DNA from: Chryseobacterium herbae | GTDB lineage: Bacteria; Bacteroidota; Bacteroidia; Flavobacteriales; Weeksellaceae | Direction: 5' to 3' | Length of the DNA: 64,000 nt | Assembly (NCBI RefSeq): GCF_025154075.1 | Contig: NZ_JAOAMU010000002.1 | Location: 814,775-878,774, forward strand | Program-made: the position numbers and the translations under genes | In this document: in pieces, positions 1 through 64,000 of the stretch | Position numbering within the stretch: the stretch's first letter is position 1 | How the letters are laid out: every line of letters begins with the position of its first letter | Notes under the pieces: generated by a model | Databases searched by the model: none | What the model was told of the DNA's origin: nothing | Seen by the model: only the letters and a program-made list of their open reading frames with translations

Positions 1-406
1 TCAGTATAAATTCAATGCATCGGCAGAAAAAATATGGAATGCGTTGACCGATAAAAACGAAATGCAATCCTGGTATTTTACGATCCGGGATTTCGAACTG
101 GAATTAGGAAAAGAGTTTGATTTCTATGAATCCTGTGACGGAGGGAAATATCTACATCACGGCCGTATTTTAGAAATTATTCCCAACAGAAAATTAAAAC
201 ATAGTTGGGCCTATCCTGAACTTTCAGATGCCGTTACCACAGTGACCTGGGAGCTTCAGCCGGAAGATGATGGAACGCTAGTAACACTGACGCATGAGAA
301 TATTGAAGGCTTTGAAGGTCTGGGAGAAACTTTTTCCAGAACAAGCTTTACAGAAGGCTGGAACTCTATTATTGGACAGAGTTTGAAAGAATATTTAGAA
401 AAATAA
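1..406 (+). CDS. SRPBCC (AHSA1-like) domain protein, 5' partial
   Basis: The reading frame is open from base 2, so the start lies before the window. The first visible residues read QYKFNASAEKIWNALTDKNE, the usual opening of an AHSA1/START-like fold (phenylalanine/tryptophan next to an 'alTd...m..Wy' stretch). The TTG at 44 is internal to this conserved segment and is not a start. The rest has the family's beta-rich pattern: a 'kLkHSWAYP' strand, 'VTWELQPEDDGTLVTLTHEN', and a C-terminal helix ending in 'GWNSIIGQSLKEYL'. Family members bind hydrophobic ligands or act as Hsp90 co-chaperone-like proteins; the ligand cannot be inferred here. It ends 5 bp before the GNAT gene and probably shares its transcript with the next two genes. 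Confidence 0.85.
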   Translation, partial: QYKFNASAEKIWNALTDKNEMQSWYFTIRDFELELGKEFDFYESCDGGKYLHHGRILEIIPNRKLKHSWAYPELSDAVTTVTWELQPEDDGTLVTLTHENIEGFEGLGETFSRTSFTEGWNSIIGQSLKEYLEK

Positions 407-411
407 AAGAT

Positions 412-921
412 ATGATCGAGCTGCAGATTTTTAAAGCAGAAAATGCTTCTGAACTGATATCTAAAATAAAAAACAAAAGAGAACTTTTACAGTTTGCCGG
501 TCCTGCCTATCATTTTCCATTGACGGAAGAACAGCTGGAAAGTGACCTGGCGAATGAAAACCGCTTGATGTTCAGTGTTTTCGATACAACAGACCAGAAA
601 GCAATTGGACATGCACAGATCTTTTTAAAAGATGAAACTTTTCTTCTCGGAAGAATCCTGTTATGGGATGAGAACAACAGAGGAAAGGGCTACGGAAAGA
701 AAATTGTACAGGAACTCCTGCAATACGGCTTTCATCATTTTGATCGGGAAACCGCTGAACTTAATGTATACGACTGGAACACTGGAGCCATTGAATGCTA
801 TAAAAAAGTAGGTTTCGAAATTGATCCGGACGTGATGAGCGAAGTCAGTATCGATAATGAACTTTGGCTTTCCATTAATATGAAAATCAATAAGAACACC
901 TTTGAATCCGGGAAAATATGA
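412..921 (+). CDS. GNAT family N-acetyltransferase
   Basis: A 169-residue GNAT-fold protein, expected to move an acetyl group from acetyl-CoA to an amine. The acetyl-CoA binding motif A is visible around residues 80-105: LLGRILLWDENNRGKGYGKK, in which R/NRGKGYGK corresponds to the Q/RxxGxG/A pyrophosphate loop. Motif B follows as 'LNVYDWNTGAIECYKKVGFE' (about residues 117-136), with the typical Asn-x-x-Ala-Ile-x-x-Tyr-x-Lys-x-Gly-Phe pattern of small-molecule acetyltransferases. The ATG lies 5 bp after the SRPBCC stop. Its own stop overlaps the next start (ATGA), so translational coupling is likely. The substrate is unknown. Confidence 0.88.
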   Translation: MIELQIFKAENASELISKIKNKRELLQFAGPAYHFPLTEEQLESDLANENRLMFSVFDTTDQKAIGHAQIFLKDETFLLGRILLWDENNRGKGYGKKIVQELLQYGFHHFDRETAELNVYDWNTGAIECYKKVGFEIDPDVMSEVSIDNELWLSINMKINKNTFESGKI

Positions 922-1295
922 CTTACTCAGCACTCCGTCCGATACTCTGGACCGATAATATAGACGAAACAATAGGATTTTATACCCAGATCCTTGGCTT
1001 TACTTTGATGGGAAGAAATGATGAATGGCAGTGGGCTTCACTTAAAAAAGATGATGTACAGATCATGCTTTCTCAGAATGACTATGAAAAACCCAATGGG
1101 ATAGGCTTTACTGGCTCATTTTATTTTAACGTAGATGATGTGGATGAAATCTGGGAAGACCTTAAAACAAAGGCAAAAGTATGCTACGAAATCGAGACTT
1201 TTGAGTGGGAGATGAGGGAGTTTGCCATCTATGATAACAATGGCTATCTGTTACAATTTGGCCAGCCCGCGGATAATATTGGCAATACGGAATAA
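918..1295 (+). CDS. VOC family (glyoxalase/bleomycin resistance-like) protein
   Basis: A 125-residue single-domain vicinal oxygen chelate protein. It shows the two beta-alpha-beta-beta-beta modules: the first from 'LRPILWTDNIDETIGFYTQI' with 'LGFTLMGRNDEWQWASL', the second from 'GSFYFNVDDVDEIWEDL' with 'YEIETFEWEMREFAIYDNNG' and the closing 'YLLQFGQP'. The penultimate 'REFAIYDNNGYLLQFGQ' is the usual C-terminal strand pair, and its Glu/Gln residues are typical metal ligands. Members include glyoxalase I, dioxygenases and bleomycin or fosfomycin resistance proteins; the role here is not determinable. The start overlaps the GNAT stop by 4 bp. It is the last gene of a three-gene run, and the promoter for the next gene lies inside its 3' end. 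Confidence 0.85.
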   Translation: MTYSALRPILWTDNIDETIGFYTQILGFTLMGRNDEWQWASLKKDDVQIMLSQNDYEKPNGIGFTGSFYFNVDDVDEIWEDLKTKAKVCYEIETFEWEMREFAIYDNNGYLLQFGQPADNIGNTE

Positions 1296-1310
1296 ATTTT
1301 GCTATTTTTG
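1279..1310 (+). promoter_or_regulatory. Bacteroidota-type promoter for the first glutaminyl cyclase gene
   Basis: TTG at 1279-1281 and TATTTTTG at 1303-1310 match the Bacteroidota -33/-7 consensus (TTG, TAnnTTTG) with a 21-nt spacer. The -33 element lies within the last codons of the VOC gene. The predicted start site near 1317 would leave a leader of about 14 nt before the ATG at 1331. Confidence 0.6.
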
Positions 1311-1330
1311 GGGAAATATTTAGAAATTCA

Positions 1331-2353
1331 ATGAAAAAGAATATAATAGTAGGTTTAGCGGTAGTTTTGATGTTGGCGTCTTGTAACAAAGATGAAAAGA
1401 TCCTGAACACGCTGAATGAATATAATAATACAATGGTAGAAAAAGGGTATCACTTCGGTGATAAACTTGAACTTCCGAAAGAGGTAACGGAGAATGCAGA
1501 AAGCATCAGCATCAGCTTTGGAGACAAAGAAACTTCAAGTTTGACAGTTGATCCCAAATTCTTTACGTTAGGTGATAATGCCGTTACTTTTAACATCAAA
1601 ACAAAGGGTGGGAAAGTTCTTAATCAGGATGCAACCATCAACGTATTCGCAAAAAATCCTGAAAAAAATATCGCCTACCAGATTATTGCAGAATATCCTC
1701 ACGATCCAAAGAATTTCGTACAGGGTTTCCAGATCGAAGGCAATACCATCTATGAAAGTGACGGGCAGAACGGTTCTTCCCAGATCCTGAAGTATACATT
1801 GGGAACTACCACTCCGCTGGCTTCTACCAAGCAGGCTCAGGAAGATTTCTCAGAAGGAAGTACCATCGTTGGTGATAAAGTATATCAGCTGACATGGCAG
1901 AGCAAAAAAGGATATATCTATGACAAAAGCTCTTTGAAACTGCTTTCAGAATTCGCTTACCCGAATGTTTTGGGTGAAGGTTGGGGATTAACTTATGATG
2001 GAAAAAACCTGATCGCATCAGACGGAAGTAAACTTTTATATTTCCTGGATGCCAACAATCCTTCAAAACTGATCAAATACGTAGCTGTAGCAGGAAGTTC
2101 TCAGATTTACGACCAGCTGAACGAACTGGAATACCACAACGGATTTATCTATGCCAATGTATGGCAGAAACCTGTGGTGTTAAAAATCAATCCTGCAACG
2201 GGAGAAGTAGTAGGAACATTTGACTTTACAGATATCGCGAAACAGAATACCAAAGGAAGTGACGATGTACTGAACGGAATTACTTTCAAAGGCGACAATA
2301 TGCTCGTAACCGGTAAAAACTGGCCGAAGATCTACGAAGTTCAGATCAAATAA
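1331..2353 (+). CDS. Glutaminyl-peptide cyclotransferase lipoprotein, copy 1
   Basis: A 340-residue lipoprotein. The N-terminus MKKNIIVGLAVVLMLASC has a lipobox ending at Cys18 followed by Asn, so it should be exported and lipidated. Residues 1-110 form a short beta-sandwich-like extension. From about residue 115 the sequence is the beta-propeller of the plant-type glutamine cyclotransferase family (PF05096): PHDPKNFVQGFQIEGNTIYE, 'ESDGQNGSSQILKY', 'EGWGLTYDGKNLIASDGS', 'NELEYHNGFIYANVWQKP', 'LNGITFKGDNMLVTGKNWPK'. These enzymes cyclise N-terminal Gln to pyroglutamate on peptides. In Bacteroidota T9SS cargo often begins with Gln after signal cleavage, which is one plausible role (inference). 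A second, closely similar copy lies 305 bp downstream. Confidence 0.88.
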   Translation: MKKNIIVGLAVVLMLASCNKDEKILNTLNEYNNTMVEKGYHFGDKLELPKEVTENAESISISFGDKETSSLTVDPKFFTLGDNAVTFNIKTKGGKVLNQDATINVFAKNPEKNIAYQIIAEYPHDPKNFVQGFQIEGNTIYESDGQNGSSQILKYTLGTTTPLASTKQAQEDFSEGSTIVGDKVYQLTWQSKKGYIYDKSSLKLLSEFAYPNVLGEGWGLTYDGKNLIASDGSKLLYFLDANNPSKLIKYVAVAGSSQIYDQLNELEYHNGFIYANVWQKPVVLKINPATGEVVGTFDFTDIAKQNTKGSDDVLNGITFKGDNMLVTGKNWPKIYEVQIK

Positions 2354-2419
2354 TATCATTCAGCTGACGTAAAATATATAGTATACTTCAAAAACATAAA
2401 GAAGTCCTTGTATTTCGTA

Positions 2420-2566
2420 AATAAGTGAAACGCCTTTATTTATCTTAGATTAAGAAACTAAAATAATTTCTTTGTTTAACCTTGTGTTTAATCATCGCAA
2501 GGCTAAACAAAGTTTTTGAAATAAAAATCTTAAATAAAGATAGAGAAGGGCATTTCATTTAAATAA
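2420..2566. repeat. Large imperfect palindrome with a dispersed ATAAGTGAAACGCC repeat
   Basis: This fills the 305-bp gap between the two cyclase genes. The core is a hairpin with arms 2470-2484 and 2498-2512 (14 of 15 bases pair) around a 13-nt loop. Outer arms near 2423-2456 and 2521-2566 are also loosely complementary (GTGAAACGCC against GGCATTTCAT). The left half, 2420-2493, recurs in reverse orientation at about 43470-43545. No gene is evident in the gap. The TAnnTTTG box for the next gene is at 2647-2654. Confidence 0.6.
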
Positions 2567-2658
2567 AGTAAAACAAATAAATATACTTAATCATTTGTTG
2601 CTTAAAATTGCTTTCAACGTCCACAATATGAAGGATTAAATTTTAGTATTTTTGAAGA

Positions 2659-3699
2659 ATGATTAAGAATTCACTGAAAAGAAATATCATAGCCGGTTTA
2701 GCCGTCATTTTCCTGCTGTCATCATGCAATAACAATGAGAAAATGATGGATGCTCTGGCTGATTATAACAATTCAAAAGAGACGAAAGGGTATCATTTCG
2801 GAGATCAACTTAGTTTTCCGAAAGAAGTGACGGACAATGCGGAAACGATTACCATCAGTTTTGGCGACAACGAAACTTCTAATCTGACGGTAGATCCCAA
2901 ATTTTTCACATTAGGTGATAATGAAGTGACCTTGATCATTAAAACCAAAGGTGGAGAAACCTTAAATCAGGATGCTACTATCAATGTTTTCGCGAAAAAC
3001 CCTGAGCAGAATATTTCCTACAACATCATTGCAGACTATCCGCACGATCCGAATAATTTTGTGGAAGGATTTCTTATCGAAGGCAATACGGTCTACGAAA
3101 GCGACGGGCTGGACGGCTCTTCGCAGCTTATAAAATATACTTTAGGTTCAGCGACTCCTGCTATTATCGAAAAACAATCTGCTGAAATTTTTTCCGAAGG
3201 CTGTGCGATTGTCGGGGATAAAATGTATCAGCTGACTTATAGAAATAAAATAGGGTTTATTTACGATAAAAATTCATTGAAAAAAATCTCTCAGTTTCCT
3301 TTACCCAACGTCATTGGTGAAGGCTGGGGATTGACTTATGACGGTAGAAATCTTGTCGCTACAGACGGTTCAAAAAATCTTTATTTTCTGGATATCAACG
3401 ATCCTTCAAAGGCAGTCCGGACTGTTCCCGTTGCCGGACATACCGAAACGTACGACAAATTGAATGAGCTGGAATACCACAACGGTTTTATATATTCTAA
3501 TATTTGGCATAAACCTGTTATTTTAAAGATTAATCCTGCGACAGGAGAAGCGGTTGGTAAGTTTGACTTTACAAAACTGACCGGTGAAAATGATCAGGGG
3601 AATAGCGAACATGTTTTAAACGGAATAGCTTTTAAAGGAAATAATATGCTGGTAACAGGAAAAAACTGGGCAAAAATTTATGAAATTTCCGTTAAATAA
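2659..3699 (+). CDS. Glutaminyl-peptide cyclotransferase lipoprotein, copy 2
   Basis: A 346-residue paralogue of the preceding cyclase, alignable along its whole length: 'YHFGDQLSFPKEVTDNAETI', 'DPKFFTLGDNEVTLIIKTKG', 'PHDPNNFVEGFLIEGNTVYE', 'EGWGLTYDGRNLVATDGSKN', 'NELEYHNGFIYSNIWHKP'. The lipobox is 'LLSSC' with Cys at about residue 23. It is longer at the N-terminus by a few residues (MIKNSLKRN). A TATTTTTG box at 2647-2654 lies so close to the ATG that the mRNA would be leaderless or nearly so. The two copies arose by tandem duplication and have diverged. Whether they differ in substrate cannot be told. No accessory gene intervenes. Confidence 0.86.
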   Translation: MIKNSLKRNIIAGLAVIFLLSSCNNNEKMMDALADYNNSKETKGYHFGDQLSFPKEVTDNAETITISFGDNETSNLTVDPKFFTLGDNEVTLIIKTKGGETLNQDATINVFAKNPEQNISYNIIADYPHDPNNFVEGFLIEGNTVYESDGLDGSSQLIKYTLGSATPAIIEKQSAEIFSEGCAIVGDKMYQLTYRNKIGFIYDKNSLKKISQFPLPNVIGEGWGLTYDGRNLVATDGSKNLYFLDINDPSKAVRTVPVAGHTETYDKLNELEYHNGFIYSNIWHKPVILKINPATGEAVGKFDFTKLTGENDQGNSEHVLNGIAFKGNNMLVTGKNWAKIYEISVK

Positions 3700-3724
3700 T
3701 TCAGTGGCGTTATTGAACGGTTGA

Positions 3725-3810
3725 CAATTTTATCGCAGATAAAATCCTTGCGCCTTAAAGCACCATTTTTTCAAATTTCTTTGCGGCCTTTGCGCTTTTC
3801 CAACAAAAAA
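3725..3810 (+). repeat. Dispersed repeat B, copy 1 (TTTTATCGCAGATAAAAT ... GCGC..TTCCAACAAAA)
   Basis: An 86-bp element that begins with a small palindrome TTTTATCGCAGATAAAAT, continues CCTTGCGCCTTAAAG, and ends GCGCTTTTCCAACAAAA. Close copies lie at 13921-14004 and 54550-54630, and a reverse-orientation, more diverged copy at 54418-54476. All are intergenic. Confidence 0.75.
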
Positions 3811-3845
3811 GTTTATTGTTTAAAATTCAAATAAAAGAATGTAAA

Positions 3846-3878
3846 TTGCTGACGTTCCGTATAGGAAAGTTATCTTTA
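3846..3878 (+). promoter_or_regulatory. Candidate promoter giving a near-leaderless TTG-start mRNA
   Basis: TTG at 3846-3848 and TATCTTTA at 3871-3878 resemble TTG-N22-TAnnTTTG (last base A rather than G). The expected start site near 3885 is about 6 nt before the TTG start codon at 3891. Confidence 0.4.
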
Positions 3879-3890
3879 CCAAAATAGATT

Positions 3891-4856
3891 TTGAGACTAC
3901 TTTATATCATATTCATCTTCCTTTTCTGTACAGTGAATGCGCAGAAAGCTCTTCCTTTGGACACCTTGAAACTGAAGGAAGCCAAAGATATGCTGGCAGA
4001 CGATTACGGCAACCTGTACATCTACAAAAACAAAGATTTCAGCTTTACCAAATATGATTCTCTGGGAAAACAGCTCGGAAAAATGATGCTGACGGTTCCT
4101 TACAAAGTGCAGTCGGTGCAGAATCCTCTGAGTCTGGCCTTATTTTCTGAAAATGCTCAGGAAATGAAATTTGTGGATCAGAATATGAACGAGATTCAAA
4201 AGGTTGATTTCAAGCAGAAATTCGGATTTATCAAAATGGCGTATGCGGAAGATCTTCAGCAGCTCTGGCTTCTGGATGACAGCACAAAACGTCTTATTCA
4301 GTATAATTTTAGAAATGATACCACCATCAATTCCTATCCTTTTGACGTCAGTTTTGATGATATGATGGATCTGCTGGTCTTTGAAACGAAAGTCTATATT
4401 TTAACCAGGAAACATATCAGAGTCTTCTCGCTGAAGTTTGAAAAACTCTTCGAAGCACCACTGGAAAACGGAAAACGTTTCAGAAGGGAAAATGACGTTG
4501 TTTTGGTCGTCGCAGACAACTCGATTCTGAAATACGATCCCGAAAAAGGGATGGTGAAGATTTTTGAAGATAAGGACGCACAAATTGTGGATAAAAACAT
4601 CCTTTCTTATTTTGAAATCAAAGCGAACAAACTCTATCTTTACAACTTAGAAAAAATAAAGGAAACTAAACTGCAGACAGAGCCCGACACCAAGCCGACT
4701 ACGGCGCCAGTCACAGAATCATCATCTGAAAAACCGGCTGGGGAAGAAGGAAACAAAGCTCACGACGAAAAGAAGGAATCTGAAGAGAAAGCTACGGACA
4801 ATACTTTGCAGAAGCTGATAGAAGATTCTTCCGAAGTTCAGGCCGTTGGAGTTTAG
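3891..4856 (+). CDS. Exported protein of unknown function with charged C-terminal tail
   Basis: Not recognised. It has 321 residues, beginning at a TTG codon. The in-frame TAG at 3885 leaves no ATG, and the signal peptide (MRLLYIIFIFLFCTVNAQ, cleavage after NAQ) begins exactly at the TTG. The central part, residues 20-250, has repeated short beta-strand motifs such as 'DDYGNLYIYKNKDFSFTKYD' and 'QQLWLLDDSTKRLIQYN', suggestive of a beta-propeller, though no family motif was identified. From about residue 258 the sequence becomes a low-complexity tail rich in Glu, Lys, Thr, Ser and Pro, probably disordered. The stop is 30 bp upstream of the deoxynucleoside kinase, so the two genes may be co-transcribed. 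Confidence 0.75.
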   Translation: MRLLYIIFIFLFCTVNAQKALPLDTLKLKEAKDMLADDYGNLYIYKNKDFSFTKYDSLGKQLGKMMLTVPYKVQSVQNPLSLALFSENAQEMKFVDQNMNEIQKVDFKQKFGFIKMAYAEDLQQLWLLDDSTKRLIQYNFRNDTTINSYPFDVSFDDMMDLLVFETKVYILTRKHIRVFSLKFEKLFEAPLENGKRFRRENDVVLVVADNSILKYDPEKGMVKIFEDKDAQIVDKNILSYFEIKANKLYLYNLEKIKETKLQTEPDTKPTTAPVTESSSEKPAGEEGNKAHDEKKESEEKATDNTLQKLIEDSSEVQAVGV

Positions 4857-4886
4857 TCAAATTAAATTAAAAAAATACTTAGAAGA

Positions 4887-5501
4887 ATGCATATTGCAGT
4901 TACAGGAAATATTGGAGCAGGAAAAACCACTTTGACCACGATGCTTGCCAAGCATTACGGATGGGATGCACAGTTTGAAGATGTAGACCATAACCCTTAT
5001 CTGGAAGATTTTTATGCGGACATGAGCAAGTGGAGCTTTGCCCTGCAGATCTACTTTTTGGGAAGCAGATTCCGCCAGGTGAAGGAGATCAGAGAAAGTG
5101 GGAAGAATATTATCCAGGACCGTACGATTTATGAAGATGCACATATTTTTGCAGAAAACCTGAATGATATGAAGCTTCTTTCCGACAGGGATTTCAAGAA
5201 CTATATCTCTGTTTTCGGCCTGATGAAATCATTTGTTTCTGCACCGGATCTTTTAATTTATTTAAAATCTGATGTTCCGAACCTTGTAAAAAAGATTTAC
5301 AAAAGAGGAAGAGAATATGAAGCATCCATCAGTATCGAATACCTTTCCAAACTGAACCAGAAATACGAAAAATGGATCTCCGAGTATACAGAAGGGAAGC
5401 TTCTTGTGATCGAGGTAGATGACCTGGATTTCGTAGAAAAACCCGAAGATTTCGGATTTATCCTTGAAAAAATCGAAGCAGAGCTGAACGGTTTGTTTTA
5501 A
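4887..5501 (+). CDS. Deoxynucleoside kinase (deoxyadenosine/deoxycytidine kinase-like)
   Basis: A 204-residue cytoplasmic kinase of the dNK/TK2 fold that phosphorylates deoxynucleosides for the salvage pathway. The Walker A loop is GNIGAGKTT at residues 7-15. The DRS-type catalytic motif appears as 'IIQDRTIYEDAHIF' (about residues 73-86). The arginine-rich lid is 'IYKRGREYEASI' (about residues 134-145). The segment 'DVDHNPYLEDFYADMSKWSF' carries the substrate-binding Glu/Asn/Tyr positions found in dAK/dCK proteins. Length and order match the bacterial enzymes. Base specificity cannot be assigned by eye. It follows the unknown exported protein by 30 bp and precedes an independent promoter for the ArsC-like gene. 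Confidence 0.88.
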   Translation: MHIAVTGNIGAGKTTLTTMLAKHYGWDAQFEDVDHNPYLEDFYADMSKWSFALQIYFLGSRFRQVKEIRESGKNIIQDRTIYEDAHIFAENLNDMKLLSDRDFKNYISVFGLMKSFVSAPDLLIYLKSDVPNLVKKIYKRGREYEASISIEYLSKLNQKYEKWISEYTEGKLLVIEVDDLDFVEKPEDFGFILEKIEAELNGLF

Positions 5502-5546
5502 CAAATTTTTATCAGAATTTAAGACAGCTTTCCAATCATTTCTTCC

Positions 5547-5554
5547 TAAATTTG
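5547..5554 (+). promoter_or_regulatory. -7 box TAAATTTG that decides the ArsC-like start
   Basis: TAAATTTG fits TAnnTTTG exactly. It overlaps the TTG at 5552, which would otherwise be the first in-frame start. That codon therefore lies in the promoter, and translation most likely begins at 5588 or 5591. Confidence 0.5.
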
Positions 5555-5587
5555 AGAAGAAAGTTTAATTTTTTAAATGATTATATT

Positions 5588-5938
5588 ATGATGGTTAAGG
5601 TTTTACATAACGGAAGCTGCTCAAAGTCCAATGCTGTTCTGGAGTATCTGGATGAGAATGGGGTGCCTTTTGAGATCATCAACATCGTAGAAGATCCATT
5701 GAGCATATTAGAGATCAAAACAGTATTGAAAAAGCTGAATCAGAGCGTATTTCATATGATCCGCAAAACAGACAAACTGTATACGGAGAACTATGCCGAC
5801 AAAAATTATTCTGAAGAAGAATGGATCAAAATCCTGTCTGAAAATCCTTCCCTGATCCAAAGGCCTATCCTGATTAAAGGATCTGTGGCAATGCTGGGAA
5901 GACCTATTGAAAATGTGAAATTTTTTATTGAAAAATAA
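5588..5938 (+). CDS. ArsC/Spx-family thioredoxin-fold protein (arsenate reductase-like)
   Basis: About 116 residues starting MMVKVLHNGSCSKSNAVLEY; tandem ATG codons at 5588 and 5591 leave the exact start open by one residue. The CSKS segment is the active-site Cys loop of ArsC (usually CSKSR in arsenate reductases), but the Arg after KS is Asn. The C-terminal signature is RPILIKGSVAMLGRPIENVK, matching the RP(I/V)...GRP pattern of the family. The central 'EDPLSILEIKTVLKKLNQ' and 'RKTDKLYTENY' correspond to the usual linker helices. The family contains glutaredoxin-coupled arsenate reductases and Spx/YffB-like proteins of other function. With no arsenite exporter or ArsR nearby, true arsenate reduction is uncertain. 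A convergent terminator follows. Confidence 0.8.
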   Translation: MMVKVLHNGSCSKSNAVLEYLDENGVPFEIINIVEDPLSILEIKTVLKKLNQSVFHMIRKTDKLYTENYADKNYSEEEWIKILSENPSLIQRPILIKGSVAMLGRPIENVKFFIEK

Positions 5939-5950
5939 TAAGCATAAAAA

Positions 5951-5977
5951 AAAGTCAGCGGAAGCTGACTTTTTTAT
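5951..5977. terminator. Bidirectional terminator between ArsC-like and DUF493 genes
   Basis: Stem AAAGTCAGC (5951-5959) pairs with GCTGACTTT (5964-5972) around GGAA, with A-rich sequence on the left and T-rich on the right. It can serve both converging transcripts. Confidence 0.85.
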
Positions 5978-5980
5978 TTT

Positions 5981-6286
5981 CTACAATAGAATAACGCCTT
6001 CTATTTTAGCTACATCTTTATAAATATTCACTACCTGATCAGCATCCAGAACGAACGCATTGATATTGCAGGCCGTGTACTTTCCATTTTTGCTTTCGCG
6101 GTTTCCTAGTGTAAATTTAATACCATCGAAAACTTTATAAATTTCTGTAAGTTTAGCCTCGTCTGTAGGAATAATAAATTTAAATAAATAATCTTCCGGA
6201 AAGTCATGGTGACCTTCCAGTTTTTCCTTCAGAGAACTATAAAAATCCTCCTGGTTTGCGTGTTGGTTTCCTTGTAATATGTCCAT
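5981..6286 (-). CDS. DUF493 (YbeD-like) family protein
   Basis: A small cytoplasmic protein of 101 residues, starting MDILQGNQHANQEDFYSSLK. It shows the ferredoxin-like DUF493 pattern: 'FPEDYLFKFIIPTDEAKLTE', 'VFDGIKFTLGNRESKNGKYT', 'INAFVLDADQVVNIYKDVAK' and a final 'IEGVILL'. The E. coli homologue YbeD is linked to lipoate metabolism, but its biochemical role is unsettled. An upstream in-frame extension to 6382 exists, but it overlaps the DUF4197 gene's 3' end and is not family-like, so the ATG at 6286 is preferred. It lies 40 bp downstream of DUF4197 on the same strand. Confidence 0.85.
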   Translation of the reverse strand: MDILQGNQHANQEDFYSSLKEKLEGHHDFPEDYLFKFIIPTDEAKLTEIYKVFDGIKFTLGNRESKNGKYTACNINAFVLDADQVVNIYKDVAKIEGVILL

Positions 6287-6326
6287 CTGCCTTGTTAAAT
6301 TATATATAAATATAGCGAAAATTTTT

Positions 6327-6998
6327 CTATTTTCCAAGAGGCCCAAGCAGGGCTTTGGAGTTCTGATGCTCGTAATCTTCAATGATGTTGAACAGTCCGT
6401 TTACCAGTTGTTCTGAGGCTAGTTTGCTCAATCCTCCGGTATTCACATTGCTGTTGCTTCCTCCAAGAAGACTTCCCAGAAGATTGTTCCCGGAAAGAGC
6501 GGTATTGATGGTTTTTGCAATACCATATTCGTTCAGTTTTTCATCCACTTTAGGGGCGATGGCTGCTACGAGTTGCTGAGAGGTTTTTTCCTTTAAGATC
6601 TGCGTTGCCGTTGTGCCCTGGATGATTCTTGTGACATCCTGTGCATTCAGGCTGTTGACCGCGTCCTGTAGAATAGGTTTTGAAAGATTAACCGTATAAG
6701 CAGCTGCCTGCGCGATAAAATCTCTCTCTTTGGCTACTAAGGACGGAGCAATCTTTTCAAGGGTGGAATTGATGTCTCTAAGCTCTTTTGGAAGTGCCTT
6801 GTCCACCATATTGTTCTGAAGGAAGGCTTCCTTATTACTGTAAATACCCATTCCTTTATCAATGCCGTTCAGTAAAACTTTTTTAATGATCGATAGACCC
6901 AGGTCCGTGGTAGCCATGGTTTGGCAGGATTGTACCGTCGTTACAACCAGTGTTCCGGTTCCGATTAACAAAGCTGCCGTTATAATGTATTTTTTCAT
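6327..6998 (-). CDS. DUF4197 family exported protein
   Basis: A 223-residue protein with an N-terminal signal sequence. 'VTTVQSCQTM' could be a weak lipobox with Cys25. The body is mainly helical and matches DUF4197: 'LGLSIIKKVLLNGIDKGMGI', 'ALPKELRDINSTLEKI', 'DFIAQAAAYTVNLSKPILQD', then 'EYGIAKTINTALSGNNLL' and a Gly/Ser/Asn-rich patch near residues 180-195. DUF4197 proteins are widespread in Gram-negative bacteria with no established function. The gene starts at the edge of a 349-bp gap and reads away from the SusC gene. Confidence 0.82.
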   Translation of the reverse strand: MKKYIITAALLIGTGTLVVTTVQSCQTMATTDLGLSIIKKVLLNGIDKGMGIYSNKEAFLQNNMVDKALPKELRDINSTLEKIAPSLVAKERDFIAQAAAYTVNLSKPILQDAVNSLNAQDVTRIIQGTTATQILKEKTSQQLVAAIAPKVDEKLNEYGIAKTINTALSGNNLLGSLLGGSNSNVNTGGLSKLASEQLVNGLFNIIEDYEHQNSKALLGPLGK

Positions 6999-7347
6999 TG
7001 ATCTTTTGCTTACTTTTTCAAATATTACGCCAAAGGTAAATACTATTCCTGTATTAACAAAATATTAAATACCTGTTGCCAATTTGGTGAATTTTCTGCT
7101 AAAAATGCAATAATTTTAATTGGGTATTTTGTCATAAATTCAAAGTTATAATGAAATTTAATTTGGTTAAATAGGTATTATAGGACCTTCTGTTTAATAT
7201 TTGTTTGTTTTTTTTAAATTTTTAAGATATGTTAACAATGTTCGTTTTTTTTTCTATTTTTGACTAATGTCTTTTTTTGAGAATTTAAATAACTCCACTA
7301 AGAAGGGCATTAATTGAAATTTGATTGTACGAATAAAATTGAACTAT
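6999..7347. other. Divergent promoter region between DUF4197 and SusC genes
   Basis: A gap of 349 bp without a gene. It is strongly AT-rich with T-runs. TATTTTTG at 7255-7262 is a good -7 box for the SusC gene (leader about 80 nt), but no convincing TTG -33 element is at the right distance. No regulator gene (ECF sigma/anti-sigma, HTCS, AraC) flanks this locus. Confidence 0.45.
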
Positions 7348-10170
7348 ATGAAACAACGTGATTTAAAGTATTCATGTCTCATTGCAGTTTTATACTTCGG
7401 TATGAACGTCAATGCGCAGACTGCTCCCAAAGATACTACTGCCAAAGAGCAGAAGATCGAGGAGGTAGTTCTGATAGGATATGGATCTCAGAAAAAGGAG
7501 AATGTTACCGGAAGTATCGGGATCGTTTCTGCCAAAGACCTGGCCAACAGACCGAATGCTAACCCCATCAGTTCTATACAGGGAAGGTTATCAGGTGTAC
7601 AGGTTTTAAATTCCGGTGCGCCGGGAGGTTCGCCAAGAGTGGATATCAGAGGGGTAAGTTCTCTTACCGGTAAAACAGTTTTTATCGTAGACGGAATGAT
7701 CACTGATGATATCTCTTTCTTAAGCCCTCAGGATATTGAATCCATGAGTGTTCTAAAGGATCCGTCGAGTTTAGCTATTTACGGAGCTAGAGCATCTAAC
7801 GGAGCTGTGATTATTAAAACAAAAACCGGAAAAGGGAAAAAGCCTGTTTTTAACTTTAATTCGTACTTAGGGATAAAAACAGTAACTAATATTCCTAAAA
7901 TGGTTAATTCAGATCAGTACATAGAATTGTATAATGAGAAATTAATCAATGATAAAATAAAGGATCCTATCTTCTTAAACAGAACTTCTTATCCGGCAGA
8001 TAAAGACTGGTTCAAAGAAATTTTCAGAACGAGTATTATTAACTCTAATGACATTTCTGCATCCGGAAATCTTGGAAAACTAAACTATTACTTAAGTGCA
8101 GGAAATCTTCAGGATGAAGGAAACCTGGCTGCAGGACGGGGAATTAATTCAGGTAGCGGTTTTAACAGATTTACAACTAAGGTGAATCTTAGTTATAAAG
8201 TGACGGATAATATTACCATCGGAAACAATTTCACGTTTTCAAAAATGCGTACGGATCATGTGCTGAATACCTTGCTTGATGCTTATTCATCACCACCGCT
8301 TTATGACGTAATGAATCCGGCTACAGGAGACTATCAGTATTTTACATTGGCCAAAGTACCTAATTCAAGGGCAAAAATGGATCTATTCAGATCTCAGACC
8401 AGAGATGAAAGACTGTTGAATAATATCTGGGGAGAATATAAATTCCTGAAAGACTTTACTTTGAGAGTAAGCTATAGCTCTGACAATATTAATTCGAGCA
8501 AGTATGAATTTACGCCGACGTTTGGTTATTTTCCTTCAGCAGACCAAAAACCAACTAAATTAATAACAAGAGACTCCAGAACCAGAAATTATATCTGGGA
8601 CAATACTTTGAGCTGGAAGAAAAGTTTAGGGAAACATAATATAGAATTGTTAGCCGGTTTCTCCAGAACAAGAAGTTCTTATGCTCAGACTTATGCAGAA
8701 GCATTAAATGTGAAGTATGATGGAAGTAACGCTTCATTAGGTATATCTAATGGAACAGATATTTTTATAACTGGTTTTGAAGAAGGTGAAAGAAATGTTA
8801 TTCCATACCAGGACAGAATAGAATCATTTTTTGGAAGACTGAATTATGATTATGGAGGGAAATATTTATTGAATGCCTCCATTCGTAGAGACGGAACATC
8901 TAAATATTCTTCCAATGACAGATACCGTGTATTTCCAGCTGTAAGTGCAGGATGGGTGATTTCAAAGGAAAACTTCATGAGCGAGCAGAATGTTTTCAGC
9001 CTTTTAAAGCTGAGAGCAAGTTGGGGTAAATTAGGAAACCCGGATGTACAGAGAGCGTATACGCTTAATACAACAAAAATCATTGAAGGGGCATACTATG
9101 GACCAAATGGTGCACCGGCACAGACCATTGATAAAATTATAGACCCTAATATTGGTTGGGAAACTACAACCGGTAGAGATTTTGGATTGGAAATGGCATT
9201 GTTCAATAATAAGCTGAAAATCGATGCTACTTATTTTGATAAAGATACCAAAGATGTGGTTTATGGTATTGTGCAGGGAACTGTTTCTGGTGCGGGTAAC
9301 TGGAATAATTACATTACTAACGCCTATTCTTTTAACAACAGAGGATTGGAGTTTTCAGTAAACTATGATGCTAATCTTAGCGAGAATGTAAAGCTCGGTG
9401 TTTATGGAAACATGACTACCCTGAAAAATAAAATTACCTCTGTATTTAATGGATCTTATTTACAGACAGGAGCCAGTTTATACGGCAATAATATTATAAG
9501 ATTACAGGAAGGACAGGCCGTAGGTTCTTACTATGGGTATCAGGTAGAAGGTATTTTTCAGAATGCTTCGGAAGTAGCAGGGGCACCAACACAGAATGGA
9601 GCAACACCAGGAGGCTTTAAATTTACAGATATCGACGGAAACGGAGTAATCGATGCCAGAGATAAAACTTTCCTTGGAAGTCCTATTCCAAAAGGGACTT
9701 ATGGATTTGGTATTAATCTGAATGTGTATGATTTTGATTTTGCGATTGATTTCCAGGGTGTATTTGGTAATAAAATCTACAATTTCAACAGAGAGCAGCG
9801 TTACGGAAATGAAAGCTGGGATTTAGATTTCTATAATAACAGATGGCATGGTGAAGGGACCTCAAATACTTCTCCGATGGCTACCAATGACCAGTCGATT
9901 ATCTTACCTAACAGCTTCTACGTAGAAGATGGAAGCTATATCAGAATCAGAAATATTCAGGTGGGTTATAATTTACCTAAATCATTTGCAAATGCCATGT
10001 CTATTACTAAATTAAGATTGTATGTAAGTGCTCAGAATCCTTGGACAAGTTTCAAATATCATGGATTCTCACCTGAAATTTTGAATACAGACAGAGTGCA
10101 GATGGGTGTTGATAATAACATTTATCCAATTTCAGCAATCTACACGATCGGTATGAACTTAACATTTTAA
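7348..10170 (+). CDS. SusC/RagA family TonB-dependent outer membrane transporter
   Basis: A 940-residue outer membrane beta-barrel that imports oligosaccharides with its SusD partner. The ATG at 7348 gives a signal peptide (MKQRDLKYSCLIAVLYFG... ending MNVNAQ); an upstream TTG at 7321 would add unneeded residues. A TonB-box-like segment EEVVLIGYGSQKKENVTGSI (about residues 28-47) precedes the plug, which holds the SusC hallmarks 'RPNANPISSIQGRLSGVQVL', 'VDIRGVSSLTGKTVFIVDGM' and 'LKDPSSLAIYGARASNGAVI'. The barrel ends in a C-terminal Phe (IYTIGMNLTF), as expected for an outer membrane protein. It lacks the N-terminal carboxypeptidase D-like domain of many SusC proteins, so it is not a typical sigma/anti-sigma-coupled transporter. 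SusD follows after 13 bp. Confidence 0.95.
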   Translation: MKQRDLKYSCLIAVLYFGMNVNAQTAPKDTTAKEQKIEEVVLIGYGSQKKENVTGSIGIVSAKDLANRPNANPISSIQGRLSGVQVLNSGAPGGSPRVDIRGVSSLTGKTVFIVDGMITDDISFLSPQDIESMSVLKDPSSLAIYGARASNGAVIIKTKTGKGKKPVFNFNSYLGIKTVTNIPKMVNSDQYIELYNEKLINDKIKDPIFLNRTSYPADKDWFKEIFRTSIINSNDISASGNLGKLNYYLSAGNLQDEGNLAAGRGINSGSGFNRFTTKVNLSYKVTDNITIGNNFTFSKMRTDHVLNTLLDAYSSPPLYDVMNPATGDYQYFTLAKVPNSRAKMDLFRSQTRDERLLNNIWGEYKFLKDFTLRVSYSSDNINSSKYEFTPTFGYFPSADQKPTKLITRDSRTRNYIWDNTLSWKKSLGKHNIELLAGFSRTRSSYAQTYAEALNVKYDGSNASLGISNGTDIFITGFEEGERNVIPYQDRIESFFGRLNYDYGGKYLLNASIRRDGTSKYSSNDRYRVFPAVSAGWVISKENFMSEQNVFSLLKLRASWGKLGNPDVQRAYTLNTTKIIEGAYYGPNGAPAQTIDKIIDPNIGWETTTGRDFGLEMALFNNKLKIDATYFDKDTKDVVYGIVQGTVSGAGNWNNYITNAYSFNNRGLEFSVNYDANLSENVKLGVYGNMTTLKNKITSVFNGSYLQTGASLYGNNIIRLQEGQAVGSYYGYQVEGIFQNASEVAGAPTQNGATPGGFKFTDIDGNGVIDARDKTFLGSPIPKGTYGFGINLNVYDFDFAIDFQGVFGNKIYNFNREQRYGNESWDLDFYNNRWHGEGTSNTSPMATNDQSIILPNSFYVEDGSYIRIRNIQVGYNLPKSFANAMSITKLRLYVSAQNPWTSFKYHGFSPEILNTDRVQMGVDNNIYPISAIYTIGMNLTF

Positions 10171-10183
10171 TTAAGAAAGAGTT

Positions 10184-11602
10184 ATGAAAAAGATATTTTT
10201 AACAATCGCTTTATTTTCGCTTGCAGTAAGCTGTAAAGACGATTATTTAGACATAAAGCAGGAAGGTCAGACAGAAGCTGCATCATTTTTCAAGACACAG
10301 GAAGATGCGTTACAGGCTACCAGTGCTATCTATAGTTTTCTGAGAAGCTGGGAAAATTCAGCATTTCCTTATCAGTTTGTTTTCGGGGTTCCGGCAGATG
10401 ATGTGGTAAAAGGTTCTAACCCGGGAGATTCCTCTTTCATTAATGTATATGATAATTTCACCTATACAGTGAGTGATGAAGGAGTAAGAGGATACTGGAT
10501 CGGGCAGTGGCAGGCGGTGAACAGAACCAATCAGGTGATCACCAATGTTCCAGCCATAGACATGGATACTACTTTAAAGAACAGGTTGATCGCTGAATCC
10601 AGAATGTTAAGAGCTTACTTCTATTTCAATTTAGTAAGAATTTATGGAGGCGTTCCTATTTATGATAAAGTGGAAACTGTTTATGAGAAACCTAGAAATT
10701 CGGTAGAAGAAGTTTATAACTTTATCATTGCTGATCTTCTTGCTGCGGCAGAAGTTCTGCCTCAGACCTATCCAGCTTCAGATCTTGGAAGAGTGACGAA
10801 AGGAGCTGCATTGGGATTACTTTCTAAAGTGTATCTTTATAAAAAAGACTGGCAGAAAGCATATGATACTTCTAACCTGGTTATCGGTATGGGATATGAT
10901 CTGGATCCTGATTTTAACCATTTATTCAGACCGGCTGGTGAGTTCGGTAAAGAATCTGTTTTTGAAGTGAACTGCGGATGTGAACCACCATACAAAGGAA
11001 GTCAGTATGCTGAGGTTCAGGGAGTAAGAGACCAGTTCGGATGGGGCTTTTTCACGCCTTCCAGTGCACTTGAAAATGCATTTGAAACAGGAGATATCAG
11101 AAAAGAATTGACCATCCTTAGAAACGGAGAAACTACCCCTGAAGGCGATTTGATTGCTATGGGAGATGCCAACTCTGTGACTACCTACAACCAGAAAATA
11201 TATGTTCCGAAAGCATTGAATAACAGTGCTTGTGGCTATGGATCTATCCAAAACATCAGAATACTGCGTTTTGCTGAGATCCTTTTGATTAATGCAGAAG
11301 CGGCTAATGAGTTAGGTAATGCCTCTACGGCAAAATTAAATCTGGATAAAGTTAGAGACAGAGCTGATCTTTTACCAACAACAGCTACAACCCAGATAGC
11401 TTTACGTCAGGCAATATGGCACGAAAGAAGAGTGGAATTAGCTTTGGAAGGAGACCGATTTGTTGATTTGGTAAGAACCGGGCAGGCAGCCACTGTACTT
11501 GCTCCCTACGGATTTAAAGCTGGGAAAAATGAAATATTCCCTATTCCTTTAGATGCAATGGATCAAAGCCACGGAGCTTTCACGCAAAATCCTGGTTATT
11601 AA
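10184..11602 (+). CDS. SusD/RagB family nutrient-binding lipoprotein
   Basis: A 472-residue surface lipoprotein; the lipobox is LAVSC with Cys17. The family order is visible: the N-terminal 'DYLDIKQEGQTEAASFFKTQ', the TPR helices 'RLIAESRMLRAYFYFNLVRI' followed by 'YGGVPI', 'VEEVYNFIIADLLAAAEVLP', 'RVTKGAALGLLSKVYLYKKD', and the C-terminal 'AIWHERRVELALEGDRFVDL' with 'FPIPLDAM' and 'QNPGY'. SusD proteins cap the SusC barrel and bind the glycan. It sits 13 bp after SusC and is followed by a strong terminator, so susC-susD may be expressed as a pair apart from the enzymes downstream. The ligand is not readable from the sequence. Confidence 0.95.
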   Translation: MKKIFLTIALFSLAVSCKDDYLDIKQEGQTEAASFFKTQEDALQATSAIYSFLRSWENSAFPYQFVFGVPADDVVKGSNPGDSSFINVYDNFTYTVSDEGVRGYWIGQWQAVNRTNQVITNVPAIDMDTTLKNRLIAESRMLRAYFYFNLVRIYGGVPIYDKVETVYEKPRNSVEEVYNFIIADLLAAAEVLPQTYPASDLGRVTKGAALGLLSKVYLYKKDWQKAYDTSNLVIGMGYDLDPDFNHLFRPAGEFGKESVFEVNCGCEPPYKGSQYAEVQGVRDQFGWGFFTPSSALENAFETGDIRKELTILRNGETTPEGDLIAMGDANSVTTYNQKIYVPKALNNSACGYGSIQNIRILRFAEILLINAEAANELGNASTAKLNLDKVRDRADLLPTTATTQIALRQAIWHERRVELALEGDRFVDLVRTGQAATVLAPYGFKAGKNEIFPIPLDAMDQSHGAFTQNPGY

Positions 11603-11620
11603 TCTACAATACTATAAAAT

Positions 11621-11648
11621 GGCCAAAGTTTACTTTGGCTGTTTTTTT
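11621..11648 (+). terminator. Terminator after SusD
   Basis: GCCAAAGT (11622-11629) pairs with ACTTTGGC (11632-11639), followed by TGTTTTTTT. Confidence 0.85.
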
Positions 11649-11674
11649 ATCATCCATCTGAAAATGTATATCTT

Positions 11675-13060
11675 ATGAAGTTAGGCCTTATTTCTATTCT
11701 TACAGTATCCTTACTGTTTTCATGTAAAAATTCTCAGATCAAAAACACTGAAACTGCTCAGAATGAAGCCGTAAAAAGCAATATCACCGATGAGCAGCTC
11801 ATGGACAGAGTTCAGAAAGATGCCCTGAAATATTTCTGGGACTATGCCGAACCTAAATCTATGCTGGGAAGAGAGCGTTACCATGAAGACAATATTTATC
11901 CTGACAATGACAAGCATGTCATCACAACAGGTGGATCCGGATTCGGATTGGCTACCCTTTTAGTAGGCGTGGAAAGAGGATTTGTTCCAAGAAAAGAAGC
12001 GGTAAAAAGACTGACTCATATGATGGATTTTCTGGCAAAAGCAGATCGTCATAAAGGCGCTTGGTCTCACTGGATCAATGGAGAAACAGGAAAAACAGTT
12101 CCTTTCGGGAAAAAAGATAACGGCGGCGACCTTGTGGAAACTGCATTCCTTACTTCAGGAATTCTGATGGTACGTGAATACTTTAAAAACGGAAATGCTG
12201 AAGAAAAAGCCCTCGCTTCAAAATGTGACGAGCTTTGGAAAGGAATTCAATGGAACTGGTATACAAAAGGAGGTGAAAAAGTACTCTACTGGCACTGGTC
12301 ACCGGAATATCAATGGGAAATGAATTTTCGTTTGGAAGGATATAATGAATGCCTGATCACGTACATCTTAGCCGCTTCATCACCAACCCATCCCATCGAT
12401 GCGGAAACTTATTACAAAGGCTGGGCGAGAAACGGAAATTATCTTTCAGACAAAACAAAATACGGACTTCCTCTGTATGTAAAACACAATTATGCCGAAG
12501 AATACGGCGGACCGCTTTTCTGGTCACAATATTCCTACATCGGTCTGGATCCTACCGGACTTTCTGATAAACTGGTGAAAAACTATTTTGACTTAAACAA
12601 AAATCAAGTCCTTATCGACTATAAATACTGCGTTGAAAATCCAAAACAATGGAAAGGCTACGGCCCGAACTATTGGGGACTGACAGCCGGTTACACAAGA
12701 AATGAAGACGGAAGCACAGGCTACACGGCTCACATGCCAACCAATGACAATGGCGTAATCACACCAACCGCCTCACTAAGCAGCTTTCCGTACACTCCAA
12801 AAGAATCTATGGATTTTCTGAGATTCCTGTACACACAAAAACCTGAATTCATAGGATCAGCAGGACCTTACGACGCAACTTCCGTGAATTACAACAACTG
12901 GTTTACGCCAAGATATTTAGCCATCGACCAGGGAACCATTGCTCCTATGATAGAAAACTACAGAACAGGATTCCTCTGGAAACTATTTATGAATGCCCCT
13001 GAAATTCAACAGGGACTTAAGAAATTAAGTTTTCAGTCTGAGAAATACGGGATAAAATAA
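11675..13060 (+). CDS. Glucoamylase-fold (PF10091, GH144-type) lipoprotein
   Basis: A 461-residue lipoprotein (lipobox LLFSC, Cys17). The (alpha/alpha)6-barrel glucoamylase-like domain starts near residue 40 with 'LMDRVQKDALKYFWDYAEPK'. Family landmarks are 'TTGGSGFGLATLLVGVERGF', 'KGAWSHWINGETGKTVPFGK', 'DLVETAFLTSGILMVREYF', 'WHWSPEYQWEMNFRLEGYNE' and a C-terminal 'YRTGFLWKLFMNAPEI'. Characterised PF10091 proteins in Bacteroidota include beta-1,2-glucan-degrading GH144 enzymes, hence the substrate suggestion; this is a family inference. The gene is 72 bp beyond the SusD terminator and is followed by the exported hydrolase and GH3 genes, consistent with a glucan pathway: import, cleavage, release of glucose. 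Confidence 0.85.
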   Translation: MKLGLISILTVSLLFSCKNSQIKNTETAQNEAVKSNITDEQLMDRVQKDALKYFWDYAEPKSMLGRERYHEDNIYPDNDKHVITTGGSGFGLATLLVGVERGFVPRKEAVKRLTHMMDFLAKADRHKGAWSHWINGETGKTVPFGKKDNGGDLVETAFLTSGILMVREYFKNGNAEEKALASKCDELWKGIQWNWYTKGGEKVLYWHWSPEYQWEMNFRLEGYNECLITYILAASSPTHPIDAETYYKGWARNGNYLSDKTKYGLPLYVKHNYAEEYGGPLFWSQYSYIGLDPTGLSDKLVKNYFDLNKNQVLIDYKYCVENPKQWKGYGPNYWGLTAGYTRNEDGSTGYTAHMPTNDNGVITPTASLSSFPYTPKESMDFLRFLYTQKPEFIGSAGPYDATSVNYNNWFTPRYLAIDQGTIAPMIENYRTGFLWKLFMNAPEIQQGLKKLSFQSEKYGIK

Positions 13061-13084
13061 TCTGATTTTTAAAGACTATTTTCT

Positions 13085-13150
13085 TTCAATAGAAACGGGC
13101 TTTAGCCCGTTTAAATAAAAACGACACACCAAACGGCTTTAGCCAAAACC
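13085..13150 (+). repeat. GGGCTTTAGCCC composite repeat A, copy 1
   Basis: TTCAATAGAAA, then the palindrome AAACGGGCTTTAGCCCGTTT (13093-13112), a 20-nt spacer, and a second smaller palindrome GGCTTTAGCC followed by AAAA. The same order recurs at 34684-34756 and 34900-34974. The first palindrome alone occurs at 27727-27753, 29021-29050 and 34549-34575. Confidence 0.8.
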
Positions 13151-13161
13151 TATATATTACT

Positions 13162-13869
13162 ATGAAATTAAAACTAAAACACCCTTCCTTTTTACTCCTG
13201 TCATTGTCACTACAGATCAATGCACAGGAAATAAAAGGAGAATTAAATAAAGAAATTAAAAGGACAGAAAAAATATCCTACATTCTGGATTACCCTCAGA
13301 AAGCAAAAGGAAATGTTCCGTTGATCGTATTTCTTCATGGTTCCGGAGAAAGAGGAAATAACCTTGAGGCAGTTAAGGCTCACAGTCCGTTTACCTATAA
13401 AAATCTGATGAAGGAACCTGTAGCGATTTTAGCACCGCAATGTCCTGAAGATTCATGGTGGGATACTGTAACGGTCTATAATCTGATCAAGGAAATTCAG
13501 AAAAAATATAAAATAGATGCCTCCAGAATTTATCTCACAGGACTTTCACTGGGAGGCTGGGGAACATTGAAACTGGCCATGGAGCATCCTGAAATGTTTG
13601 CAGCAGTAGTACCAGTTTGTGCACCTACAGATTTGATTATGTACGCGAATATCAATCAGTATAAAGATTTGAATATGAAAATTTTCCACGGAGGAATGGA
13701 TGATATTGTCTTGCCGGAGAATGCTTTAAATTTTTATCAGAGATTGCATCCGGTAAATCCTTCCGCAGAATTAGTCATCTTCCCCAATGACTACCACAAC
13801 TCATGGGACTCCACCTATTCAGACCCAAAACTGTATGAATGGATGTTCTCTAAGAAAAAAGGAGAATAA
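13162..13869 (+). CDS. Exported alpha/beta hydrolase (dienelactone hydrolase/esterase-like)
   Basis: A 235-residue protein with a signal peptide ending near INAQ. The alpha/beta hydrolase core has an oxyanion 'VFLHGSGERGNN', the nucleophile elbow GLSLGGWG with Ser129, an acid 'FHGGMDDIVLPENA', and the His in 'PNDYHNSWDSTY'. The pattern matches the predicted-peptidase/PHB-depolymerase-like group frequently found beside GH3 and glucoamylase-fold genes in flavobacterial polysaccharide loci. It may remove acyl groups from the glycan (inference) or have no direct role. It lies about 100 bp after the glucoamylase-fold gene with a palindromic repeat between them, and 188 bp before the GH3 gene. Confidence 0.82.
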   Translation: MKLKLKHPSFLLLSLSLQINAQEIKGELNKEIKRTEKISYILDYPQKAKGNVPLIVFLHGSGERGNNLEAVKAHSPFTYKNLMKEPVAILAPQCPEDSWWDTVTVYNLIKEIQKKYKIDASRIYLTGLSLGGWGTLKLAMEHPEMFAAVVPVCAPTDLIMYANINQYKDLNMKIFHGGMDDIVLPENALNFYQRLHPVNPSAELVIFPNDYHNSWDSTYSDPKLYEWMFSKKKGE

Positions 13870-13878
13870 ATTTAATTA

Positions 13879-14004
13879 GAATAAAGAATAAAGAATAAAG
13901 AAGCGAGCTCTACCCTCAATCAATTTTATCGCAGATAAAATCCTCGCGCCTTAAAACATAAAGCTTGAAAAAAAAATAGCGCCTTTGCGTTTTCCAACAA
14001 AAAA
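13879..14004 (+). repeat. GAATAAA triplet plus dispersed repeat B, copy 2
   Basis: Three tandem GAATAAA units (13879-13900) precede repeat B at 13921-14004, which starts CAATTTTATCGCAGATAAAA and ends TTTTCCAACAAAA. This fills most of the gap before the GH3 gene. Confidence 0.7.
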
Positions 14005-14057
14005 CGTTTCCTCGTTAAAATAATAAAATTAGAACTATAATTTAAGAAGATAGATTT

Positions 14058-16385
14058 ATGAAAAAGTTAATTGTACTCGCAGCTTTAGCACTTTCGCCCG
14101 TTTTTTCCGCACAGGAAATGGTAACCAAACCGGTGCAGTCTTACCAGACGGCCCAGTATCAGGCGAAAAGAAAAGCTTTCGTAGAAAATCTTTTGTCTAA
14201 AATGACTTTAGATGAAAAGATTGGCCAGCTCAATCTGCCGACCTCCGGAGATTTTACCACTGGACAGGCTCAAAGTTCAGATATCGGAAAAAAAGTAGAG
14301 CAGGGATTAGTAGGAGGCTTATTCAATATAAAAGGGGCTGAAAAAATCAAAGCCGTTCAGAAAGTGGCTATGGAAAAAAGCCGTCTGAAAATTCCTTTGA
14401 TCTTTGGTATGGACGTGATCCATGGCTACGAAACTACTTTCCCTATTCCATTGGGACTGGCAGCTTCATGGGATATGAATTTGGTACAGCAGTCTGCGAG
14501 AGTAGCGGCGAAAGAAGCTTCTTCAGACGGGATCAACTGGACATTCTCACCAATGGTGGATATTTCCCGCGAACCAAGATGGGGGAGAGTATCTGAAGGT
14601 TCAGGGGAAGATCCGTACCTAGGCAGCGAAATTTCTAAAAACATGGTTTACGGATACCAAGGAAAAGATCTTTCCGTTGGGAATACAATTTTAGCCTGTG
14701 TAAAGCACTTTGCATTGTACGGAGCAGGAGAAGCCGGCCGTGATTATAACACGGTAGACATGAGCCACGTGAGAATGTTCAACGAATATTTTCCACCTTA
14801 TAAAGCAGCTGTAGATGCTGGAGTAGCTTCTGTAATGGCCTCTTTCAATGAAGTGGATGGAGTTCCGGCAACCGGAAGCAAGTGGCTTCAGACCGATGTT
14901 CTAAGAAAAATGTGGAACTTCAAAGGTTTCGTTGTCACCGATTATACGGGAATCAATGAAATGATCGAACACGGAATGGGAGATCTTCAGCAGGTATCCG
15001 CTTTAGCTCTGAAAGCAGGAGTAGACATGGATATGGTAGGAGAAGGATTTCTGACCACCCTTAAAAAATCTCTGGATGAAGGAAAAGTTACCCAAGCGGA
15101 GATTGATATAGCAACCAAAAGAATTCTTGAAGCCAAATATGACCTTGGATTATTCGATGATCCTTACCGTTATGGCGATGCAAAACTGGCTGCAAAAGAG
15201 GTTTACAATATGGAAAACCGTAACATGGCAAGAAGTGCAGCAGCTCAGTCTATGGTTCTATTGAAAAACGAAAATCAGGTTCTGCCATTAAAAAAATCCG
15301 GAACGGTAGCGGTAATCGGACCATTGGTGAATAATTCATTGAATATGGCCGGAACATGGAGCGTGGCTACCAAACATGCAGCTTCAGTTTCGTTAATGCA
15401 GGGGCTTCAGGCTAATTATGGGAAAGAAGTGAAATTCCTTTCTGCAAAAGGAGCCAATATTGATTATGATGCTAAATTAGAAGATATTTATGCAGCTCAC
15501 GGAAAAAAAACAGATCGTGACAATCGATCTAAAGAAGAATTATTGAAAGAAGCGGTTGACGTAGCCAACAAAGCAGACGTTATCGTTCTTGCCATCGGAG
15601 AATCTGCGGAAATGAGCGGAGAGTCTTCTTCAAGAACTGAGATTACCATTCCTCAATCTCAGGTTGATTTATTAAATGAATTAAAAAAAACAGGCAAGCC
15701 AATAGCGATGGTTCTTTATACAGGTCGTCCATTAGCTTTGACGAATGTGAAGGATACACCAGATGCAATTGTTAATGCATGGTTTGCAGGTTCAGAAGCT
15801 GGAAACGCTATTTCAGATGTTTTATTCGGAAAAGTAAATCCTTCAGGAAAACTTCCGATGACCTTCCCGAGAAGCTTAGGACAAGTGCCTATCTATTATA
15901 ATGCAAAAAATACAGGCCGTCCGCTAAGTCAGGATAAAGTAGATAAATGTGTCTACGAAAGATTCCGTTCCAACTATATGGATGAGTGTAATACGCCACT
16001 GTACCCGTTCGGATATGGTCTGAGCTATTCTAAATTCAGCTATTCTGACCTCTCTGTTTCTAATTCGAACCCGAAAGGAAATCAGACGGTTCAGGCTACA
16101 GTAACGGTAACGAACTCCGGAAACTATGACGGTGCTGAGGTAGTGCAGCTTTACATCAGAGATATGGTAGGAAGTATTACCAGGCCAGTAAAAGAATTGA
16201 AAGGTTTCCAGAAAGTATTTCTGAAAAAAGGAGAATCTAAGAAAGTCACCTTCGACATTACCCCGGAAAGTCTGAAATTCTACAACGGAGAATTGAAGTT
16301 TGACTGGGAACCGGGAGAATTTGATATCATGGTCGGAACCAATTCTGATGAGGTAAAACATTCAAAAATCAACTGGACCAAATAA
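14058..16385 (+). CDS. bglX: GH3 beta-glucosidase, BglX-like, exported
   Basis: A 775-residue GH3 enzyme with a signal peptide (cleavage after VFSAQ). Domain 1, a TIM barrel, has 'NLLSKMTLDEKIGQLNLPTS', the substrate-binding 'SPMVDISREPRWGRVSEGSG' with 'EDPYLGSEI', and 'CVKHFALYGAGEAGRDYN'. The nucleophile is Asp295 in 'FVVTDYTGINEM'. Domain 2 (about residues 400-620) carries 'AVIGPLVNNSLNMAGTWSV' and 'VIVLAIGESAEMSGESSSRT', which contains the acid/base Glu region. A C-terminal fibronectin III-like domain (about residues 665-770) ends with 'EPGEFDIMVGTNSDEVKHSK'. It would release terminal beta-linked glucose in the periplasm, completing the pathway begun by the glucoamylase-fold protein. A terminator follows immediately. 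Confidence 0.93.
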   Translation: MKKLIVLAALALSPVFSAQEMVTKPVQSYQTAQYQAKRKAFVENLLSKMTLDEKIGQLNLPTSGDFTTGQAQSSDIGKKVEQGLVGGLFNIKGAEKIKAVQKVAMEKSRLKIPLIFGMDVIHGYETTFPIPLGLAASWDMNLVQQSARVAAKEASSDGINWTFSPMVDISREPRWGRVSEGSGEDPYLGSEISKNMVYGYQGKDLSVGNTILACVKHFALYGAGEAGRDYNTVDMSHVRMFNEYFPPYKAAVDAGVASVMASFNEVDGVPATGSKWLQTDVLRKMWNFKGFVVTDYTGINEMIEHGMGDLQQVSALALKAGVDMDMVGEGFLTTLKKSLDEGKVTQAEIDIATKRILEAKYDLGLFDDPYRYGDAKLAAKEVYNMENRNMARSAAAQSMVLLKNENQVLPLKKSGTVAVIGPLVNNSLNMAGTWSVATKHAASVSLMQGLQANYGKEVKFLSAKGANIDYDAKLEDIYAAHGKKTDRDNRSKEELLKEAVDVANKADVIVLAIGESAEMSGESSSRTEITIPQSQVDLLNELKKTGKPIAMVLYTGRPLALTNVKDTPDAIVNAWFAGSEAGNAISDVLFGKVNPSGKLPMTFPRSLGQVPIYYNAKNTGRPLSQDKVDKCVYERFRSNYMDECNTPLYPFGYGLSYSKFSYSDLSVSNSNPKGNQTVQATVTVTNSGNYDGAEVVQLYIRDMVGSITRPVKELKGFQKVFLKKGESKKVTFDITPESLKFYNGELKFDWEPGEFDIMVGTNSDEVKHSKINWTK

Positions 16386-16393
16386 TAATAACC

Positions 16394-16420
16394 AAAGCTG
16401 CTCAAAAGAGTGGCTTTTTC
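16394..16420 (+). terminator. Terminator after GH3 gene
   Basis: AAAGCTGCTC (16394-16403) pairs with GAGTGGCTTT (16408-16417) through an AAAA loop, with two G-U pairs, then TTCC and a T-run. Confidence 0.7.
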
Positions 16421-16471
16421 CTTTTTTGGCATGATTTTTAATAGCACATTTGTAACTCTAAAATAATAATT

Positions 16472-16858
16472 ATGAAAAAAACGATTGTACTTAGCGCAAT
16501 GTTTCTGGGTTCTTTTACCTTTGCACAAACGGTGGGTGGTGACAGAGATGCTCACGGATGCATAGGTTCTGCTGGATATACATATTCTCAGATCAAAAAA
16601 GACTGTGTAAGGGTTTTTGAGCAGAAGATCAAATTAACGGAAGTTGCTCCGAAAGGAAGCTCCACTTCAATGGCTGCCGTGATTTTCAGCAAAGACATGA
16701 AAAAAGCTGAAGTTTTCGTTCCGGATACAGATGGAGAAAGCCTTATCCTGACAAGATTGGGTAAAGGTAAAGCATGGAAGAAAGACGGCTATATATTGGT
16801 TCCCTTTAAGAAAAACGGATACCAGCTTAAGAAAGATAATGTTGTGATTTATCAATAA
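16472..16858 (+). CDS. Small secreted protein with GGDRDxHGCIGSAGY motif, copy 1
   Basis: A 128-residue exported protein (signal peptide ending FTFAQ). Its mature N-terminus carries GGDRDAHGCIGSAGYTYSQI followed by 'KKDCVRVFEQ'. The two cysteines (CIGS and DC) are probably disulphide bonded. The C-terminal half has 'SSTSMAAVIFSKDMKKAEVF' and ends 'GYILVPFKKNGYQLKKDN', a pattern of short antiparallel strands. I recall similar uncharacterised proteins in Bacteroidota but know of no function. A paralogue follows at 17052 with its own leader and terminator, so the two are a duplication but separate transcripts. Confidence 0.8.
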   Translation: MKKTIVLSAMFLGSFTFAQTVGGDRDAHGCIGSAGYTYSQIKKDCVRVFEQKIKLTEVAPKGSSTSMAAVIFSKDMKKAEVFVPDTDGESLILTRLGKGKAWKKDGYILVPFKKNGYQLKKDNVVIYQ

Positions 16859-16885
16859 ATCCAAATTTTATAAAATACACCTGGA

Positions 16886-16914
16886 GGCTGTCTGTTAAGG
16901 CAGTCTTTTTCTTT
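16886..16914 (+). terminator. Terminator after copy 1 small secreted protein
   Basis: GGCTGTCT (16886-16893) pairs with AGGCAGTC (16898-16905), with two G-U pairs, followed by TTTTTCTTTTT. Confidence 0.7.
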
Positions 16915-17051
16915 TTAAATTTCTCCGAAATCAACAGAACTAAAAAATATATGTATAAGTCTCTCGAAATGAGAGATTTTTTGTATCTTGGATTTACTAA
17001 TACCTTGTTACTGTTGTTATTTTACAAAACTCAAACCATTAATATTTTACT

Positions 17052-17465
17052 ATGAGAAAAACTATTTTATTGGGCGCAATGTTCCTCAGTTCTTTAGCCT
17101 TTACCCAACAAAAATCTCCGGTTGTAGGAGGTGATAGAGATATTCACGGCTGTATAGGCTCGGCAGGTTATACGTATTCACAAATCAAAAATGATTGTAT
17201 AAAGGTTTTTGGACAGAAAATCAAATTAAAGGAAGTGGGATCAGATAAAAGTTCCACTTCAATGACGGCTGTTATTTTTAGTAAAGATATGAAGAGGGCT
17301 GAAATTTTCATCCCGGAAGGAAATGCAAAAAGTATTATTCTTGACAAAGAAGGAAAAAGCAAAATGTGGAAAAGCGGAAGCTATATCAAAGAAACATATA
17401 TGTTAGTTCCTTTTAAGAAAAACGGATACCAGATTAAAAAAGATGATGTTGTAATTTATCAGTAA
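17052..17465 (+). CDS. Small secreted protein with GGDRDxHGCIGSAGY motif, copy 2
   Basis: A 137-residue paralogue of the gene at 16472. It has a signal peptide ending AFTQ and a mature start with VGGDRDIHGCIGSAGYTYSQ and 'KNDCIKVFGQKIKLKEVG'. The shared middle 'SSTSMTAVIFSKDMKRAEIF' and end 'LVPFKKNGYQIKKDDVVIYQ' are almost unchanged, while the stretch at about residues 100-118 carries an insertion (KSGSYIKETYM). The high conservation of both cysteines and the GGDRD motif argues for a structured, selected protein and not for decay. Function unknown. Confidence 0.8.
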   Translation: MRKTILLGAMFLSSLAFTQQKSPVVGGDRDIHGCIGSAGYTYSQIKNDCIKVFGQKIKLKEVGSDKSSTSMTAVIFSKDMKRAEIFIPEGNAKSIILDKEGKSKMWKSGSYIKETYMLVPFKKNGYQIKKDDVVIYQ

Positions 17466-17483
17466 ATCCTGATTGAAAATATA

Positions 17484-17513
17484 AAAAGCTATTCGTCTGA
17501 ATAGCTTTTTTTT
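17484..17513 (+). terminator. Terminator after copy 2 small secreted protein
   Basis: AAAAGCTATTC pairs with GAATAGCTTTT around GTCT, followed by a run of T. Confidence 0.85.
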
Positions 17514-17535
17514 TGTTTTTAATGATGAATAACCA

Positions 17536-17562
17536 CAAAAAAGAAGCCTGAATCAATCAGGC
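17536..17562 (-). terminator. Terminator for the GG-leader peptide gene
   Basis: On the minus strand GCCTGA and TCAGGC pair around a TTGAT-type loop (17546-17562), followed by TTCTTTTTTG. It starts 10 nt after the peptide gene's stop codon and supports its being transcribed. Confidence 0.7.
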
Positions 17563-17572
17563 CTTATTTTTA

Positions 17573-17722
17573 TTAGATGCATAATGCTTCATCATATCTT
17601 CTGCAGGCACCGTTTTCTCTGTATTGGCATGTTCCGGAAGGACAGCTTTGTCCCGGTTGCGGAACCCATCCTCCTGAAATCATTTTTAAATCGGACTTTG
17701 ATAGTTTTTTTAGATTTTTCAT
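17573..17722 (-). CDS. Double-glycine leader peptide, bacteriocin-like
   Basis: A 49-residue product. The leader MKNLKKLSKSDLKMISGG ends in Gly-Gly at residues 17-18 and has the alternating hydrophobic pattern (Leu, Leu, Met, Ile) recognised by C39 peptidase-containing ABC exporters. The core, 31 residues starting WVPQPGQSCPSGTCQY and continuing RENGACRRYDEALCI, has four cysteines and no obvious membrane helix. Similar solitary peptides in Chryseobacterium are labelled bacteriocin-like; activity of this kind is not established. No C39 transporter, modification enzyme or immunity gene was found in the window. The gene sits alone on the minus strand between the small secreted proteins and purB, and has its own terminator. 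Confidence 0.8.
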   Translation of the reverse strand: MKNLKKLSKSDLKMISGGWVPQPGQSCPSGTCQYRENGACRRYDEALCI

Positions 17723-18125
17723 AATAAGTTTGGTTTTAATTTGTTCTCTACTCTGTTAGCTTTTCGAGCGCCGCTGTAATGACGAATTTAATAAATAAAT
17801 TGAAATAAAATCACCACTTGTTGAAAAATTAAATCAATGTTCTGGAAATTATTCAATAAAATAGAGGAAAAGATCTGTGTAATCTGCCGGATATATCTGA
17901 GCTTTAAAAGTTTTCACCAACGAAACCGGCTTCTTTTTTTTCTGTAAAAATACATGAAACCCATCCATAAGATTCTACGGAATAAAAGACTTTCAGCATT
18001 TGATTCAGTCTTTAAAAAAATATAAAAAAGATCATTGGTTTTAGTTAAAATTTAAAAGCACCTTTACAATTTTCATCTCTCACTGAAAATCCTTATTTTT
18101 GTACATCTAAAAAGTAAAAGAAAGA
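17723..18125. other. Divergent intergenic region upstream of purB and the GG-leader gene
   Basis: A gap of 403 bp. TATTTTTG at 18094-18101 is a good -7 box for purB, with an expected leader of about 18 nt; no TTG was found at the right distance. A 36-codon open frame near 17837 has no homology cue and is not called. Nothing else was recognised. Confidence 0.45.
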
Positions 18126-19553
18126 ATGAATTCCTACAAAAATCCATTGGAAGAGCGCTATTCCAGTGAAGAAATGTTGTTTAATTTCTCACATAATAAC
18201 AAATTCCGTACCTGGAGAAAGCTTTGGATAGCTTTGGCTGAAATAGAAAAAGACTTAGGTCTTGATATTACAGACGCACAGATTGCCGAGCTTAAAGCGA
18301 ATGCCGAAAATATCGATTACGATAAAGCGGCTGAGTATGAAAAAAAATTCCGTCATGATGTAATGGCTCATGTTCACACGTATGGTGATGTGGCGCCTTC
18401 AGCAAAAGGAATCATCCATTTGGGAGCTACTTCGGCTTTTGTAGGAGATAATACAGACCTTATTCAGATCCGTGACGGGCTTTTAATCTTAAAGAAAAAG
18501 CTGGTGAACGTAATGAAAAACTTAGCTGATTTCTCTATTCAGTATAAAGATCTTCCTACTTTAGGATTTACCCATTTCCAGCCGGCTCAGCTGACGACAG
18601 TTGGAAAAAGAGCTACCCTTTGGTTACAGAGTTTGGTTCTTGATATCGAAGAGCTGGATTTCTTCTTGGAAACACTTCGTTTCAGAGGAGTAAAAGGAAC
18701 TACCGGTACTGCTGCTAGTTTCTTAGAACTTTTCGACGGTGATTATTCAAAAGTAAAACACTTAGATAAAGAACTTTCAAAAAGATTCGGTTTTGAGAAA
18801 GTATTCGGAGTTTCAGGTCAGACTTACGACAGAAAAATTGATGCTAAAGTTGTGGCTTTATTAGGAAATATTGCTCAGTCTGCTCATAAATTCACCAACG
18901 ATTTACGTCTTCTTCAAAATCTTAAGGAAGTTGAAGAGCCATTCGAGAAAAACCAGATCGGTTCATCAGCGATGGCTTACAAACGTAATCCAATGAGAAG
19001 CGAAAGAATCGGAGCATTAGCAAAATATGTGATGTCATTAACGACAAGTTCTGCTATGGTCGCTTCTACTCAGTGGTTCGAAAGAACACTGGATGATTCT
19101 GCGAACAAGAGACTGACGATTCCTCAGGCTTTCCTTGCGGTTGACGCTATTCTATTGATCTGGAACAATATCATGAATGGTATCGTTGTATATCCGAACA
19201 GAATCAACAAGCATATCATGGAAGAACTTCCTTTCATGGCGACGGAATATATCATCATGGAAGAAGTGAAAGCTGGTGGTGACCGTCAGGAAATTCACGA
19301 AGTGATCAGAGTTCATTCTATGGAAGCTTCCAAGAAAGTGAAAGAAGAAGGAAAAGAAAATGACCTTATTGAAAGAATCTTAAATGATGATTCTTTAAAA
19401 TTAGATAAATCAAAATTAAAAGAAGTTTTGGATCCTAAAAACTTTATCGGTTTCGCACCCATCCAAACGGAAGAATTCATCGCGAATGAAGTTCAGCCGA
19501 TTCTGGATCAGAATAAAGACCTGATAGGATTGGAGGCTGATCTTAAAGTATAA
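18126..19553 (+). CDS. purB: Adenylosuccinate lyase
   Basis: A 475-residue cytoplasmic enzyme of the fumarase/aspartase superfamily. It cleaves SAICAR to AICAR and adenylosuccinate to AMP, both releasing fumarate. Visible landmarks are 'RYSSEEMLFNFSHNNKFRTW' at the start, 'HDVMAHVHTYGDVAPSAKGI' with 'HLGATSAFVGDNTDL', the second catalytic region 'TLGFTHFQPAQLTTVGKRA', and the superfamily signature GSSAMAYKRNPMRSE, whose Ser is the catalytic base. Length and order are those of the vertebrate-like PurB group common in Bacteroidota. It is a single-gene unit with an upstream -7 box and a downstream terminator. purL lies 2.5 kb further on, but other genes intervene. Confidence 0.96.
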   Translation: MNSYKNPLEERYSSEEMLFNFSHNNKFRTWRKLWIALAEIEKDLGLDITDAQIAELKANAENIDYDKAAEYEKKFRHDVMAHVHTYGDVAPSAKGIIHLGATSAFVGDNTDLIQIRDGLLILKKKLVNVMKNLADFSIQYKDLPTLGFTHFQPAQLTTVGKRATLWLQSLVLDIEELDFFLETLRFRGVKGTTGTAASFLELFDGDYSKVKHLDKELSKRFGFEKVFGVSGQTYDRKIDAKVVALLGNIAQSAHKFTNDLRLLQNLKEVEEPFEKNQIGSSAMAYKRNPMRSERIGALAKYVMSLTTSSAMVASTQWFERTLDDSANKRLTIPQAFLAVDAILLIWNNIMNGIVVYPNRINKHIMEELPFMATEYIIMEEVKAGGDRQEIHEVIRVHSMEASKKVKEEGKENDLIERILNDDSLKLDKSKLKEVLDPKNFIGFAPIQTEEFIANEVQPILDQNKDLIGLEADLKV

Positions 19554-19558
19554 AACAG

Positions 19559-19585
19559 ATGCAGTCTTTTGGGCTGCATTTTTTA
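19559..19585 (+). terminator. Terminator after purB
   Basis: ATGCAGTC pairs with GGCTGCAT around TTTTG, followed by TTTTTATTTT. Confidence 0.75.
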
Positions 19586-19598
19586 TTTTAGATTCAAC

Positions 19599-20558
19599 AT
19601 GAAAAAAACTCTTTTACTCATTACCATGATACCCATCCTTTCTTTTTCCCAGAAGAAAGAGGTTTTAAAGTATTTTATTTCAGAAGATACCTTGGCGGGA
19701 GTAAAAGATCAGGACGGAAAAATTATCGTTCCTGCCCAGTTTAAAATATATTCGGATCTTGAAGATAGAGAGCTTGTAAAAGAGGAAACTATTTATTTCG
19801 ACGGTTCCAAAAAAGGAGAAACCAAAGAAAAAAATGCATGGGGATATGTGTATGATAAAAAAGGAAATTTCCTGTACAGACCCTTCTTTTATGACAATGG
19901 AGCAGATTATTTCAAAGAAGGAGTCAGAAGATTCGTTAAGGATGGAAAAGTTGGTTTTGCAGACCGCAACGGAAAAATAGTTATAGAAGCCAGACATGAT
20001 TTTGTTTCCTATTTTGACTATGGTTATGCAGTATTTTGTGACGGTTGTGACTGGGAGAAAACAGAGGATGAACATAAAGGAATTGTCGGTGGAACCTGGG
20101 GCGTGATGAATACCAAAGGAGAAACCGTTAAGCCCATTGCGAAATCATCTGATAAAGACAAAGAAATCCAGGGGAAATATTATCCGAATCCGTTTCATTA
20201 CAACGAAAAAGAAAAGAACATTCTTCAGTTTTTTGAAAAGCAGAATAAAACACTCTCAGGATTATATTACATCAATGTTTATCCTAAAATGTCTGATGCC
20301 GAGAAGAAATTACTTTTTGAAATTGTAGAAAGACCAAAAGAAAATTTTCGTTATTACCAGATCAAAACCTATGCTTCGAGTATGGACAGTATGGTTTCTG
20401 ACCGTTTTACATTCATGGTTTCAGAAGATGGCAAAGAAAAATATACCATGGATTATAATGAAAAGATTCCTTACGAAGAATGGCTGAATAATGAAATAAA
20501 AGACGCGGAGCAGTTTCAGAAAGAACATCCCGATAATCCCAATAAATTTGTAAAATAA
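19599..20558 (+). CDS. Exported WG-repeat protein
   Basis: A 319-residue protein starting MKKTLLLITMIPILSFSQ, a signal peptide with cleavage after FSQ; an upstream in-frame codon at 19569 lies within the purB terminator and is rejected. WG-type repeats (consensus 'wGyid..G..vi.p.yd....f..G.a.v') occur at least three times: 'TLAGVKDQDGKIIVPAQFKI', 'WGYVYDKKGNFLYRPFFYDN' and 'VGFADRNGKIVIEARHDFVS', with a fourth start at 'WGVMNTKGETVKPIAKSS'. The C-terminal third has no recognised domain. WG repeats are assumed to form a beta-fold for binding; no function is known. The following serine hydrolase starts 9 bp after its stop, so they are probably co-transcribed. Confidence 0.8.
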   Translation: MKKTLLLITMIPILSFSQKKEVLKYFISEDTLAGVKDQDGKIIVPAQFKIYSDLEDRELVKEETIYFDGSKKGETKEKNAWGYVYDKKGNFLYRPFFYDNGADYFKEGVRRFVKDGKVGFADRNGKIVIEARHDFVSYFDYGYAVFCDGCDWEKTEDEHKGIVGGTWGVMNTKGETVKPIAKSSDKDKEIQGKYYPNPFHYNEKEKNILQFFEKQNKTLSGLYYINVYPKMSDAEKKLLFEIVERPKENFRYYQIKTYASSMDSMVSDRFTFMVSEDGKEKYTMDYNEKIPYEEWLNNEIKDAEQFQKEHPDNPNKFVK

Positions 20559-20567
20559 CAATAGCCC

Positions 20568-21992
20568 ATGAAAAACCTGTCGATTTTTTTATTGATTCTT
20601 GTATCTTCAAAGAGCTTTTCACAAAGCCAGAAAGAGATGTATTCCATCATGGAGACCAATGCACAAAAATTAAAAGAAAAATCAGGGGCTTATTCCGTAT
20701 CTGTCGGAATAGTGAAAGACGGAAAAGTATATACAAAACATTTCGGGGAAATAGATAAAGGAAAAGGAAACAAGGCAGATGACAATACCTATTTTGAAAT
20801 AGCATCTGTAACAAAGCTTTTTACCGGACAATTGTTGGCTCAGGCCGTTTTGGAAAATAAAATTAATCTTGAAGATGATATCCGTAAGTACCTGAAAGGA
20901 TCTTATCCCAATTTAGAATACAACGGAACTCCTATTAAAATTAAAGATCTGATTTCCTACAGAACAGCGCTGCCGCGTAATCTGCCTGATGACACCGAAA
21001 TCAGGAAAAAAATGTCAGATGAAACGCCTTTTCAATACAACAAATTAAGCGAAAATTATACAAAAGATCATTTTAGGCAGGACCTTCAAAAAGTAAAACT
21101 GGATACGATACCCGGAGTCAAATATAGCTACAGCAATCTAAGTCTTGAACTGACAGGTTTGATGCTGGAAAATATATATGGTAAAAGCTATGAAACGCTC
21201 CTTAAAGAAAACATCCTGTCAAAAGCAGGAATGGATCACACCAAACTGGAATTGGGTAAAGGTGAGGCCTTAGCGAATGGATATCATTCAAGCGGACGTC
21301 TGATGCCAAAATCCATAAGTTTTTTATGGGGTTCCGGTGGTTCAAAAACTAAATCGACAATGGGAGATCTGGTGAAGTTCTTACAATATGAACTGGATTC
21401 AAAAAACTCAGTTGTTCAGGAGTCTCAACGAAATATCAGTAACAGTAAGGGAGATTGGTACGGGTATTTTTGGGATGGTTATGGCCTTAGCGAACATGGA
21501 AAAATGGGGTATAAGCACGGAGGAGCATTCGGAGACCAGTTATGGTTTGCGATTTATCCCGAACTGAATATAGGGATTTGCGTTATTGTAAACGTCAGCG
21601 GTTCGGATACATTTCCGGCGCTTTATAATTCAGTGGCCAGATTAATGAATGATCTGACGACAAAACCGGGCAAGAAGGAAACAGAAGGATACTATCTGAA
21701 AGGAGATAACGTTGTATTTACGTATACACATCCAAAGAATTTAAACTCAAAACTGATCAATAGTGCTTCTGTGGCCGGTTCTTTCAATGATTGGAAGACA
21801 GACAATAAGAGCTATCAGTTAACGAAGAAAGAAGATAACCGCTTCGAGTTGGAAGTTCCGAAATCCAGTTTTGAAAAAGGAAAAACCTATACTTTTAAAC
21901 TGATTCTGAACGGAGAGGACTGGATCAATGCATCAAAAAATGCTTCCAATACAGACGGAACAGACGATAATAATCTGACGTTGAAGCTTTAA
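20568..21992 (+). CDS. Serine hydrolase (class C beta-lactamase fold) with C-terminal CBM48-like domain
   Basis: A 474-residue exported protein. The catalytic domain (about residues 25-365) has the SxxK motif in 'FEIASVTKLFTGQLLAQA' and the YxN motif as Tyr-Ser-Asn in 'VKYSYSNLSLELTG'. The late 'YGLSEHGKMGYKHGGAFG' gives the HxG-type third motif. Family members are D-Ala-D-Ala peptidases, esterases or beta-lactamases, so the substrate is open. The last about 85 residues carry 'SASVAGSFNDWKTDNKSYQL' and 'YTFKLILNGEDWINASKNAS', a starch-binding-like or AMPK glycogen-binding-like fold (CBM48/E-set). This pairing is known in Bacteroidota esterases. Co-transcription with the WG-repeat gene is likely. 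Confidence 0.85.
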   Translation: MKNLSIFLLILVSSKSFSQSQKEMYSIMETNAQKLKEKSGAYSVSVGIVKDGKVYTKHFGEIDKGKGNKADDNTYFEIASVTKLFTGQLLAQAVLENKINLEDDIRKYLKGSYPNLEYNGTPIKIKDLISYRTALPRNLPDDTEIRKKMSDETPFQYNKLSENYTKDHFRQDLQKVKLDTIPGVKYSYSNLSLELTGLMLENIYGKSYETLLKENILSKAGMDHTKLELGKGEALANGYHSSGRLMPKSISFLWGSGGSKTKSTMGDLVKFLQYELDSKNSVVQESQRNISNSKGDWYGYFWDGYGLSEHGKMGYKHGGAFGDQLWFAIYPELNIGICVIVNVSGSDTFPALYNSVARLMNDLTTKPGKKETEGYYLKGDNVVFTYTHPKNLNSKLINSASVAGSFNDWKTDNKSYQLTKKEDNRFELEVPKSSFEKGKTYTFKLILNGEDWINASKNASNTDGTDDNNLTLKL

Positions 21993-22067
21993 AATATAAA
22001 GGACCATTATGGGTTCTGAAAAAGTAAAAAGAAAGTAATAAATCTAATATTTAAAATCTGACATCTA

Positions 22068-25000
22068 ATGTCTAATAACAAAAGAATTTTCGTAGAAAAA
22101 AGAGGAATTTTCGATGTTGAAAGTCCAAAAATTTTTGATGAAGTAAAAGCAGTCGTTCCGGCGGTCAAAAATGTGAAAGTGTTTAATGTGTATGATATTT
22201 TCGGCCTGAATGACGGAGAATTCGAAAAGGTGGTTAACAGCACTTTTGTAGATCCGGTGACCGATATTTTACATACAGAAAACCCTGCCGCAGAGATCGG
22301 GTTTGCCATGGAGTTTCTTCCCGGCCAGTACGATCAGCGTGCAGATTCTGCCCAGCAATGTATCGCTTTACTCACGGAGAATGAGAAATCTAAAGTAAGA
22401 AGCGGAAAACTGATCCAGTTTGAAGGCGTTTCCGAAGCAGATCTTGTCAAAATCAAAGACCTTCTGATCAATAAGGTGGAATCTCAGGAAAAAGATCTTT
22501 CCATCCTCAACATTCCTGCAGATGAAGTGCCATCAAAAGTTTTGATCCACGAAAATTTCATCAACTTCAATGATGCTGAACTTGAAAACTTTTACAACAA
22601 TCACGGTTTTGCATTAGGATTGGATGACCTGAAATTTATTCAGGAATACTTTAAAACAGAAAAGAGAAACCCTACCGAAACGGAACTGAAAGTTTTAGAT
22701 ACCTATTGGAGTGACCACTGTCGTCATACCACTTTTGAGACAGAATTGTCAGACATCCAGTTTGAAGGAGCATTCAAGCAGACATTGGATACTATTTTCA
22801 GTGACTATATCGAAAAAAGAAAATTCTTAGGCCGCGAGCTGAAACCAATCTCTTTAATGGATCTTGCGACAGTTTGTGGTAAATATTTTCATAAAACAGG
22901 GAATCTGGAGAACCTTGTCATCTCAGATGAGATCAATGCATGTACCATTAAAATCGAAGCTGAATACGATGGTAAAAAAGAACCGTGGTATTTATTATTC
23001 AAAAATGAAACCCACAATCACCCTACGGAAATTGAACCTTTCGGAGGAGCTTCAACCTGTTTGGGAGGCGCGATCAGAGATCCTTTGTCCGGAAGATCAT
23101 TTGTATTCCAGGCCATGAGATTAACGGGTGCTGCCGATATTTTAGAATCGGTTGATAAAACGTTACCGGGAAAATTACCTCAGAAAACCATTACAAAACA
23201 GGCAGCCAACGGATATTCATCTTATGGAAACCAGATCGGCTTAGCCACTACTATGGTTTCTGAAATCTATGACGAAGGCTATAAAGCTAAAAGAATGGAA
23301 GTAGGATTCGTTACCGGAGCCGTTCCTGTAGATTGGGTAAGACGTGATAAGCCGGAAAATGGTGATTCCATCATTATTTTAGGAGGTGCAACAGGTCGTG
23401 ACGGAGTAGGTGGAGCGAGCGGAAGTTCAAAGGTGCAGGATGAAAACAGCATCCACACCATGTCTACTGAAGTTCAGAAAGGAAACGCCGTTGAAGAACG
23501 TAAAATCCAGAGACTGTTCAGAAATCCTGAAGTAACGAAACTGATCAAGAAATCAAATGACTTCGGAGCAGGAGGTGTTTCTGTAGCCATCGGTGAAATT
23601 GCTGATTCCTTAGAAGTAAATCTTGATGTTTTACCTTTAAAATATGAAGGATTGAACGGAACGGAGCTGGCTATTTCTGAATCTCAGGAAAGAATGGCCG
23701 TTGTTGTTGATCCTCAGGATAAAGAAAAGTTCATCAAATTCTGTGAAGACGAAAATATTGTTGCCGTAGAAGTAGCAAAAGTGACTGACTCAGGAAGAAT
23801 GCAGATGTTCTGGAAAGGCGATAAAATCGTTGACCTTTCAAGAGAATTCTTAGATACCAACGGATGTTCCAAAACTCAGGAGGTGAAAATTACCCACCTT
23901 GAGGAAGTAAAAGAAGAAACACCTGCTTTTACAAAAGAGAACTTCATTACCATATTAAGCGACAAAAATGTAGCTTCCCAAAAAGGACTGTTGGAAATGT
24001 TCGACTCTTCTGTGGGTGGAACTACGGTTGCGATGCCTCTTGGAGGAAAATACCAGCAGACATTGATGGAGGGAAGTGCTCAGACACTGCCGATTTTAAG
24101 AGCAAAAGATATCGAAACGGTTTCTTTTGCAAGCTGGGGATTTGATACAGGAATCTCAAAACAGAATTCACTCTTAGGAGCTTCTTATGCGGTCGTGGAA
24201 AGTGTCGCTAAGATCGCTGCCATGGGAGGAGATTACAAAAATATCAGATTAACGTTCCAGGAATATTTCGAAAAACTGGGTCAGAATCCTGAGAAATGGG
24301 GGAAACCTTTGGCTTCTCTTTTAGGAGCTTATGATGCTCAGATCAATCTTGGTCTTGCTGCGATCGGAGGAAAAGACTCGATGAGTGGTACGTATCAGGA
24401 TCTGAATGTTCCGCCGACATTGATTTCATTTGCTTGTGCTAATGGTGAAAAGAAAAACGTTATTTCTCCGGAATTCAAAAATGCCGGAAATAAATTGTAC
24501 TTCTTCAGTCATGTTCCTCAGGAAAACGGACTTCCTAATTATGAAAGCTTAAAAGAAATCTTCGGATTTATTTTTGACAATATCAAGGCCGGTAAAATTG
24601 TTTCTGTGAAAACCGTTAAAGAAGGCGGTGCAGCAGTAGCTTTAGCGAAAATGAGCTTTGGAAACAGATTGGGAGCAGACATCACAATTGAGGAGAATGC
24701 TTTATTGGCTAAAAATATAGGTAGCTTAATCATTGAATCAAAAGAAGACTTGAACAATGCTTCTCTTCAGCAGATTGGTGAAGTAAAAGATTCAGGTGTT
24801 TTAAAAATCAACCATCTTGAGTCTCAAATTTCAGAACTAGAATCTGCGTACACAGGGACTTTTGAAAACCTTTTCCCAACGCAGGAAAAAGAAAAATTAA
24901 CGATTGAAATCGATGAGAAATCAAACTCAATCAACCCACGAAATATCATCATTAAAAAACACGGAATTGCTCAGCCGAAAGTATTTGCTCCTGTATTCCC

Positions 25001-25763
25001 GGGAACAAACTGCGAGTACGAAACGCTGAATGCATTCCATAAAGAAGGAGCGGTCATCAGCAGCCTTCCGTTGAAAAACATCAGTCACCAGTTATTGGAT
25101 GAAAGCATCGATGCGTGGGTGGAAGAGATCAGAACCTCTCAGATTCTTGCATTCTCAGGTGGTTTTTCAGCAGGTGATGAGCCGGACGGTTCAGCGAAAT
25201 TCATCGTTAACGTTCTTAAAAACGAAAAGATGAGAAATGCTGTCCACGAACTATTGGACAGAGATGGAATGATCATCGGAATCTGTAACGGTTTCCAGGC
25301 GTTGGTTAAATCCGGTCTGTTGCCTTACGGAAGAATTAAGGATCTGGATGAAAATTCTCCGACACTGGCTCACAATGCCATCAGAAGACATATCTCACAG
25401 ATGGTAAATGTAAAAGTGATCAATGACGAAAGCCCTTGGTTAAAAGGAATGAAAGATCAGGTATTCACCATTCCAATCTCTCACGGTGAAGGACGTTTCA
25501 TGGCTTCAGAAGAAGAAATTAAGAAATTGTACGAAAACGGGCAGATTGCCACTCAGTATATCGATCTTGACGGAAACATCGCCCACGGAATGCCATTCAA
25601 CCCAAATAATTCATTATTCGGAATTGAAGGCGTTACCAGCCCTTGCGGAAAGATTTACGGAAGAATGGGACACCCGGAGCGTTTTGCAGAAGGCCTCATG
25701 AAAAACATACCGACCGCAAACTACCACAACATATTCAAAAACGGAGTAGAATACTTCAAATAA
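22068..25763 (+). CDS. purL: Phosphoribosylformylglycinamidine synthase, single-chain form
   Basis: A 1231-residue cytoplasmic enzyme of purine synthesis. It converts FGAR to FGAM using ATP and glutamine. The linker region 'RNPTETELKVLDTYWSDHCR' with 'HTTFETEL' is the FGAM synthetase signature. Metal and nucleotide binding segments follow: 'FKNETHNHPTEIEPFGGAST', 'GGATGRDGVGGASGSSKV' and, in the second half, 'GGKDSMSGTYQDL'. A C-terminal class I glutaminase domain (about residues 970-1231) has the catalytic Cys in 'GMIIGICNGFQALVKSG' and the His/Glu pair near 'ISHGEGRF' and 'GHPERF'. The length is slightly below the 1290 or so of enterobacterial PurL. It stands alone, and a strong terminator follows. 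Confidence 0.97.
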   Translation: MSNNKRIFVEKRGIFDVESPKIFDEVKAVVPAVKNVKVFNVYDIFGLNDGEFEKVVNSTFVDPVTDILHTENPAAEIGFAMEFLPGQYDQRADSAQQCIALLTENEKSKVRSGKLIQFEGVSEADLVKIKDLLINKVESQEKDLSILNIPADEVPSKVLIHENFINFNDAELENFYNNHGFALGLDDLKFIQEYFKTEKRNPTETELKVLDTYWSDHCRHTTFETELSDIQFEGAFKQTLDTIFSDYIEKRKFLGRELKPISLMDLATVCGKYFHKTGNLENLVISDEINACTIKIEAEYDGKKEPWYLLFKNETHNHPTEIEPFGGASTCLGGAIRDPLSGRSFVFQAMRLTGAADILESVDKTLPGKLPQKTITKQAANGYSSYGNQIGLATTMVSEIYDEGYKAKRMEVGFVTGAVPVDWVRRDKPENGDSIIILGGATGRDGVGGASGSSKVQDENSIHTMSTEVQKGNAVEERKIQRLFRNPEVTKLIKKSNDFGAGGVSVAIGEIADSLEVNLDVLPLKYEGLNGTELAISESQERMAVVVDPQDKEKFIKFCEDENIVAVEVAKVTDSGRMQMFWKGDKIVDLSREFLDTNGCSKTQEVKITHLEEVKEETPAFTKENFITILSDKNVASQKGLLEMFDSSVGGTTVAMPLGGKYQQTLMEGSAQTLPILRAKDIETVSFASWGFDTGISKQNSLLGASYAVVESVAKIAAMGGDYKNIRLTFQEYFEKLGQNPEKWGKPLASLLGAYDAQINLGLAAIGGKDSMSGTYQDLNVPPTLISFACANGEKKNVISPEFKNAGNKLYFFSHVPQENGLPNYESLKEIFGFIFDNIKAGKIVSVKTVKEGGAAVALAKMSFGNRLGADITIEENALLAKNIGSLIIESKEDLNNASLQQIGEVKDSGVLKINHLESQISELESAYTGTFENLFPTQEKEKLTIEIDEKSNSINPRNIIIKKHGIAQPKVFAPVFPGTNCEYETLNAFHKEGAVISSLPLKNISHQLLDESIDAWVEEIRTSQILAFSGGFSAGDEPDGSAKFIVNVLKNEKMRNAVHELLDRDGMIIGICNGFQALVKSGLLPYGRIKDLDENSPTLAHNAIRRHISQMVNVKVINDESPWLKGMKDQVFTIPISHGEGRFMASEEEIKKLYENGQIATQYIDLDGNIAHGMPFNPNNSLFGIEGVTSPCGKIYGRMGHPERFAEGLMKNIPTANYHNIFKNGVEYFK

Positions 25764-25770
25764 AAATAGA

Positions 25771-25803
25771 AATGATCGCCACTGAATGGCGGTCATTTTT
25801 TAT
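25771..25803 (+). terminator. Terminator after purL
   Basis: AATGATCGCCA (25771-25781) pairs with TGGCGGTCATT (25787-25797), followed by a T-run; one G-U pair. Confidence 0.9.
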
Positions 25804-26221
25804 ATCAGAATTCTATTAACGGATATTTTATTTACGCTTAAACACTGGCGAAGTCAGAATTCTTTGCTTTTCTTAAACCAAGTATATATTCATTGAAGTT
25901 TTGCGTTGAATCCTTAATGTATGACTGATAAAAATGTGAATTTTTATTGGATCAATTTCAAAACATGGAAGCATACTTTTTTAAAACATTAAGACATTAA
26001 GATCTTAAAAGATGGAGTGCTTAAAGAACTTAAAAAAATCAATTTATTGATTTCTTCATTTCTTCATTCATAACAATAAGCATATTGCTTAAATTCTTAA
26101 TGTTTAAAATTTAGAAATAAACTAAAGTTCATTGAAGTTAAGAAAATTAAGATCAATTTTTATTGGATAACTAAGTCGAAAAAAAGTCTTTTTTATATTT
26201 ACGGAATAAAATCTTACAAGA
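25804..26221. repeat. Intergenic region with direct and inverted repeats
   Basis: A gap of about 420 bp without a gene. A direct repeat of TTCATTGAAGTT followed by ATTTTTATTGGAT occurs near 25892-25957 and 26129-26177. Between the copies AAACATTAAGA (near 25984-25994) is inverted as TCTTAATGTTT (26095-26105), with a small palindrome around 26035-26053. The arrangement resembles a miniature mobile element, but no target-site duplication was established. Confidence 0.45.
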
Positions 26222-26644
26222 ATGATGTTGAATTCAGATCAAAATAAAATAATCACAATCGATGGCGGCCATTTCTCAGATCTGCCCGGTTTCTATGATG
26301 AAGCTTCTTTGGTGTTCATGAAAGATACAGACTGGAAAGTAGGAACACTGGATGGCTTCAATGATATCCTGTACGGCGGTTTCGGAGTATTTGAAAACGA
26401 AGACGAAGTTGAGATCACATGGAAAGAATCCCAAAAATCAAGAAAAGATCTCGGTCTGGATACGACCCGTATTTTTTACGAAAATAAAATCAGACAGGGA
26501 AAACCTTTTAACGTAGAACTGATTCAGGAAAAACTGGATGAACTGCTTTCAGGAAACGGCCAGACCTTATTTGAAATTTTAATAGAAATTATAGAATCAC
26601 ACAAGAATATTACCCTAATTTTGGATGAGTATTTGAACGATTAA
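26222..26644 (+). CDS. Barstar-family (ribonuclease inhibitor-like) protein
   Basis: A 140-residue cytoplasmic protein. The order of motifs matches barstar (PF01337): the opening strand 'IITIDGGHFSDLPGFYDEAS', the 'GTLDGFNDILYGGFG' segment corresponding to barstar's 'Y.GeNLDALWDCLTG', a strand 'EVEITWKESQKSRK', and the closing 'FEILIEIIESHKNITLILDE', equivalent to barstar's final helix and beta-strand. Barstar binds and neutralises barnase-type ribonucleases, but no nuclease gene lies in the window. It could be an orphan immunity protein or have acquired another role. ATG codons at 26222 and 26225 are both possible starts. Confidence 0.65.
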   Translation: MMLNSDQNKIITIDGGHFSDLPGFYDEASLVFMKDTDWKVGTLDGFNDILYGGFGVFENEDEVEITWKESQKSRKDLGLDTTRIFYENKIRQGKPFNVELIQEKLDELLSGNGQTLFEILIEIIESHKNITLILDEYLND

Positions 26645-26712
26645 ATGAATAATAACCCAAAGAGTCACGAAGTGACGACTTAGCAAAAGATAGGATGAAG
26701 TCCTATTAGAGA

Positions 26713-27339
26713 ATGAAAAAAATGATTTACGGGCTGTTCTTCGGCGACAGCATTACATATGGAGAATACGACGGAGTATTCGGCGGATGGGTAGATATTC
26801 TGAAAAGATATGCCCTGCAGCAGTTTCATGAAGGGAGCAACGAACTAATCCTTTTTAACCTTGGAATAGGCGGCGAAACGACAGAAGGCTTACTGAAAAG
26901 AATGCCTCATGAACTGGCTGCCAGAAATTCTGCAGAAGGAAATATTATTTTCATCGGGTACGGAGCCAATGACCTTGCCGTAAAGGAGGGAAATCAGCTG
27001 GTAAGTCCTGATCAGTTCAGGGATAATATCAAAACAGCAGTTCAGCACGCAAAACAATATTCCGGGGATATTTATTTGGTGAGTATTCTTCCGTTCTCTG
27101 AAAAGGTAGATGGGGTAGAATCGGCAACAGGAAAATTACGGATCAACGGAGATGTTTTAATATACAATCAAATCCTTAAAAATATTGCTACTGAAAGCGC
27201 TTTACACTATATTGATTTCTATGCTTCGCTTGCAGACGATAAAGAAATTCTACTTTCTGCAGACGGAGTTCATCCTAATGAAAAAGGATATGGAGTGATG
27301 GCTGAAACGGCAATACCAATCATAGAAAAATATTTATAA
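26713..27339 (+). CDS. SGNH/GDSL-type hydrolase
   Basis: A 208-residue hydrolase without a clear signal peptide. The SGNH blocks are block I 'FFGDSITYGEYDGVFGGW' (nucleophilic Ser in GDS), block II Gly in 'FNLGIGGETTEGLLKR', block III Asn in 'FIGYGANDLAVKEG', and block V 'DGVHPNEKGYGVMA' with the catalytic Asp and His. This fits an esterase or lysophospholipase-like enzyme; the substrate is unknown. The stop codon overlaps the ATG of the next gene by one base (TAATG), so the two are translationally coupled. Confidence 0.85.
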   Translation: MKKMIYGLFFGDSITYGEYDGVFGGWVDILKRYALQQFHEGSNELILFNLGIGGETTEGLLKRMPHELAARNSAEGNIIFIGYGANDLAVKEGNQLVSPDQFRDNIKTAVQHAKQYSGDIYLVSILPFSEKVDGVESATGKLRINGDVLIYNQILKNIATESALHYIDFYASLADDKEILLSADGVHPNEKGYGVMAETAIPIIEKYL

Positions 27340-27671
27340 TGGTGCATTTGTTTTCTTATGGAACCCTGCAAAAAGAGCAGGTACAGCTTGAAACATTCGG
27401 AAGAATTCTGGAAGGTGAAAAAGATATTCTGACAGGCTATACAATGAAGATGGTAGAAATTACCGACCCAGAAGTGTTGCGTAAAAGCAACCAGAAATAC
27501 CATCCGATCCTGGAACTTTCCGGAGATATTGGTGATGAAGTGGAAGGAATGCTTTTCGAAGTGACGGAAGAGGAAATTCTTCAGGCTGATGAATACGAAG
27601 TGGATGATTATAAAAGAATTGAAACGGTTTTTAAATCGGGAAAGAAAGGTTTTATTTATGTAGGAAAATGA
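27339..27671 (+). CDS. Gamma-glutamylcyclotransferase (AIG2/GGCT-like) protein
   Basis: A 110-residue single-domain protein. The N-terminal 'LFSYGTLQKEQVQLETFGRI' has the YGTL motif that binds the gamma-glutamyl group. The conserved Glu region near the middle appears as 'ISGDIGDEVEGMLFEVTEE' (read LSGDIGDEVEGML here), and the C-terminus has 'ADEYEVDDYKRIETVFKSGK'. Family enzymes release 5-oxoproline from gamma-glutamyl amines. It is coupled to the SGNH gene. The next element downstream is a GGGCTTTAGCCC terminator shared with the convergent gene. Confidence 0.8.
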   Translation: MVHLFSYGTLQKEQVQLETFGRILEGEKDILTGYTMKMVEITDPEVLRKSNQKYHPILELSGDIGDEVEGMLFEVTEEEILQADEYEVDDYKRIETVFKSGKKGFIYVGK

Positions 27672-27726
27672 TTTCAAAACCTAGAGTGATCTGATAAAAT
27701 AAACAAATATCACTTGTGGTATAAAG

Positions 27727-27753
27727 AAAAAACGGGCTTTAGCCCGTTTTTTT
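27727..27753. terminator. GGGCTTTAGCCC palindrome acting as bidirectional terminator
   Basis: AAAAAACGGGCTTTAGCCCG followed by TTTTTTT. A-run and T-run flank the same palindrome that forms the core of dispersed repeat A. It lies between convergent genes ending at 27671 and 27773. Confidence 0.75.
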
Positions 27754-27772
27754 GTAGATCGTCAATACCTGA

Positions 27773-28315
27773 TTACCAGACATTGATCCATAAATCTCCT
27801 CCGAAGGTCACTGCTTCTGCTTTAAATGCATAGTTGATTCCATTCAGTGTACTGGTTCCTGAGATATAATTGGGAATACCCGTACACGGATAAAAACCTA
27901 CAGATCCTCCCAGAGTTGGATTCATCAATCCCGGATTATTAGGATCTCTGAGCTCAAATTTCATATAACTCCATCGCTGAGCATCAGCTACCGCAGGACT
28001 AATGGATGTAGCTGGAACCACCGTACTGTTGTGCCAATAACTGTCAATAGGATAAGGATGTGGCGATGATGCAAAAGATGATGATTTTAAAAAGGTTGTA
28101 TAATCGGTAATCACGCCCGGAGGCAGCGGTATACTGGGGCCTAAAGCCTGATAACCATCACCACACTGGGAAAGGTTTACGGTAAATATGGTATAGTGTA
28201 AATTTAAGCTATGGTAAGAATCATCATTAAATACATGTAAGGTTCCTGAACCGTTTTGTGCAAAAGCCGCAGATCCGATACTTAAACCGAGAAGAATGGT
28301 GAATATCTTTTTCAT
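27773..28315 (-). CDS. Exported protein of unknown function
   Basis: Not recognised. It has 180 residues with a clear signal peptide (MKKIFTILLGLSIGSAAFAQ). The mature part is rich in Ser, Pro, Gly and aromatic residues and looks all-beta: 'TLHVFNDDSYHSLNLHYTIF', 'WSYMKFELRDPNNPG', 'AFKAEAVTFGGDLWINVW'. Two cysteines (in 'SQCGDGYQ' and 'YPCTGIPN') could form a disulphide. The pattern with an initial 'N...H/Y' strand and a final 'GG.W' strand recalls short exported proteins of Flavobacteria, without a named family. It is 2 bp downstream of the lipoprotein gene at 28318, so they form one operon. Confidence 0.7.
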   Translation of the reverse strand: MKKIFTILLGLSIGSAAFAQNGSGTLHVFNDDSYHSLNLHYTIFTVNLSQCGDGYQALGPSIPLPPGVITDYTTFLKSSSFASSPHPYPIDSYWHNSTVVPATSISPAVADAQRWSYMKFELRDPNNPGLMNPTLGGSVGFYPCTGIPNYISGTSTLNGINYAFKAEAVTFGGDLWINVW

Positions 28316-28317
28316 AA

Positions 28318-28695
28318 TTAATCGTTTAGAGTTTTTTGAGGAGTTTTGTTATTTTTTTCGTTGTAAATTTTCACAGCCCAGGTAAGGATCTTATCACGGT
28401 CTCCCTGGGTGTTTTTTGTAATCTCCTGATCAGAAGTACCGGTAGATTTTATTAACTCTAAAGCGGATGGAATCAGGATGTCTTTACGACGGTCACTCAG
28501 TTCCAATGATTGTTGATTTCTTTTTTCTTCCTCAGTAGGAAGATTTTGAGGAAGAGCCAGGCTTTTAATTGATTTTTCAAAATTAGTAATCTCCTTGCTC
28601 TTTTTGGCATCAACCGGAGTAACAACTGCGGTCGATTCTGTACTGCACGAAATAAATGCAGCCATCAGAATCGCATAGAATAGTTTGCTTTTCAT
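28318..28695 (-). CDS. Small lipoprotein of unknown function
   Basis: Not recognised. It has 125 residues with a lipobox (AAFISC, Cys17) followed by Ser-Thr-Glu. The remainder is hydrophilic and probably helical, rich in Lys, Glu, Thr and Asn: 'KEITNFEKSIKSLALPQNLP', 'EEEKRNQQSLELSDRRKDIL', 'DKILTWAVKIYNEKNNKTP'. No enzymatic motif is visible. It is the first gene of a two-gene unit with the exported protein (2-bp gap). The function may be structural or a chaperone-like role for the partner; this is a guess from adjacency alone. Confidence 0.7.
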   Translation of the reverse strand: MKSKLFYAILMAAFISCSTESTAVVTPVDAKKSKEITNFEKSIKSLALPQNLPTEEEKRNQQSLELSDRRKDILIPSALELIKSTGTSDQEITKNTQGDRDKILTWAVKIYNEKNNKTPQKTLND

Positions 28696-29104
28696 ACGTA
28701 TAAATTATTATTAGGTTTTTATAAATGTATTGATTTTACATATATCATGTAACGGTGAAAAGTAAAATTTATTTTAAATATGTATTTATTTAGCAATTAT
28801 TTTGTTAATACTTTATATTTGATTGAATTAATACTGAAAAATGATATTGTTTATTAATGGCAAAATATCCTATAGTTTGAAAAAATCAGAAAAAAGCCAT
28901 ACAATTACTGACCTCACTGTATGATGAGAGATATAGAAGTGAAAATATTACTGAAAAAAATCAACAGTAGGATGTACGGTAATTCAAATGAAGAATATCT
29001 TTAACATGACGATGTCAATATTCAATAGGAATGGGCTTTAGCCCGTTTTGTATTTAAAATATTTAAGATCAAAAACATTCAATTCAATCCTCAACGTTTA
29101 ATTT
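28696..29104. other. Long gap upstream of the lipoprotein operon with one repeat A core
   Basis: About 410 bp with no gene. TTCAATAGGAATGGGCTTTA followed by GCCCGTTTTG (29021-29050) is a repeat A half-element lacking its second palindrome. Short ATG-started frames here end within a few codons. Confidence 0.6.
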
Positions 29105-29179
29105 TAATCCCTAATCCCTAATCCCTAATCCCTAATCCCTAATCCCTAATCCCTAATCCCTAATCCCTAATCCCTAATC
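29105..29179. repeat. Tandem heptamer array, TAATCCC x 10.7
   Basis: Ten complete and one partial TAATCCC units in perfect register over 75 bp, i.e. ATTAGGG on the minus strand. The dgkA-like gene on the minus strand ends at 29174, so its TAG stop is formed by the first repeat unit it enters. Confidence 0.95.
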
Positions 29180-29530
29180 AAAAACATATTTCCAGTACAC
29201 AAAAATTCCGACAACAACTGACGCGACTGCCATCAATACAACAGCTCCCGCAGCAATATCTTTAATAAAGCCAATCCTCTTGTCAAAATCAGGTTGGATG
29301 ATGTCACATATCCTTTCTATAGCGGTATTGAAAATTTCGGCACTTAAAACAGCTAAGGAAGCTATGAGAATGAGTACAGTATCTACGGCTGAAAGCTTAA
29401 AATAGAAAATCAGAAAAAGATTAATGAAAAAAGCGGCCAGTTCGATCTGGAAATTTCTTTCCGTTTTTATCATCAGGAAAATACCGCGGAAAGCGTTGAT
29501 GAAACTTCTGTGAACAGGCGGTTTTTTCAT
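29174..29530 (-). CDS. dgkA: Diacylglycerol/undecaprenol kinase family membrane protein
   Basis: A 118-residue integral membrane kinase of the DgkA family. It has three helices: about residues 30-50 (LAAFFINLFLIFYFKL), 53-72 (VLILIASLAVLSAEIFNTAI), and 95-115 (AGAVVLMAVASVVVGIFVYW). The catalytic signature is 'SAEIFNTAIERICDIIQPDF' with Glu and Asn, and the second motif is 'IGFIKDIAAGAVVL' (KDxxAgAV). In Bacteroidota and Gram-positives such proteins phosphorylate undecaprenol; the E. coli type uses diacylglycerol. Its stop codon falls within a tandem heptamer array. Reading stops in the first unit, so copy number changes would not alter the protein. Confidence 0.88.
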   Translation of the reverse strand: MKKPPVHRSFINAFRGIFLMIKTERNFQIELAAFFINLFLIFYFKLSAVDTVLILIASLAVLSAEIFNTAIERICDIIQPDFDKRIGFIKDIAAGAVVLMAVASVVVGIFVYWKYVFD

Positions 29531-29759
29531 GGATTCTTTTTCACAAATATAGTATTTGTATTTTGATGAAAGCTGGAGATGAAATGCCGGTTTTTAAAAT
29601 TAACAGACTCTTATCACAAAAAAGATGGAATCTCTGAAATCTTGTGTTTAAAAATTAATGATGTGAGAAATCTGACCATAATGTCAAGTCTGAAAACCAA
29701 TTAGTGATATTTGTGAAAAACTCGCTATGATTATTTTTTTCATTATAGTTTCTATTTAT

Positions 29760-29767
29760 TATATTTG
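29760..29767 (+). promoter_or_regulatory. -7 box TATATTTG upstream of dnaN
   Basis: TATATTTG matches TAnnTTTG exactly, 21 bp before the dnaN ATG. No TTG lies at the expected distance, so the -33 element is weak. The rest of the 258-bp gap from 29531 holds nothing recognised. Confidence 0.45.
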
Positions 29768-29788
29768 TAGAAACTTATTTTTAAATCT

Positions 29789-30919
29789 ATGAAATTTATT
29801 ATTTCAAGTGGTGAACTGCAGAAAGCATTGCAAACTGTAAGTGGCGTAATATCAAGCTCTCAATCGAGACCGATTTTAGAAAACTATCTTTTTGAATTAG
29901 ACGGAAATAACGTTACCATTACAGCTTCTGATGGCGAGACTACTCTTGTTACTTCTTTGGAGGTAAAGTCTGACGATTCGGGTAAATTTGCCGTTCCTGC
30001 TAAAATTTTTCAGGATTTTATCAAGACTTATGGTGAACAGCCTCTGACGTTCGTTGTGAAGGATAATGCGGAAGGAACCGGAAGCCAGCTTGAGATTTTA
30101 GATGAAAAAGACAATTTCGCGGTAGCACTGGATAATGCTGATGATTATCCTGATCTTCCGGAATTTGATGCCTCTCAAAGTGTAGCGATGCCTGCCGGAG
30201 TTTTATCTGAAGCATTGACCAATACTCTTTTTGCAACAAGCAATGACTCTCTTCGTCCTGTAATGACAGGCGTATTGTTCCAGTTTGGAGAAAATGAAAC
30301 CAATTTTGTTTCTACAGACTCCCATAGACTGGTCGTGTATAAAAGAACAGACCTGATGAATGCCGAGCCAATGGAATTCATTATGCCTAAAAAGCCTTTG
30401 AACATTTTCAAAAATATCCTGGCCAGCTCAAACGAAGACGTTAAAATCGACTTCAACGAGAATATGGCTAAATTTACTTTTGGAAAACATATCTGGATCT
30501 GTAGACTGATTGATGGGAAATATCCTAACTATACAGCTGTAATCCCGAAAGAAAATCCAAACGTACTGACGATCAACAGAAACCTTCTTTTAGGAGCGAT
30601 CAAAAGAGCATCGATCATGTCTAACAAATCTACCAATCAGGTGAGATTTAAATTGTCTGCCAATATTCTTCACCTTCACGCAGAAGATACGGAATACGCA
30701 AACAAAGCAGATATGCAGATCCCTTGCGACTACAACGGAGAAGATATCAATATCGGTTTCAGCTCTAAGTTTTTGACGGAAATGCTTACCATTTTAGGTT
30801 CTGACGATATCACTATGAAAATGTCTCAACCGAACAGACCAGGGATCATTGAACCTCTTGACGGTCTTGAAGAAAGTGAAAATATCCTTATGTTATCAAT
30901 GCCGGTGATCGGATTGTAA
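29789..30919 (+). CDS. dnaN: DNA polymerase III beta subunit (sliding clamp)
   Basis: A 376-residue clamp that tethers replicases to DNA as a ring-shaped dimer. The three repeated clamp domains are visible: residues 1-120 (MKFIISSGELQKALQTVSGV), 128-247 (SVAMPAGVLSEALTNTLFAT with 'SNDSLRPVMTGVLFQF') and 250-376 (PNVLTINRNLLLGAIKRASI). The C-terminal 'ILMLSMPVIGL' corresponds to the conserved 'yvimPmrl' end that forms part of the peptide-binding cleft. The length is normal. It is a single-gene unit with a -7 box and a strong terminator; dnaA and recF are not in the window. Confidence 0.97.
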   Translation: MKFIISSGELQKALQTVSGVISSSQSRPILENYLFELDGNNVTITASDGETTLVTSLEVKSDDSGKFAVPAKIFQDFIKTYGEQPLTFVVKDNAEGTGSQLEILDEKDNFAVALDNADDYPDLPEFDASQSVAMPAGVLSEALTNTLFATSNDSLRPVMTGVLFQFGENETNFVSTDSHRLVVYKRTDLMNAEPMEFIMPKKPLNIFKNILASSNEDVKIDFNENMAKFTFGKHIWICRLIDGKYPNYTAVIPKENPNVLTINRNLLLGAIKRASIMSNKSTNQVRFKLSANILHLHAEDTEYANKADMQIPCDYNGEDINIGFSSKFLTEMLTILGSDDITMKMSQPNRPGIIEPLDGLEESENILMLSMPVIGL

Positions 30920-30941
30920 TATGATTATACATACAATTAAA

Positions 30942-30969
30942 AGAGACTGGGCAATCCAGTCTCTTTTTT
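30942..30969 (+). terminator. Terminator after dnaN
   Basis: AGAGACTGG (30942-30950) pairs with CCAGTCTCT (30956-30964) around GCAAT, followed by TTTTT. Confidence 0.92.
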
Positions 30970-30985
30970 AATGGACTTGAATCTA

Positions 30986-31819
30986 ATGAAAAGAATACTT
31001 ATATTCACCTTACTACTATCATTCATCAATTTGTTTTCTCAGAAAAATATTAAAATATACCATGAGAAAAAAGGAGATACTGTAATATTTTATGCTGACA
31101 ATCAGGAGATCTATCCTATGTCTGTTGTTTTTTCCGGCCAACCGGAATTAGAAAATATGAAAACTCCTGAAACGTTTAAAATCACTCAGGTTATCCCCGC
31201 TAAATCATTGAAAAACAGAATAGCCTATTTTGTTATTGCTGATAAAAAAAAGAAATGGGCTGTAAAACAGATCCCGGGTTATTTGATGTATATAGGAGAT
31301 GTTACTTTGAAAGATTATGACAGGGATTATCAATATGACCTGCCGTTTAAAAAAGGGAAATCGATTAATGTTTTTCAGGGATATGATGGCGTTTTTTCTC
31401 ATCAGAATGAAAATTCTTTAGATTTTAAGATGCCTGAAGGAACAGAAATTACAGCTTCCAGAGAAGGGGTGGTAACAGATCTTGTTAAGCATAACAATAC
31501 CGGTTGTCCCTCAAAAAGCTGTGCAGATCAGGGCAATTATATTACCATCATGCATTCAGACGGAACTTTTGCACAGTACTATCACTTACAGCAAAACGGG
31601 GTTAAAGTAAATATCGGAGATCATGTGAAAAAGGGCGATATCATTGGCTTAAGTGGAAATACAGGTTGGAGCAGCGGTCCTCATTTGCATTTCATGTGCT
31701 ACCTTCCAAAAGCAGAAAAGGATAACGCCAGAGAAACAATAAAAACTCTTTTTAGAACAGGTAAAGGAGACAAAGCAGAATATTTGCTGCAGAAAAAAAA
31801 CTATTCAAAAGAATATTAA
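30986..31819 (+). CDS. M23 family metallopeptidase (LytM-type), exported
   Basis: About 277 residues from the ATG at 30986 (MKRILIFTLLLSFINLFSQ, a good signal peptide); an ATG at 30971 adds only MDLNL and lies next to the dnaN terminator. Residues 25-135 form an N-terminal domain of unknown type. The M23 catalytic domain lies at about residues 140-240: zinc ligand segment 'HQNENSLDFKMPEGTEI', 'REGVVTDLVKHNNTGCP', 'QYYHLQQNGVKVNIGDHVKK' and the second motif SSGPHLHFMCY with the HLH zinc ligands. Ligands appear intact, so it may be an active peptidoglycan endopeptidase. No operon partner is evident. Confidence 0.85.
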   Translation: MKRILIFTLLLSFINLFSQKNIKIYHEKKGDTVIFYADNQEIYPMSVVFSGQPELENMKTPETFKITQVIPAKSLKNRIAYFVIADKKKKWAVKQIPGYLMYIGDVTLKDYDRDYQYDLPFKKGKSINVFQGYDGVFSHQNENSLDFKMPEGTEITASREGVVTDLVKHNNTGCPSKSCADQGNYITIMHSDGTFAQYYHLQQNGVKVNIGDHVKKGDIIGLSGNTGWSSGPHLHFMCYLPKAEKDNARETIKTLFRTGKGDKAEYLLQKKNYSKEY

Positions 31820-32125
31820 AAGACAGGCTTTGTAGGTTTTGTTCATGATTTTAAAGATTAATCGTGACATAATGATAGCAAACAGTTCTGATTTTTGTTG
31901 AAAAAGTAAGCCGAATTGACCAAACAAAGGTTGAAAAAAATTAAAAGTTATTCTCTTAAAGTGATCTCTAAATTTCGCTGTTTCTCAAAAAAACACGACA
32001 TTTGTACCGCGGAAAATTCGAATAAATTTTCAAAATAAGAAAAGGTTTTTAACCTTGGAAAAAACAAAAATGATCAGATAAAAGGCTAAAAACCGATGTC
32101 TGACCAATAAAAATAGATTGAGCAA
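31820..32125. other. Intergenic region upstream of pheT
   Basis: A gap of 306 bp with no gene, tRNA or clear terminator. ACATTTGTAC near 32000 is only a partial match to a -7 box. A regulatory leader for pheT is possible, but no Phe-rich leader peptide was seen. Confidence 0.35.
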
Positions 32126-34528
32126 ATGAAAATATCAAACAACTGGCTGAAAGACTTTATCAAAACGGAACTGAAAACTGAAAGAATCGGAGAATTCCTT
32201 ACAGATATTGGTCTTGAAGTAGAGGGGATAGAAAAATTTGAAAGTGTAAGAGGCAGCCTGGAAGGTATTGTCGTAGGAAAAGTATTGACCTGCGAAAAAC
32301 ATCCGAATGCAGACAAGTTAAAGAAAACAACAGTTGACGTAGGAAACGGGAAAATATTGAATATTGTTTGCGGTGCTCCGAACGTAGAAGCAGGACAGAC
32401 GGTACCTGTAGCTGTTGTGGGAACTAAAATCTATGACAAAACCGGAAACTTTTTTGAGATCAAAGAAGCGAAGATCAGAAGCGAGGTTTCTCAGGGAATG
32501 ATTTGTGCGGAAGATGAACTTGGCCTTAGCGAAGACCACGGAGGAATTATGGTGCTGGATGAAACCAAATATGAGGTAGGAAAAAACTTTGCAGATTATT
32601 TTGAACTGGCCAATGATGAAGTGATCGAAATCGGTTTGACGCCGAACAGAACAGATGCAATGTCACACTATGGCGTTGCTAGAGATCTTCACGCATTCCT
32701 TTCCACCAACCAGCAGAAATCAACGTTTGAAAAAGTTTCTTCTGAAGCTTTGAATAACGAAGGTTCACACAATTTCACTTTAGAAGTTGAAGATGCCGAG
32801 TTGTGTCCAAGATACATCGGAGCTGTGATTGAAGAAGTAAAAGTAGCAGAGTCTCCGGCCTGGTTAAAAGACAGATTAAAAGCAATCGGTTTAAACCCGA
32901 TTAACAATATTGTAGATATCACCAATTATATCCTTCACGGGTACGGACAGCCTCTTCACGCATTTGATGCGGACAAGATCACCGGTAGTAAAGTGAAAGT
33001 GGGAACTGTGAAAGCAGGGACTAAATTCACAACCTTGGATGGTGTTGAAAGAACGCTGAACGGTTCTGAAGTGATGATCAAAGACGGAAAAGATAATCCT
33101 ATGTGCATTGCCGGAGTTTTCGGTGGTGCCAATTCAGGAGTTTCTGATGAAACGAAAACCATCTTCCTTGAAAGTGCTTACTTCAACCCTGTTGCTGTAA
33201 GAAAAGGTGCTAAGTTTCATGGTTTAAATACAGATGCTTCTTTCAGATTTGAAAGAGGAGTAGATCCGAATATTACAAGAACAGCGATCACACATGCCAT
33301 TAAAATGATCCAGGAAATTGCTGATGGAAAATTGGTGGGAGATCTGTTGGAAGAATATCCAAAGAAAATTGAAGACAATTATGTGATCATCAGATTCTCA
33401 AAAATTGAACAGATTTTGGGAACGAAGATTCACAGAGAGAAAGTAAAGGAGATCTTAAAAGCTTTGGAAATCCAGGTTTTAAACGAGATCCAGAACGGAC
33501 TTGAAATTTCTGTACCGGCTTACAGAGCGGATGTAACGAGAGAAATTGATGTGATTGAAGAAATCTTAAGAATTTACGGATACAACAAGATCGACGCTCC
33601 ACAGAAAATTTCATTTACACCGGTTAAGCTGAGCGCCAACGATCAGGATGAGCTGGAAAACAACTGGGCAAGAACTTTACAAAGTATTGGATTCAATGAA
33701 GTGATGAACAATTCACTGACGTCTGTAAAAGATGAAACCGATGCTGTAAAATTACTGAATCCGTTAAGTGGTGACCTTGCGTTCATGAGAAAATCTTTAT
33801 TGGAAGGTCTTCTTCAAAATGCGGTGTACAACATCAACAGAAAGAATCAGGATATCAAATTCTTCGAATTCGGGAAAATTTACCATAAAAAAGATAAATA
33901 CGAGGAAAGAAAACAATTAGGGATTCTTGTTACAGGAAGAGATGTAGCAGAAAACTGGTTGCAGCCTAAATCTGCAGTAAGCTTCTACAACCTTAAAGCG
34001 TATGTAAAAGTTTTATTGGAGAAACTGGCTGTCACTTATAAAGAAGTGGCTTTAAACGATGAGAGATTCTCTGATTCATTAGCCTATGAAGCGGACGGAA
34101 AAACGTTAGTAAGAATCGGGAAAGTATCTCCTGTACTCATGAAAGATTTTGATATCGATCAGGAATGTTTCTACGCAGAAATCGAGCTTGAACTGGCACA
34201 GGAATTACGTTCTAAAAACGAGCTTAAGTTTAAGAATATTCCTAAGTTTAACAAGATCAGAAGAGACCTTGCCCTGTTGATCGACAAAAATGTAAACTAT
34301 CAGGATCTGTATCAGACGGCGAAAAAGAATAAATCTCCTTTCATTAAAGGCATCAATTTATTCGACGTTTATGAAGGGAAAAACCTTCCGGAAGGTAAAA
34401 AGTCCTACGCAATGAGCTTTGAGCTTCTGAATGAAGAGAAAACATTGGAAGAGAAAGAAATCTCCGAAGTTATGGATTCTCTGATCAAAGCTTTCCAGAA
34501 AGAATACAATGCAGAACTAAGATCTTAA
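32126..34528 (+). CDS. pheT: Phenylalanine-tRNA ligase beta subunit
   Basis: An 800-residue subunit of the alpha2-beta2 enzyme that charges tRNA-Phe. Residues 40-150 form an EMAP/OB tRNA-binding domain: 'GIVVGKVLTCEKHPNADKLK', 'CGAPNVEAGQTVPVAVVGTK'. The B3/B4 editing domain follows ('YGVARDLHAFLST', 'DAELCPRYIGAVIEEVKVAE', 'GLNPINNIVDITNYILHGYG', 'GRPLHAFD'-like 'GQPLHAFDADKITG'). The B5 domain is around residues 400-480. The catalytic-like core follows, and the C-terminal FDX-ACB anticodon-binding domain is at about residues 705-800 ('FNKIRRDLALLIDKNVNYQD'). pheS is not adjacent, which is usual in this phylum. Confidence 0.96.
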   Translation: MKISNNWLKDFIKTELKTERIGEFLTDIGLEVEGIEKFESVRGSLEGIVVGKVLTCEKHPNADKLKKTTVDVGNGKILNIVCGAPNVEAGQTVPVAVVGTKIYDKTGNFFEIKEAKIRSEVSQGMICAEDELGLSEDHGGIMVLDETKYEVGKNFADYFELANDEVIEIGLTPNRTDAMSHYGVARDLHAFLSTNQQKSTFEKVSSEALNNEGSHNFTLEVEDAELCPRYIGAVIEEVKVAESPAWLKDRLKAIGLNPINNIVDITNYILHGYGQPLHAFDADKITGSKVKVGTVKAGTKFTTLDGVERTLNGSEVMIKDGKDNPMCIAGVFGGANSGVSDETKTIFLESAYFNPVAVRKGAKFHGLNTDASFRFERGVDPNITRTAITHAIKMIQEIADGKLVGDLLEEYPKKIEDNYVIIRFSKIEQILGTKIHREKVKEILKALEIQVLNEIQNGLEISVPAYRADVTREIDVIEEILRIYGYNKIDAPQKISFTPVKLSANDQDELENNWARTLQSIGFNEVMNNSLTSVKDETDAVKLLNPLSGDLAFMRKSLLEGLLQNAVYNINRKNQDIKFFEFGKIYHKKDKYEERKQLGILVTGRDVAENWLQPKSAVSFYNLKAYVKVLLEKLAVTYKEVALNDERFSDSLAYEADGKTLVRIGKVSPVLMKDFDIDQECFYAEIELELAQELRSKNELKFKNIPKFNKIRRDLALLIDKNVNYQDLYQTAKKNKSPFIKGINLFDVYEGKNLPEGKKSYAMSFELLNEEKTLEEKEISEVMDSLIKAFQKEYNAELRS

Positions 34529-34548
34529 TTCAGATTAAAATATACTAT

Positions 34549-34575
34549 TAAAACGGGCTTTAGCCCGTTTTTTTG
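34549..34575 (+). terminator. GGGCTTTAGCCC terminator after pheT
   Basis: AAAACGGGCTTTAGCCCG followed by TTTTTTT. It is the core palindrome of repeat A doing terminator duty. Confidence 0.8.
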
Positions 34576-34583
34576 TGTCCTAT

Positions 34584-34665
34584 TTCGCGCAGATTAAACA
34601 GATCAGGCAGATTTAGAATGGTTAATAAAAATCTGTTCAATTGGCTGGATCTGCGAGAGAATAAA
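34584..34665. repeat. TCGCAGATT inverted-repeat element D, copy 1
   Basis: It begins TTTCGCGCAGATTAAACAGA and ends GGATCTGCGAGAGA, whose reverse complement matches the start. This gives an element of about 80 bp with terminal inverted repeats. Copy 2 lies at 34765-34866, and related fragments at about 43432-43465 and 43600-43640. Confidence 0.6.
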
Positions 34666-34683
34666 AGTCATTTCCAATAATCA

Positions 34684-34756
34684 TTCAATAGGAGTGGGCT
34701 TTAGCCCGCTTTCAAATGATCCCAATTCTAAAATGGCTTTAGCCAAAATAAAGAAC
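34684..34756 (+). repeat. GGGCTTTAGCCC composite repeat A, copy 2
   Basis: TTCAATAGGAGTGGGCTTTA then GCCCGC, a spacer, and GGCTTTAGCCAAAATAAAGA. Same order as 13085-13150 and 34900-34974. Confidence 0.8.
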
Positions 34757-34764
34757 AGTTTTTG

Positions 34765-34866
34765 TTTCTCGCAGATTGAAGAGATTATGCAAACAACTAT
34801 AGTAATGATAATTTCTGATATAAAAAAAGAAAACCGACTTCACCAGCAAGATCTGCGCGAGAAAAA
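34765..34866. repeat. TCGCAGATT inverted-repeat element D, copy 2
   Basis: It starts TTTCTCGCAGATTGAAGAGA and ends AGATCTGCGCGAGAAA. The ends are inverted copies of each other and match copy 1 at 34584. A 78-codon frame across it is not coding. Confidence 0.6.
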
Positions 34867-34899
34867 GGAAATCCTAATCTCCCGGATTCCAGATCAATA

Positions 34900-34974
34900 T
34901 TCAATAGAAACGGGCTTTAGCCCGTTTTAAAAGAACGCCCCCAATCAATTGGCTTTAGCCAAAAAATAAAGAAC
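34900..34974 (+). repeat. GGGCTTTAGCCC composite repeat A, copy 3
   Basis: TTCAATAGAAACGGGCTTTA then GCCCGTTTT, a spacer, and ATTGGCTTTAGCCAAAAAAT then AAAGAAC. With the elements before it, most of the 590-bp gap 34529-35118 is repeat sequence. Confidence 0.82.
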
Positions 34975-35118
34975 GTGATCTAAGTTATCGTGAGAATTTT
35001 AGCCGCATGGGTGATTAAAACTAATTCTAAAATAGAAGTCTTAAAAAGTAATAAAATCCCCTGCATCCCGTTTAAATAATATAATTTCCTTAAATTTGAG
35101 TAATTCAAAAAGAAAAAA

Positions 35119-35529
35119 ATGAAAAATCTTTTTTTAAGTATAGGTGCGGCTGCTATTCTGGCGTCGTGTGGTACCATGTCCAGCGCTTCTGCATCTAAAG
35201 TAGGAAAGGCTCAGCCTGCATTGGCGAATACAAAATGGACGTTGGCAGATAACGTGAAAGGTAAGGTTCCGACCCTGAATATTGAAGGGGAAAAAATCAA
35301 TGGAAACGGCGGATGCAACAACTATTTCGGAACAGCTAAAATAGATCCTTCTACCGGTGATTTCTCTGCAGGACAGATGGGATCTACCAAAATGATGTGC
35401 AACAATATGAGCATTGAGCAAAACTTTATGGATATGGTAGGGAAGGCCAACAAATATGTGATTTCCGGAACTACACTGGAGCTTTATAAAGACAATCTTC
35501 TCCTGTTGAAATTCAACAAAGCTGAATAA
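35119..35529 (+). CDS. META/HslJ-domain lipoprotein
   Basis: A 136-residue lipoprotein (lipobox ILASC, Cys17). The META domain occupies residues 32-133: 'ALANTKWTLADNVKGKVPTL', the core signature 'INGNGGCNNYFGTAKIDPST', 'MGSTKMMCNNMSIEQNFMDM' and 'TLELYKDNLLLLKF'. The conserved GCN and the second Cys (MMC) are present, as in E. coli HslJ and other META proteins linked to heat or antibiotic stress; the biochemical activity is unknown. It is a single-gene unit with a bidirectional terminator. Confidence 0.88.
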   Translation: MKNLFLSIGAAAILASCGTMSSASASKVGKAQPALANTKWTLADNVKGKVPTLNIEGEKINGNGGCNNYFGTAKIDPSTGDFSAGQMGSTKMMCNNMSIEQNFMDMVGKANKYVISGTTLELYKDNLLLLKFNKAE

Positions 35530-35532
35530 AAT

Positions 35533-35564
35533 AAAAAAGGAACTCAATTTGAGTTCCTTTTTTT
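35533..35564. terminator. Bidirectional terminator after META protein
   Basis: AAAAAAGGAACTCAA pairs with TTGAGTTCCTTTTTT around AT. It is a nearly perfect 15-bp stem with A and T runs on either side, between convergent genes. Confidence 0.92.
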
Positions 35565-35579
35565 ATGTTTAGGTCGTTA

Positions 35580-35819
35580 TTATTCTTCCTCTTCTTCGTC
35601 GTACTTAGCCAACTCTTCATCACACCATTTGAACGCAGCCTCTACTACTTTTGTAGCTTCGTCTGCCATAGTTTCTTCATCGTCACCTTCCAAATCATCT
35701 AGCCACTCAACTTCTTCTTCCTCAACGTTTAAGATGAATCTTGGATATTCTGTGTGAACTACGAATAAATCTTCAGGAAATTCCGAATTGTCTGCTAATA
35801 AAAACTTTGGTAATTTCAT
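35580..35819 (-). CDS. Small acidic protein of unknown function
   Basis: Not recognised. It has 79 residues, starting MKLPKFLLADNSEFPEDLFV. The first 35 residues look like a small beta-structure ('FVVHTEYPRFILNVEEEEVE'). The rest is strongly acidic (WLDDLEGDDEETMADEATK) and ends in Glu repeats, so the protein has a large net negative charge. The middle 'VVEAAFKWCDEELAKYDEEE' is likely helical. Such short acidic proteins are conserved among Flavobacteriia without a known role. It is the last gene of a minus-strand run after the membrane protein (37-bp gap). Confidence 0.75.
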   Translation of the reverse strand: MKLPKFLLADNSEFPEDLFVVHTEYPRFILNVEEEEVEWLDDLEGDDEETMADEATKVVEAAFKWCDEELAKYDEEEEE

Positions 35820-35856
35820 TTTTTAAATATTTTAACTTTAATCAAAGATAATAAAA

Positions 35857-37173
35857 TTATTGATATTTGTTCTTGTCGATTTTAATTTTTTGCAAAACTT
35901 TATACCTTGTAAGTGTGGTTCTGCGGAGCGTATCTTCAGGCTTGAACGTAAGGGTAATATCTGAATTTACCGTACTTAAAAGTTCTGCAACCTGTATTTT
36001 TTCCAGACTCTCTTCCTTTAAAACATAAAACTGTATAGGAACTTTGTCCAGTTTCTCACTTTTTAAAAAATCGGACACAGCTTTTCTGTTTTCAAGGTAG
36101 TTTCCTTTAGACAGCCAGGTGAAGGCCAGCCCGGACAATAAGCTCAATGCGGTAATCGCATAGGTTTTAAGGTTGAAAATCCTGAACAGACGGTTAAAAT
36201 AAATCAGCCATACCGGAATGGTAAAAGGCCCTATAATTCTATAATCAATAGGATTCACAGAATAAAAATACTGGATAAAATAAGAGCATAAGATACCGGA
36301 AATACTGATGACCGTAAAGAACCATTCAGTTTCTGACAGTTTATTTCTTACAAAAAGGTAAATCATCAGGAGAATATTCAGGACACCAATGCCATAAATC
36401 CCATAATTGACGAAACCTCCGCGGGGATCTGCAATATGAATGAATGGATTCAATGAAGTGGCTAGTCCCTGCATCAATTCTGTCAACAGCTGCGAACTAG
36501 GGTGGATGCCTACGGATAAAGCCTGTTGGACATAATTTTCATTAAAATAATCAATAAATAAAAGCTTATAAGCCCCAACAAACAAGAGTCCTATAATACC
36601 GGAAGTAATGAATACAGATGAATATTTTTTCCTCAAAAATAACAACCCATAAAGACCTGTCCCTCCGATAAAAAATAAGGCACTGTATCTGATATTATAA
36701 AGCGCAATTAACGAAAGGGAAAGATAAAAAACAGCCTTTCCTTTTTCAAGTTTTCCTGTAATGATCTGCGAGGCAGTGTACAGAAATAAAAATACAAAAG
36801 GAAGAATAAGGGCTTCGCTCATCGTATAGGCAAACAGTGAAACAAAGCTGAACAATCCGCCTACAGCAATAGCCTCGCGTTTATAAAAATCTTTTTTCCA
36901 GCAGAAATAAACAATAAAAAGATAAGCAGCAATGCCCAGCGCTTTACTTCCCCAGAATTCATCGAACCCCAGAAAAGTAAACAACCTGATGCCAACGGGA
37001 TAGCCCATCGGAGTGGTTGTGTTATCAATGGTCGGGAGAACATGCGCAAATCTCATAAACCGGATAGAATCGGGATTTATTCTTCCTTTTTCATTGAGCA
37101 TAAAACGAAGAATGGTCATCATTACTGTAACGATGACCATTGCTATCTGAATATTTCTTTCCTTTAATTTCAT
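35857..37173 (-). CDS. Polytopic membrane protein, GT-C glycosyltransferase-like
   Basis: A 438-residue protein with about ten hydrophobic helices through residue 375, then a soluble tail. The first loop, 'NEKGRINPDSIRFMRFAHVL', contains an Asp after the first helix in the position of the catalytic Asp of GT-C transferases (PMT/ArnT/Dpm-dependent type), and 'TTTPMGYPVGIRLFTFLGFD' follows. Similar Bacteroidota proteins are annotated as membrane or hypothetical, and a sugar transferase role is only an inference. The tail (about residues 380-438) 'VPIQFYVLKEESLEKIQVAE' is probably a periplasmic domain. The start lies 4 bp after the hydroxyacyl-CoA dehydrogenase stop, so the operon is tight. Confidence 0.7.
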   Translation of the reverse strand: MKLKERNIQIAMVIVTVMMTILRFMLNEKGRINPDSIRFMRFAHVLPTIDNTTTPMGYPVGIRLFTFLGFDEFWGSKALGIAAYLFIVYFCWKKDFYKREAIAVGGLFSFVSLFAYTMSEALILPFVFLFLYTASQIITGKLEKGKAVFYLSLSLIALYNIRYSALFFIGGTGLYGLLFLRKKYSSVFITSGIIGLLFVGAYKLLFIDYFNENYVQQALSVGIHPSSQLLTELMQGLATSLNPFIHIADPRGGFVNYGIYGIGVLNILLMIYLFVRNKLSETEWFFTVISISGILCSYFIQYFYSVNPIDYRIIGPFTIPVWLIYFNRLFRIFNLKTYAITALSLLSGLAFTWLSKGNYLENRKAVSDFLKSEKLDKVPIQFYVLKEESLEKIQVAELLSTVNSDITLTFKPEDTLRRTTLTRYKVLQKIKIDKNKYQ

Positions 37174-37177
37174 TCAG

Positions 37178-38071
37178 TTATTTCAAAAACATTTTTGAAA
37201 CTTTTTCAGCTTTTTTGCTTTCAGAATAATCATAGAAACCTTCACCGGACTTCACCCCCAGTTTTCCTGCCATTACCATGTTCACAAGAAGCGGATTCGG
37301 AGCATATTTAGGATTTTTGAAACCGTCATACATCACATTAAGAATCGCAAGACAGATGTCAAGACCGATAAAATCAGCCAGTTGAAGAGGACCCATAGGA
37401 TGAGCCATTCCAAGCTTCATTACCGTATCGATTTCTTCTACGCCAGCCACTCCGTTATAAAGCGTTTCAATAGATTCGTTGATCATCGGCATAAGAATTC
37501 TGTTTGCTACGAAACCGGGATAGTCGTTCACTTCTACAGGAACCTTCCCCAAAGTCTTGCTCATGTCATAAATCACATCAAAAGTCTCTTTAGATGTAGA
37601 ATATCCTTTGATAATTTCTACCAGTTTCATGATAGGAACCGGGTTCATAAAATGCATCCCGATCACTTTATCAGCTCTTTTGGTAGCCGCAGCGATCTTT
37701 GTGATGGAAATAGAAGAAGTATTGGTCGCCAGGATACAGTTCGCAGGTGCCAGCTCATCCATTTGTCCGAAGATCTTCAGTTTCAGATCCTGATTTTCAG
37801 TAGCCGCTTCTACGATAAGGTCTGCATTTCCCGCAGCATCCTTAAGTTGTGTAAAAGTGCTGATGTTTCCCAGTGTTTCAGCTTTTTGCTCTTCCGTAAG
37901 GTTTCCCTTTGCAATTATTCTGTCAAGGTTCGTTGTAATTGTTTTCAGTCCTCTGTCCAGTGCATCCTGAGATACATCTACCAGATTTACTTTGAATCCG
38001 CTTTGTGCAAAAGTATGCGCAATACCGTTCCCCATGGTTCCAGCTCCAATAACTACAATGTTTTTGATCAT
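37178..38071 (-). CDS. hbd: 3-hydroxybutyryl-CoA dehydrogenase-type enzyme
   Basis: A 297-residue NAD(P)-dependent 3-hydroxyacyl-CoA dehydrogenase acting on 3-hydroxybutyryl-CoA or similar substrates. The Rossmann motif is GAGTMGNGIAHTFAQSGF (residues 8-25). The NAD-ring and catalytic residues are in 'ILATNTSSISITKIAAATKR', 'GMHFMNPVPIMKLVEII' (catalytic His) and 'NDYPGFVANRILMPMINES', with the conserved Asn. The C-terminal domain contains 'MAHPMGPLQLADFIGLDICL' and 'GVKSGEGFYDYSESKKAEKV'. The length and single NAD domain fit the short Hbd/PaaH type and not the FadB fusion. The following membrane protein gene is 4 bp away; the 136-residue exported protein is 9 bp upstream. Confidence 0.92.
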   Translation of the reverse strand: MIKNIVVIGAGTMGNGIAHTFAQSGFKVNLVDVSQDALDRGLKTITTNLDRIIAKGNLTEEQKAETLGNISTFTQLKDAAGNADLIVEAATENQDLKLKIFGQMDELAPANCILATNTSSISITKIAAATKRADKVIGMHFMNPVPIMKLVEIIKGYSTSKETFDVIYDMSKTLGKVPVEVNDYPGFVANRILMPMINESIETLYNGVAGVEEIDTVMKLGMAHPMGPLQLADFIGLDICLAILNVMYDGFKNPKYAPNPLLVNMVMAGKLGVKSGEGFYDYSESKKAEKVSKMFLK

Positions 38072-38080
38072 TTTTTTCTT

Positions 38081-38491
38081 TTATTTTTTATAGATAGTTA
38101 AATTTTTAATGTCCGTCAGGTCAGATTTATAAACAGTCACTGCCGGATCGAAATCCACTGTACCGTCACTGTCCTGTTTTCTGGTTTTGTTTTGGGAAGT
38201 AATAACAGACTGAAGGCCTTTTGCAAAAGCTGTTTTCTGCTTTTTACCCAGTTTATCTGTTCCGATGTATAAATTAAATTCACCTTCTCTTCCCAGGCCG
38301 CCCTGTTTAAAGATTTCAAAAGTGCTCAGTCGATTATTTTTCTCAAACTTTTTCAGATAATCCGTCACTGGCTTTGTGGAAGGTGTTCCACAGCAGATAC
38401 TGCCATAGCTTATACGTACATAGTTCATGTTCTTTTGCGAAAAAAGGAACGCAGAACAGAACAAAAATGTTATTAATCCTATTTTTTTCAT
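38081..38491 (-). CDS. Exported protein of unknown function
   Basis: Not recognised. It has 136 residues with a signal peptide MKKIGLITFLFCSAFLFSQ. A Cys pair lies in 'SYGSICCGTPSTKPVTDYLK', followed by 'RLSTFEIFKQGGLGREGEFN' and 'LGKKQKTAFAKGLQSVITSQ'. The pattern could be a small alpha/beta domain. It overlaps no other gene, and its stop is 9 bp upstream of the dehydrogenase start, so it probably heads the operon 38491-35580. The signal peptide means it acts outside the cytoplasm while the next gene product is cytosolic, so a functional link is doubtful. Confidence 0.7.
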   Translation of the reverse strand: MKKIGLITFLFCSAFLFSQKNMNYVRISYGSICCGTPSTKPVTDYLKKFEKNNRLSTFEIFKQGGLGREGEFNLYIGTDKLGKKQKTAFAKGLQSVITSQNKTRKQDSDGTVDFDPAVTVYKSDLTDIKNLTIYKK

Positions 38492-38561
38492 ATCAATGGT
38501 TTTCCGGGTTGAAGAAATGATATTCTATCGCTTTTTCAGCTTTAAAAATAAGCTTAATATT

Positions 38562-39440
38562 TTACTTATTAAAATCATCCCAGACCGCCTTAGAAATGTC
38601 TGAAACCATTTTACAGTTCACAGCATCTGTTTCCATGGAATCGTTTACAAATACGGCAATTGCGTAATGATTTCCGTTCGGAAGGGTGATGATTCCCATG
38701 TCATTTTCTGCGATGGTAAGTCCGTTGTCATTTTTCCCTGAAGAACCGGTTTTGTGGGCTACTGGCGTGTTTTTGGGAAGCTGTTCAACAATTTTATTCG
38801 TACCGGTTTTGGTTCCGATCATAATCTTCATGAGATAATCTGTTGACTTTTTGGTAAGAAGTTTTCCATCATAGAATTTTTTGAGAACTTGAATCGCAGA
38901 ATTAGGTGTACTGTAATTCTCATATAAAGCCTTCCAGCTTTTATGCATCTCAGCTTCGTTGTGCCTGATCTGGAAGCCTTTTACTCCTTTCGAATCCATA
39001 AACTTCTGAACAGTCTGCGGTCCTCCGATAAGTTTAAGTAAAACGTCACAGCCATTGTTATCACTTAATGCAACGGTGTAATCCAAGACTTCACCCAAAG
39101 GCAGAGAAATATTGGCATCAGGATATTTATCACGGATCGGCGACCAGGTATTTTCCAGCATATCTTCTTTTTTGAAGAAAAGCTTCTGATCCAGAGACAG
39201 CTTTCCCTGATCGACAAGATCCAGTACTGCACAGGCAATATGAAATTTGAATACGCTTAAAGTGGGAAGCGGTTTTTCCCCGTTTTTGCTGTATTTGAAA
39301 TTATTTTCGAACCCAAGAACTGAAACTCCAACGGTTGCTTTTTTACCTGCTGTAATAGCATTTATTTTTTGTTCCAAAACAGATTTCTGAGCCGTTGCCA
39401 GTGACGTGATCAGAAGAAAGAAAAGTCCTATTTTTTTCAT
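38562..39440 (-). CDS. Class A beta-lactamase, subclass A2 (CGA/CIA/CME-like)
   Basis: A 292-residue periplasmic serine beta-lactamase with a signal peptide (MKKIGLFFLLITSLATAQ). It hydrolyses beta-lactams. All class A motifs are intact: Ser62-Val-Phe-Lys65 (Ambler S70xxK), Ser126-Asp-Asn128 (SDN loop), Glu162 in 'HNEAEMH' (E166 omega-loop) and Lys230-Thr-Gly232 (KTG). Features such as 'LSVFKFHIACAVLDLVDQGK' and 'NDNGLTIAENDMGIITLPNG' fit the Bacteroidota A2 group that includes CGA-1, CIA and CME extended-spectrum enzymes. It stands alone without an AmpR-type regulator, as usual for the chromosomal gene. The spectrum cannot be judged from the sequence alone. It follows a terminator on the minus strand. 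Confidence 0.9.
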   Translation of the reverse strand: MKKIGLFFLLITSLATAQKSVLEQKINAITAGKKATVGVSVLGFENNFKYSKNGEKPLPTLSVFKFHIACAVLDLVDQGKLSLDQKLFFKKEDMLENTWSPIRDKYPDANISLPLGEVLDYTVALSDNNGCDVLLKLIGGPQTVQKFMDSKGVKGFQIRHNEAEMHKSWKALYENYSTPNSAIQVLKKFYDGKLLTKKSTDYLMKIMIGTKTGTNKIVEQLPKNTPVAHKTGSSGKNDNGLTIAENDMGIITLPNGNHYAIAVFVNDSMETDAVNCKMVSDISKAVWDDFNK

Positions 39441-39458
39441 AATATACAGCTTAAAAGA

Positions 39459-39487
39459 AGATCCCTTTTAGACGCTAAAAGGGATCT
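39459..39487 (-). terminator. Terminator after GH5 gene
   Basis: AGATCCCTTTTAG pairs with CTAAAAGGGATCT around ACG. On the minus strand it follows the GH5 stop and precedes TCTTTTAAG. It separates GH5 from the beta-lactamase. Confidence 0.8.
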
Positions 39488-39504
39488 GCAATTTAAGATA
39501 ATTA

Positions 39505-41235
39505 TTACTGTATTTCAAAATAATTCAGATTCGAACCGCTGCCTTCAAAGCGTAGCCTGATTTTGTTTGTTCCTTTCTTCAGCGGGACGTTTTTAACGGA
39601 TACTGTTTTCCAGTTTTCCTCTCCACCGGTAGACGGCAGTGAAACAGTAGCTAACTGTTTTCCTGAAGCATCTTCAAGCTTAATGTCGGTATCATTGCTA
39701 CCTGCGTACCGGATACTGAGCGTATAGTTTTTGTCAGATTTGACAGTGACAGTATACTGAAGCCATTCTCCCGCTTCCGTTTTTCCTACATAATATTGAT
39801 TGGTAATAGCATCATGACAAAGATAAATGTCCACACCGTCATTTCTCATCTGCTGTCCGGAATTCCATTCAGATCTTTTCTTGGGATCGCTGACCCAAAG
39901 GTTGACAAAATCATGATCAAGATAAGCAGAGCCCATTCTTCCCAAATCATATTCGGATGCAAATATTCTTCCGGGAACCTGATGGTTTTTGAACGGTTTT
40001 GTGGTGTCATCCGTTACCTGTCTGAACATGGCATCAATAACATCATTTTTGATCTCTACATTACTGAATTTGTAATTTTCTGCAATCTGCATCAATGCTT
40101 TTGTTGCAAAATCTTTAGAAGGTTTTTCACCTCCGTTTTTCCAATAATTCAGAAGTTTTTCATATTCAGGAGTGATCTTAACATTGGTGATTCCTGCAAT
40201 ATTATCGATCTTTTTCATGGGCCAGAATGCATAACCGATATTATGTTTGTCCAGAAGCTGGATCAGCTCCGTAAACCACACGTTGGAATTCTCTCCGGTT
40301 TCTCCCAACCAGATTGGAATGTTATGTTTTTTTCTGAGTTCAAGGATAGACTGGATGGTTTCGTCATTGTTGTAATTCCAGTATTTATGAAAACTGAAAA
40401 CTATATTGTTGTCCCAAAGCGGGATCAATCCGTTGTAGTTATTTCCCCAACCGTTTCCTTCAATAAATATGATGTGCTTTTTATCGGTCTCACGGATGGC
40501 AGCTGTAATCTCTTTCTGAAGTTTCCAGAGTGGAGCATTGGACATTTCATCAGTACCGTTCGGATTTTTCCCTGTGAAATTAATATTCGGTTCGTTAATC
40601 AGGTCGTAACCTCCGATCCAGGGCTCATCCTTATACCGTTCGGCAAGCTTTTTCCATAGAGCAATTGTTTTTGCCTGGTTTTCAGTGTTTTCCCAAAGTG
40701 AAGGTTTTGTTTTATCATTGTCTGAAATATTGACGTCATTTCCCTGTCCTCCCGGTGCTGCATGGAGATCCAGGATCAGATATATTTTATTGGCCGCACA
40801 CCATTTCAGAAGATCATCCGTCATTGTAAAGCCTTCTTCCAACCATGTATTTTGCCCTTTTACCGGTTCTTTTTCGATCGGAAGCGTGTACAGGTCATAA
40901 TGCATCGGCAATCTTATAGAATTGAAGCCTGCTTTAGCAAGAAAATCAATATCCTGTCTGGTAATACCGTTTTTAAGATAAGCTTTATAGAATTTCTTCA
41001 TTCCGTCTTCACCAATTAATTCAGAGATCTTTTCCTTGATCTTATACTGAGGACCGGCAAAATCAGCCGTTTTCAGCATATAACCTTCCTGAAGCATCCA
41101 TCCTCCGAGGCCCAAACCACGCAACTGAATGTTTTCACCTTTGTCATTAATTATTTTCTGTCCTTCAGTTTTTAACAATTGAGATGTCCCAAATTGAGAC
41201 AATGATAAGGTGGATAATATGATGGCTCTTTTCAT
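39505..41235 (-). CDS. GH5 endo-glycanase with C-terminal carbohydrate-binding module
   Basis: A 576-residue exported enzyme (signal peptide ending LSQFGTSQ). The GH5 TIM barrel (about residues 25-400) begins 'IQLRGLGLGGWMLQEGYML'. The catalytic acid/base is Glu215 in 'GYDLINEPNI' and the nucleophile Glu312 in 'IPIWLGETGENSN'; 'GFNSIRLPMHYDL' and 'YLILDLHAAPGGQG' are the conserved strands. The C-terminal about 125 residues, with 'AGEWLQYTVTVKSDKNYTLS' and 'IRYAGSNDTDIKLEDASG', resemble a CBM6/CBM35 beta-sandwich. The protein is far from the SusCD locus, so a shared substrate is uncertain; GH5 enzymes cut beta-glucans, mannans or related polymers. No T9SS C-terminal domain was seen. It is the only gene of its strand unit. 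Confidence 0.88.
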   Translation of the reverse strand: MKRAIILSTLSLSQFGTSQLLKTEGQKIINDKGENIQLRGLGLGGWMLQEGYMLKTADFAGPQYKIKEKISELIGEDGMKKFYKAYLKNGITRQDIDFLAKAGFNSIRLPMHYDLYTLPIEKEPVKGQNTWLEEGFTMTDDLLKWCAANKIYLILDLHAAPGGQGNDVNISDNDKTKPSLWENTENQAKTIALWKKLAERYKDEPWIGGYDLINEPNINFTGKNPNGTDEMSNAPLWKLQKEITAAIRETDKKHIIFIEGNGWGNNYNGLIPLWDNNIVFSFHKYWNYNNDETIQSILELRKKHNIPIWLGETGENSNVWFTELIQLLDKHNIGYAFWPMKKIDNIAGITNVKITPEYEKLLNYWKNGGEKPSKDFATKALMQIAENYKFSNVEIKNDVIDAMFRQVTDDTTKPFKNHQVPGRIFASEYDLGRMGSAYLDHDFVNLWVSDPKKRSEWNSGQQMRNDGVDIYLCHDAITNQYYVGKTEAGEWLQYTVTVKSDKNYTLSIRYAGSNDTDIKLEDASGKQLATVSLPSTGGEENWKTVSVKNVPLKKGTNKIRLRFEGSGSNLNYFEIQ

Positions 41236-41403
41236 AGGGATTTATGTATTTAAATTATTGGAGAGAATTGTAGAATAATTATTTTAAGAAAGACAAATAT
41301 ATTTAAAAAATCCAGAACAAAGATTAAAATTATGTAACGAAACCATATTATTTTCATGGAATTGCAAATAAAATCAATCCATGTAAAAATAGCAAGCTAA
41401 AAA

Positions 41404-41438
41404 TAAAGCAGGCTGCCATATATACAACGACAGCCTGC
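41404..41438 (-). terminator. Terminator after Gfo/Idh/MocA gene
   Basis: GCAGGCTG (41408-41415) pairs with CAGCCTGC (41431-41438) around a 15-nt loop. On the minus strand it is followed by TTTATTTTT. Confidence 0.75.
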
Positions 41439-41461
41439 TACAATATGATGGTGAGATCTTT

Positions 41462-42424
41462 TTAAGAAATCAGTTTTATAATTTCAAGAGCAACTTTTAA
41501 AGCCTCCGTTCCGTCTTCCAGAGAAACTTCTACATTTTTACCATCGGTAATAGCATCTGCAAAAGAATTTAATTCATCAAGAATAGCATTATTAGGCTGA
41601 ATATCCGGATATTCAAACAAAATCTGGTTCTTTTCTCCATCTGCATTTTCAATGATCATATCAAAAGGAGTAGGGTTTTCGGGAGCATCTTTCATCCTGA
41701 TCACTTCTGCTTTTTTCTCCAGGAAATCTACAGAGATGTACGCATCTTTCTGGAAGAAACGGCTTTTTCTCATCGCTTTCATTGAAATCCTGGATGTGGT
41801 AAGGTTCGCTACACAGCCGTTTTCAAACTCTATTCTTGCATTCGCAATATCCGGAGTTTTGCTCACTACACAGACACCACTTGCATGAATATTTTTAACC
41901 TTTGATTTCGCCATGCTTAACAGGATATCCAGATCGTGAATCATTAAGTCCAAAACAACAGAAACATCTGTTCCTCTCGGGTTGAATTCTGCCAGTCTGT
42001 GGATTTCAATAAACATCGGATTATTGATATATTCTTTAGTGGCAATAAAAGCAGGGTTATATCTTTCAACATGTCCTACCTGCGCCTTGATGCCGTTTTC
42101 CTGACATTTGTGAAGGATTTCTTCTGCCTGCTCAAGCGTTTGGGTCACCGGTTTTTCAATGAAAAAATGAAGCTTTTTCTCAATTGCTTTTAAAGCATAA
42201 TCATAATGATAGACTGTAGGCGTCACAATATCCAGCATATCGATCTGCTCAAGAAGGTCATCAAAATTTTCAAAATATTTATACCCGAATTCAGCTTCTA
42301 TTTTTTTTCCGTTTTCAGTGTCTTTATCGTGGAAACCTACCAGCTCGTACTTATCTGACTGGTTAAGAAGTTTTAAATGGATCTTTCCCAGATGTCCGGC
42401 ACCTACCAAACCTGCTTTTAACAT
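41462..42424 (-). CDS. Gfo/Idh/MocA family oxidoreductase
   Basis: A 320-residue NAD(P)-dependent oxidoreductase. The Rossmann motif GAGHLGKIHLKLL lies at residues 8-20. The family signature 'FFIEKPVTQTLEQAEEIL', with Glu-Lys-Pro, is at about residues 90-107. The second domain has 'GHVERYNPAFIATKEYI' (His and Tyr near the sugar site), 'PRGTDVSVVLDLMIHDLDIL' (Asp/His pair) and 'DGTEALKVALEIIKLI' at the end. The substrate is likely a sugar or inositol-like compound, but nothing nearby identifies it. It lies divergently to pcm, whose TAnnTTTG promoter starts 64 bp from its ATG. Confidence 0.88.
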   Translation of the reverse strand: MLKAGLVGAGHLGKIHLKLLNQSDKYELVGFHDKDTENGKKIEAEFGYKYFENFDDLLEQIDMLDIVTPTVYHYDYALKAIEKKLHFFIEKPVTQTLEQAEEILHKCQENGIKAQVGHVERYNPAFIATKEYINNPMFIEIHRLAEFNPRGTDVSVVLDLMIHDLDILLSMAKSKVKNIHASGVCVVSKTPDIANARIEFENGCVANLTTSRISMKAMRKSRFFQKDAYISVDFLEKKAEVIRMKDAPENPTPFDMIIENADGEKNQILFEYPDIQPNNAILDELNSFADAITDGKNVEVSLEDGTEALKVALEIIKLIS

Positions 42425-42487
42425 AGATTTTTTATTTTGGTAAAGATAAGAATTTTAGGTATTAGGAAATACGTTGTTGTATTTAGG

Positions 42488-42518
42488 TTGATAAGTATTG
42501 ATAGTTTTTTTACTTTTG
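42488..42518 (+). promoter_or_regulatory. Bacteroidota-type promoter for pcm
   Basis: TTG at 42488-42490 and TACTTTTG at 42511-42518 with a 20-nt spacer match TTG-N19-21-TAnnTTTG. The predicted start near 42525 places the ATG at 42560 with a leader of about 35 nt. In-frame codons upstream, back to 42437, are therefore not used. Confidence 0.7.
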
Positions 42519-42559
42519 TAGAAACTACTACACGTAACCTAATAACTACTATCTTACTA

Positions 42560-43213
42560 ATGATGCATGATTCGTTTGTACATAAAGGAAAAAGAAAAAT
42601 CTTAGTTGAATATTTAAGACATAAGATCGGGATATCGGATGAGAATGTACTTTCGGCAATGAGTGAAGTTCCGAGACACCTTTTTATCGAGAGCATTTTT
42701 GAGGATTTCGCCTATGAAGACCGGGCATTTCCTATTTTGTCACACCAGACTATTTCCCATCCTTCAACCGTTGCGGAGCAGTCTGAGCTGCTGCAGGTGA
42801 AGCCGGGAGAAAAAGTGCTGGAAATCGGAACCGGTTGTGGATATCAGACCGCTGTTCTAATAGCTATGAAAGCATTGGTATACACAGTGGAAAGACAGAA
42901 AGATCTTTTTGATTTTTCAAAGAAGAAGTTCCGTGAGCTGCATTTAAGTCCAAAATTTCAGAGTTTCGGAGATGGTTTTGCCGGACTTCCTACCTTTGCC
43001 CCTTTTGATAAAATCATTGTGACCTGTGGTGCCTCCGTGTTGCCTACAGAATTATTGAAACAACTGAATATTGGCGGAAAAATGGTGATTCCATTAGGTC
43101 CTACTGATGAACAGATCCTGTACAGATTTACAAAAACAGCTCCCACTCAGTTCGAAAAAGAAGAATTTGGGGCTTACAAATTTGTTCCTATGTTGGGAGA
43201 TACCAATCATTAA
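42560..43213 (+). CDS. pcm: Protein-L-isoaspartate O-methyltransferase
   Basis: A 217-residue enzyme from ATG 42560 (MMHDSFVHKGKRKILVEYLR). It methylates isoaspartyl residues with S-adenosylmethionine, initiating repair of damaged proteins. The N-terminal 'SAMSEVPRHLFIESIFEDFA' and 'AFPILSHQTISHPSTVAEQS' are the substrate-binding signatures. The methyltransferase motif I is 'GEKVLEIGTGCGYQTAVLIA', and further motifs are 'VYTVERQKDLFDFSKKK' and 'FDKIIVTCGASVLPTELLKQ', ending 'KMVIPLGPTDEQILYRF'. Family members usually have about 210 residues, which supports this start over one 41 codons earlier. It is transcribed from its own promoter. Confidence 0.93.
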   Translation: MMHDSFVHKGKRKILVEYLRHKIGISDENVLSAMSEVPRHLFIESIFEDFAYEDRAFPILSHQTISHPSTVAEQSELLQVKPGEKVLEIGTGCGYQTAVLIAMKALVYTVERQKDLFDFSKKKFRELHLSPKFQSFGDGFAGLPTFAPFDKIIVTCGASVLPTELLKQLNIGGKMVIPLGPTDEQILYRFTKTAPTQFEKEEFGAYKFVPMLGDTNH

Positions 43214-43222
43214 TGTAAATTT

Positions 43223-43843
43223 TACCACAAAAGTCACAAAAGTTTTTTTAACACTTTAGTTATTTAAAGATTAGATACATTGTGTATATAAAGTACACTT
43301 AAGTTTTCTTTGAATATCTTTGATTTTCTATTTATGTGATCTTAATTATTTCAAGACGATAATCTTTTGAAACTAAAGTGACCTGAAGTGTTTAAAATTA
43401 AACTTTTGTGCCTTTTGTGGTTGTTGTTTTTCTCCTGCAGATTTTACAGATCACATAGATGATTCAGAGTTTATCACAAGGGTAGACAAAGCAATTTTGA
43501 AATGATCATATTTTAAGATAAACAAAGGCGTTTCACTTATCAAAGGAATACAATGTAAAGATATCATCCGTTTCCGATTCAAATCTTAAGATTTATAATT
43601 TTCCGATTTCACAGATGATACAGATTTTCATGAATATTATTCTGGATAAAAATCTTTGATTTTTTCCGGAACTTATGTGAGCTTCTTTTGCATGAATCAT
43701 TAAGCTTAAAATTTACTAAAGTCTTAGAAAACTTTTGTGCCGTTTGTGGTTTAAAAAAAATCTCACATTTTAATAAACATTAAGACCGCTTCGGAATAGT
43801 AATTGGATTCACTAGAAAACCTAATCACTTAAATTGTATTATT
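43223..43843. repeat. Repeat-dense gap after pcm
   Basis: A gap of 620 bp without a gene. An ACCACAAAAGTCACAAAAG segment (43223-43242) is inverted and diverged relative to TTTTGTGCC...TTTGTGGTT copies at 43401-43422 and 43730-43752. The ATAAGTGAAACGCC element (repeat C) lies reversed at about 43470-43545. Fragments related to element D (CAGATTTTACAGATCACA) lie near 43436-43460 and 43610-43640. Confidence 0.55.
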
Positions 43844-44098
43844 ATGGACACGAATAGATTTAAAGCATCCCATGACTTTAGCAATATTCAGAAAAACCTG
43901 CATAATAATCCCGGATATCATGTAGAAAGCTATGGGAAGCAGGTGAAGGATTATTTGAATGATATGAAAACAAAGAATCAGGAAGCAACCAGACAGTGAT
44001 TTATGGCTCATACACAGAAATCTACAAAAGATGTTTGGGAAGAAATTCAGGAGATGGCTTCAGAAACCTGGGATAAAAATAAAAATGAACATCAGTAA
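43844..44098 (+). pseudogene. Small gene interrupted by an in-frame TGA, or two adjacent mini-genes
   Basis: The first segment, 43844-43999, encodes 51 residues starting MDTNRFKASHDFSNIQKNLH and ending KNQEATRQ, then TGA. After one Phe codon the same frame continues with ATG at 44003: MAHTQKSTKDVWEEIQEMAS and ETWDKNKNEHQ, stop at 44098. Both halves are charged, helix-rich and of one character, so the joined frame would give 84 positions of a small soluble protein. A single nonsense change, two short genes or readthrough would each fit. No homologue is recognised. A good terminator follows 23 bp later. Confidence 0.5.
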
Positions 44099-44121
44099 TT
44101 TTTAATACAAAAAGTTAAAAG

Positions 44122-44153
44122 AACCTCACTTGTAAAAGGAGTGAGGTTTTTTG
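44122..44153 (+). terminator. Terminator after the small interrupted gene
   Basis: AACCTCACT (44122-44130) pairs with AGTGAGGTT (44140-44148), followed by TTTT. Its presence supports the small locus being transcribed. Confidence 0.8.
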
Positions 44154-44186
44154 TTGGACTACACGAAAACTAAATCGAAATAAATA

Positions 44187-45164
44187 ATGAAAGTATTTGT
44201 AAACAGAAGAATTCCGGAAACGGGAATTAATATGCTGAAGGAAGCCGGATTGGAAGTTTTTATCCCGGAACACGAAAATCTGTCTCACGAAGAATGGTTG
44301 ATCTATTGTCAGAATCACGATGCTATTTTAAGCATAGGTGGGGAATTTAAATACGACAAAGATTTTTTTGATCAATGTCCCAATATAAAAACAATCGCTT
44401 TATATTCTGTAGGTTTCGATCATGTGGATATTAAAGAGGCGAACCGTAGAAATATCCCTGTGGGAAATACCCCTGATGTACTCAGTAAAGCCACTTCAGA
44501 TGTCGCTTTTCTGTTGATGCAGTCGGTAGCAAGAAGAGCAAGTTATAATTTTCAGAAAGTAAAAGAGGGCAACTGGGGCGACTTTGATCCATTGCATGCT
44601 TTAGGACAGGAGTTGTATGGTAAAACTCTGGGAATATTTGGTTTGGGAAGAATAGGTTTTGAAATGGCTAAAAAGTCAGGAGCGGCTTTTGATATGAATA
44701 TTATTTATCACAACCGTAATCAAAATGAAGAAGCGGAAAAAGAATTAAATGCCACCTACGTTTCTTTCGAGGAACTGGTTGCACAATCCGACGTTCTCAG
44801 TATTCATGCGAACTTCACTACTGAACAGAAAGACCTTTTTAATGCTCCGGTTTTTGCAAAAATGAAAGACAACGCGATTTTCATCAATACGGCAAGAGGC
44901 GGTTTCCAGAATGAGAAAGACCTATATGAAGCGCTGATTTCAAAACAAATCTGGGGAGCCGGTTTAGACGTTACCCATCCTGAACCGATGTCTAAAGAAA
45001 GCCCGCTTTTAGAACTTTCAAATGTCTGTGTACTGCCGCATATCGGTTCTGCTACTATTGAGGCGAGGACCGGAATGGCAAAAATAGCCGCTGAAAATAT
45101 CATCGCTTTTTCTAAAGGAGAGAAAATACCTTATTGTGCCAATCCGGAAGTGTATACAGGATGA
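44187..45164 (+). CDS. D-isomer-specific 2-hydroxyacid dehydrogenase
   Basis: A 325-residue NAD(P)-dependent dehydrogenase of the glyoxylate/hydroxypyruvate reductase group, interconverting 2-keto and D-2-hydroxy acids. The nucleotide-binding motif is 'LYGKTLGIFGLGRIGFEMAK' (about residues 147-166). The catalytic Arg is in 'INTARGGFQNEKDLYEAL', Glu in 'LDVTHPEPMSKESPLL' and His in 'CVLPHIGSATIEARTGMA'. The early 'LYSVGFDHVDIKEANRRNIP' is the substrate-binding region with conserved Gly and Asp. The exact substrate (glyoxylate, hydroxypyruvate or other) is not decidable. It follows a terminator and is a single-gene unit. Confidence 0.9.
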   Translation: MKVFVNRRIPETGINMLKEAGLEVFIPEHENLSHEEWLIYCQNHDAILSIGGEFKYDKDFFDQCPNIKTIALYSVGFDHVDIKEANRRNIPVGNTPDVLSKATSDVAFLLMQSVARRASYNFQKVKEGNWGDFDPLHALGQELYGKTLGIFGLGRIGFEMAKKSGAAFDMNIIYHNRNQNEEAEKELNATYVSFEELVAQSDVLSIHANFTTEQKDLFNAPVFAKMKDNAIFINTARGGFQNEKDLYEALISKQIWGAGLDVTHPEPMSKESPLLELSNVCVLPHIGSATIEARTGMAKIAAENIIAFSKGEKIPYCANPEVYTG

Positions 45165-45414
45165 AGAATAAGTAATGAATAATAAGTAATAAAGTTGGAG
45201 AGAGCTATCTTTCAGATTTTTTTATGATGAAAAACGGTTGGGGTGTTGAAATCGAAATATTAAATTATCTGTTTCAAGGCATATAAAGAAGCTCATACAG
45301 ACCTATTTTGTTACACGTTCTGCTGGTTTTAAGTTTTTGTACAAATCTCCTACAACAAACAGGAAGGTTGGAACCGTTTTTGTTCTATACTACTCAACAT
45401 CAAATACTCATATT

Positions 45415-45705
45415 ATGACACCAGAAGATAATACCAACGAACAGAACAGAAAGCTGGAAGAGATGGATTACAATCCCAGTGAAGATATATTCAATAAAGA
45501 AAAACATATTCCGCTTGACGGCGATGGAAACCCCATTCTGAGTGAAGAGGACGATGATAAATTAGATAAAGGACTTGATATTCCGGGAACTGAAGATGAC
45601 GACGATATGGAAGAAATAGGATCTGAAGATGAAGAAAACAATTACTGGAGCCGCAGCGATAATGAAGATGACCACGAAGAAGAAAATGATGACGTAATGC
45701 GGTAG
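45415..45705 (+). CDS. Very acidic small protein
   Basis: Not recognised. It has 96 residues from ATG 45415 (MTPEDNTNEQNRKLEEMDYN). Earlier in-frame codons back to 45337 encode a Tyr/Thr/Ser-rich stretch of a different character and are less likely to be used. The sequence is dominated by Asp and Glu ('EEDDDKLDKGLDIPGTEDDD' and 'DMEEIGSEDEENNYWSRSDN'), almost certainly disordered and strongly negative. No signal peptide is present. Such acidic proteins accompany nucleoid, ribosome-associated or stress functions, but nothing specific is supported. It is flanked by gaps on both sides. Confidence 0.65.
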   Translation: MTPEDNTNEQNRKLEEMDYNPSEDIFNKEKHIPLDGDGNPILSEEDDDKLDKGLDIPGTEDDDDMEEIGSEDEENNYWSRSDNEDDHEEENDDVMR

Positions 45706-45895
45706 TACCAAAGTAGTACTTCATCAGTGCAATTTTTTTTGTTAACTTTTATATTATAATCAATTGTATTACAGTTGATTATTTTTTATTTGTGTTAACC
45801 GGGGAGTAACCCCTTGATTAATGTGATGAATGTAATTTAACAAATTGATAGCTTTACCATAATATTATAATTAATTTTTTTTAATTTTCATAGGG

Positions 45896-48800
45896 ATGGT
45901 GAAATTTATACATTTATTATTGTTTTTTATTGTGGTTTCCGTTTTTTCTCAATCTCCTGTCAACGTAAAGGTGAAGGATGCAGCGGGAAATGAAAGTTTT
46001 AATGTAACTTGTAATAATAATCTTGATGCCAATGGCTGCCTGTCTCTTCATGTAGAATACCCTGTACTGAAACAAACCACCAGCTATGAAGTCAATCCAA
46101 CGGCTTACAGCCCTCCTGTTGCTATGAATCAGGGAACTGCCCTTAATGCCAATTATGATGACCTGTTTGCTGTGAAGCTGGATATTCCTTTTAAATTTTG
46201 CTTTTTTAATCAATATTTTGATGCCCTTGTGGTAGGTTCTAACGGGATGATTACTTTTGATACTGCTCAGCTAGGGAATATCAATTACCCAAATGTTCAG
46301 TGGCAGAATCCTAATTCCGGCCTTTCCAAAAATTCTATTTTTGGGGTATACCATGATATGGTTTTCTCTTCCGGAGATTCTTCAGAAATTTATTATTCAA
46401 CGATTGGTGCTGCACCTTACAGGAAATTTATAATCAATTTTTATGAAGGCAGAGTAGCCGGTTGTACGGATGTTTCCTCCTCACAGATCGTTTTACACGA
46501 AACAACCAATATGATTGAAGTGTTCGTGGATAAAAAACTTACCCCTTGTCCCACGAGGAAATTTGAAAATGCACTCATCGGGGTGATCAATGCAGACGGA
46601 ACAGCAGGATATTCCCCTGCCACAAGAAATACAGGGGTTTGGCAGGCTTCGCAGGAAGGGTGGAGGTTCAATCCGCAGGGAAATACCATCGTTCCTGAAG
46701 TACAATGGACCAATTCCCAGGGTCAGAATGTTGGAACGGGTATTCAGACAACCCTTTGTCCCACTCAGAATGAAACCTATACAGCGAACGTTACCTTTAC
46801 GATTTGCGGAAGCAGTGCCCTTACTTTAACGGATGATTTTGGAGTAACTTTTGATCCGACCTATCCTGTCGCCAATAATTTTACCCAGAATTTCTGTGCA
46901 AATGGCTCAGTTTCGGTTAATTTAAATAGTTTTCAGGCCAATCTTACCTCTCAAAATCCTGCTAATTTTAATTTTAGTTTCCATTCAACATTACAGGATG
47001 CACAAAATGGAGTGAACGCTTTGCCGGCTTCTTACACCCTAACCGCCAATACGGTGTTGTATGTAAGGGTTCAAAATCCTGCTGTTCCCGGGTGTTACAG
47101 AACTTCTGTACTCACTCTGAACTTTCTCACCAAAAGTTTACTGAAAACAACCGTAGAGATTTGTGATACCAATAATGACAATGTGGAGCCGAACTATGCG
47201 CTCTCATTATTGACCCCTGAACTTTTCCCGGCGGGAACTACAGGCATCTCTTATCATCCTACACAGGCTGATGCCCAGAATAATACCAATGCAGTTACTA
47301 CCGCCAATATAACCGTAAATACCACACTCTGGGTAAGATTGCAGGAGGCAAGCTGTGTCTATGTTTTAGGACCGGTACGCTTTCAGTTTAAGCCCGGAGT
47401 TAATATTAATTCACCCATCAATTTTTCCTATACAATTTGTGATATCAATGCAGATAATAGTGAACTTTTCGACTATGCTGTCAATATAGGTCCTCTTATA
47501 ACCGCTCAGCCGGGTGCTGTTTTTACCGCATATGAAACGTATGACGCGGCCGTAGCCGGTACGGGAACACCTTTAGGAACAATCCGGGAAGGGATATACC
47601 AAATTTTTATAAGGGTACAGATTCCGAACGGATGTTTTGCCGTTGTTCCTGTTAATTTGAACGTTACTTTTACAGAAATAATCGTTAATGAAAAAAGTGA
47701 GTACATTTGTTTTAACGGAACAGATGATATCACGGTCAATCTTTCCGTGTTATCGGCTGGGATGCTGGTTTCTCCTGTCACGGTTCCGGTAATCGAATTT
47801 TATGATGATTTTGCAAGTGCAACAGCCGGTGTCAACCTGATTAACCCGAATCAGATCATTACAACGGATGGAGATCTTGTTATAAAAACCTATTATGTCC
47901 GCTTTGAACAGTCTGATCTTTGCTATACGATAAAAGCTATTACGGTTCATTTGGTCCATCCTGCCATCGTTAAATCTGATTTTAAAGTTTGTGATTATAA
48001 TAATGACGGTACCGAAAATATACAGCTGGCTCAGTATTCGGGGGCGATTATAGGAAATCAGAATGCAGCAACTGCGTTTTATCTTACCCTTGCTGACGCA
48101 CAAAATGGTGTCAATGCCATAACCAATCTTACAGTGACCGGAAACCAACAGATTTTCGTGAAAATCACTTCACACAATTGTCATCAGATTTATCCTGTGA
48201 ATATAAGCCTTACTTCAAACCCGGGGGTCAATTCGCCGGTTAATATTATGGTCAAAAATATCTGTGATAATAATAATGACGGATCAGAAATGTATAATTT
48301 AATGCTGGCCCAGCCTCAGATCTATAACGGATCAAATGCCACGTTTACTTATTTCATGAATTATGACAGTGTAACGCATACTTTTTCCAATCAGATCAGT
48401 AATCCGGGACAGTTTTTGGTTACCGGGAATGCAACGGTTTATGTAAAGGTTGAATTGAGTAACAGCGAATGTTTTTCCGTAGCTCAGTTGAATATACAAA
48501 TGACCTTTCTGGCGCCTATTGTTTTGAATAATGCAGTTTTGAATACCTGTGATAAAAACTTTGACCTGAATGAAACATTCCAGGTGAGTGATGCTGTTAG
48601 CCAGTTATTCATTCCGGCCCAGAATACCCAGCCCCTTTCCAATATGACGATATCCTATTATCTTACGGCCGCAGAAGCCAATATAGGGAATCCAGCCAGC
48701 CAGATCGGGAATAGCATCACAACGAATATTTCTACATTGATTGTATGGGCCAGATTTCAATCCAATACCACAGGTTGTTATTCTGTTGCTTCAATTCAGT

Positions 48801-50095
48801 TGAATACCTATTTTCCTCCTAAAGCGATCAATTCCACCATCAGTGTCTGTGATGAAAATTTAGATGGCAGTTATGAAGTTAATTTATTGAATTTCACGGA
48901 TTCAATGGTGAATACTCCCAATGCGGCCAATACATTCATTTTTTATCTGACCCAACAGGATGCGCAAAACGGTGTGAACCCCATTGCGAATCCATCCAAC
49001 TATAGTGCTCAGCCTTTTCCCACACAGATCTGGGTGAAAATCCAGAATATACCAGACTGTGATGATATTGCGACAATTAATTTTGTATTCGGAACTCAAT
49101 TGACGCTTCAGAATCCGGGACCGTTCCAGCTCAATAATGTGTGTGACACAGGAAATGATGGTATTGAGAATGTGAATTTAACACAATTTGAACAGCAGAT
49201 GTATACCGGTGGAAACGTAACGTTCACCTACTATTCTTCGTTAGCTGATCTTAATGCCAATACAAATGCTATTGCCAATCCTTCCGCTTACTCATTTAAT
49301 CAAAATACAGGACCCAATATCATCTATGTAAAAGTGAAAGCTCCCGGTTATTGTTCTGTAAAAGTAGAAATTAAACTGGCTCTCAAAAAGACTCCTTTTT
49401 TCACACTCCCAACACAATATATCTGTCCTGACGGTTCACTTACCTATACTGCGAATATTCAGGGATATACTATCATTAGTTACTTGTGGAAGGATCCTAA
49501 TGGAAATGTAATTTCAACAACGGCCACCGTTACAGGTATTAAAGTCATTGGAAACTATAGCCTTACAGTGACTTCTGACAATGGTTGTTCCTATACGGGG
49601 ACCATGGAATTAAAGTATTTTGATGTTCCCGTTATTCAAAGGATTGATATCAGTGGAGTTAATTGTACGGTTTTCGCAACCGGCACAAAAACAATCCTGT
49701 ATTCTATAGATGGGATGACATGGCAGGCGAGTAATATTTTCTATAGTTTACCCAAAGAGATTATCACTTTTTATGTGAAATATGAAAATGAGGACTGTAT
49801 TGTAAAACGGGAAGAACTGATTTTAAATATTACCAATGCAATTACACCTAACGGGGACGGTCGCAATGACACTTGGGTGGTGAAAAATCTTCAGATTTTT
49901 GGAGGAAAAATGACCAATGTGAAGGTATTTGACCGCTATCAGGCTCTGATGTTTGAACAAAATACAAACACCCAAATCATCTGGGACGGAACCATAGCAG
50001 GAAGAGCAATTCCTACGGCTACGTACTGGTATGTCATCACTCTTCCGGACGGCAAAACATATAAGGGTTGGCTTCTCGTAAAGAATAATGATTAA
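45896..50095 (+). CDS. Large T9SS-type B surface protein with repeated CDxNxDGxE modules
   Basis: A 1399-residue exported protein. The signal peptide is MVKFIHLLLFFIVVSVFSQ. Residues 75-260 show an all-beta domain ('YDDLFAVKLDIPFKFCFFNQ', 'SNGMITFDTAQLGNINYPNV'), as in nidogen-like surface proteins. At about residues 421-1180 there are eight diverged modules of 85-100 residues, each opening with a Cys-Asp plus acidic loop: CDTNNDNVE, CDINADNSE, CFNGTDDI, CDYNNDGTE, CDNNNDGSE, CDKNFDLNE, CDENLDGSY, CDTGNDGIE. The C-terminal about 85 residues begin 'ITPNGDGRNDTWVVKNLQIF', the gliding-motility (CHU_C) domain used by the type IX system, type B. An adhesion role is likely; the ligand is unknown. 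Confidence 0.9.
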   Translation: MVKFIHLLLFFIVVSVFSQSPVNVKVKDAAGNESFNVTCNNNLDANGCLSLHVEYPVLKQTTSYEVNPTAYSPPVAMNQGTALNANYDDLFAVKLDIPFKFCFFNQYFDALVVGSNGMITFDTAQLGNINYPNVQWQNPNSGLSKNSIFGVYHDMVFSSGDSSEIYYSTIGAAPYRKFIINFYEGRVAGCTDVSSSQIVLHETTNMIEVFVDKKLTPCPTRKFENALIGVINADGTAGYSPATRNTGVWQASQEGWRFNPQGNTIVPEVQWTNSQGQNVGTGIQTTLCPTQNETYTANVTFTICGSSALTLTDDFGVTFDPTYPVANNFTQNFCANGSVSVNLNSFQANLTSQNPANFNFSFHSTLQDAQNGVNALPASYTLTANTVLYVRVQNPAVPGCYRTSVLTLNFLTKSLLKTTVEICDTNNDNVEPNYALSLLTPELFPAGTTGISYHPTQADAQNNTNAVTTANITVNTTLWVRLQEASCVYVLGPVRFQFKPGVNINSPINFSYTICDINADNSELFDYAVNIGPLITAQPGAVFTAYETYDAAVAGTGTPLGTIREGIYQIFIRVQIPNGCFAVVPVNLNVTFTEIIVNEKSEYICFNGTDDITVNLSVLSAGMLVSPVTVPVIEFYDDFASATAGVNLINPNQIITTDGDLVIKTYYVRFEQSDLCYTIKAITVHLVHPAIVKSDFKVCDYNNDGTENIQLAQYSGAIIGNQNAATAFYLTLADAQNGVNAITNLTVTGNQQIFVKITSHNCHQIYPVNISLTSNPGVNSPVNIMVKNICDNNNDGSEMYNLMLAQPQIYNGSNATFTYFMNYDSVTHTFSNQISNPGQFLVTGNATVYVKVELSNSECFSVAQLNIQMTFLAPIVLNNAVLNTCDKNFDLNETFQVSDAVSQLFIPAQNTQPLSNMTISYYLTAAEANIGNPASQIGNSITTNISTLIVWARFQSNTTGCYSVASIQLNTYFPPKAINSTISVCDENLDGSYEVNLLNFTDSMVNTPNAANTFIFYLTQQDAQNGVNPIANPSNYSAQPFPTQIWVKIQNIPDCDDIATINFVFGTQLTLQNPGPFQLNNVCDTGNDGIENVNLTQFEQQMYTGGNVTFTYYSSLADLNANTNAIANPSAYSFNQNTGPNIIYVKVKAPGYCSVKVEIKLALKKTPFFTLPTQYICPDGSLTYTANIQGYTIISYLWKDPNGNVISTTATVTGIKVIGNYSLTVTSDNGCSYTGTMELKYFDVPVIQRIDISGVNCTVFATGTKTILYSIDGMTWQASNIFYSLPKEIITFYVKYENEDCIVKREELILNITNAITPNGDGRNDTWVVKNLQIFGGKMTNVKVFDRYQALMFEQNTNTQIIWDGTIAGRAIPTATYWYVITLPDGKTYKGWLLVKNND

Positions 50096-50130
50096 AAATA
50101 CCGATCGTAAAACAATTTTTCAAAAGTATC

Positions 50131-50240
50131 GAATCATCATATCAAAGAATTCCCACATCATCAAATCCTCACATCGCCACATCATCACATCAACAAATCA
50201 TCGCATTGTCACATCAACTCATCAACACATCAGCAAATTC
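50131..50240. repeat. Degenerate CACATCATC/CATCAACAA tandem repeat
   Basis: About 110 bp of loosely repeated 8-9-nt units: CACATCATCAAATC, CACATCGC, CACATCATCACATCAACA, CATCGCATTGTCACATCAAC, and so on. There is no gene inside. It lies between the surface protein and hutU. Confidence 0.75.
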
Positions 50241-50317
50241 CCTTGCCTATATTTTCTAATTTGAATATCTTTAAAACTTCAAAAAGTTGAATTCTAAACA
50301 TTGAACTAGATAGCAAT

Positions 50318-52303
50318 ATGACATTTCAAGAACAGATACAGCAGGGGATCCCGAATCAGCTGCCACAGCCTAAACCATACGAAACCAATATCAATCATGC
50401 ACCGAAGCGTAAAGAAATTTTAGGAGAAGAAGAGAAAAAACTCGCTCTGAAGAATGCTTTGCGTTATTTCGAACCTCAATTTCATGCGGAGCTTTTACCT
50501 GAATTTAGGGAAGAACTGGATAAATACGGGAGAATTTATATGTACCGTTTCCGTCCGGATTATGAAATGAAGGCAAGATCAATTGCGGATTATCCCGGAA
50601 AATCTGAGCAGGCAAAAGCAATCATGCTGATGATCCAGAACAATCTGGATTATGCAGTGGCACAGCACCCTCACGAACTGATTACGTATGGAGGAAACGG
50701 AGCTGTATTTTCAAACTGGGCACAATATCTTCTGACGATGAAGTATCTGTCTGAAATGACGGATGAACAGACTTTAACAATGTATTCAGGCCATCCGATG
50801 GGCCTTTTTCCATCGCATAAAGATGCACCGAGAGTAGTGGTAACAAACGGAATGATGATTCCTAATTATTCCAAACCGGATGATTGGGAGAAATTCAATG
50901 CTTTAGGAGTTACCCAATATGGCCAGATGACCGCAGGAAGTTATATGTACATTGGTCCTCAGGGAATTGTTCACGGAACCACCATCACGGTTCTGAATGC
51001 ATTCAGAAAAATCAAAAAAGAACCAATAGGAGGACTTTTTGTAACTTCAGGATTGGGAGGAATGAGTGGTGCGCAGCCAAAAGCAGGGAATATCGCAGGC
51101 TGTATCACGGTATGTGCTGAAGTGAATCCGAAGATCACCAAAATCCGTCACGACCAGAAATGGGTAAACGAAATTCATGAAAACCTGGATGAATTGGTAG
51201 AAAGAATCCTAAAAGCTCAGGAAAATAAAGAAACCGTTTCTCTGGCTTACCTTGGAAATATTGTTGAGGTTTGGGAGAAATTTGACGAGAAAAATTTAAA
51301 AATAGATATCGGATCTGATCAGACATCGCTTCACAATCCTTGGGCGGGTGGCTATTATCCGGCTGGACAAAGCTTTGAGGAATCAAACAGAATGATGGCT
51401 GAAGAACCTGAATTATTCAAAGAAAAAGTTCAGGAAACCTTAAGAAGACACGCGGCTGCCATTAATAAACATACACAGAAAGGAACTTATTTCTTTGACT
51501 ATGGAAATGCCTTTTTACTGGAAGCTTCAAGAGCCGGGGCTGATGTAATGGCTGAAAATCCGACTTTAGGACGAGAATTCAAGTATCCTAGTTATGTTCA
51601 GGATATTATGGGACCTATGTGTTTTGATTACGGTTTCGGGCCGTTCCGTTGGGTATGTGCGAGCGGAAAACCGGAAGATCTGCAGAAAACCGACAATATC
51701 GCATGTGCTGTACTGGAAGAGATGGTGAAAAATTCTCCCGAAGAGATTCAGCAGCAGATGAAAGATAATATCCAGTGGATCAAAGGCGCTCAGGAAAACA
51801 AACTGGTTGTTGGTTCTCAGGCGAGAATCCTTTATGCAGACGCAGAAGGAAGAATGAAGATCGCTGAAGCATTCAACAATGCGATCAAAAACGGAGAAAT
51901 CGGACCAGTAGTTTTAGGAAGAGATCATCACGATGTTTCCGGTACGGATTCCCCTTACAGAGAGACTTCCAATATCTACGACGGTTCAAGATTTACCGCT
52001 GATATGGCGATTCACAACGTAATCGGTGACAGTTTCCGCGGTGCAACTTGGGTATCCATCCACAACGGTGGCGGAGTAGGCTGGGGCGAAGTAATCAACG
52101 GAGGTTTCGGAATGCTGCTGGACGGAAGCTCAGAGGCAGACAGAAGATTAAAATCTATGCTGTTCTGGGACGTGAACAACGGAATTTCCAGAAGAAGCTG
52201 GGCCAGAAATGAAGGGGCTGTTTTCGCGATTAAAAGAGCGATGGAAGCAGAACCGAATTTGAAGGTGACGTTGCCGAATTTTGTGGATGAGGGGCTTTTT
52301 TAA
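50318..52303 (+). CDS. hutU: Urocanate hydratase
   Basis: A 661-residue NAD+-dependent enzyme, step two of histidine degradation (urocanate to imidazolonepropionate). Clear landmarks are 'LDYAVAQHPHELITYGGNGA', 'NWAQYLLTMKYLSEMTDEQT', 'MYSGHPMGLFPSHKDAPRVV', the NAD-binding 'GGLFVTSGLGGMSGAQPKAG', and the catalytic-region 'GFGPFRWVCASGKPEDLQKT'. The C-terminal 'GSSEADRRLKSMLFWDVNNG' and 'ISRRSWARNEGAVF' are the usual urocanase end. At 661 residues it is the longer form seen in Bacteroidota, about 100 residues above the enterobacterial enzyme. hutH, hutI and hutG are not in the window. A terminator follows. Confidence 0.96.
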   Translation: MTFQEQIQQGIPNQLPQPKPYETNINHAPKRKEILGEEEKKLALKNALRYFEPQFHAELLPEFREELDKYGRIYMYRFRPDYEMKARSIADYPGKSEQAKAIMLMIQNNLDYAVAQHPHELITYGGNGAVFSNWAQYLLTMKYLSEMTDEQTLTMYSGHPMGLFPSHKDAPRVVVTNGMMIPNYSKPDDWEKFNALGVTQYGQMTAGSYMYIGPQGIVHGTTITVLNAFRKIKKEPIGGLFVTSGLGGMSGAQPKAGNIAGCITVCAEVNPKITKIRHDQKWVNEIHENLDELVERILKAQENKETVSLAYLGNIVEVWEKFDEKNLKIDIGSDQTSLHNPWAGGYYPAGQSFEESNRMMAEEPELFKEKVQETLRRHAAAINKHTQKGTYFFDYGNAFLLEASRAGADVMAENPTLGREFKYPSYVQDIMGPMCFDYGFGPFRWVCASGKPEDLQKTDNIACAVLEEMVKNSPEEIQQQMKDNIQWIKGAQENKLVVGSQARILYADAEGRMKIAEAFNNAIKNGEIGPVVLGRDHHDVSGTDSPYRETSNIYDGSRFTADMAIHNVIGDSFRGATWVSIHNGGGVGWGEVINGGFGMLLDGSSEADRRLKSMLFWDVNNGISRRSWARNEGAVFAIKRAMEAEPNLKVTLPNFVDEGLF

Positions 52304-52355
52304 TTTGGGAATTTGAGAATGAATTAATTTGAAAATTATAGATTTCGGATATAAT

Positions 52356-52380
52356 AAAACCTGCTGTGAGGCAGGTTTTC
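52356..52380. terminator. Terminator after hutU
   Basis: AAAACCTGC (52356-52364) pairs with GCAGGTTTT (52371-52379). It lies between convergent genes and could serve both strands. Confidence 0.85.
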
Positions 52381-52404
52381 GTTTTATGATGGTGCGGATT
52401 TGTT

Positions 52405-52956
52405 TTATTTAAAGCTTTTTTCTAACAGCTTTTTGTCATTTTCACCGAGCTTCTCATATTCTTCAATTGTCATTCCTAATCTTTTCAAATTTCTACTTAT
52501 ATACATATTGACTTCATCAATAACTCTTTGAGCATCATCAATCAATGCTTGATATTGAAGATCGATTAACTTACTCAACAATAAAGCTTCAGCAGCTTTA
52601 TAGTGACTTACAAAATCTTCCTTATTCTTAAAACCATAACGAAGAGTGTTTATGGTCTTTTTATCTCTTTCAACATTAAATGCATCATAATATTCTGTGA
52701 GAGGTTTCATAAGAACTTTCTGCATTGTTTTGTTGTTAAAATCTTCTAGTTTTAAAACATCGTCAATAGCAGATTTTAAAACCTTTCGAGCATTTTGTAA
52801 ATATTCAACTTTATTATCTTGGATATTATATTTTTGTAGTTCTAATGTCAAAGAATCTGTTCTAACACTTCGTTTATTTAAAATTTCATCAACGTTTTGT
52901 CCATAGGAAATTCCAAAAAACATACTGAGTAGTGAGAAAATAAAAATTCTTTTCAT
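52405..52956 (-). CDS. Exported helical protein of unknown function
   Basis: Not recognised. It has 183 residues with a signal peptide MKRIFIFSLLSMFFGISYGQ. The mature part is charged and predicted helical throughout: 'EILNKRSVRTDSLTLELQKY', 'KVEYLQNARKVLKSAIDDVL', 'KEDFVSHYKAAEALLLSKLI'. It has no cysteines or catalytic pattern. Codon and base composition are more AT-rich than the neighbouring chromosomal genes, and it lies in an accessory patch (52.4-54.3 kb) with a broken P-loop gene and an SH3-like lipoprotein. The gap to the upstream P-loop remnant is 10 bp, so they probably belonged to one operon. Confidence 0.65.
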   Translation of the reverse strand: MKRIFIFSLLSMFFGISYGQNVDEILNKRSVRTDSLTLELQKYNIQDNKVEYLQNARKVLKSAIDDVLKLEDFNNKTMQKVLMKPLTEYYDAFNVERDKKTINTLRYGFKNKEDFVSHYKAAEALLLSKLIDLQYQALIDDAQRVIDEVNMYISRNLKRLGMTIEEYEKLGENDKKLLEKSFK

Positions 52957-52966
52957 TTAAATGTTT

Positions 52967-53380
52967 TTATCTGCTTTTAAAATTTAAGAAATCACTATAT
53001 TCTTTTGCATCTTTAAAACCTGAATTTAACCATTGTATATATAAATAATAACCTTTATTTTTAAAATACTGAATAGTTGAACGTCCTTCCTCTTTATACT
53101 GGACAGCACATAAAACAATCTTAGATAAATTATTTTCATTAAAGAAATTCTCGACCTCATCATCTGATTCTTCAAACGATGAATTTCTTACGAAAATGGC
53201 ATCATTTATTTCTTGATACATTTCTTCAAAAGATGAATTCTTAACAAATAGTTCAATATCTTGTTTGTTTAAATTTTTTTTTTAATCCGGTTCTAATTTT
53301 TCTTCCAAAGAATTCATAGAATGTATTTGATTTTCCAGAGTTTCTATTCCCTAAAATTAATATAGCAACTTTTTTTTCAT
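52967..53380 (-). pseudogene. P-loop protein broken by two homopolymer frameshifts
   Basis: Downstream of ATG 53380 the frame is wrong by one base after an A8 run (T8 at 53370-53377 on the plus strand). One frame over reads VAILILGNRNSGKSNTFYEF then FGRKIRTGLKK, a clean Walker A loop (GNRNSGKSNT). That frame is lost at an A10 run (T10 at 53274-53283), after which the other frame continues with NLNKQDIELFVKNSSFEEMY and the rest down to FLNFKSR at 52967. Nine A's in each tract would join the parts into one product of about 137 residues starting MKKKVAILILGNRNSGKSNT. Sequencing error, phase-variable slippage or decay could each explain it. No family beyond P-loop NTPase is assigned. Confidence 0.72.
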
Positions 53381-53509
53381 TCTTTTTAATTTATAAAGCA
53401 ATATATATAACCTAAGCTCATATATAATTATTTCCATAATCTAAGGGCTTTTAGATTAAAAATTCGATATGCACTTTTTTTAAATGGATATTATATCTTT
53501 AGGATTATT

Positions 53510-54295
53510 TCATTTCATTTTTTGTTCCTTAAAGTTTTTACCACCATATTCTTTATATTTTGAATCTTGAAAAGGATAAAAGCTAATTAATTTTGGAGTA
53601 TCAAATATAGACCAGGCAACAAAATGATCTGCAAACGTTAGATATTTACTTTTACTTAATGGATACACATCTATTAGATTCTTGATTGATTTTGTGTCAA
53701 AAATACTTATTGTGCAATCGGAGCAATTCTTTTCTCTAAATTGTTTTACGAAACTTGATATTTCATTTTTAGATAAATTATTTATATCAAGATAGATATT
53801 ATAGTTTTTACTTATATTATTTTCGGTTGTGGAAATTATCTCATATTTTAATTGTGATAAATTTACACTAGGAGTCTGACTACCATCTTTGATAATGTTT
53901 TTTAATGGAATCCACCCAGAATGCGTTGCAGATAGATGAGAAGGCTCTACAATTCTTACTTTAGCCCAATTATTTTTTTCTTGTTCAATAGAAATAGTAC
54001 AAGTATAATCAACTTGCAAATATTGAGCTTCTCCAATAACATCTGTTGCTTTTTGGTTTACTAACTTATCGTAATTTTTTCCTGGGCCATCTCTAAGAAA
54101 AATATTTTCGCCCTTTATTTCATATATTTTCTTTTCTAAATTAGAATCATCAAATCCATACATCTCTGATGAATCCATTTCATTATTATTATTTAAAACT
54201 AATGTATCTAAATTATTATTTGCATCAGTATTGGATTTTTTACAATTTGCAAGTAAAAAAAATCCTAAAATTAATAGTAAAGTTGTTCTCTGCAT
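53510..54295 (-). CDS. SH3-like domain lipoprotein
   Basis: A 261-residue lipoprotein (LLANC, Cys18), followed by an Asn/Asp-rich linker ('SNTDANNNLDTLVLNNNNEM'). Residues about 58-135 resemble a bacterial SH3 domain: 'KGENIFLRDGPGKNYDKLVN', 'YLQVDYTCTISIEQEKNNWA' and 'HSGWIPLKNIIKDGS', the last carrying the typical trailing 'GWI' segment. The C-terminal half (about residues 140-255) has no recognised fold. The gene is AT-rich like its neighbours in this patch and lies 214 bp upstream of the P-loop remnant on the same strand, separated by a non-coding stretch. Cell-wall or protein binding is plausible; specificity is unknown. Confidence 0.75.
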   Translation of the reverse strand: MQRTTLLLILGFFLLANCKKSNTDANNNLDTLVLNNNNEMDSSEMYGFDDSNLEKKIYEIKGENIFLRDGPGKNYDKLVNQKATDVIGEAQYLQVDYTCTISIEQEKNNWAKVRIVEPSHLSATHSGWIPLKNIIKDGSQTPSVNLSQLKYEIISTTENNISKNYNIYLDINNLSKNEISSFVKQFREKNCSDCTISIFDTKSIKNLIDVYPLSKSKYLTFADHFVAWSIFDTPKLISFYPFQDSKYKEYGGKNFKEQKMK

Positions 54296-54417
54296 AAGTT
54301 TAGAATCAATTATAATATTTCAAATGTAAATAATTGAAATCATTAATAATTACGGTTTTCCACAATCAAAAAGCTTCCCTTTGCTGTTTGTTTTTACTGA
54401 ACTTGTCTAAATCTTTT

Positions 54418-54476
54418 TGTTGGAGAACCGCAAAGACCCAAGGTTTTTAAAATTTATGGAGACTTAAGGCACAAGA
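54418..54476 (-). repeat. Dispersed repeat B, inverted and diverged copy
   Basis: TTGTTGGAGAACCGCAAAG followed by CTTAAGGCACAAG is the reverse complement, with mismatches, of the B element end (CTTTGCG...TTCCAACAA and CTTGCGCCTTAA). It faces the direct copy at 54550. Confidence 0.55.
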
Positions 54477-54508
54477 AAAACAAAAAATTTCAGCAAAGGG
54501 GATGATGA

Positions 54509-54544
54509 GATTGCTTCGTCGCTGCGCTCCTCGCAATGACGGCG
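54509..54544 (+). repeat. GCTTCGTCGCTGCGCTCCTCGC-type short repeat
   Basis: GATTGCTTCGTCGCTGCGCT then CCTCGCAATGACGGCG. I recall this TTGCTTCGTCGC...CGCAATGACG sequence as a widely distributed bacterial repeat, including in Bacteroidota. Here it lies between the inverted and direct B copies. Confidence 0.6.
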
Positions 54545-54549
54545 GTATT

Positions 54550-54630
54550 CAATTTTATCGGAGATAAAATCTTTGCGCCTTAAAACATGTTGATTAAAAA
54601 ACTTGCGCCTTAGCGATTTTCCAACAATAT
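54550..54630 (+). repeat. Dispersed repeat B, copy 3
   Basis: CAATTTTATCGGAGATAAAA, TTTGCGCCTTAAAACATG and ATTTTCCAACAATAT match copies at 3725 and 13921. With the previous two elements, the 400-bp gap 54296-54695 is mostly repeats. Confidence 0.75.
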
Positions 54631-54695
54631 GATTATTTCAACATAACCTTTCCAACCTTTCTCATCATTCCCGCATCTCTATATAAAAAGAGACT

Positions 54696-55406
54696 ATGAA
54701 AATCATCATACCAAAACCATGTCATGAAAACTGGGAAGCTATGACTCCCGAAGAGAAGGGAAGATTTTGTTCCGTTTGTTCAAAAACCGTCCGGGATTTC
54801 ACCATTGCTTCTGATCAGGAAATCATAGAGATTTTTTCTCACTCTTCAGAAGATATTTGTGGAAATTTTAATGCATCGCAGCTTAACAGAGATCTGAATT
54901 ATTCTTTTATTAATTCATTATTTGCGAAGTTTGCGGTCGGTTTTATGTTGACAACAGGAGGATTTGTTTCGGTACATGCACAACAAAATGAAGTACATGA
55001 TACCTTAAAAGCAGACGAAATAAAAGACGTTGTGATCCTCCAGAAAAAACAAAAAATGCTGCTTGGTTCAACGACAGTAGTACCGGGGAATCTTTTAGTG
55101 AATACTCAACGGAATGATATGCCGGCAAAGTTAAGCGGTTTGATTGGTAAGGGAGCTCCTACTGTACAACAAGATGATACTACTCATCGGAAAATGATGA
55201 TCGGAGGGGCTTCCTCAACGCTGAAGAGTACTGAAAAACCTTTATGTGTCATTGATGGAAAAGTCAGCAGTTTTGAAGAACTCAATATGATCGATCCTAA
55301 TACGATAAAAACGATGAACATTCTCAAAGATGCAAAGTCTATCTATGGGGTCAAAGCCAAAAATGGAGTTATAGTGATTACGACTAAACGGAAAATGAAA
55401 AAGTAA
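54696..55406 (+). CDS. Membrane protein fusing a Cys motif domain to a TonB-receptor plug-like domain
   Basis: A 236-residue protein without a signal peptide. Residues 1-60 carry a Cys motif domain: 'PKPCHENWEAMTPEEKGRFC' with 'SVCSKTVRDFT', giving Cys9, Cys25 and Cys28 with a following DFT, seen at the N-terminus of several Bacteroidota membrane proteins. One hydrophobic helix lies at about residues 74-95 (LFAKFAVGFMLTTGGFVSV). The C-terminal region (about residues 170-236) is a TonB-dependent receptor plug core: 'PLCVIDGKVSSFEELNMIDP', 'NTIKTMNILKDAKSIYGVKA', 'KNGVIVITTKR'. It contains no barrel, so it cannot be a transporter. It may couple a cytoplasmic sensor to TonB-like interactions (inference). 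Confidence 0.78.
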   Translation: MKIIIPKPCHENWEAMTPEEKGRFCSVCSKTVRDFTIASDQEIIEIFSHSSEDICGNFNASQLNRDLNYSFINSLFAKFAVGFMLTTGGFVSVHAQQNEVHDTLKADEIKDVVILQKKQKMLLGSTTVVPGNLLVNTQRNDMPAKLSGLIGKGAPTVQQDDTTHRKMMIGGASSTLKSTEKPLCVIDGKVSSFEELNMIDPNTIKTMNILKDAKSIYGVKAKNGVIVITTKRKMKK

Positions 55407-55428
55407 ATAAATATAATTTTTCACTTGT

Positions 55429-56667
55429 TTACTTTGATTGCTTCACGGTCTTTTCGTATTCCGACAATGATTTCCATATGCCTTCAATTTCAGGCCATAC
55501 ATGATCTGTAAAATCGGTATCTGTGTTCACCAGTAGTAGTTTCCCTATTTTAGTTTCAGGATTAAAATACATGGCAGTGAATACACCCGGGTCAGAACCA
55601 TTATGACCAATCATATTATTTTTAATTTTTAAAAACTCGTCACGGAATTCAATGAAAATTCCATAGTTTTCACTTTTTCCTTCATCTGTAAATGTCTTTT
55701 TTTCAAAGAGTTTTTGATAACTTTCTTTGTTTAATAATTTTCCATTCCCTCCATAGCCTTTGATGAGTTCTGATAAAAATAGTCCCAGATCATGACTCGA
55801 TGTCAGAAATCCACCATCAGCATAGGTTATAAGAGAATAATTGGCTATCATTTTGTCTTTGTTGGCAAACAATCTGGAACGCATATTGACATCAATGTCT
55901 TTTGATGACCAGCCGGAACTGTTCATTTGTAATGGTTTTATGATGTGTTGCTGAGTAAAAGAACCGTAATCCTGTCCTGTTGCAGATTCTATAACCAATG
56001 CACAAAGAGCGGCTGCTATATTGGAATATTCACGCTTTTCTCCGGGTTTCGTGCTTAAAAAGGAGTTTTTGGTATACCATTTTCCATTTGGAGTAAGACT
56101 GTTTTGAATGAAATTTAATAAGGGGATATTGCTTTCGGGAGCATTGAAGTAGTCGTAAACCCCCTCATTACCGGCATGCTTGTTTTCGGTTAAAACATAT
56201 GATTTTGCATACACTTCATCCAGATCGGTAATTGAAGAGGTATGATAGGCTAAATGTTTGATTAAGATCGGGATATCAGGATAATTTGGATTGATGATCC
56301 TGAAGGGTAGGTATTTATTGATAGGATCATTGATATTGAGTTTCCCTAATTCCTGCGCTTTAAGTAAAGATATTCCAATGAGTGTTTTGGATATGGATGC
56401 TATATTTTGAACGGTTCCTGAGGTATATGCTTTTTTTTGTTCAATATCTGTATACCCGAAGCCTTTATCGTAAATCAGGCCCTTTTCATTGACTACAGCA
56501 ACTGAAAATCCTATAATCGCTCCTTTCTTACCATCCAGTTGTAAGTGTTTCGTAAGCGTGTCATTTATTGCCGTATAATTTTTGCCACTTGTTTGATGAG
56601 TTAGGCTTTTATGTTGACAGAAAAATAATGTTGTTGAAAAGAGGAAGATTAAAAATAGATTTTTCAT
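55429..56667 (-). CDS. Serine hydrolase, class C beta-lactamase fold
   Basis: A 412-residue exported protein (signal peptide; Cys18 in 'TLFFCQ' may be a lipobox). The catalytic motifs are SISK in 'NIASISKTLIGISLLKAQEL' and YSN in 'EKREYSNIAAALCALVIESA'. A later 'MIGHNGSDPGVFTAMYFNPE' carries the third motif as His-x-Gly (HNG). The 412 residues fit the single-domain family without the CBM-like tail of the paralogue at 20568. Substrate and specificity are unknown; annotated members include esterases and D-alanyl peptidases. The gene is convergent with the TonB-plug fusion, without an obvious terminator between them. Confidence 0.85.
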   Translation of the reverse strand: MKNLFLIFLFSTTLFFCQHKSLTHQTSGKNYTAINDTLTKHLQLDGKKGAIIGFSVAVVNEKGLIYDKGFGYTDIEQKKAYTSGTVQNIASISKTLIGISLLKAQELGKLNINDPINKYLPFRIINPNYPDIPILIKHLAYHTSSITDLDEVYAKSYVLTENKHAGNEGVYDYFNAPESNIPLLNFIQNSLTPNGKWYTKNSFLSTKPGEKREYSNIAAALCALVIESATGQDYGSFTQQHIIKPLQMNSSGWSSKDIDVNMRSRLFANKDKMIANYSLITYADGGFLTSSHDLGLFLSELIKGYGGNGKLLNKESYQKLFEKKTFTDEGKSENYGIFIEFRDEFLKIKNNMIGHNGSDPGVFTAMYFNPETKIGKLLLVNTDTDFTDHVWPEIEGIWKSLSEYEKTVKQSK

Positions 56668-56812
56668 GGATTTTGGTTTTATTCGGGCCGAAGCTTTAAT
56701 GGAGTTATAGTTTTTTAGTGAAGGGGAATTCTTAAATATACGGAAAGACTTTCAAAAAATGAATATATGCTTGATTTTGATCATCCTTCTGACTGATTTC
56801 TTACTTACGTAA

Positions 56813-56855
56813 AAAACAGAGCTCCGGCGATCGAAGATCGCCGGAGCTCTGTTTT
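56813..56855. terminator. Perfect 20-bp stem palindrome after tpx
   Basis: AAAACAGAGCTCCGGCGATC pairs exactly with its inverted copy around GAA, with A-rich and T-rich flanks. It is the longest perfect hairpin in the window and likely terminates tpx on the minus strand. Confidence 0.88.
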
Positions 56856-56877
56856 AAATTATTCCAAAAGCAAAAGC

Positions 56878-57450
56878 TTACTTTTTTACAGCTGCAATCG
56901 CTGCTTCATAATTCGGTTCCTGTGAAATATCAGCAACCTGCTCTTCATAAATGATTTTCCCTGAAGGATCAATCACCACAACTGCTCTGCTTAAAAGACC
57001 TTTCATCACAGAATCTGTAATTTCTACGCCATAAGTTTTTCCGAAATCTGAACGGAAATCTGAAAGCATCACGACATTCTTAATTCCTTCTGCACCACAA
57101 AATCTTTTCTGGGCAAAGGGTAGATCTTTAGAAATACAAAGAACAACCGTATTGGGAATACTCGCTGCATCTTCATTGAAATGATGTACGGAAGCCGAGC
57201 AAACACCAGTATCTACACTTGGAAAAATATTAAGAATCATAAATTTTCCCTTGTAAGAATCAAGCGTCTGATCCTTCATCGTAACGTCTGTAAGCGTAAA
57301 CTTTGGAGCCGCTTTATTAACCGCCGGAAGTTTCGCATAAGTATGTACCGGTTTTCCTCCCATCAGAACAGTATTCGCTGTTTTGGTATTTTGAGCGAAA
57401 ATAAATGCTGAGAAAAACAATAAGGTGCTGAAAGCTAATTTTGAAAACAT
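56878..57450 (-). CDS. tpx: Thiol peroxidase with signal peptide
   Basis: A 190-residue atypical 2-Cys peroxiredoxin of the Tpx type, reducing peroxides with thioredoxin-like donors. The signal peptide MFSKLAFSTLLFFSAFIFAQ makes it periplasmic, unlike the cytosolic E. coli Tpx. The peroxidatic Cys is Cys84 in 'FPSVDTGVCSASVHHFNE' and the resolving Cys is Cys118 in 'DLPFAQKRFCGAEGIKNV'; an extra Cys105 occurs in 'TVVLCISKDLPF'. The 'YGVEI' and 'VIDPSGKIIYEEQVADISQE' segments close the fold. It forms a single-gene unit ended by a perfect palindrome. Confidence 0.9.
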   Translation of the reverse strand: MFSKLAFSTLLFFSAFIFAQNTKTANTVLMGGKPVHTYAKLPAVNKAAPKFTLTDVTMKDQTLDSYKGKFMILNIFPSVDTGVCSASVHHFNEDAASIPNTVVLCISKDLPFAQKRFCGAEGIKNVVMLSDFRSDFGKTYGVEITDSVMKGLLSRAVVVIDPSGKIIYEEQVADISQEPNYEAAIAAVKK

Positions 57451-57625
57451 GAAATTTTATTTTTAGTAAAATTATTCATTTTTTCAGTATCCGACATTAA
57501 TTTTAATTCAAACACCCGTCAAATAGAACAAATCTATCAACCTCCTGTTTTTAGTACCAATTTTAACGTCTACCTTTATTCTGTATAATTTTAGAATGAC
57601 ACTCATTATCAAAAAATAAAAATTT

Positions 57626-59254
57626 ATGGATTCAGTCAATAAGCCGTTATTTAAGGATATTTTTAAAAGCGAAAACGAAATTCCGGAAGAATTTAAAGTA
57701 CAGGAAATTCATCAGAAAGTATATCTTCTCAATGGAGAGCTGGTGGAATGGAAGGGAGAGACTCAGAATATCTATTCGCCGGTCTGCATTCCTACTGAAA
57801 ACGGTCTAGAGAGAAAATTGCTGGGAAGTATCCCGAATATCAGCCCCAAAGAAGCGATGGAAGTCCTTGAAGCTTCTGTTAAGGCCTATGATAATGGTCT
57901 CGGAGAATGGCCTACCATGTCTGTGGAAGCACGTATTCAGTGTATGCAGAAATTTGTTTATCTGATGATCGAGCAGCGTGATCTTGTGATTAAACTGTTA
58001 ATGTGGGAGATCGGGAAAACCCTGGCAGATTCTACCAAAGAATTTGACAGGACTGTAGATTATATCAACCAGACCATAGATGCTCTGAAAGATCTTGACA
58101 GAGAATCATCCCGTTTCCAGGAAGCAGAAGGAACTATCGCACAGATCAGAAGAGCTCCGCTGGGCGTTGTTTTAAGCATGGGACCGTTTAATTATCCTTT
58201 GAATGAGATTTTCACCACATTGATTCCCGCATTGATCATGGGAAATACGATTTTGTTTAAGCTTCCAAAGCATGGGGTTCTGGCTCATTATCCATTGCTG
58301 AGTGCCTTCAAAGAAGCCTTCCCGAAAGGAACTGTAAACACGCTTTATGGCAAAGGTTCTGAGATCATCACTCCCATTATGGAAAGCGGAAAAGTAAATG
58401 TCCTGGCATTTATTGGGTCCAGTAAAGTGGCTAATGGACTGAAGAAACTGCATCCTAAAGTCAACCGTTTACGCGCTATCCTGAGTCTTGATGCTAAAAA
58501 TGCAGCGATCGTAACTAAAAATGCCGACCTGAATGTAGCAGTAAGCGAATGTATTCTGGGAGCATTGTCATTCAACGGGCAGCGATGTACAGCATTGAAA
58601 CTGATCTTTGTTCAGAAAGAAATTGCCGAAGAATTCACCCAGAAATTAAGTGCTGCTGTTTCTGCTCTGAAACCCGGCCTTCCGTGGGAAAAAGATGTAA
58701 AAGTGACGCCGCTTCCAGAAGTGAATAAACCACCGTATCTGAAAGAATGTATTGAAGATGCTTTGGCTAAAGGAGCGAAGGTTTTAAATGAAAACGGAGG
58801 TTTTACAGAAGAATCTTTTGTATTTCCTGCAGTCGTTTATCCGGTAAATAGTGACATGAAACTCTATCATGAAGAGCAGTTTGGACCGGTGATTCCGGTT
58901 GTTCCGTTTGAGGATATTGAAGAACCAATTGAGTACCAGGTTAACGCGTCCCATGGAATGCAGGTAAGTATTTTCAGCGAAGATCCGCAGGAAGTTTCCA
59001 GGCTGATCGATCCGTTCGTGAATCTGGTGAGCCGTGTGAATATCAATTGTCAGGCACAACGAGGCCCAGATGTTTTTCCGTTTACAGGAAGGAAAGACAG
59101 TGCGGAAGGAACGCTTTCTGTCTTTGATGCGCTCCGTTCATTTTCCATCCGGTCTCTGGTGGCTGCGAAACTGACAGATTCCAACAAAAAATTATTAAAT
59201 ACAATCGTTAGAGATCATGACTCTAATTTTTTAAGTACCGACTATCTTTTCTAG
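57626..59254 (+). CDS. GapN-like NADP-dependent aldehyde dehydrogenase
   Basis: A 542-residue aldehyde dehydrogenase with the closing segment 'NINCQAQRGPDVFPFTGRKD' plus 'SAEGTLSVFDALRSFSIR', typical of non-phosphorylating glyceraldehyde-3-phosphate dehydrogenases. The catalytic Cys321 lies in 'SFNGQRCTALK'. The usual catalytic Glu segment (ELGGK) is replaced: residues 286-292 read Leu-Ser287-Leu-Asp289-Ala-Lys-Asn, as in the 'GLEAKN' subfamily but with Asp for Glu. NADP specificity is presumed from the family. It would supply NADPH from glycolysis. The N-terminus is 25-30 residues longer than streptococcal GapN. It is a single-gene unit with no partner. Confidence 0.82.
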   Translation: MDSVNKPLFKDIFKSENEIPEEFKVQEIHQKVYLLNGELVEWKGETQNIYSPVCIPTENGLERKLLGSIPNISPKEAMEVLEASVKAYDNGLGEWPTMSVEARIQCMQKFVYLMIEQRDLVIKLLMWEIGKTLADSTKEFDRTVDYINQTIDALKDLDRESSRFQEAEGTIAQIRRAPLGVVLSMGPFNYPLNEIFTTLIPALIMGNTILFKLPKHGVLAHYPLLSAFKEAFPKGTVNTLYGKGSEIITPIMESGKVNVLAFIGSSKVANGLKKLHPKVNRLRAILSLDAKNAAIVTKNADLNVAVSECILGALSFNGQRCTALKLIFVQKEIAEEFTQKLSAAVSALKPGLPWEKDVKVTPLPEVNKPPYLKECIEDALAKGAKVLNENGGFTEESFVFPAVVYPVNSDMKLYHEEQFGPVIPVVPFEDIEEPIEYQVNASHGMQVSIFSEDPQEVSRLIDPFVNLVSRVNINCQAQRGPDVFPFTGRKDSAEGTLSVFDALRSFSIRSLVAAKLTDSNKKLLNTIVRDHDSNFLSTDYLF

Positions 59255-59402
59255 GGATGTTCTACTTAACATAAAATAATAATCCTCATTAAATTTCTTT
59301 ATTTTTTGAGGATTTTGTACTTTGAGACGTGGAGTTTTTAGTTTTTATGTTAAAATTGTAGTATTTTTAGCAAAAATACTGCTGTACGAGTAGAGTTTGA
59401 GC

Positions 59403-59912
59403 ATGTCTTTAATGGAAAAAGAATTTTTAGAGAAAATTGAAAAGCACAAAGGTGTTATTTTCAAGATCTCTAAAATGTATATGGACGATCGGGATGATCA
59501 GAATGATCTTTATCAGGAGATCATTTATCAGGCCTGGAAATCATACGGTGATTTCCAGAGGAGAAGCGACTTCTCCACATGGCTCTACCGCACTGCACTT
59601 AATACGGCAATTGTATTTTTGCGTAGTGAAAAAAAACGTAGTTTTATACAAAATCAGGGGATAGAAGATCTTGTTGTTCCACATGAATCCTATAATGATG
59701 CAGATGACAGAAATATGAAGTTGATGTATGAGGCTATTCATGAACTCAGCCCTATAGACAAAGCGCTTATTTTTTTCTTTTTGGAAGATTTTCCGGGTAA
59801 AGAGATTGCCCGCCAGCTGGGAATCACTGAAGTGAATGCCCGTGTAAAAATGAATCGGGCAAAAACAAAACTGAAGCAGATCATCGAAAAACAAAAAAGC
59901 GACAAGATTTAA
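59403..59912 (+). CDS. ECF-type RNA polymerase sigma factor, module 1
   Basis: A 169-residue sigma-70 family ECF factor. Region 2 is 'KEFLEKIEKHKGVIFKISKM', 'DRDDQNDLYQEIIYQAWKSY' and 'SDFSTWLYRTALNTAIVFLR'. Region 4 is 'LSPIDKALIFFFLEDFPGKE' with the helix-turn-helix 'IARQLGITEVNARVKMNRAK'. ATG 59403 or the in-frame ATG at 59412 could start it; a TTG at 59397 is less likely. The protein ends 11 bp before the membrane protein gene, its probable regulatory partner. The 148-bp upstream gap lacks the TGTAACA-N16-ACTAACT pair found before module 2. Confidence 0.9.
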   Translation: MSLMEKEFLEKIEKHKGVIFKISKMYMDDRDDQNDLYQEIIYQAWKSYGDFQRRSDFSTWLYRTALNTAIVFLRSEKKRSFIQNQGIEDLVVPHESYNDADDRNMKLMYEAIHELSPIDKALIFFFLEDFPGKEIARQLGITEVNARVKMNRAKTKLKQIIEKQKSDKI

Positions 59913-59923
59913 AGTAAAAACAA

Positions 59924-60739
59924 ATGGAGTTAGAAAATTTTAAAGAACTTTGGGATAAAGATACCAGGCAGGATCTGCCCGAGATCTCTCTGGAGAAACA
60001 GCGTGAAATTCATTCGCCGATGCGGATGCTGAAGATCAATATGCAGACAGAATTCTGGCTTATGATTGTTACTCTGCCTATGCTTTTAATAGGATTTCCT
60101 TTTGCTTCCGGAGATTCGAATATTGTTATCATATCGGCATTCGTCGTCGCACTTACGCTTGCTTCTATCATTTATTTTTATTCCCGTTTTCTCAAGCTTT
60201 ACAAAATGCTTTGCAACAGCAGCATCAATACAAATTATGATCTGTTCAACCTTAAAACACAACTTTTAATATCGAAAGAAATCTACATTTCCTATTATAT
60301 TGCCTACATTCCGTTGGCTTTTCTGTTGTCTCTTATCAAAATCAACTTTCATTTTGAGGCGAAATATAATCTGGCGATTTTCGGGATCAGTTTCCTGATT
60401 ACACTGATGCTGGTATGGTTTGTGATCAAATACTGGATCTATTATATGTATGGGCGATATATAGAAGACGTTGTACGTTTGGTAGATGAACTGAACGACC
60501 TTGAAATAGAACCTAAGAAAGTGAGAAAAAATTCATGGTTTGAGCGCTCTCAAAGATTCTTCATGAATAAATTCGGGCTTCAGGGGAACATTCTGAATAC
60601 CGTAATATGGTTTGTTTCCGTGTATATTTTTATCGTTATTTTTCTGACATTGGTCCTATTAATTTTCATTATTATTGGCGTAAAACTTCATTTTATCGAT
60701 ATTCACACCCTTCAAAATGCCTTAGACAGACTGAATTGA
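59924..60739 (+). CDS. Membrane protein paired with sigma factor, module 1
   Basis: A 271-residue protein. The N-terminal 35 residues (MELENFKELWDKDTRQDLPE) form a soluble segment that may bind the sigma factor. Four hydrophobic segments follow: about residues 46-64 (LMIVTLPMLLIGFPFASG), 70-88 (IVIISAFVVALTLASIIYFY), 125-140 and 153-173. A C-terminal extra helix pair is at 221-262. The first 190 residues align with the module 2 protein at 61761 (shared 'ELW/AW-D-(D/V)-(E/Q)-PEIS' start and 'YYMYGRYIEDVVRLVDEL' against 'YGRYIVHIEDLMKEL'). A membrane anti-sigma or sensor role is inferred only from pairing and topology. Confidence 0.75.
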   Translation: MELENFKELWDKDTRQDLPEISLEKQREIHSPMRMLKINMQTEFWLMIVTLPMLLIGFPFASGDSNIVIISAFVVALTLASIIYFYSRFLKLYKMLCNSSINTNYDLFNLKTQLLISKEIYISYYIAYIPLAFLLSLIKINFHFEAKYNLAIFGISFLITLMLVWFVIKYWIYYMYGRYIEDVVRLVDELNDLEIEPKKVRKNSWFERSQRFFMNKFGLQGNILNTVIWFVSVYIFIVIFLTLVLLIFIIIGVKLHFIDIHTLQNALDRLN

Positions 60740-60782
60740 TTGGTCAATGAAAAAGTGATAATACATTTAAAAATAAAGATAC

Positions 60783-60820
60783 AATCCCGAAGAAATTTTT
60801 TCTGTCGGGATTTTTTTTAC
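60783..60820 (+). terminator. Terminator after sigma module 1
   Basis: AATCCCGA (60783-60790) pairs with TCGGGATT (60805-60812), then TTTTTTT. Confidence 0.88.
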
Positions 60821-60936
60821 AACATCAATAAAAATTATAATGATCAGAAAGGGGCAGTATCAAGGAGTTCACAAAGCTTACAGGAAATTTTAAAAAGATA
60901 ATTGTGGTTTTTTGATGAAGATTTTTCCCCAAATGG

Positions 60937-60966
60937 TGTAACATTTTTGCTTTTTTTCTACTAACT
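60937..60966 (+). promoter_or_regulatory. TGTAACA-N16-ACTAACT motif, copy 1 (candidate ECF promoter)
   Basis: TGTAACA at 60937-60943 and ACTAACT at 60960-60966 are separated by 16 nt. The same pair with the same spacing recurs at 61197-61226, directly upstream of the second sigma gene. The predicted start is near 60974. The interval to the terminator at 61147 is unannotated. Confidence 0.5.
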
Positions 60967-61180
60967 ATTAAAAACATACAATGTTAGTGTCCAAATTCGG
61001 ACTGTTACTGTTCAAATTTTTAACTGACTGTTCAATTTAAAATATAAGCCGTTCATGAGTCGGTTTATAGATTAAAATTATTTCGTACAAAGACTGTGTT
61101 TTTCTGAAACATAGATTGGAGTAAAACTAAAAAAACACACAATGGGCCCTGCAGGAAATTTTCTGTTGGGTTTTTTTTTA
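60967..61180 (+). ncRNA. Candidate small transcript between the two sigma modules
   Basis: This interval starts just after the copy 1 motif and ends in a hairpin with a T-run (61147-61170 stem, T-run 61171-61179). It contains an 18-codon open frame at 60981 but no convincing protein. The inference is from the promoter-like motif and terminator at its two ends. There is no RNA family match. Confidence 0.3.
61147..61180 (+). terminator. Terminator-like hairpin before sigma module 2
   Basis: CCCTGCAGGAA pairs with TTCTGTTGGG (one mismatch and G-U pairs) around ATTT, followed by nine T. It lies 66 bp before the second sigma gene and 330 bp after the first module's terminator. Confidence 0.6.
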
Positions 61181-61196
61181 TCTTTTCAAAAATATC

Positions 61197-61226
61197 TGTA
61201 ACATTTTTTTACAATTAAAACTAACT
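61197..61226 (+). promoter_or_regulatory. TGTAACA-N16-ACTAACT motif, copy 2 upstream of sigma module 2
   Basis: TGTAACA (61197-61203) and ACTAACT (61220-61226), 16-nt spacer. The ATG of the second sigma gene is at 61244, giving a leader of about 10 nt. Spacing fits an ECF -35/-10 pair; autoregulation is the inference. Confidence 0.55.
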
Positions 61227-61243
61227 CTATAGAGCCCGAAAAT

Positions 61244-61744
61244 ATGAACTCATTAGAGCAGGAATTTTTAGACAAAATAGAAAAGCATAAAGGAATCATT
61301 TTCAAGATTTCTAAAATGTACATGTCCGAAAAAGACGACCGTGATGATCTTTTTCAGGAAATCACTTACCAGATCTGGAAAGCCTATCCTAACTTCAAAG
61401 GACAAAGTGAATTTTCTACCTGGCTTTACAGAATTGCCCTGAATACGGCCATTATTTTTCTGAAATCCGAGAAGAGGAGAAGTTTTATCTCTAATGAAGA
61501 TTTTGCCGGATACAAAGTTATTCAGGATGACTATGATTATGGAAAGGAAGAAAAACTGGTTCAGATGTACGAAGCGATCCGCCAGCTGAACTCTATTGAT
61601 AAAGCTTTTATCTTTTATTATCTGGAAGACTTTTCAGGAAAAGAAATTGCAGAACAGATGGGAATCTCTGAAGGGAATGCCAGAGTAAGAATGAACCGGG
61701 CCAAAAATAAACTGAAAGATATCTTAAACTCAAATCAACCATAA
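61244..61744 (+). CDS. ECF-type RNA polymerase sigma factor, module 2
   Basis: A 166-residue paralogue of the sigma factor at 59403. Region 2 is 'EKHKGIIFKISKMYMSEKDD', 'RDDLFQEITYQIWKAYPNFK' and 'SEFSTWLYRIALNTAIIFLK'. Region 4 is 'IDKAFIFYYLEDFSGKEIAE' plus the helix-turn-helix 'QMGISEGNARVRMNRAKNKL'. The two factors keep the same order and spacing, so one module duplicated. The upstream TGTAACA-N16-ACTAACT pair is a good candidate for autoregulation. The membrane protein gene starts 16 bp after its stop. Confidence 0.9.
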   Translation: MNSLEQEFLDKIEKHKGIIFKISKMYMSEKDDRDDLFQEITYQIWKAYPNFKGQSEFSTWLYRIALNTAIIFLKSEKRRSFISNEDFAGYKVIQDDYDYGKEEKLVQMYEAIRQLNSIDKAFIFYYLEDFSGKEIAEQMGISEGNARVRMNRAKNKLKDILNSNQP

Positions 61745-61760
61745 CTTTAAATCAGTACCA

Positions 61761-62351
61761 ATGAATATAGATGAATTAAAAAATGCATGGAATGAAGATG
61801 TTTCCGAAGAAACACCTGAAATAAGTATTGAGCAGAGAAATAAGATCAGTCTTCCGCTGGAAAAAATGCGTAAAAACATGCGTATGGAATTCTGGTCCAT
61901 CATTGCGATCTTTACCTTCTCATTTATCGTGTGTGCTTTTTGTCAACCCTTTAAGTTACAGTTTTATATTACCGTTCTTATAGCGTCAATGCTGATGGTG
62001 ACCATCTTCTTTTTCAGTAAATTTTTCAGACTTTACAACGATATCAGCAACCCAATGCTTAAAACCTATGATTCGTTAAAAGATCTGGTCATGCAAGTCA
62101 ATCTCAATAAGCAATATTATCTGTCGTATTATCTGAGTTTTGTACCGTTTATCGTCTGCGAAATGATTATCGTGATAGAATTTATTCCATGGCCTGAACC
62201 GATGAGCGAAATAAAAATTGCCGTGATCCTGATCAGCTCAGTGACGGTAGGACTTTTTGTGTTGTTTTTAGCCGGGAAATTCTGGTTTCATAGGTATTAC
62301 GGAAGGTATATCGTACATATCGAAGATCTTATGAAAGAATTAAAAAGATGA
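61761..62351 (+). CDS. Membrane protein paired with sigma factor, module 2
   Basis: A 196-residue protein, shorter than its module 1 paralogue by the C-terminal helix pair. The N-terminal soluble segment is MNIDELKNAWNEDVSEETPE, then 'ISIEQRNKISLPLEKMRKNM'. Four hydrophobic segments lie at about residues 45-62, 66-88, 115-135 and 148-170. The end 'RYYGRYIVHIEDLMKELKR' matches the corresponding module 1 segment. No zinc-binding anti-sigma motif (HxxxCxxC) is present, so if it is an anti-sigma factor it is of another class. Adjacency to the sigma gene and duplication of both parts are the main arguments. Confidence 0.75.
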   Translation: MNIDELKNAWNEDVSEETPEISIEQRNKISLPLEKMRKNMRMEFWSIIAIFTFSFIVCAFCQPFKLQFYITVLIASMLMVTIFFFSKFFRLYNDISNPMLKTYDSLKDLVMQVNLNKQYYLSYYLSFVPFIVCEMIIVIEFIPWPEPMSEIKIAVILISSVTVGLFVLFLAGKFWFHRYYGRYIVHIEDLMKELKR

Positions 62352-62352
62352 A

Positions 62353-62389
62353 AATAGTTTCGGCGGGCTGAAAGCCCGCCGAAACTATT
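62353..62389. terminator. Perfect 17-bp palindrome between convergent genes
   Basis: AATAGTTTCGGCGGGCT pairs exactly with AGCCCGCCGAAACTATT around GAA. It lies between sigma module 2 and the S41 protease, and its GGGCT/AGCCC core resembles repeat A. Confidence 0.85.
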
Positions 62390-62396
62390 AATAAAG

Positions 62397-63950
62397 CTAT
62401 TGAAGCGCTCTTTCTTTTGCAATTTCATTTTTCACCCAGTCCAGCTGCGGATCTTTTTTATCGATAATATCCTGCATACTTTCGGTGATCGTAATATCCG
62501 GAACGACACCTTTTTTGGTATTCAGAAAATCAATATTAGGCTGTACCAGCAATAAACCGATAGGAAGATTGATTTTTGAATGCGGAAGTTTCTGGTAAGA
62601 ATAAAACCCCGCTACAGTTCCGTCATTGGCACCGCCGGTTTCTTCACCCACTAGAACTGCCCGTTTATCGTATTTCAGTTTTGCTGTAATGATTGACGAT
62701 GCTGAAAAGCTTCCGCCATTAATCAGTACAAAAACCCTTCCCTGGAATGCATCTTTATTGGGTTTTGTTGGCTTGTCGGCTTTCATTTTGTAATACACCT
62801 TTCCGTCTTTTTTATAGGTACTGAAGGTCTGTGCAAAAACATAAGTCGGATAAGCCAGACTCTTAAAAGCGTATTGGAAGGGGGTACTTTTTCTGAAATA
62901 ATTTGTTTTTAACGGCGTAATCCTTGAGGTAAGCTGTGAGGGTTTTATCAGAACATACGGTTCCGGAGCCAGATAAGAATACAGATTATTGATTTCATGC
63001 AGGGATCCGCCGTAGTTGTTACGGACATCGATAATAAGGTATTTAGACCCCGCATTTTTTATTTTTGCAAATGTTTCTTTGTAAAATTTATCGGAATAAT
63101 CCCTTGAAAAACTTTTTACTTTAATATAAGCAGTCGTACTGTCTTTATCCAGAAATTTAAAATTCCGGTTATAAGAATTACTCGCTGCTACATAATCATT
63201 AACTTTCTTTTCAGGAGTTCTTTTTTCCAGCTCCTTGTCTTTGTCCAGATCATTTTTAGATTTGGATTCGCGGTGCAGGGTATACGTGTGTTTTTCGCCG
63301 TTATACAACGTTTCTATAGAGGCGGTGTCTTTAAATCCGTGTTCTGCAGTATAAAAATTAAAAAACACATCCTTCAGAAAGTAAGACTGAAATGTAGTAT
63401 TGTATCCGTCACTGCTGATCAGTTCGCGGTATTTTTTTACATAATTGGAAACAGGAACCTTGTTGATGGTCAGAATTTCACTTCCCGGTTTTATATTTTC
63501 AATCGAATCTTTATTCTGAATAATAAATAAATGATTATCTTTTATATAGTACTCAAAACGGCTGAACATTCCTTTTTTATGCTCAAGAGATTTAATTTGT
63601 CTTTTAGTGAATTTTTTCCGCGGAACTCTCAAGGCAAGGTGTCCTTCACGGATATCAGCGATCACAGGCTGCAGTTTAAAATAAAACTGAAGCGGAGTCA
63701 AGGGCTCGTCGATGGTCCCTTTAAGACTGTCAAATTTACGGTCGAGTTCAGGTTTGGAAATGTACCAGTAAAGCTGGGGGTGCATCTGCTGAAGTTTTAG
63801 GTAAGCGTAATCTACATCCTCCTTAAGCTCATCAGGGCCAACGCAGGTTGCCCTCTGTTCGTTGTGCCTTCTGATAGACGTACATGAAGAGAGTGCTGCA
63901 GCCAGCAGTATGATCGAATAATTTTTCAACGTATTTTGAATTTTTTTCAA
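62397..63950 (-). CDS. S41 family (C-terminal processing-like) peptidase, lipoprotein
   Basis: A 517-residue lipoprotein (ALSSC, Cys23). Residues about 35-120 form the tail-binding helical domain ('DYAYLKLQQMHPQLYWYISK', 'LQPVIADIREGHLALRVPRK'). A PDZ-like part follows ('FIIQNKDSIENIKPGSEILT'). The catalytic core has 'IIDVRNNYGGSLHEINNLYS' and the Ser in 'VLINGGSFSASSIITAKLKY', with 'VGEETGGANDGTVAGFYSY' after it. The domain order is that of exported S41 peptidases that cut C-terminal tails. Target proteins are unknown. It is a single-gene unit. The start is near the window edge, with 50 bp of upstream sequence left. Confidence 0.88.
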   Translation of the reverse strand: MKKIQNTLKNYSIILLAAALSSCTSIRRHNEQRATCVGPDELKEDVDYAYLKLQQMHPQLYWYISKPELDRKFDSLKGTIDEPLTPLQFYFKLQPVIADIREGHLALRVPRKKFTKRQIKSLEHKKGMFSRFEYYIKDNHLFIIQNKDSIENIKPGSEILTINKVPVSNYVKKYRELISSDGYNTTFQSYFLKDVFFNFYTAEHGFKDTASIETLYNGEKHTYTLHRESKSKNDLDKDKELEKRTPEKKVNDYVAASNSYNRNFKFLDKDSTTAYIKVKSFSRDYSDKFYKETFAKIKNAGSKYLIIDVRNNYGGSLHEINNLYSYLAPEPYVLIKPSQLTSRITPLKTNYFRKSTPFQYAFKSLAYPTYVFAQTFSTYKKDGKVYYKMKADKPTKPNKDAFQGRVFVLINGGSFSASSIITAKLKYDKRAVLVGEETGGANDGTVAGFYSYQKLPHSKINLPIGLLLVQPNIDFLNTKKGVVPDITITESMQDIIDKKDPQLDWVKNEIAKERALQ

Positions 63951-64000
63951 TCTGCTAAGTTAAAAAGTTTGAGATTATTTTGGTTTAAATAAATAATAAA

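Follow-up and report, generated by a model that had tools for sequence, protein, structure and literature searches.

A predicted small RNA of Chryseobacterium with a putative ECF sigma factor promoter and a 3' part homologous to the end of an M4 protease gene

Organization of the locus

The window (the whole stretch of 64,000 nucleotides of the Chryseobacterium herbae genome analysed here) contains two ECF sigma factor genes, termed sigma1 and sigma2, each of which is followed by the gene of a putative anti-sigma factor with hydrophobic stretches (Table 1). Neither of the two putative anti-sigma factors matches a Pfam or NCBIfam family at E<=0.001. The two gene pairs are separated by an interval in which we predict a small RNA, and the second pair is followed by a very strong 17-pair hairpin (62353-62389) between anti-sigma2 and an S41 peptidase gene; this hairpin, which has a similar counterpart in the related locus L091, is probably a terminator. 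Orthologs of sigma1, for which at least 71% identity was required (the next matches reach 64% or less), were found in 87 of 173 genomes of the genus, and orthologs of sigma2 (E<=1e-70) in 144 of the 173. In both searches 20 to 21 candidates per genome were scored, and sigma1 matches with an in-frame stop (G011, G073, G174) were counted as present.

Table 1. Features of the sigma1-sigma2 region of the window
Feature	Position	Strand	Basis
sigma1, ECF sigma-70 factor, 169 aa	59403..59912	+	Sigma70_r2 (E 5e-13), Sigma70_r4_2 (E 2e-9)
putative anti-sigma1, 271 aa, hydrophobic stretches	59924..60739	+	next gene after sigma1; role suggested by position and sequence
promoter-like element of the small RNA	60937..60966	+	TGTAACA-N16-ACTAACT, exact; extended form TGTAACATTTT..CTACTAACT
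predicted small RNA, about 205 nt (long form)	60973..61179	+	start placed about 7 nt downstream of ACTAACT; 3' end at the T-run
conserved RNA core (box A, hairpin, box B, terminator)	61074..61179	+	alignments A2 and A3
box A, ATTATTTCG, conserved, mainly unpaired	61077..61085	+	alignment and structure
box B, AAAACACACAATGGG, conserved, mainly unpaired; last bases enter terminator stem	61132..61146	+	
terminator hairpin and T-run	61144..61179	+	-13.4 kcal/mol; hairpin 61144-61173, T-run to 61179
promoter-like element of sigma2	61197..61226	+	TGTAACA-N16-ACTAACT, exact
sigma2, ECF sigma-70 factor, 166 aa	61244..61744	+	Sigma70_r2, Sigma70_r4_2
putative anti-sigma2, 196 aa, hydrophobic stretches	61761..62351	+	role suggested by position

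A conserved motif upstream of sigma2 and of the interval

The original prediction started from an identical pair of half-sites, TGTAACA-N16-ACTAACT, at the head of the interval and upstream of sigma2. Both copies are exact and lie where they had been placed, and the second indeed ends 17 bases 5' of the sigma2 start codon. They are the only exact sites within the window; the four other matches have three mismatches each, and the total equals the shuffle expectation. The complete host genome (5.13 Mb, 15 contigs) contains three exact sites, namely the pair in the window and one upstream of an M36 protease gene, and the shorter core TGTAAC-N17-ACTAA occurs four times, before the interval, sigma2, the secreted M36 protease gene and a gene for a secreted M43-type protease. 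When one mismatch is allowed, this core has 44 sites in the genome compared to 137 for the reversed control, and such loose matches therefore carry no meaning.

Among 80 named Chryseobacterium loci (811,345 bases, both strands; up to one mismatch allowed at spacing 16, none at 15 or 17) we found 131 sites, all in a single orientation and all falling into four classes, i.e. upstream of sigma2 (80), upstream of a noncoding interval like the present one (33), upstream of an M4 protease gene (10) and upstream of sigma1 (8), whereas the reversed pattern (spacing 16, one mismatch) has no match in the same bases. The sigma2 site is present in all 80 loci (72 exact) and the site of the interval in 33 of 80 (32 exact). 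In the best 30 sigma2 ortholog loci from a search of 59 genomes, the site is located at -46 to -59 with a spacing of 16 throughout (26 exact, four with one mismatch); judged by this comparison, the site upstream of sigma2 is a phylogenetic footprint. It had also been noted that the gap upstream of sigma1 lacks the pair. This holds for the C. herbae genome, yet sigma1 has the pair in the eight relatives just mentioned. In the clade of C. herbae the region before sigma1 (59350-59402) shows instead of the TGTAACA motif a recurring inverted repeat, GTAGTATTTT..AAAATACTGC, followed by GTACGAGTAGAGTTT, and this replacement suggests that sigma1 has passed to a different control in this clade.

A stricter pattern, TGTAACA-N14-CTACTAACT, was surveyed in 296 sampled genomes of the family together with its reversed control. 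It occurs exactly in 77 of them, which belong to this genus except for four genomes of one other genus, and in these four the site again lies upstream of an ECF sigma factor gene; the control is 0 in every row. Because of this difference, the enrichment of the site exceeds what chance would produce in these sequences. Lack of enrichment upstream of genes on a genome-wide scale had been named as an outcome that would refute the promoter reading; enrichment is present both in the family survey and in the named loci (131 of 131 sites upstream of the four classes against none in the control), and the reading was not refuted. Two boxes with a fixed spacing that are common to a sigma factor gene and to further genes are what is expected of an ECF sigma factor promoter. 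The sigma2 element had been interpreted as an autoregulated promoter. Comparison supports a promoter-like element in front of the sigma factor gene, which would have a transcription start 6-8 nt after its right box and would depend on a sigma factor. In one genome of the neighbouring genus (G334, locus L216) the ECF sigma factor frame that follows the site is interrupted early by a stop codon.

A conserved and structured RNA in the interval

The interval had been predicted to give rise to a short RNA of about 200 nt closed by a hairpin at 61147-61180. The hairpin is present at nearly this position (Table 1; z -2.0), and its helix is formed in 96.7% of cells across 44 sequences, although a mechanical terminator scan did not list it, probably because of an internal mismatch in the stem. 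As to the RNA, comparison supports a short terminated transcript of about 205 nt, the fold of which has a z-score of -1.96 (7 of 200 shuffles are equally stable). All 33 intervals that bear the site contain, 3' of it, the same series of elements, i.e. ATTATTTCG, a hairpin, AAAACACACAATGAG and a terminator, with either sequence sometimes replaced by a variant (the boxes were located by best match, with up to four mismatches in the most diverged rows). The predicted length of the RNA ranges from about 85 to 210 nt across these intervals, and an extra 5' domain in the clade of C. herbae (alignment A4, 13 long forms) accounts for the length of about 205 nt found here.

A search with model R1, built from 34 sequences, detected the RNA in 89 of 173 genomes of the genus at E<=0.01 and in 61 of 173 at E<=1e-5 (hereafter strong matches); the C. 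herbae genome has a single match (E 6e-13). The RNA of locus L114, which had been left out of alignment A2 beforehand, was recovered by the model. Two of the 61 strong matches are 3' ends of M4 protease genes (G126, G161) and 59 are stand-alone RNAs, 55 of which are preceded by the promoter element (at most one mismatch, spacing 16 or 17; 45 exact). No recognisable promoter was found for the other four (G002, G117, G164, G179), although sigma1 is present in these genomes. In an order-wide scan with R1, nine of 296 sampled genomes gave a match at E<=1e-4, all of them from this genus, i.e. one of 90 genera.

Several observations argue that the structure and sequence of the RNA are maintained. 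In alignment A3, which comprises 44 R1-aligned matches including four M4 gene ends (85 sources searched), 95.2% of the cells of the two helices are paired, and 49 cells with changes on both sides of a pair were counted compared to 13.0 in shuffled alignments. The covariation value is 0.380 versus 0.238 in shuffles, with the reservation that the alignment is fitted to the model, which favours structure; none of 500 shuffles reached either value. Between clades with the long and the short form of the RNA, cores are 66% identical, compared to 48% for shuffled cores and 54% for the 100 nt before the promoter (252 pairs). Fourfold-degenerate sites of the sigma2 operon, compared in the 29 of 33 RNA loci in which both genes of this operon were found, have decayed to 36% identity in the most distant bin, a gap-free figure that is not directly comparable with the 66% of the core. 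Since the core is conserved above flanks and shuffles while fourfold sites have decayed, and since the hairpin covaries, the RNA is, as far as these alignments tell, under selection. No conserved open reading frame was seen in the interval in six relatives, and Rfam scans of 8 kb and of the interval returned nothing at the gathering score (best score 24.6 bits, gathering score 59).

By comparison, the interval thus combines a promoter-like element of its own, an intrinsic terminator, a conserved structure and the lack of a conserved open reading frame, as expected of an independent bacterial small RNA. Alignment of the interval in related strains had been suggested as a check, and it is in relatives that the interval proved to be a conserved, structured RNA. 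We consider it very likely that a conserved sigma-linked RNA exists, and on the evidence of its sequence the RNA gene is conserved in many species of the genus Chryseobacterium.

Secreted protease genes preceded by the motif

Outside the sigma1-sigma2 locus, the sites read in relatives precede genes for M36 fungalysin-type proteases (eight cases read directly, six more by coordinates), a second M4 protease and M43-type proteases. Por_Secre_tail, a sorting domain of the type IX secretion system (T9SS), was found on the M4 protein and on one M43 protein. Further off-locus sites lie 176 nt before an alpha-L-fucosidase gene and 192 nt before a gene whose 169-aa product matches no Pfam family, and one, at the end of a contig, is not followed by any gene. 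At the two loci concerned (L210 and L214) the exact sites are followed by 176-192 nt without a gene, which are possibly long leaders or further small RNAs.

An M36 ortholog (at least 64% identity) is present in 45 genomes, 44 of which were examined (G156, with a truncated match, was left out; in 4 of 30 loci, where the start codon was not located, a fixed stretch was scanned). The site precedes the M36 gene in 34 of 41 genomes with sigma1, 14 times exactly at spacing 16 and 20 times at spacing 16 or 17 with no more than one mismatch, and is missing before the best M36 match in the other seven. The three remaining genomes have no sigma1, and two of them have no site before M36; the third has a site with one mismatch, which counts as present. 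In the C. herbae genome itself two M36 genes, 69% identical over the searched part, are arranged in tandem (G000:C14:48655-53141), with an exact site before the first.

Which sigma factor transcribes the RNA

It had been proposed that the RNA is made by the same sigma factor whose promoter carries the second motif. If sigma2 was meant, this part needs correction. Sigma1 is present in 58 of the 61 genomes with a strong RNA match compared to 87 of 173 overall (Fisher 4e-20, uncorrected for phylogeny), whereas sigma2 is no more common in these genomes (50 of 61) than overall (144 of 173; Fisher p 0.83), and ten RNA genomes have sigma1 and no sigma2 match at E<=1e-70 (G025, G034, G097, G098, G112, G122, G160, G174, G177, G191). 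All 21 genomes with exact off-locus CTACTAACT sites have sigma1, and in the 12 sampled genomes that have exact sites and no sigma1, each site lies before sigma2 (six read, six located by coordinates). In addition, the two kinds of sites differ in the letters CT directly 5' of ACTAACT, which are present in 50 of 51 sites not belonging to sigma2 compared to 9 of 80 sigma2 sites. (The 21 off-locus genomes, the ten sigma1-only genomes, the 45 exact RNA promoters and the 14 exact M36 sites were counted by hand.) Owing to this co-occurrence and to the CT letters, sigma1 appears to be the likelier driver of the RNA and of the proteases, with sigma2 as a related partner.

The association is incomplete on both sides. 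Of the 87 sigma1 genomes, 29 have a weak match to the RNA or none, and three RNA genomes are without a sigma1 match. In one of these (G159), an assembly of 75% completeness, sigma1 can be seen with a broken frame; the other two have no sigma1, and their RNA promoters deviate, reading ACTAATT at spacing 17 in G105 and TGTAATA in G157. As sigma1 and the RNA are neighbours, their joint loss by a single deletion would explain part of the co-occurrence, though not that with the distant sites. The four RNAs without a promoter stand beside an existing sigma1, so that decay does not follow solely from the loss of sigma1.

The strongest alternative leaves the RNA as described and assigns its synthesis to sigma2, or to both sigma factors equally. 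The half-sites and their spacing are identical at the two promoters, no other site is kept as widely as that of sigma2, the letters CT do occur in a minority of sigma2 sites, and G105 and G157 keep the RNA without sigma1. Given that sigma2 is not associated with the RNA, that ten genomes keep the RNA without a sigma2 match, and that the letters CT and the off-locus sites go with sigma1, we regard this alternative as unlikely.

Homology to the 3' end of an M4 protease gene

Many relatives carry an M4 protease gene between their sigma1 and sigma2 operons, and the 3' end of that gene occupies the position taken by the RNA core in C. herbae. Model R1 scored 36.5 to 68.9 bits on ten M4 gene ends (81 sources searched for these tests); unrelated terminators reached up to 38.2 bits, which is above three of the ten, so that seven are clear. 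The reverse model R2, built from 12 M4 gene ends alone, ranked ten M4 ends first and then 20 small RNA loci in a row, including L114 (62.1 bits, E 3e-8) and the window (49.3 bits, E 7e-6); further RNAs follow, interspersed with opposite-strand readings of M4 ends (42.0 bits at most), and the first unrelated terminator scored 36.0 bits. Models from either side thus find the other, as expected for a small RNA derived from a 3' UTR, and by this measure the 3' part of the RNA and the 3' end of the M4 gene are homologous.

Some relatives also have box B downstream of the M4 reading frame, in its 3' UTR; the corresponding stretch in L107 has AAAAAAACACACAATGG in common with the RNA of C. herbae, in G126 box B and the terminator of the RNA are found in the M4 3' UTR, and in G161 the M4 gene ends directly in the RNA-type hairpin, box B and terminator, i.e. 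the RNA core is the M4 3' UTR. In the RNA of L114, the final codons of the protease remain as a close copy. Five of 80 loci contain both the RNA and the M4 gene, and C. herbae has lost the M4 gene (best match 43% identity) and kept the RNA. The RNA therefore looks as if it was born from a protease gene that lost its body, the direction from gene to RNA, and not the reverse, being indicated by the coding remains. A count of AAAACACA after stop codons was set aside together with its p value, as the first count had placed the M4 gene of L107 among the controls. In G152 (locus L220) the M4 protease gene lacks a terminator of its own and runs into the small RNA promoter; in this genome and in G161, protease mRNA and small RNA would share one 3' end.

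Such an origin raises the question of whether promoter and terminator are an inert scar that was left by the deletion of the M4 gene and is transcribed without function. The homology itself, the protease codons in L114 and the four sigma1-bearing genomes that have the core without a promoter would all be compatible with this view. A scar would hardly have kept its core above the flanks between clades whose fourfold-degenerate sites have decayed, nor a covarying hairpin, and it would not account for a promoter that is kept in 33 of 80 loci and is exact in all but one of these, or for the loci that keep RNA and M4 gene side by side. We thus think it improbable that the RNA is functionless.

Proposed regulon and function of the RNA

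We propose that the two motifs would be ECF sigma factor promoters of one small regulon, which in C. herbae would comprise sigma2 with anti-sigma2, the secreted M36 and M43 metalloproteases and the RNA. The promoters of the RNA and the proteases would most likely be driven by sigma1, and sigma2 may either share them or mainly serve its own promoter. An M4 gene of the same regulon would have lost the body of its reading frame, so that promoter, last codons, 3' UTR and terminator stayed behind as an RNA that is now kept by selection. By pairing with mRNAs through its unpaired boxes, this RNA would tune the secreted-protease programme whenever the sigma factor is active. As a whole, this explanation, for which we infer transcription, sigma dependence and base-pairing, seems probable to us. 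For the part that the RNA acts in trans as a regulator within the secreted-protease programme, judged from sequence, we see roughly even chances.

Searches for targets gave nothing consistent above shuffled controls, either in 19 leaders or among the box B complements of the host genome. The duplex energies of 16 of the 19 leaders with the RNA core of C. herbae are not beyond z -2, the pairings being long, gapped and U-rich, and the only three leaders beyond this value are M4 leaders of other genomes (G149, -5.3; G027, -2.4; G017, -2.3). Complements of box B with up to three mismatches occur at 28 sites of the host genome including the RNA itself, compared to 11 for the reversed control, and none of them is near the start of an expected target. 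Pairing of box A with GAAATAAT in protease leaders, an idea that had arisen by eye, was dropped because such letters are common in AT-rich DNA.

A more specific version of the proposed regulon is offered tentatively and may well be wrong. An extra ECF-controlled copy of the M4 gene could have lost its coding body, and the remaining stub could have been kept as a stand-alone RNA that imitates the protease mRNA at its 3' end and serves as a feedback arm, to be re-used where the M4 gene was lost. If so, the stub RNA would titrate an RNase, an RNA-binding protein or another RNA acting on such ends, or it would pair with the mRNAs of sister proteases. A protease gene would then have become its own regulator, and in species without the M4 gene, such as C. 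herbae, the RNA would have been re-used for other mRNAs.

Two further readings of the interval are both very unlikely in our judgement. According to the first, transcription from 60973 reads through the hairpin into sigma2, with the interval acting as a leader or attenuator. In C. herbae, and in 29 of the 33 loci that bear the RNA site, the RNA is indeed immediately followed by sigma2, but sigma2 has a conserved promoter of its own downstream of the hairpin, the RNA precedes a protease gene instead in L095, L102, L114 and L116, and it is kept in the ten genomes without a sigma2 match. According to the second, the motif is not an ECF promoter but an operator for a DNA-binding regulator. The CGT box found at -10 of the ECF motif SM6 of Flavobacterium psychrophilum (PMC9723704) is indeed absent here, the right box being ACTAACT in both sites of the window; against an operator stand the fixed spacing of the half-sites, their almost invariant distance from the sigma1 and sigma2 start codons, the single orientation of all 131 sites and the co-occurrence with sigma1. 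That the interval encodes a small peptide is extremely unlikely and was rejected: C. herbae has two frames of 19 codons (from ATG 60982 and ATG 61143), but among the six genomes read the first is confined to C. herbae and the second differs between genomes in both length and sequence, its ATG being absent from L054, and the changes follow the pairing of the RNA.

Relation to known systems

Sigma-E of enterobacteria makes the small RNAs MicA, RybB and MicL, which form the RNA arm of its envelope programme. The proposed regulon resembles this system in that an ECF sigma factor would make a small RNA, and differs in that no Rfam family matches the RNA. Bacterial small RNAs derived from 3' UTRs share their 3' end and terminator with an mRNA. 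Here, in contrast, the coding body is gone and the 3' end alone follows a promoter of the kind that the gene has, and the RNA persists in a genome that has lost the parent gene. It would represent a traceable birth of a small RNA, in which living species still show the parent gene, apparent intermediates and derived forms side by side.

Within the Bacteroidota, the nearest precedent in the material available to us is Rfp18 of F. psychrophilum, a small RNA of the same order whose deletion lowers the mRNA of two metalloproteases (PMC9723704). Both RNAs are linked to secreted metalloproteases; compared by description only, the RNA of C. herbae differs in its association with an ECF-type promoter and with the 3' end of a protease gene. 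The same account describes the SM6 promoters, which serve T9SS components and include that of the small RNA Rfp11 (PMC9723704). The likeness lies in ECF-type promoters common to an ECF/anti-sigma pair, to secretion-linked genes and to a putative regulatory RNA, and the difference in the right half, ACTAACT, and in the genes concerned, which here are secreted proteases. SigP with PorXY of Porphyromonas gingivalis is likewise a Bacteroidota ECF sigma factor system serving a T9SS programme, but it controls the secretion machinery and not the present regulon, and the part of the report available to us notes no small RNA (PMC4800418). In the titles and abstract openings that we surveyed, neither a small RNA of Chryseobacterium nor ECF sigma factor control of secreted proteases nor this motif is described. 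The present analysis provides the letter code of a promoter, two candidates for the sigma factor, an RNA and protease targets, each of which can be tested by deletion of a single gene.

In G130 (locus L222, G130:C57:1-500) an exact site at a contig end is followed by a predicted RNA, about 65 nt long and ending in a terminator of its own. It carries TTATTGTGTTTTTAG, which is partly complementary to box B, and this RNA is possibly an antagonist of the small RNA, or the complementarity is due to chance.
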